In this document: positions 1 to 12,124 of the stretch, one piece after another | How positions within the stretch are numbered: position 1 is the stretch's first letter | Layout: the number at the start of each line of letters is the position of its first letter | Source: Acidobacteriota bacterium | GTDB taxonomy: Bacteria; Acidobacteriota; Thermoanaerobaculia; Multivoradales; JAHEKO01 | NCBI GenBank assembly: GCA_024638355.1 | Contig: JAHEKO010000020.1 | Span: forward strand, 6,203 to 18,326 | DNA: 12,124 nucleotides | Direction: 5' to 3' | The notes under the pieces: generated by a model | Seen by the model: the letters and a program-made list of their open reading frames with translations, nothing else | Database searches by the model: none | Told to the model about the DNA's origin: nothing | Position numbers and translations under genes: made by a program

Positions 1-198
1 GTACTTCGCGGCAAGCCCTCGTGCGTAGTCGACCCGCTCCGGCGCCTTCGTCGAGGCCCTGGGGTCGAGCTCGAACGGTCGCCAGGTCAGGGTCACCTCA
101 CCCTCGAAGGCGTCGACGGCGGCCTCCAGGCGCCGCTTGCCGATCCAGCACCAGGGGCAGGCGATGTCGGACCAGATGTCGATGGGGAGCGCCGTCAC
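1..198 (-). CDS. DsbA/FrnE-family thiol oxidoreductase (N-terminal part, runs off the window)
   Basis: The first 66 residues are visible; the gene continues beyond base 1. The protein reads M-T-A-L-P-I-D-I-W-S-D, then the active-site motif C14-P-W-C17 and W-I-G-K-R, followed by a W-R-P-F-E-L segment. This is the hallmark N-terminus of the DsbA-like thioredoxin-fold group that includes FrnE and 2-hydroxychromene-2-carboxylate isomerase-like proteins. The CxxC pair favours a thiol-disulfide oxidoreductase over the isomerase, which usually lacks it. There is no signal peptide, so it is probably cytoplasmic, as FrnE-type proteins are. The GTG start at 198 is constrained by an in-frame TAG four codons upstream; no other start lies between them. 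It is divergent from the coiled-coil gene at 299. Family assignment is confident; the substrate is unknown. Confidence 0.85.
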   Translation of the reverse strand, partial: MTALPIDIWSDIACPWCWIGKRRLEAAVDAFEGEVTLTWRPFELDPRASTKAPERVDYARGLAAKY

Positions 199-272
199 CG
201 CGCAAGCCTACCTCGACCCGACTGAACCGCGGCGCGCATCGTCCAGGTATTCGCGTCGGCCTCGAGGGTTGC

Positions 273-278
273 TAGGAT
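273..278 (+). promoter_or_regulatory. Candidate -10 element (TAGGAT) for the coiled-coil gene
   Basis: TAGGAT lies 20 bases before the GTG start at 299, with a strong Shine-Dalgarno (AGGAGG, 288-293) between them. The same type of hexamer (TAGAAT) precedes three other genes here. The -35 region is weak, so this rests on position and recurrence only. Confidence 0.35.
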
Positions 279-298
279 GCGCGTGAAAGGAGGGGCAG

Positions 299-589
299 GT
301 GTCCAAGCGAGACGAGTACGTCGAAAAGATGAAGCGGCAGCTGGATGAGTGGAATACGGACCTCGAAGGTTTCGAAAGAAAGCTTTCGGAGGTGACGGAG
401 CCCGTCAGGAGCAAGCTGGAGCCCCAACTGTCGACCGCCAAGAAGAGCTATGCCGACGCGCGGCAGAAGCTACGCGAGGTGCGGGGCGCGGGTGAAGAGT
501 CCTGGGAAGATCTGACAGGCGAGGTGGAACACGTCTGGAAGACCTTGAGGCAGTCGGTCAACTACTTCAAGTCGCAGCTCAAGCGTTGA
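299..589 (+). CDS. Small coiled-coil protein, sll1863-like stress-protein type
   Basis: A 96-residue, highly charged protein with no hydrophobic segment, so soluble and predicted almost entirely helical. The N-terminus (S-K-R-D-E-Y-V-E-K-M-K-R-Q-L-D-E-W) matches a widespread family of small coiled-coil proteins in which a similar opening is followed by a long heptad region and a tail of the type W-E-D-L-x-x-x-V-E-x-x-W. The corresponding tail here is at about residues 69-82 (W-E-D-L-T-G-E-V-E-H-V-W). Some members are annotated as sll1863-family stress proteins; the biochemical role is unknown. The GTG start is fixed by a very good Shine-Dalgarno, AGGAGG at 288-293, with a 5-base spacer. It is divergent from the DsbA-like gene; the next gene is 110 bases downstream. 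Recognition is by pattern memory only. Confidence 0.8.
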   Translation: MSKRDEYVEKMKRQLDEWNTDLEGFERKLSEVTEPVRSKLEPQLSTAKKSYADARQKLREVRGAGEESWEDLTGEVEHVWKTLRQSVNYFKSQLKR

Positions 590-677
590 GATCGGCGCTA
601 GCCGGCTCGTAGAGGCACCAGGCCGGCCGAAGCCGCCGGGCCGAGCCCGTGAATGGCGCGGTCGTTCGCTGCGTAGT

Positions 678-683
678 TAGAAT
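678..683 (+). promoter_or_regulatory. Candidate -10 element (TAGAAT) for the zinc-ribbon protein
   Basis: TAGAAT is followed 7 bases later by the GGAGG ribosome-binding site (691-695) of the gene starting at 700. It implies a very short leader. No convincing -35 hexamer is seen. Confidence 0.35.
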
Positions 684-699
684 CAGGCCTGGAGGCTCA

Positions 700-1041
700 A
701 TGAACCGCGCAGACGACGAGGTCGAGCGAGTTGTCGAGCAGTTCGCGGTGCTGAAGCGCCGCTTCTCGATCGCCATCGTCCTCCTCTGCCTTGTGCTGCT
801 GGCCTGGATAGTCGTCGCCGCGGCCTTCAGCGGTCGAGATGGCGTCAGCTTGCTCGGCCTCCCGTTGGCTTGGGCGATCGAGGGTGGCCTGGTTCTGGCG
901 GCCTTGATTGGCACAGCCCTCGCGCTCAGCTTCTGGCGTTGCCCGGCATGCGGCAAGTACATGGGCGGCGTCCTGTCCATGAGTCATTGCCCACGCTGTG
1001 GCGTTCGGCTCACGGACGAGCACCGGCTCACTCGGCCGTGA
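700..1041 (+). CDS. Two-TM membrane protein with C-terminal zinc ribbon
   Basis: A 113-residue protein of unknown function. A short acidic cytoplasmic-type N-terminus (residues 1-20) is followed by two hydrophobic segments at about 22-43 and 53-79. Directly after the second comes a zinc-ribbon with C81-x2-C84 and C97-x2-C100. The four cysteines and their spacing are typical of small structural zinc ribbons, which here would sit at the membrane face. The frame is also open from a GTG at 649, but the ATG at 700 has a good Shine-Dalgarno (GGAGG, 691-695, 4-base spacer) and gives the more natural protein, so I use it. Its stop codon overlaps the 3' end of the convergent PRXL2-SDR gene by 14 bases. 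No neighbour suggests a function. Confidence 0.75.
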   Translation: MNRADDEVERVVEQFAVLKRRFSIAIVLLCLVLLAWIVVAAAFSGRDGVSLLGLPLAWAIEGGLVLAALIGTALALSFWRCPACGKYMGGVLSMSHCPRCGVRLTDEHRLTRP

Positions 1042-2551
1042 GCCGCTCGCACATCTGCCACAGCGCCCGACGATCCGCTTCCCTCTCGCGCGTAAACGGC
1101 AGATAGTGCTTGCAGCGCGCCTCGCGGTCGAGAAAGAAGGAGGCGGTTCGGCGGCGACCGGCGCGGCTGGCGGCCAGCCAGACAATCGTGTCGGCGCCCT
1201 CGGCGGGCGTCCGTAGGATGGGACGCGTGAGCTTGTGGAAGCCCGGAATCGACGTCTCGACGCCGGGCGTGTCGGCCCACCCCGGGTGCATGGAGTTGAC
1301 CACCACGCCCCGCTCGCCCAGCTCCTCGGCCCAGAGATCCGCCAGCACCACCTGGGCGCGCTTGGTCTCGGCGTAGGCGGCGACGCCGTCGTATTCGCGG
1401 TCGCGCCACTGGGGATCCTCGAGCTCGAGGCTCTTCGCATACATGCCACCCGAGGAGACCCAGACCACTCGCGCGTCGGCCGAGCGCGCCAGCCGGGGGG
1501 CGAGGAGCCGGGTCATCAGATGGGGCCCCGCGACGTGGACGGCGAAGGTGAGCTCCAGGCCGTCGGGGGTCTCGACGCGCCCGGCCGGGAGCAGACCCGC
1601 GTTGTGAACCAGAACGTCCGCCCTCGAGTCCGCCAACTCGGCCGCCGCGCGTCGAACCGAGTCGAAGCTCGCGAGATCGACCTTGGCGACCTCGACACGC
1701 GGACTGCCGGTGCGCCGGCGGATCTCTTCCGCCGCCTCCTCACCGCGCTCGAGGCTGCGGCAGAGCATCACGACCTCGGCTCCCAGATCGGCCAACGCCA
1801 GCGCGGTCTCGAACCCCAGTCCCGAGTTGGCGCCGGTCACCAGGCAGCGCCGGCCGGCGAGATCGACATCGAGATCGCGAGGGTCGAAGCGGAGGGAGTG
1901 GAGCTGGAATCCCGGCCGGCTGAACGACAGCACGATCGTGGGGTCGGCGAAGAGGCTCAGCGTCCTGCCGATGCCCGCGGCCAGGAAGCCCGGCGCCGCC
2001 TCGCCCTCCGCGAGCGCCGGCGCGGACTCGGAGAGCGCCGCCAGGACGTCGTCGACCCGTGGGTGGTCGCCGGCCTCTCGACTGACGTGGCGAAACGTGA
2101 GCTGGCCCTCGGGCCGAATCACGAACACGCCGCCGAGCTGCCAGGGATCTCCCTGGATCGCTTTCTGGCGATGACCGTCGAGGAGGGCGCGCGCCGCGTT
2201 CAGCGGCAGCCGGGGCGACAGCGCCGCGGCCCGACCCCGCCGCAAGCCGGCGGCGCGGTACGAGACGAGATCGGGGTCGGTGAGGAGCCGGCCGTCGAAT
2301 TCGAGCTCGTCGGCGAAGGCGGCGGCGAACTGCGGAGCGCCGTTGCCGATGACGGCCACCTCCGCGCCCCGGTCGCGGATGTCTTCGATCCGGTCGCGCA
2401 ACTGCGCAACCTGCTCACGACAGAACATTCACCCGAAGTGGCGGACGAAGGCCAGCACCACGGGTCGCTCGGCCCACAGCGAGCCCAGCCGCACGGGGCG
2501 GTCCTGCGTGTCGGACAGCGTGATGCCGGACAGCCGGGTGGCGATTCTCAT
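1028..2551 (-). CDS. Candidate selenoprotein: PRXL2/AhpC-TSA-like domain fused to a DHRS12-like short-chain dehydrogenase (in-frame TGA read as Sec)
   Basis: Reading the TGA at 2431-2429 as selenocysteine gives one 507-residue protein. Residues 1-40 (starting M-R-I-A-T-R-L-S-G) lead through strand R-P-V-V-L-A-F-V-R-H-F-G to U41-M-F-C44, then R-E-Q-V-A-Q-L-R-D: the thioredoxin-fold peroxiredoxin-like 2 core, with its CxxC changed to UxxC. This domain runs to about residue 175. Residues ~205-507 are a short-chain dehydrogenase of the DHRS12-like type: cofactor motif TGANSGLG at 239-246, NAG at 317-319, active-site Ser at 366/367, Tyr393 and Lys397 in YAETK. The SDR is therefore expected to be catalytic and to use NAD(P)(H). 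Start: ATG at 2551, the only in-frame start just before the domain; no clear Shine-Dalgarno is visible. Conventional gene calling would begin at the ATG at 2428 and omit the redox site. Domain calls are confident; Sec incorporation is inferred from the position of the TGA and a SECIS-like hairpin. A nonsense mutation or sequencing error is the alternative. Confidence 0.85.
2392..2411 (-). promoter_or_regulatory. SECIS-like stem-loop downstream of the in-frame TGA
   Basis: Read on the minus strand as RNA, GGUUGCGC pairs with GCGCGACC through 8 continuous pairs (7 Watson-Crick and one U-G), closing a 4-base loop, AGUU. The loop begins 25 bases after the UGA. The published bacterial SECIS pattern requires a short apical loop about 16-37 bases after UGA with a G among its first two loop bases; both are met. 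It would recruit the elongation factor SelB. GC-rich coding DNA makes hairpins easily, so it is supportive and not proof by itself. Confidence 0.6.
2429..2431 (-). other. In-frame TGA, predicted selenocysteine codon (Sec41)
   Basis: The codon sits between GGG (Gly40) and ATG (Met42), in the context H-F-G-[TGA]-M-F-C. In PRXL2-type proteins this position is normally the first Cys of the CxxC redox motif. Codons on both sides belong to the same frame and same conserved domain, so this is a codon substitution and not a frameshift. TGA at a catalytic Cys position is the classic signature of a selenoprotein. Confidence 0.8.
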
Positions 2552-2661
2552 GCCCGGATCTTGCCACCATTCGAACCGCGACGGAGGCGGGAATCGTCCC
2601 GAGCGGCGTGGCCGCCCCGTCGTTGCACCAACGCTTCAATGTAACGGTACTCGGCTGATGC

Positions 2662-3852
2662 CTACTCGGGGTCTTCCGGGAGATGGAGCACTCCGACCTT
2701 CTTGCGCTGCGACCTGCGTCGCTCGGGCACCATCGACCGCATGGAGTCGAGCTTGCCGTAGCACAGCAGCTTGTCGCCCGCCTCGAGGACCCGCGTGCCC
2801 TTCGGATTGGAGATCACGGAGGTGCCGCGGTGGAGATTGAGCACCACGATGTCCTTGTCTCGCAGCCCCGACTCCTGGATGGTCTTGCCCTCGAGCACCG
2901 CGCCCTCCGGAATCATCAGGTCCGCGACGCCGTAGCCTACCGAGACGGTGAGTCGCTGCCGAACGTCGAGCTCGGGGAAGGCGACCTGGTTGCTGATGTG
3001 ATCGATCACCGCGCCCGCCACGTCGAGCTGCGTCGCGCCTTCGATGCCTTCGAGCCCGGGCGAGGAGTTGACTTCCATGATCTGCGGGCCGCTCGACGAC
3101 TCGAGCATGTCCACTCCGGCCACTCGCAAACCCATGATCTGCGCCGCTCGAATCGCCGTCTCTTCGAAATTGGAGTCGAGCGTGATGGGCTCGGCCTTGC
3201 CGCCGCGATGCACGTTGCTGCGAAACTCGTCGCCCTGGGCGACACGCCGCATCGCCGCCACCACCCGGTCACCGACGACGAACGCGCGGATGTCCCGCCC
3301 CTTGCTCTCCTTCACAAAGGCCTGGATCAGCACGTTCTGCTTCGTGCTCTGCAAGGTCTCGATGATCGCCTCGGCGACCTTCGTGGTGTCGGCCAAGATG
3401 ACCCCGACGCCCTGGGTGCCCTCGAGGATCTTGATGATCACCGGCGCTCCGCCGAGCCGTTCGATCGCGGGCAGAACGTCCTTTCGGTCGCGAACGAATG
3501 CAGTCTGGGGGATGCCGATGTCATGCCGGCTGAGGATCTGGAGCGAGCGCAGCTTGTCGCGCGAGTTGGAGATGCCGTTGGCGGTGTTCGGCGTGTACAC
3601 GTCCATCTGCTCGAACTGACGGACGACGGCGGTACCGAAGTACGTCACCGAGGCCCCGATGCGGGGCAGCACCGCGTCGTAGGCGCTGAGCATCTTCGAC
3701 CGAAAGTGCAGCTTCGGGTCGCCATGGCTCAGCTCGATCGCGAAACGGAGCGTGTTCAGGACCTTGACGTCGTGCCCGCGCTCGAGCGCAGCCTGCTTGA
3801 GGCGGCCGGTGCTGTAGGCATTGGGTGCGGTAGACAGGATCGCGAGTTTCAT
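2662..3852 (-). CDS. rimK: RimK-family ATP-grasp glutamate ligase with C-terminal RCK_C (TrkA_C) domain
   Basis: A 396-residue protein. Residues 1-290 closely follow E. coli RimK, which adds glutamates to the C-terminus of ribosomal protein S6. Matching segments include M-K-L-A-I-L-S, the P-R-I-G-A-S-V-T-Y-F-G-T-A run at 63-75, the nucleotide-binding K141 with E-G-T-Q-G-V-G-V, the F-R-S-N-V-H-R-G-G loop at 210-218, and the metal-binding M-E-V-N-S-S-P-G-L-E-G-I-E with E260 and N262. E. coli RimK ends at about 300 residues; here a further domain at about 305-372 matches RCK_C/TrkA_C (L-E-G-K-T-I-Q-E-S-G-L-R, then V-L-E-A-G-D-K-L-L-C-Y-G). A basic tail follows. RCK_C domains usually bind small ligands in K+ transport systems, so ligand control of the ligase is plausible but inferred. 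The ATG start has a strong Shine-Dalgarno (GAGGAG, 5-base spacer). A 101-base gap separates it from the DUF1772 gene upstream. Confidence 0.88.
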   Translation of the reverse strand: MKLAILSTAPNAYSTGRLKQAALERGHDVKVLNTLRFAIELSHGDPKLHFRSKMLSAYDAVLPRIGASVTYFGTAVVRQFEQMDVYTPNTANGISNSRDKLRSLQILSRHDIGIPQTAFVRDRKDVLPAIERLGGAPVIIKILEGTQGVGVILADTTKVAEAIIETLQSTKQNVLIQAFVKESKGRDIRAFVVGDRVVAAMRRVAQGDEFRSNVHRGGKAEPITLDSNFEETAIRAAQIMGLRVAGVDMLESSSGPQIMEVNSSPGLEGIEGATQLDVAGAVIDHISNQVAFPELDVRQRLTVSVGYGVADLMIPEGAVLEGKTIQESGLRDKDIVVLNLHRGTSVISNPKGTRVLEAGDKLLCYGKLDSMRSMVPERRRSQRKKVGVLHLPEDPE

Positions 3853-3953
3853 CGGGTCTCCTCGGTGACAGAAGGCTATGGCGCGGCGTGCGCCGAGACG
3901 TACGCCACCTTACTCGAATCGCGGCGTGGAGACAGGGCGTCCCCGCATGCCCC

Positions 3954-4448
3954 TCAAAGTCTGAGGAGCACGAGAAGGAGCAGCACGGACACCAGGATCG
4001 CCAGGACCGTCCTGATCGAGTTCCAGCGGTTCCACCGCGATTCGAAGTCCCGGCGCGCAGCCCCGAGCGCCGCATCGTCCGAGGCCCCGATGTCGAAGGC
4101 CTGCACCGCATTGTTCAAGGGGACGTTGATGCTGACGGTCGGCAGCTGAACGCCGAGGAGGTAGACGAGCACCGCCGAGATCAGGAGCAGGCGCCCGAGC
4201 CCTTCCAGTTGCCCGATACCGAGCGCAGCCGCGGCCAGCAACGCGATCACCGAGCCCATCCACACCACCAGAAAGAGGGGCTGGTTGTTCTGGATGACGC
4301 GATCCATCACCTGGAAGGCCCGCAGGAACTCTCCGTCGCCGAGAGTTCTGATACCCGGCATCACCACCACGGCAAAGGTGAACACGAGCCCCGCCACCAG
4401 CGAACAGAGCAGCGCCGCGGCCATCAGCGAAAGCTGGAAGATACTCAC
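3954..4448 (-). CDS. DUF1772 (anthrone oxygenase-like) membrane protein
   Basis: A 164-residue integral membrane protein with four predicted helices at about residues 3-30, 55-77, 83-103 and 143-163. The segment L-P-T-V-S-I-N-V-P-L-N-N after helix 3 and the following R-R-D-F-E-S-R-W-N-R-W-N-S-I-R before helix 4 are the signature of DUF1772, a family that includes fungal anthrone oxygenases but is functionally unassigned in most bacteria. The GTG start at 4448 is supported by a purine-rich GAGGAGGAG ribosome site. The gene starts 10 bases after the stop of the NmrA-like gene, so the two are co-transcribed. NmrA-like/DUF1772 pairs probably share a redox role; the substrate is unknown. Confidence 0.85.
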   Translation of the reverse strand: MSIFQLSLMAAALLCSLVAGLVFTFAVVVMPGIRTLGDGEFLRAFQVMDRVIQNNQPLFLVVWMGSVIALLAAAALGIGQLEGLGRLLLISAVLVYLLGVQLPTVSINVPLNNAVQAFDIGASDDAALGAARRDFESRWNRWNSIRTVLAILVSVLLLLVLLRL

Positions 4449-4458
4449 TCTCTCCTCC

Positions 4459-5349
4459 TCACGACGCCTTGCGTTCGAGATCCCAGACGCCGCTGGCGGC
4501 GGCCGCGCGGGCGTACTCCGAAAAATCGCGTGGCCGCCGGCCGAGGGCCCGCTCGACGCCGTCGGTGACGTATGCGTTGCGACCGTCGAGGACCTCGGCG
4601 ATCAGATCGGCCAGAGGTTGGGCCACCTCCCGGGGCATGCCGTCGCGGACCAGCTCGACGGCATAGTCGTCGGCGGTCACCGGGATGTAGCGCACCTTGC
4701 GTCCGATCGCCTCAGCCAGCTCGCGCGCGGCCTCGCTCAGGGTCAGCAGGCGCGGGCCGGTCAGCTCGTAGAGTTGGCCGACGTGACGGTCATCGGTGAG
4801 CGCGGCGAACACCACGTCGGCGATATCGTCGGCGTCGAGGAACGGCTCGACGGTGTCGCCGCCCGGCATGGCGAGAATCCCGTGGCGCACCGGCTCGACG
4901 AACGTTTCGCTGAAGTTCTGGTTGAAGAAGGCGCAGCGCACGAGCGTCCAGTCGGCGCCCGAGCTGCGAACGCGGTCCTCGGCCCGGCGGGCGCCTTCCT
5001 CGCCGCGACCGGAGAGAAGCACGAGCCGCTCGACCTCATTGGCGACCGCCAGGTCGGCGAAGTCGCCCACCGTATCGGCTGCGCCGGGGAGGGCCAGGTC
5101 CGGGTAGTAGGTGATGTAGACGGCTTCGACGCCGGCCAGCGCCGGAATCCAGGTCGCTCGGTCGTTCCAATCGAACCGGGTCTCGCCGGAGCGAGACGCC
5201 GCACGCATCGGGTGTCCGGCCGCGATCAACCGGTCGGCGACCCGCCGTCCGGTCTTGCCGGTGGCCCCGAGAACGAGGGTGGTTCTGGAAACCTCGGCCT
5301 CCGCGCTAGCGCGTCGGGTCTTGGGATTGGGATGCTCTTGCGATCTCAT
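4459..5349 (-). CDS. NmrA-like NAD(P)-binding protein (atypical SDR)
   Basis: A 296-residue Rossmann-fold protein. The dinucleotide motif is T-L-V-L-G-A-T-G-K-T-G (glycines 28, 31, 34), typical of atypical SDRs of the NmrA/quinone oxidoreductase-2 group. Other family marks are V-E-R-L-V-L-L-S-G-R-G at 107-117, the W-T-L-V-R-C-A-F-F-N-Q-N-F segment at 134-146 and D-A-D-D-I-A-D-V at 172-179. No Tyr-x3-Lys pair of classical SDRs is present, so it may be a reductase of unusual type or a redox sensor; I cannot choose. It carries about 20 polar residues before the fold; the ATG is nevertheless supported by AAGGAG with a 7-base spacer. It is the first gene of a two-gene operon and is divergent from the AraC regulator. 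Confidence 0.85.
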   Translation of the reverse strand: MRSQEHPNPKTRRASAEAEVSRTTLVLGATGKTGRRVADRLIAAGHPMRAASRSGETRFDWNDRATWIPALAGVEAVYITYYPDLALPGAADTVGDFADLAVANEVERLVLLSGRGEEGARRAEDRVRSSGADWTLVRCAFFNQNFSETFVEPVRHGILAMPGGDTVEPFLDADDIADVVFAALTDDRHVGQLYELTGPRLLTLSEAARELAEAIGRKVRYIPVTADDYAVELVRDGMPREVAQPLADLIAEVLDGRNAYVTDGVERALGRRPRDFSEYARAAAASGVWDLERKAS

Positions 5350-5548
5350 CTCGTGACTCCTTCCTGAATGCGTTGGGTCGTCTCTGCGACCCTGAAGAAA
5401 GTGTAGGAAAGCTCTCGGCGCAAGACCATCGCTGAAGCGCTCAGCTTCATACGCGATCGTCTAGCTTGACCCTCTCACCAACCCTCGCCACGAACGCCGG
5501 AGATGCTCGAATCTGCTGCGTTTCCCTCCCAGGCTAGAATCCGCCCGA
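5350..5548. promoter_or_regulatory. Divergent intergenic region between NmrA-like operon and AraC-type regulator
   Basis: A 199-base non-coding stretch carries the promoters of both divergent units and presumably the regulator's operators. TAGAAT at 5535-5540 is a likely -10 for the regulator. I could not identify a clear -35/-10 pair for the leftward operon or a convincing paired operator repeat by eye. Confidence 0.5.
5535..5540 (+). promoter_or_regulatory. Candidate -10 element (TAGAAT) for the AraC regulator
   Basis: TAGAAT ends 8 bases before the GTG at 5549. Transcription would begin about 6-8 bases later, i.e. at or next to the start codon, giving a leaderless mRNA; consistent with this there is no Shine-Dalgarno. 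The 11-base string GGCTAGAATCC is identical upstream of the kinase gene. Confidence 0.4.
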
Positions 5549-6523
5549 GTGAACGCCCTGGTGAGCCTTCTCGAGGGACCCCGCGCCCGCGGCGCGTTCG
5601 CGCTTCGCTGCGTCATGAGTGCGCCGTGGTCGTTGCGCGTCCTCGCGGAGTCGCCGCTCACGCTGATCGCGGTGGTGACCGGCGAGGTCTGGATCGTCCA
5701 CGACCGCGGCGAGACCGCACGACTCGGCCCGGGCGACGTGGCCGTGACCAGCGGCTCGGATCACTACACCGTCGCGGGCGACCCGGAGACCGAGCCGGAC
5801 GTGGTGATCCACCCCGGTCAGCGATGCTGCTCGCTGGACGGCGAGTCTCTGGAGGACGAGCTGATGCTCGGTGTGCGCACCTGGGGCAACGATCCGCAAG
5901 GCTCGACGGTCTTCGTGGTCGGCGCCTACGAATCGATCGGCGACCTGAGCGATCGCCTGGTGCGTGCCCTGCCGCCGCTTCTCCGGCTCTCGAAGGAGGA
6001 GTGGGAGTCGCCCCTCTTCTCCGTGCTGTGCGACGAGGTCGTGGAAGACCGACCCGGTCAAGCGGCCGTGCTCGACCGCTTGATCGACCTGCTCCTGATG
6101 CGGGCGCTCCGCGCCTGGTTCGCGCGACCGGAAGCGAAGGAGCCGGCCTGGTATCGATCCCAGGCCGACCCCGTCGTCGGACGCGTTCTCCACATCATGC
6201 ACGAGGACCCCGCCCGCCAGTGGACGCTCTCGGATCTCGCCCGCGAGACGGGCGTGTCGCGCGCGGCGCTCGCCCGCCGCTTCCGCGAGGTCGTAGGAGA
6301 GCCGCCGATGGCGTTCCTCACCGAATGGCGCCTGGCGTTGGCGGCCGATCTTCTGTGCGAGCCGGACGCGACCGTCGGCACGGTCGCTCCCCAGGTCGGG
6401 TACAGCAGCCCCTACGCGCTCAGCACGGCGTTCAAACGGGTGCGAGGCGTGAGCCCGCGGGAACACCGCGCTCGCGCGTCGAAAAGACCGGACGTCGCAC
6501 CAGGGCTTCCCGGCTCTGTTTGA
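5549..6523 (+). CDS. AraC-family transcriptional regulator with cupin sensor domain
   Basis: A 324-residue protein. Residues 1-190 form an AraC-type cupin_6 sensor domain, with the family opening L-V-S-L-L-E-G-P-R-A-R-G-A-F and M-S-A-P-W-S-L-R. Residues 205-310 are the DNA-binding domain with two helix-turn-helix units: about 226-247 (L-S-D-L-A-R-E-T-G-V-S-R-A-A-L-A-R-R-F) and about 275-297 (V-G-T-V-A-P-Q-V-G-Y-S-S-P-Y-A-L-S-T-A-F), ending in the usual F-K-R-V-R-G-V-S-P-R-E-H-R. The GTG at 5549 is chosen because the conserved sensor-domain opening lies before the first in-frame ATG (Met23). It lies divergent from the NmrA-like/DUF1772 operon; regulators of this type commonly control an adjacent oxidoreductase unit, so that operon is the inferred target. 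The effector is unknown. Confidence 0.9.
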   Translation: MNALVSLLEGPRARGAFALRCVMSAPWSLRVLAESPLTLIAVVTGEVWIVHDRGETARLGPGDVAVTSGSDHYTVAGDPETEPDVVIHPGQRCCSLDGESLEDELMLGVRTWGNDPQGSTVFVVGAYESIGDLSDRLVRALPPLLRLSKEEWESPLFSVLCDEVVEDRPGQAAVLDRLIDLLLMRALRAWFARPEAKEPAWYRSQADPVVGRVLHIMHEDPARQWTLSDLARETGVSRAALARRFREVVGEPPMAFLTEWRLALAADLLCEPDATVGTVAPQVGYSSPYALSTAFKRVRGVSPREHRARASKRPDVAPGLPGSV

Positions 6524-6631
6524 CCTGTAGGCTGACCGAGGGCCGTCGGGGGCGATCGCTGCGGAGAGTATAGGCACCGTGCACTGCCATCGCAAGCAGC
6601 TCACGTCACGCGCAGAACCCCTCGCGAGGGC

Positions 6632-6844
6632 TCAGTCGGTGCCGGCAGCCCACGCCGGCTCCAGGCCCATGCGCTGCCGATTGCCCGACCCCGTCTGGTG
6701 GCGAACACTCTGGTAGTAGTGATCCGCGAGAGCTGACTCCCCCGCTTGCGCAGCGGCGCTGGCCGCGCCGAGAAGGGCGTTCAGCCGGTTCGGCGAACCC
6801 TCGAGGACAACCTGATACTGAGCGAGAGCCCCTCTAAGGAGGTC
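6632..6844 (-). pseudogene. Decayed C-terminal remnant of a TPR protein
   Basis: A 70-codon open frame with no usable start; a TAA lies immediately upstream (6847-6845). It reads G-A-L-A-Q-Y-Q-V-V-L-E-G-S-P-N-R-L-N-A-L, then L-G-A-A-S-A-A-A-Q-A-G-E-S-A-L-A-D-H-Y-Y. This fits the last tetratricopeptide repeat found at the C-terminus of many proteins (A-L-A-x-Y-x-x-V-L, then S-P-N-R-x-x-A-L-x-G-A-A-x-A-A-x-x-A-G). The remaining 25 residues do not continue the pattern well, suggesting further decay or a frameshift. It lies on the same strand as the kinase gene, 31 bases beyond its stop, so it may be what is left of a downstream gene. It fills most of the gap between the AraC gene and the kinase. 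Too short for firm proof. Confidence 0.5.
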
Positions 6845-6875
6845 TTACAGGGGTCCGCTGGCCGGCGCCATCGCT

Positions 6876-9539
6876 TCAGTCCTTCTGCGCCAGCCCTGGC
6901 ACCAGGCGCTCGAGCTCGGCCTGCCAGTCGAGAGCAACTACCAGGTGCTGGCGAATCTCGGGATTCGCAGGGCGGATCATCACGAAGCGACCGTCGGCCC
7001 CAACGTCGAAGTCGGAGTACAGGGGACCGTGCGTGTAGGGTCCCTCGAACAGCTCCTCGGTGCGACCGGGGGTGGCACGGGCCGGGTCGAACCCAACGCT
7101 CATCATCTTTGCAGCTTGGCGGTAGTAGAGCTCGCGTCCGTCGGCCGACCAGCGCGGCTCGGTGCCCCCGTCGACCGATACCCGGACCCGACCGCTACTG
7201 CCGTCCAGCCGCTGGACGTAGACCTCCTGGGAGCCCGAGTCGGTGCCGACGTAGGCGACCCACAGTCCGTCTCGCGAGACGTCGGCATGGCTCTCCCGGA
7301 AGCGCGTCCGGCGCCAGGCTCGCGGGGGACTCCCATCCTCCAGATCCAGCGACATCAGATCGCGGTCGGTCGTCGCGGTGAGCTCGACGAAGATCAGTCG
7401 TCGGCCGTCGGGCGTCACGGCTTGTGGGATCTGATCGAGTCCGGTTTCGACCAGCTGCTCCGGTGAGGCGCTGCCGTTGGCGGCCACCCGATGGACGGTG
7501 TACGTCGGCTGTTCGGCCGCATAGAAGATGTGCTGGCCGTCCGGGCTCCAGGTTGGGAAGAGCTCGTTACTCGGCTCGAGCGTAAGCCGACTGGAGACGC
7601 CTCGTTGGAGGTCGAGGATCCAGACGTCGAGATCCTCGCTCTCGACCGTGACCGCCAGGCGCTCGCCATCGGGTGACAGCCTCGGCGAGGCGAAGAGGCC
7701 GGTCTCGCCCATCACCAGCTCCTCGCGCCCCTTGCGGTCCACCCAGACCAGGTGCTCCTCGGGGTCGAGTACCGCCCCGGGGCCGTAGACCAGGGTGCCG
7801 GTCCTCGACAGCGCCAGAATCGAGTCGCCCTCGGCGAGGTCCTCGGTTACCCCTTCCAGCACCGGCTCGGGCGAGCCCTTGACAGTCAGGCTGGAGAGAT
7901 CGAAAGCGACCGCCATCATCGTCTTTCTGCGCACGAACCAGAGATGACCGCTTGGGGAGTAGCGACCAAAGGTCGCCCGCTCGACCAACACCTTGCGCTC
8001 GCCGGTTCGCAGCGACAGCGCCTCTATGCGCGTTCGTTCGCGGGGACTCGAGAAGCTGGTGAAGATCACGTGCTCGCCGTCAGGTAGGTGCTGCGGCCAG
8101 AAGTGGCCGAGCTCGCCGAGATCCTGGTCGGCAGCGGTGAGCATTTCGGGCTCGCCACCGTCCGCGGATACCCTCCATAGTCCCGAGAGGTAATCCGGAG
8201 TGAAGACGATCGTGCCGTCTGCACCCCAGCTGCCCGCTCCCCAGTTCGCATCGCAGATCACCTGGGTGGCACCACCCGAGACCGGCAGCTTGCGAAGCTT
8301 GCCTTGCTGGGTGAACGCCAGCCAGCCGCCGTCTGGCGAGAAGAAGGGAACGAGGCCCTGCTCGGTACCGGCCAAAAGCTCGACATCCAGCCGGTCGAGA
8401 TGTCGTAGGTAGATGTGATTGGCAGCAAAGGCGACGAGCTGTCCGTCGGGCGAGATGCTCACGCCGGCACCGCCAGTGCCCATATGCTCACCCTCGGGGA
8501 TAGGAATCGAGAAACGGACCCTTGGCCGCGAAGCCGGTGACGGCGCCGGGCCCTGGAGCAGCGCCAGGGTGAGCGCAACCGCCATCGCTCCCGCCACCGC
8601 CCAGGACAGGAACGGCATGCGCTTCCAGCCTGGAGCTTGCGCCTCCGACTCAGGGTCCGCCTCTTGCCAATCGTCCGGCTCGCCGCTCGCGAGCTCCTCG
8701 AGCTCGATGCGGGCGTCGGCGATGTGGTGGAGGCGCTGGCGTGCGTCTTTGCGAAGGCACCTGCGCAGCAGACGGATGAACCGATCCGGCAGCTCAGCGG
8801 GCAGCGCCCCCCAGTCGGGCTCCTTGTCGACGATCGCCGCCAAGAGATCGACCACGGTGGCCCCCTCGAAGGCACGCCTGGCCGTCAGCATCTCGTACAA
8901 CAGGCAGCCGAACGCCCAGATGTCGGCGCGTGGGTCGACGTCCTGGCCGCGGGCCTGCTCGGGGCTCATGTAGGCGGCAGTGCCGAGCAGAGCGCCGGCC
9001 TCGGTCAACTGCTGGGTGAGGGTCGGCGACCGCTCGAGCACCGACGCGCTGCTCGCGTCGCCGCCGAGCGTCGCCGGCTTGGCGAGCCCGAAATCGAGCA
9101 CCTTGACCCTGCCGTCCGGCGTCAGCTTGACGTTGGCCGGCTTGAGGTCACGGTGGACGATGCCGGCGCTGTGCGCCGCCTCCAGCGCCTTGGCGACCTG
9201 CCGAGCGACGCGCAGCACCTCGGCAAGCGGCCGCGGGCCGCCAGCGATCACCTCGGCGAGGGTCGGACCCTCGACGAGCTCGAGAATCAAGTACTGGCGA
9301 CCGTCGTCCTTCTCGAGGCCATAGATCGCCCCGACGTTGGGGTGGCTGAGCGAGGCTAGCGTCCGGGCCTCGCGCTCGAAACGCGCCATCCGTTCCGGAT
9401 CGGCCGCGAAACCGTCCGGCAGCGACTTGATCGCTACTTCCCTGTGAAGCCGCGTATCGCGAGCCCGCAGCACCACACCCATCCCTCCCGCGCCGAGCTC
9501 ACCGAGCACTTCATAGTGGGCGATCTTGCCTTGCAGCAT
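6876..9539 (-). CDS. Transmembrane Ser/Thr protein kinase with TolB/PD40-type beta-propeller
   Basis: An 887-residue protein. Residues ~8-280 are a Hanks-type kinase with all key residues: glycine loop GELGAGGMG (13-21), Lys38 in V-A-I-K, H129-R-D131-L-K-P-A-N136, D149-F-G and the activation-segment end G-T-A-A-Y-M-S-P-E (SPE 192-194). It should be active and, with HRD arginine present, controlled by activation-loop phosphorylation. A single membrane helix follows at about 308-329. The rest (about 340-887) is a beta-propeller built of roughly ten repeats with S-P-D-G or variants (W-S-P-D-G-Q-H-I-F-Y, V-S-R-D-G-L-W-V-A-Y, W-S-A-D-G-R-E-L-Y-Y), resembling TolB/PD40 blades; it probably senses a ligand or partner outside the membrane. 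The ATG at 9539 is chosen because the kinase fold starts right after it. The frame is open to 9812, but the extra 91 residues are arginine-rich and non-conserved and would span the probable promoter. No good Shine-Dalgarno. Confidence 0.92.
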   Translation of the reverse strand: MLQGKIAHYEVLGELGAGGMGVVLRARDTRLHREVAIKSLPDGFAADPERMARFEREARTLASLSHPNVGAIYGLEKDDGRQYLILELVEGPTLAEVIAGGPRPLAEVLRVARQVAKALEAAHSAGIVHRDLKPANVKLTPDGRVKVLDFGLAKPATLGGDASSASVLERSPTLTQQLTEAGALLGTAAYMSPEQARGQDVDPRADIWAFGCLLYEMLTARRAFEGATVVDLLAAIVDKEPDWGALPAELPDRFIRLLRRCLRKDARQRLHHIADARIELEELASGEPDDWQEADPESEAQAPGWKRMPFLSWAVAGAMAVALTLALLQGPAPSPASRPRVRFSIPIPEGEHMGTGGAGVSISPDGQLVAFAANHIYLRHLDRLDVELLAGTEQGLVPFFSPDGGWLAFTQQGKLRKLPVSGGATQVICDANWGAGSWGADGTIVFTPDYLSGLWRVSADGGEPEMLTAADQDLGELGHFWPQHLPDGEHVIFTSFSSPRERTRIEALSLRTGERKVLVERATFGRYSPSGHLWFVRRKTMMAVAFDLSSLTVKGSPEPVLEGVTEDLAEGDSILALSRTGTLVYGPGAVLDPEEHLVWVDRKGREELVMGETGLFASPRLSPDGERLAVTVESEDLDVWILDLQRGVSSRLTLEPSNELFPTWSPDGQHIFYAAEQPTYTVHRVAANGSASPEQLVETGLDQIPQAVTPDGRRLIFVELTATTDRDLMSLDLEDGSPPRAWRRTRFRESHADVSRDGLWVAYVGTDSGSQEVYVQRLDGSSGRVRVSVDGGTEPRWSADGRELYYRQAAKMMSVGFDPARATPGRTEELFEGPYTHGPLYSDFDVGADGRFVMIRPANPEIRQHLVVALDWQAELERLVPGLAQKD

Positions 9540-9577
9540 GCGGACCGAAGCCAGGGCCGAACCCAGGGCTACTTTGG

Positions 9578-9583
9578 ATTCTA
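9578..9583 (-). promoter_or_regulatory. Candidate -10 element (TAGAAT) for the kinase gene
   Basis: On the minus strand TAGAAT lies in the context GGCTAGAATCC, identical to the string before the AraC gene. It would start a transcript with a leader of about 30 bases before the ATG at 9539. A TTGTCC lies 15 bases upstream, a spacing shorter than ideal. Confidence 0.4.
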
Positions 9584-9802
9584 GCCCAGTGCCTGCACGG
9601 ACAAGGTCGTTCGCCCTTCGGCTCGATCTCCCGGGCGCATCGGCAAGCTCGCCGCACGGAGCGGGTCGCACCTCCAAGGCACCAACGAGCGGCGGCGGCC
9701 TGAAGACCGATACCCGTCCTTGATGTGCATCAGGGCGAAGGCCACGTGTGGAAGCACGATGCCCGGCCAGGGGCTCTTGAAGATGCGCAGCAGGCGCTCC
9801 AT
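9581..9802 (-). CDS. Possible small ORF or gene fragment upstream of the kinase
   Basis: A 73-codon frame beginning ATG with GGAG six bases before it. The first 32 codons have strongly GC-rich third positions and encode [17 protein letters not shown], then [14 protein letters not shown]; after that the sequence becomes arginine/serine-rich and codon bias is lost. The first half vaguely recalls the P-W-P-A-I-L-L-S-x-x-x-F-A-L-x-H stretch of CPBP-type intramembrane proteases, so it may be a broken piece of such a gene. It lies in the 369-base gap between the divergent kinase and fumarase genes, where no other coding signal was seen. The evidence is weak; it may not be expressed. Confidence 0.25.
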
Positions 9803-9896
9803 GGCTCCGCACCCCCGCCCCCTCAGGCGGTGCACGCCAACAGCTCGGACGGGTAGCGTGGGGATTGGCGGTGGACCGATACCGCCGATGATCCTC

Positions 9897-9902
9897 AGGA
9901 GG
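9897..9902 (+). promoter_or_regulatory. Ribosome-binding site deciding the fumarase start
   Basis: A perfect AGGAGG with a 6-base spacer to the ATG at 9909. It excludes the longer open frame beginning at 9720. Confidence 0.8.
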
Positions 9903-9908
9903 CCCAGA

Positions 9909-11516
9909 ATGGTCGACTTCGCATACGAGCCGCTCGCCAGCTTTGGCGAGGACGACACCGAGTACGAGCTATTGACGAGTGATTTCGTCGGCGCGGAGAC
10001 ATTTCGCGGCGAAGAGATGCTCGTCGTACGACCCGAAGGGCTGACCCTTCTGGCAGAGAGAGCGATGCACGACGCGTCGTTCTTCCTTCGCGAGTCGCAC
10101 AACGCCAGTGTGGCCGCCATTCTGAGCGATCCCGAGGCGTCCGGCAACGACCGCTACGTCGCCCGGGCCATGCTCCAGAACGCGGTGGTCTCGGCCGAAG
10201 GCCGACTCCCCCTCTGCCAGGACACCGGCACCGCGACCATCGTGGCCAAGAAGGGAGCCCGGGTGTTTACCGGCGGCGGCGACGAGGAGGCCCTCACCCG
10301 AGGCGTCTTCAACACCTACACCACCGACAGCCTGCGCTACTCGCAGACGGCGCCGCTGACCCTGTACGAAGAGAAGAACACCGGCACGAACCTGCCGGCG
10401 CAGGTCGACCTCTACGCCGCCGACGGTGGCGAGTACAGGTTCCTCTTCATCGCCAAGGGCGGTGGCTCGGCCAACAAGACCAGCCTCTACCAGCAGACGA
10501 AGGCCCTGCTGAATCCCGAGACCCTGCTGCCTTTCCTGGTCGAGAAGATGAAGAGCCTGGGCACGGCCGCCTGCCCGCCGTACCACATCGGCTTCGTCAT
10601 CGGCGGCACGAGCGCGGACTGGGTCATGAAGATGGTCAAGCTGGCGACGACCGGCTACTGCGACAACATGCCCACCAGCGGCGACGCCGCGGGCCGCGCC
10701 TTCCGCGACCTCGAGCTCGAAGAGCGGCTCCTGGCCGAGAGCCGCGAGATCGGCCTCGGCGCGCAGTTCGGTGGCCCCAACTTCGCCCACGACGTCCGCG
10801 TCATCCGCGGGCCGCGGCACGGCGCCTCCTGTCCGGTGGGCATGGCGGTCTCCTGCTCCGCCCATCGCAACGTGAAGGCCAAGATCGACAGGCACGGTCT
10901 CTGGATCGAGAAGCTGGACAAGAACCCGGCGCGCTGGCTCGAAAGCGTGACCGCGACCGACGGCGGCGAGCCGGTGAGCATCGATCTCGATCAGCCGATG
11001 GACGCGATCCTGGCCGAGCTCACCAAGTATCCGGTGAAGACGCGCCTCTCGCTCACCGGCACCATGGTCGTCGGGCGCGACATCGCCCACGCGAAGATCA
11101 AAGAGCGGATCGATGCCGGCCAGGGCATCCCCGAGTATCTCGAGCACCACCCCATCTACTACGCCGGCCCGGCCAAGACCCCCGAGGGGATGGCTTCCGG
11201 CTCTTTCGGCCCCACCACCGCGGGCCGCATGGACTCCTACGTCGACCTCTTCCAGTCGCTCGGCGGCTCGAAGGTCATGATCGCCAAGGGCAATCGCTCC
11301 CAGGCGGTCACCGACGCGTGCCGCAAGCACGGTGGCTTCTACCTCGGCTCGATCGGCGGCCCGGCCGCCGTGCTGGCCCAGGACAACATCACCAAGGTCG
11401 AGGTACTCGAGTACCCCGAGCTGGGCATGGAGGCCGTCTGGAAGATCGAGGTGAAGGACTTCCCGGCCTTCATTCTCGTGGACGACAAGGGCAACGACTT
11501 CTTCCAGAAGCTGTAG
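9909..11516 (+). CDS. Fumarate hydratase, class I ([4Fe-4S] single-chain type)
   Basis: A 535-residue enzyme that interconverts fumarate and L-malate in the citric acid cycle; cytoplasmic. Its length is close to E. coli FumA/FumB (548). The N-terminal domain carries L-P-L-C103-Q-D-T-G-T-A, then A-A-C222-P-P-Y-H-I-G and V-S-C316-S-A-H-R-N. These three cysteines correspond to the cluster ligands of class I fumarases (about 105, 224 and 318 in E. coli); the fourth iron is left free for substrate. The C-terminal domain (about 355-535) includes [26 protein letters not shown] and the A-K-G-N-R-S-Q motif at 459-465. Both domains are fused, unlike the split alpha/beta enzymes of many anaerobes. The cluster makes the enzyme oxygen-sensitive. 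The ATG at 9909 is fixed by AGGAGG. It is followed 175 bases later by the universal stress protein gene. Confidence 0.95.
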
Positions 11517-11519
11517 CTC

Positions 11520-11675
11520 ATGAAGAGGGTCAAGAGCCGTGGGATCGAGGCGGTCGCCACCGGGTCGCCCTCGGCGCTCACCACCGCGCTGAGCGGCATC
11601 CCCTGCCGGCTGACCCGCAGCCACCGGAGGCTGACCGGGGGCTCTTCAGTACGAGAAGCTACCGTGAGGAACTAG
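11520..11675 (+). CDS. Possible 51-residue ORF after fumarase
   Basis: An ATG three bases after the fumarase stop opens a 51-codon frame whose first 40 codons have strongly G/C-ending third positions. The product is basic and rich in Arg, Ser and Thr, with no recognisable motif. There is no Shine-Dalgarno; it could only be translated by coupling to fumarase. In DNA this GC-rich, such a frame can arise by chance. The stretch also contains a 5-bp hairpin (GGCTG/CAGCC, 11608-11622) but no T-run, so it does not look like an intrinsic terminator. Confidence 0.2.
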   Translation: MKRVKSRGIEAVATGSPSALTTALSGIPCRLTRSHRRLTGGSSVREATVRN

Positions 11676-11691
11676 ATACGAGGAGGTTCCA

Positions 11692-12123
11692 ATGCGCTAC
11701 GTTCTTGCGACAGATGGCTCTGAAGCCAGCATGAAAGCCGCTCGCTTTCTTCTGCACAACCCCTGCCCAGGAGCCGAAGACGAGATCTTCGTTGTCAACG
11801 TATTCCCCTTGCCGCCCGACCCCGAGGTCTATGGCGACGTGCTCTGTCTCCCGACCAGCCCTGGCGACGATCGAGTTACGAAAATGGCGAAGCCCATCCT
11901 GGAGAAGACGCTTGGGGGCATGGCCGAAGCGAAGAGCAAGCTTCACGAAGTCGTTCTCCTTGGGAACCCGGCCGAGGAGATCGTTCAGTTTGCGACGACG
12001 ATGGGAGCCGAGCTCATCGTGGTGGGAACCCGAGGCCACTCCGCCGCGAAAGAACGCTATCTGGGAAGTGTCTCCAGCGCCGTTTCGCACCAAGCGCTCT
12101 GCTCGGTGCTGATCGTCCGCTAG
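11692..12123 (+). CDS. Universal stress protein, UspA family
   Basis: A single-domain 143-residue protein, the normal length for the family. It starts M-R-Y-V-L-A-T-D-G-S-E-A-S, with the nucleotide-contacting Asp8, and ends with the ATP-binding signature G112-x2-G115-x9-G125-S126 (G-T-R-G-H-S ... Y-L-G-S-V-S), followed by the V-S-H-Q-A-L-C-S-V-L-I-V-R terminal strand. The intact motif predicts an ATP-binding USP, in general linked to survival under starvation, oxidants or low oxygen; the partner is unknown. The ATG has a strong GAGGAGG site with a 5-base spacer. Its third codon positions are visibly less GC-rich than in the fumarase gene. It is complete, ending one base before the window edge. 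Confidence 0.93.
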   Translation: MRYVLATDGSEASMKAARFLLHNPCPGAEDEIFVVNVFPLPPDPEVYGDVLCLPTSPGDDRVTKMAKPILEKTLGGMAEAKSKLHEVVLLGNPAEEIVQFATTMGAELIVVGTRGHSAAKERYLGSVSSAVSHQALCSVLIVR

Positions 12124-12124
12124 A

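What the first reader, a model, noticed from the sequence alone, without database searches (positions are those of the whole stretch)
1028..2551. Probable selenoprotein: TGA replaces the first Cys of the PRXL2 CxxC motif (UxxC)
Seen: translating the minus strand from the ATG at 2551 gives 40 residues of a peroxiredoxin-like domain ending V-R-H-F-G, then TGA, then M-F-C-R-E-Q-V-A-Q-L in the same frame for 466 more residues. Known: in PRXL2/AhpC-TSA-like proteins this is the redox CxxC, and Cys-to-TGA at a catalytic site is the standard mark of a selenoprotein. Inferred: Sec41-x-x-Cys44 is the active site, giving a selenol-thiol redox centre. A routine annotation starting at 2428 would lose 41 residues, including the active site.
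Basis: partly seen in the sequence, partly recalled or inferred. Interest (0 to 1): 0.9.

Follow-up and report, generated by a model that had tools for sequence, protein, structure and literature searches.

The report
Selenoprotein redox domain fused to dehydrogenase
A bacterium of the Acidobacteriota very probably reads a stop codon as the rare amino acid selenocysteine in an enzyme that joins a peroxiredoxin-like redox domain to a dehydrogenase; the selenocysteine site is of a known kind, but I found no description of the two-part enzyme.

Summary
On the minus strand an ATG at 2551 opens a frame broken once by TGA (2431-2429) and then open for 466 residues to 1028. The TGA sits where a solved relative has a redox Cys and where most others have TGA too: all 15 SelL-like domains found in other genomes of the order, and 76 of 80 loci returned by a scan of named genomes. 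A bacterial-type SECIS hairpin follows directly and is conserved well beyond what the protein demands. The draft genome has selB and a selD with its own in-frame TGA; selA and tRNA-Sec were not found in it (82.5% complete) but occur in most relatives. The nearest named family is 'SelL-related redox protein' (NF040769); PRXL2 is a real but more distant relative. In the window's class only this genome (1 of 148) has it, so horizontal gain is likely. Sec insertion is inferred from sequence; the function of the fusion is a guess by analogy.

The parts
1028..2551 (-). SelL-SDR fusion selenoprotein gene, 507 residues with TGA read as Sec, terminal TGA at 1030-1028
   Evidence: collinear with 14 complete and 2 cut fusions, 57-67% identical
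2429..2431 (-). In-frame TGA, predicted Sec41 (first position of U-M-F-C)
   Evidence: TGA at the same column in 15 of 15 relatives and 76 of 80 loci
2420..2422 (-). Cys44 codon (TGT), presumed resolving partner of Sec41
   Evidence: invariant in all 17 rows of A3
2393..2410 (-). bacterial-type SECIS hairpin: 7-bp stem GUUGCGC/GCGCGAC, loop AGUU, stem starting 18 nt after the TGA
2027..2551 (-). SelL-related / AhpC-TSA_2 thioredoxin-fold domain (about residues 1-175)
   Evidence: NF040769 133.9 bits over cut-off 120, residues 10-172; PF13911 56.5 bits over 27; predicted structure
1031..1867 (-). SDR oxidoreductase domain (about residues 229-507): TGANSGLG, HNAG, Ser366/367, Tyr393-x-x-x-Lys397

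Best explanation
The gene encodes a selenoprotein. UGA at codon 41 is decoded as selenocysteine by SelB, which binds the hairpin just downstream (AGUU loop). Sec41 and Cys44 form the selenol-thiol pair at the start of a long helix of a thioredoxin-fold SelL-like domain: Sec attacks a peroxide or disulfide, Cys44 resolves it as a selenenylsulfide, and an outside thiol donor resets it. The same chain continues into an NADP(H)-type SDR. My commitment on the whole: a bifunctional enzyme in which the SelL domain reduces a (lipid) hydroperoxide or endoperoxide and the SDR acts on the carbonyl or alcohol product. Shown by sequence: TGA position, hairpin, domain content, SDR motifs. Inferred: Sec insertion itself, the catalytic cycle, NADP(H) preference, and coupling of the domains. 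About 0.95 for the selenoprotein, about 0.35 for the coupled function; the confidence below is for the selenoprotein fusion as a real two-domain gene product.
For: TGA at the column in 15 of 15 order relatives and 76 of 80 named-genome loci, 4 with TGC. SECIS: the Leu codon in the loop is TTG in 16 of 16 sequences against 40 of 317 other Leu codons in the same stretches (the rows are related, so no true p-value). Of 66 distinct TGA 39-mers, 66 have loop AGUU, 421 of 462 stem cells pair, and 37 have all seven pairs plus the loop GU; synonymous-codon resampling gave at most 321 cells and at most 3 such sequences in 1000 trials. selB 344 bits, over cut-off; selD 337 bits, over cut-off, with an in-frame TGA in TTGGUAAK, which fits the UxxK motif listed for SelD in PMC13188914 (passage). 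selA over cut-off in 52 of 59 and a 66-75-bit tRNA-Sec match in 54 of 59 genomes (the 54 is my count of listed rows); ARAGORN calls tRNA-SeC in two congeners and a family member. Solved Cys relative 9us9 aligns C-V-V-C on U-M-F-C; in 9usa both are Ser. Fusion in 17 further loci with both active sites kept.
Against: selA and tRNA-Sec not found in this genome, by family model and by congener sequences; the draft is 82.5% complete, and in congener G002 the two lie about 70 bases apart, so one gap could hide both, though in G001 they lie on different contigs. 3 of the 4 Cys forms also have TTG in the loop codon, so that codon alone is not proof; none of the 4 has the full stem. 29 of 66 TGA rows lack at least one of the seven pairs. 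No protein data. Little shared neighbourhood: one neighbour family (photolyase) in 3 of 17 fusion loci, not in the window. A terminator-like pattern overlaps the TGA (1 found, 0.6 expected). The shared protein database could not be queried.
Confidence: 0.9

Rival explanations
1. Ordinary stop: translation ends at codon 40, or restarts at ATG 2428 and makes a 466-residue protein without the first residue of the redox motif.
For: An ATG follows the TGA directly and standard ORF calling gives 1028..2428.
Against: Residues 1-40 look coding and align through the family; TGA is kept at this column in 76 of 80 loci while the frame stays open. A restart codon is not conserved: after the TGA, 4 of 16 sequences have ATG, 8 ATC, 3 ATT and 1 CTG.
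Confidence: 0.03
2. Sequencing or assembly error at one base (TGC/TGG read as TGA).
For: A single draft assembly in 696 contigs.
Against: The same TGA in many other assemblies and a hairpin that the 4 Cys forms lack.
Confidence: 0.01
3. Selenoprotein, but the fused SDR is functionally independent: the SelL domain is a general thiol-disulfide or peroxide reductase fed by thioredoxin, and the two domains share no substrate. (Competes with the coupling part of the best explanation only.)
For: Relatives also have the two as separate genes: on different contigs in G003, G046 and G054, and G030 has the SDR with no SelL match at E 1e-20. SDRs lack a flavin to pass electrons to a selenenylsulfide (established knowledge).
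Against: The fusion recurs in 17 further loci with the linker and both active sites kept, and in G028 the two separate genes are neighbours.
Confidence: 0.35
4. The contig is a misbinned Myxococcota fragment or chimaera, so the fusion is not in Acidobacteriota at all.
For: The fusion groups with Myxococcota/Deltaproteobacteria fusions, is unique in the class (1 of 148), and bin contamination is 4.0%. The neighbouring RimK gene has no close match in the two congeners (52% in G001, none at 1e-60 in G002), and the fusion does not stand beside RimK in G003.
Against: That RimK gene (2662-3852) is 91% identical to its counterpart in family member G003 and 73-74% to G006 and G005.
Confidence: 0.1

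Closest known systems
SelL-related redox protein (NCBIfam NF040769) / selenoprotein L
   Same: Peroxiredoxin-like domain over the NF040769 cut-off; SelL is said to occur in fish, invertebrates and marine bacteria (PMC2397514, passages read).
   Different: SelL has a diselenide bond (motif UxxU recalled); here U-x-x-C. Here an SDR is fused behind it.
PRXL2 / FAM213 / SelU group (PF13911 AhpC-TSA_2; prostamide/prostaglandin F synthase, PDB 9us9; the name PRXL2B for it is recalled)
   Same: Same domain, CxxC at the same place.
   Different: 46 bits only; Cys in the solved protein; no SDR in that chain.
Prx-like thiol:disulfide oxidoreductase selenoproteins (PF00578; UxxC, UxxU)
   Same: Peroxiredoxin-like domain and UxxC (PMC13188914 Table 1, passages read).
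   Different: No SDR fusion in the passages read; the string SDR does not occur in that paper's main text.
Prx-like selenoprotein fusions of the GOS survey (PMC2398784)
   Same: A Sec redox domain joined to another domain.
   Different: Partners named in the passages read are a PP2C-type phosphatase, a Secretin_N-like domain and unknown domains.
PRK06196/06197-like SDRs and light-dependent protochlorophyllide reductase structures
   Same: Rossmann fold and SDR motifs.
   Different: Under the curated cut-offs of the named SDR subfamilies shown; fused to a selenoprotein domain.

Membership tests
Bacterial selenoprotein | In-frame TGA at a redox site, conserved in relatives or replaced by Cys | tested here: met
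Bacterial selenoprotein | SECIS hairpin directly downstream of the TGA | tested here: met
   by sequence only, SelB binding not tested
Bacterial selenoprotein | selA, selB, selD and tRNA-Sec in the genome | tested here: inconclusive
   selB and selD found; selA and tRNA-Sec not found in the 82.5% complete draft but in most relatives
Bacterial selenoprotein | Selenium in the purified protein | not testable with these tools
   needs mass spectrometry or 75Se
SelL-related redox protein NF040769 | Score over the curated cut-off (120 bits) | tested here: met
   133.9 bits; all 17 rows of A3 match the model at E <= 1e-25, their single scores against the cut-off not shown
Selenoprotein L sensu stricto | Two Sec, UxxU (recalled) | tested here: not met
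   second position is Cys44 (TGT) here and Cys in all 17 rows of A3
PRXL2 / AhpC-TSA_2 (PF13911) | Domain over gathering score | tested here: met
   56.5 bits over 27; matched stretch is residues 50-158, after the Sec
SDR superfamily | Glycine motif, Ser, YxxxK, Rossmann fold | tested here: met
SDR superfamily | NADP(H)-dependent activity and substrate | not testable with these tools
   needs assay

The most novel reading that the evidence does not exclude
An unrecorded two-domain selenoenzyme family, SelL-SDR, centred on Myxococcota and passed to at least one Acidobacteriota lineage, in which a Sec-dependent peroxide or endoperoxide reductase and an NADPH dehydrogenase act in sequence on one substrate: a bacterial counterpart of prostaglandin-F-type synthesis or a self-contained lipid-peroxide detoxifier.
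Probability: 0.3. Interest if true: 0.68.

Novelty: new variant of a known kind. Interest (0 to 1): 0.5.

Why it matters
Gene calling that reads TGA as stop cuts off the catalytic residue, so such proteins are easily misannotated. A selenol redox centre and an SDR in one chain give a lead to the substrate of SelL/PRXL2-type proteins, whose bacterial role I understand to be open, and the near-invariant hairpin is a good test case for SelB recognition in Acidobacteriota and Myxococcota.

Tried and rejected
Rfam over the window: no match at gathering scores. Weak tRNA-Sec matches in the own genome overlap ordinary tRNAs (Gln, His, Arg, Trp). Of 650 candidates there 150 were scored, so alone is no full exclusion; a congener tRNA-Sec as DNA gave only 14-30-base matches, best E 0.19. 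The 412-aa frame beside selB is not selA (read; its C-terminal part looks like a GatB/YqeY-type protein by eye). Neighbourhoods of the fusions, by a rough gene caller of my own: one neighbour family recurs, in 3 of 17 loci (L082, L137, L140); the two of these scanned are photolyases; single cases of lipocalin and acyltransferase. I draw no function from this. Invariant Cys264 of the SDR lies in a CR motif that many NADP-type SDRs have (recalled), so I do not take it as a redox partner. Structure search of the model is filled by the SDR half (spans 224-486); the SelL half was not searched alone by fold, so no fold match can be claimed or excluded for it. Fusions are not one clade in my trees: 5 single-domain rows sit in the 23-row SelL set, and of these L113 and L131 end at the edge of the stretch and may be cut fusions; in the SDR tree only 14% of bootstrap trees had the fusions on one side of a branch.

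Literature: no SelL-SDR or selenoprotein-SDR fusion seen in searches (open-licence PMC only, listings; one returned no paper) or in passages of PMC13188914, PMC2398784, PMC12013277, PMC9312934, PMC5029168, PMC2397514. No paper was read whole; no supplements were read. 'Undescribed' means not found in these.

Full report
OBSERVATION. The minus strand has ATG at 2551, 40 sense codons, TGA at 2431-2429, then 466 sense codons to the terminal TGA at 1030-1028. The ordinary ORF listed is 1028..2428. The first 40 codons look coding by third-position G+C (0.95 in frame, 0.69 and 0.54 out of frame).

CYS RELATIVES. The solved prostamide/prostaglandin F synthase 9us9 aligns with C-V-V-C on U-M-F-C, E 4.6e-11; the companion entry 9usa has Ser at both places. 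Four named-genome loci have TGC at the site. The wider protein database was switched off.

CONSERVATION OF THE TGA. A search of 59 genomes (the own one included) with the fused protein, E up to 1e-20, gave SelL-domain hits from 15 other genomes; all 15 read RH[FY]G-U-x-F-C-RE. A scan of one genome per species (GTDB r220) for TGH-NNN-TTY-TGY-MGN-GAR-CAN-GTN-GCN-CAR-YT matched 92 stretches, of which 80 were returned: 76 have TGA and 4 have TGC. Several of the 80 are the same contigs as (equal contig lengths). The pattern fixes the protein motif, so relatives with other motifs are not counted.

SECIS. Directly after the TGA lies a hairpin, in the window GUUGCGC-AGUU-GCGCGAC. The native 75-base stretch folds better than dinucleotide shuffles only modestly (z -2.33, 6 of 200 as good). 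Across 16 sequences the stem holds with G-U replacements, one pair changed on both sides in one sequence, and one broken C-A cell; the Leu codon that supplies the loop's UU is TTG in 16 of 16 against 40 of 317 elsewhere in the same stretches. For one search I took the window and 79 of the 80 loci (one runs off its stretch) and dropped 10 duplicate 39-mers: 66 with TGA, 4 with TGC. Of the 66, all have loop AGUU, 421 of 462 stem cells pair, and 37 have all seven pairs; 29 lack one or more, chiefly the two outermost. Redrawing synonymous codons from each gene's own usage gave a mean of 294.9 paired cells (maximum 321) and at most 3 complete hairpins with loop GU in 1000 trials. Of the 4 Cys forms none has the full stem (11 of 28 cells pair), though 3 keep the loop GU. 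The rows are related, so these are not independent draws.

MACHINERY. G000 (4.27 Mb, 696 contigs, 82.5% complete, 4.0% contamination) has selB (344 bits, over cut-off) and selD (337 bits, over cut-off) whose codon 19, in TTGGUAAK, is TGA. selA was not found by model or by the congener protein, nor tRNA-Sec by model or congener DNA. Among the 59 genomes, 52 have selA over cut-off and 54 have a tRNA-Sec match of 66-75 bits, by my count of the listed rows (its own tally of 56 over cut-off includes matches of 47-55 bits that may be other long tRNAs). ARAGORN calls tRNA-SeC(tca) in G001, G002 and G003. In congener G002 selA and tRNA-Sec lie about 70 bases apart, so one assembly gap could hide both; in G001 they are on different contigs.

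THE FUSION. 17 of the 80 named-genome loci carry the same SelL-SDR fusion, all with TGA (L073, L079 and L101 are cut by the end of the stretch). Of these, 16 were aligned with the window (L079 left out as too short): 57-67% identical to it, with Sec41, Cys44, Cys264, Ser366/367, Tyr393 and Lys397 invariant; all 17 rows match NF040769. Titles: 5 Myxococcota or Myxococcales, 8 Deltaproteobacteria, 3 Proteobacteria, 1 'bacterium'. Among 148 genomes of the window's class only G000 matches over the whole length; 9 others match in the SDR part alone at E 1e-100 or better. In G028 the separate SDR and SelL genes are neighbours on one strand in the opposite order.

ORIGIN. In the SelL tree (86 rows: 77 of the 80 loci, 8 of the 15 order relatives, the window; quick method, no bootstrap) the window falls in a 23-row set (SH-aLRT 97) that holds all 18 fusions and 5 single-domain rows. 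In the SDR tree (14 stand-alone, 17 fusions) 7 stand-alone SDRs of the class form a clade (98/99) without the window, and the window lies unresolved among the fusions. The next gene, RimK-like, is 91% identical to that of family member G003 but has no close match in the two congeners, and the fusion does not stand beside it in G003. Horizontal gain from a Myxococcota-like donor is the simplest reading; misbinning is less likely but not excluded.

MECHANISM. Shown: the site, hairpin, domains and motifs. Inferred: SelB-dependent Sec insertion; Sec41 as attacking and Cys44 as resolving residue; NADP(H) use by the SDR; sequential action on a peroxide and its carbonyl product. SDRs carry no flavin, so direct electron passage from NADPH to the selenenylsulfide is unlikely on general grounds; an outside thiol donor is more likely. 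The prostamide/PGF synthase relative suggests endoperoxides or lipid hydroperoxides as substrates; this is analogy only.

NOVELTY. Sec in SelL or Prx-like UxxC sites of bacteria is known (PMC13188914, PMC2398784, PMC2397514; passages read). A SelL-SDR fusion was not found in the searches made. I rate it a new variant of a known kind.

Noticed in passing
L012 (G000:C541:2031-5957), selD on the minus strand from 2451: selD of the same draft genome carries an in-frame TGA at codon 19 (TTGGUAAK): a second predicted selenoprotein that plain gene calling would cut.
   Followed up: partly
window 2662-3852, minus strand: RimK-type ATP-grasp ligase with a C-terminal TrkA-C domain; 91% identical in a family member, absent or distant in the two congeners.
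   Followed up: partly
L071 and L094: Nearly identical Cys forms of the SelL-like gene in a Fimbriimonadaceae MAG and a Methanoregulaceae archaeon MAG, suggesting misbinning or a very recent transfer.
   Followed up: no
L045 (G028:C64:5000-17000), 5603-7092: Separate SDR and SelL genes side by side in the order opposite to the fusion, a hint of a functional link.
   Followed up: partly
L082, L137, L140 downstream of the fusion: A shared photolyase-family neighbour in three fusion loci (two confirmed by Pfam); hint of light or oxidative stress, not tested.
   Followed up: no
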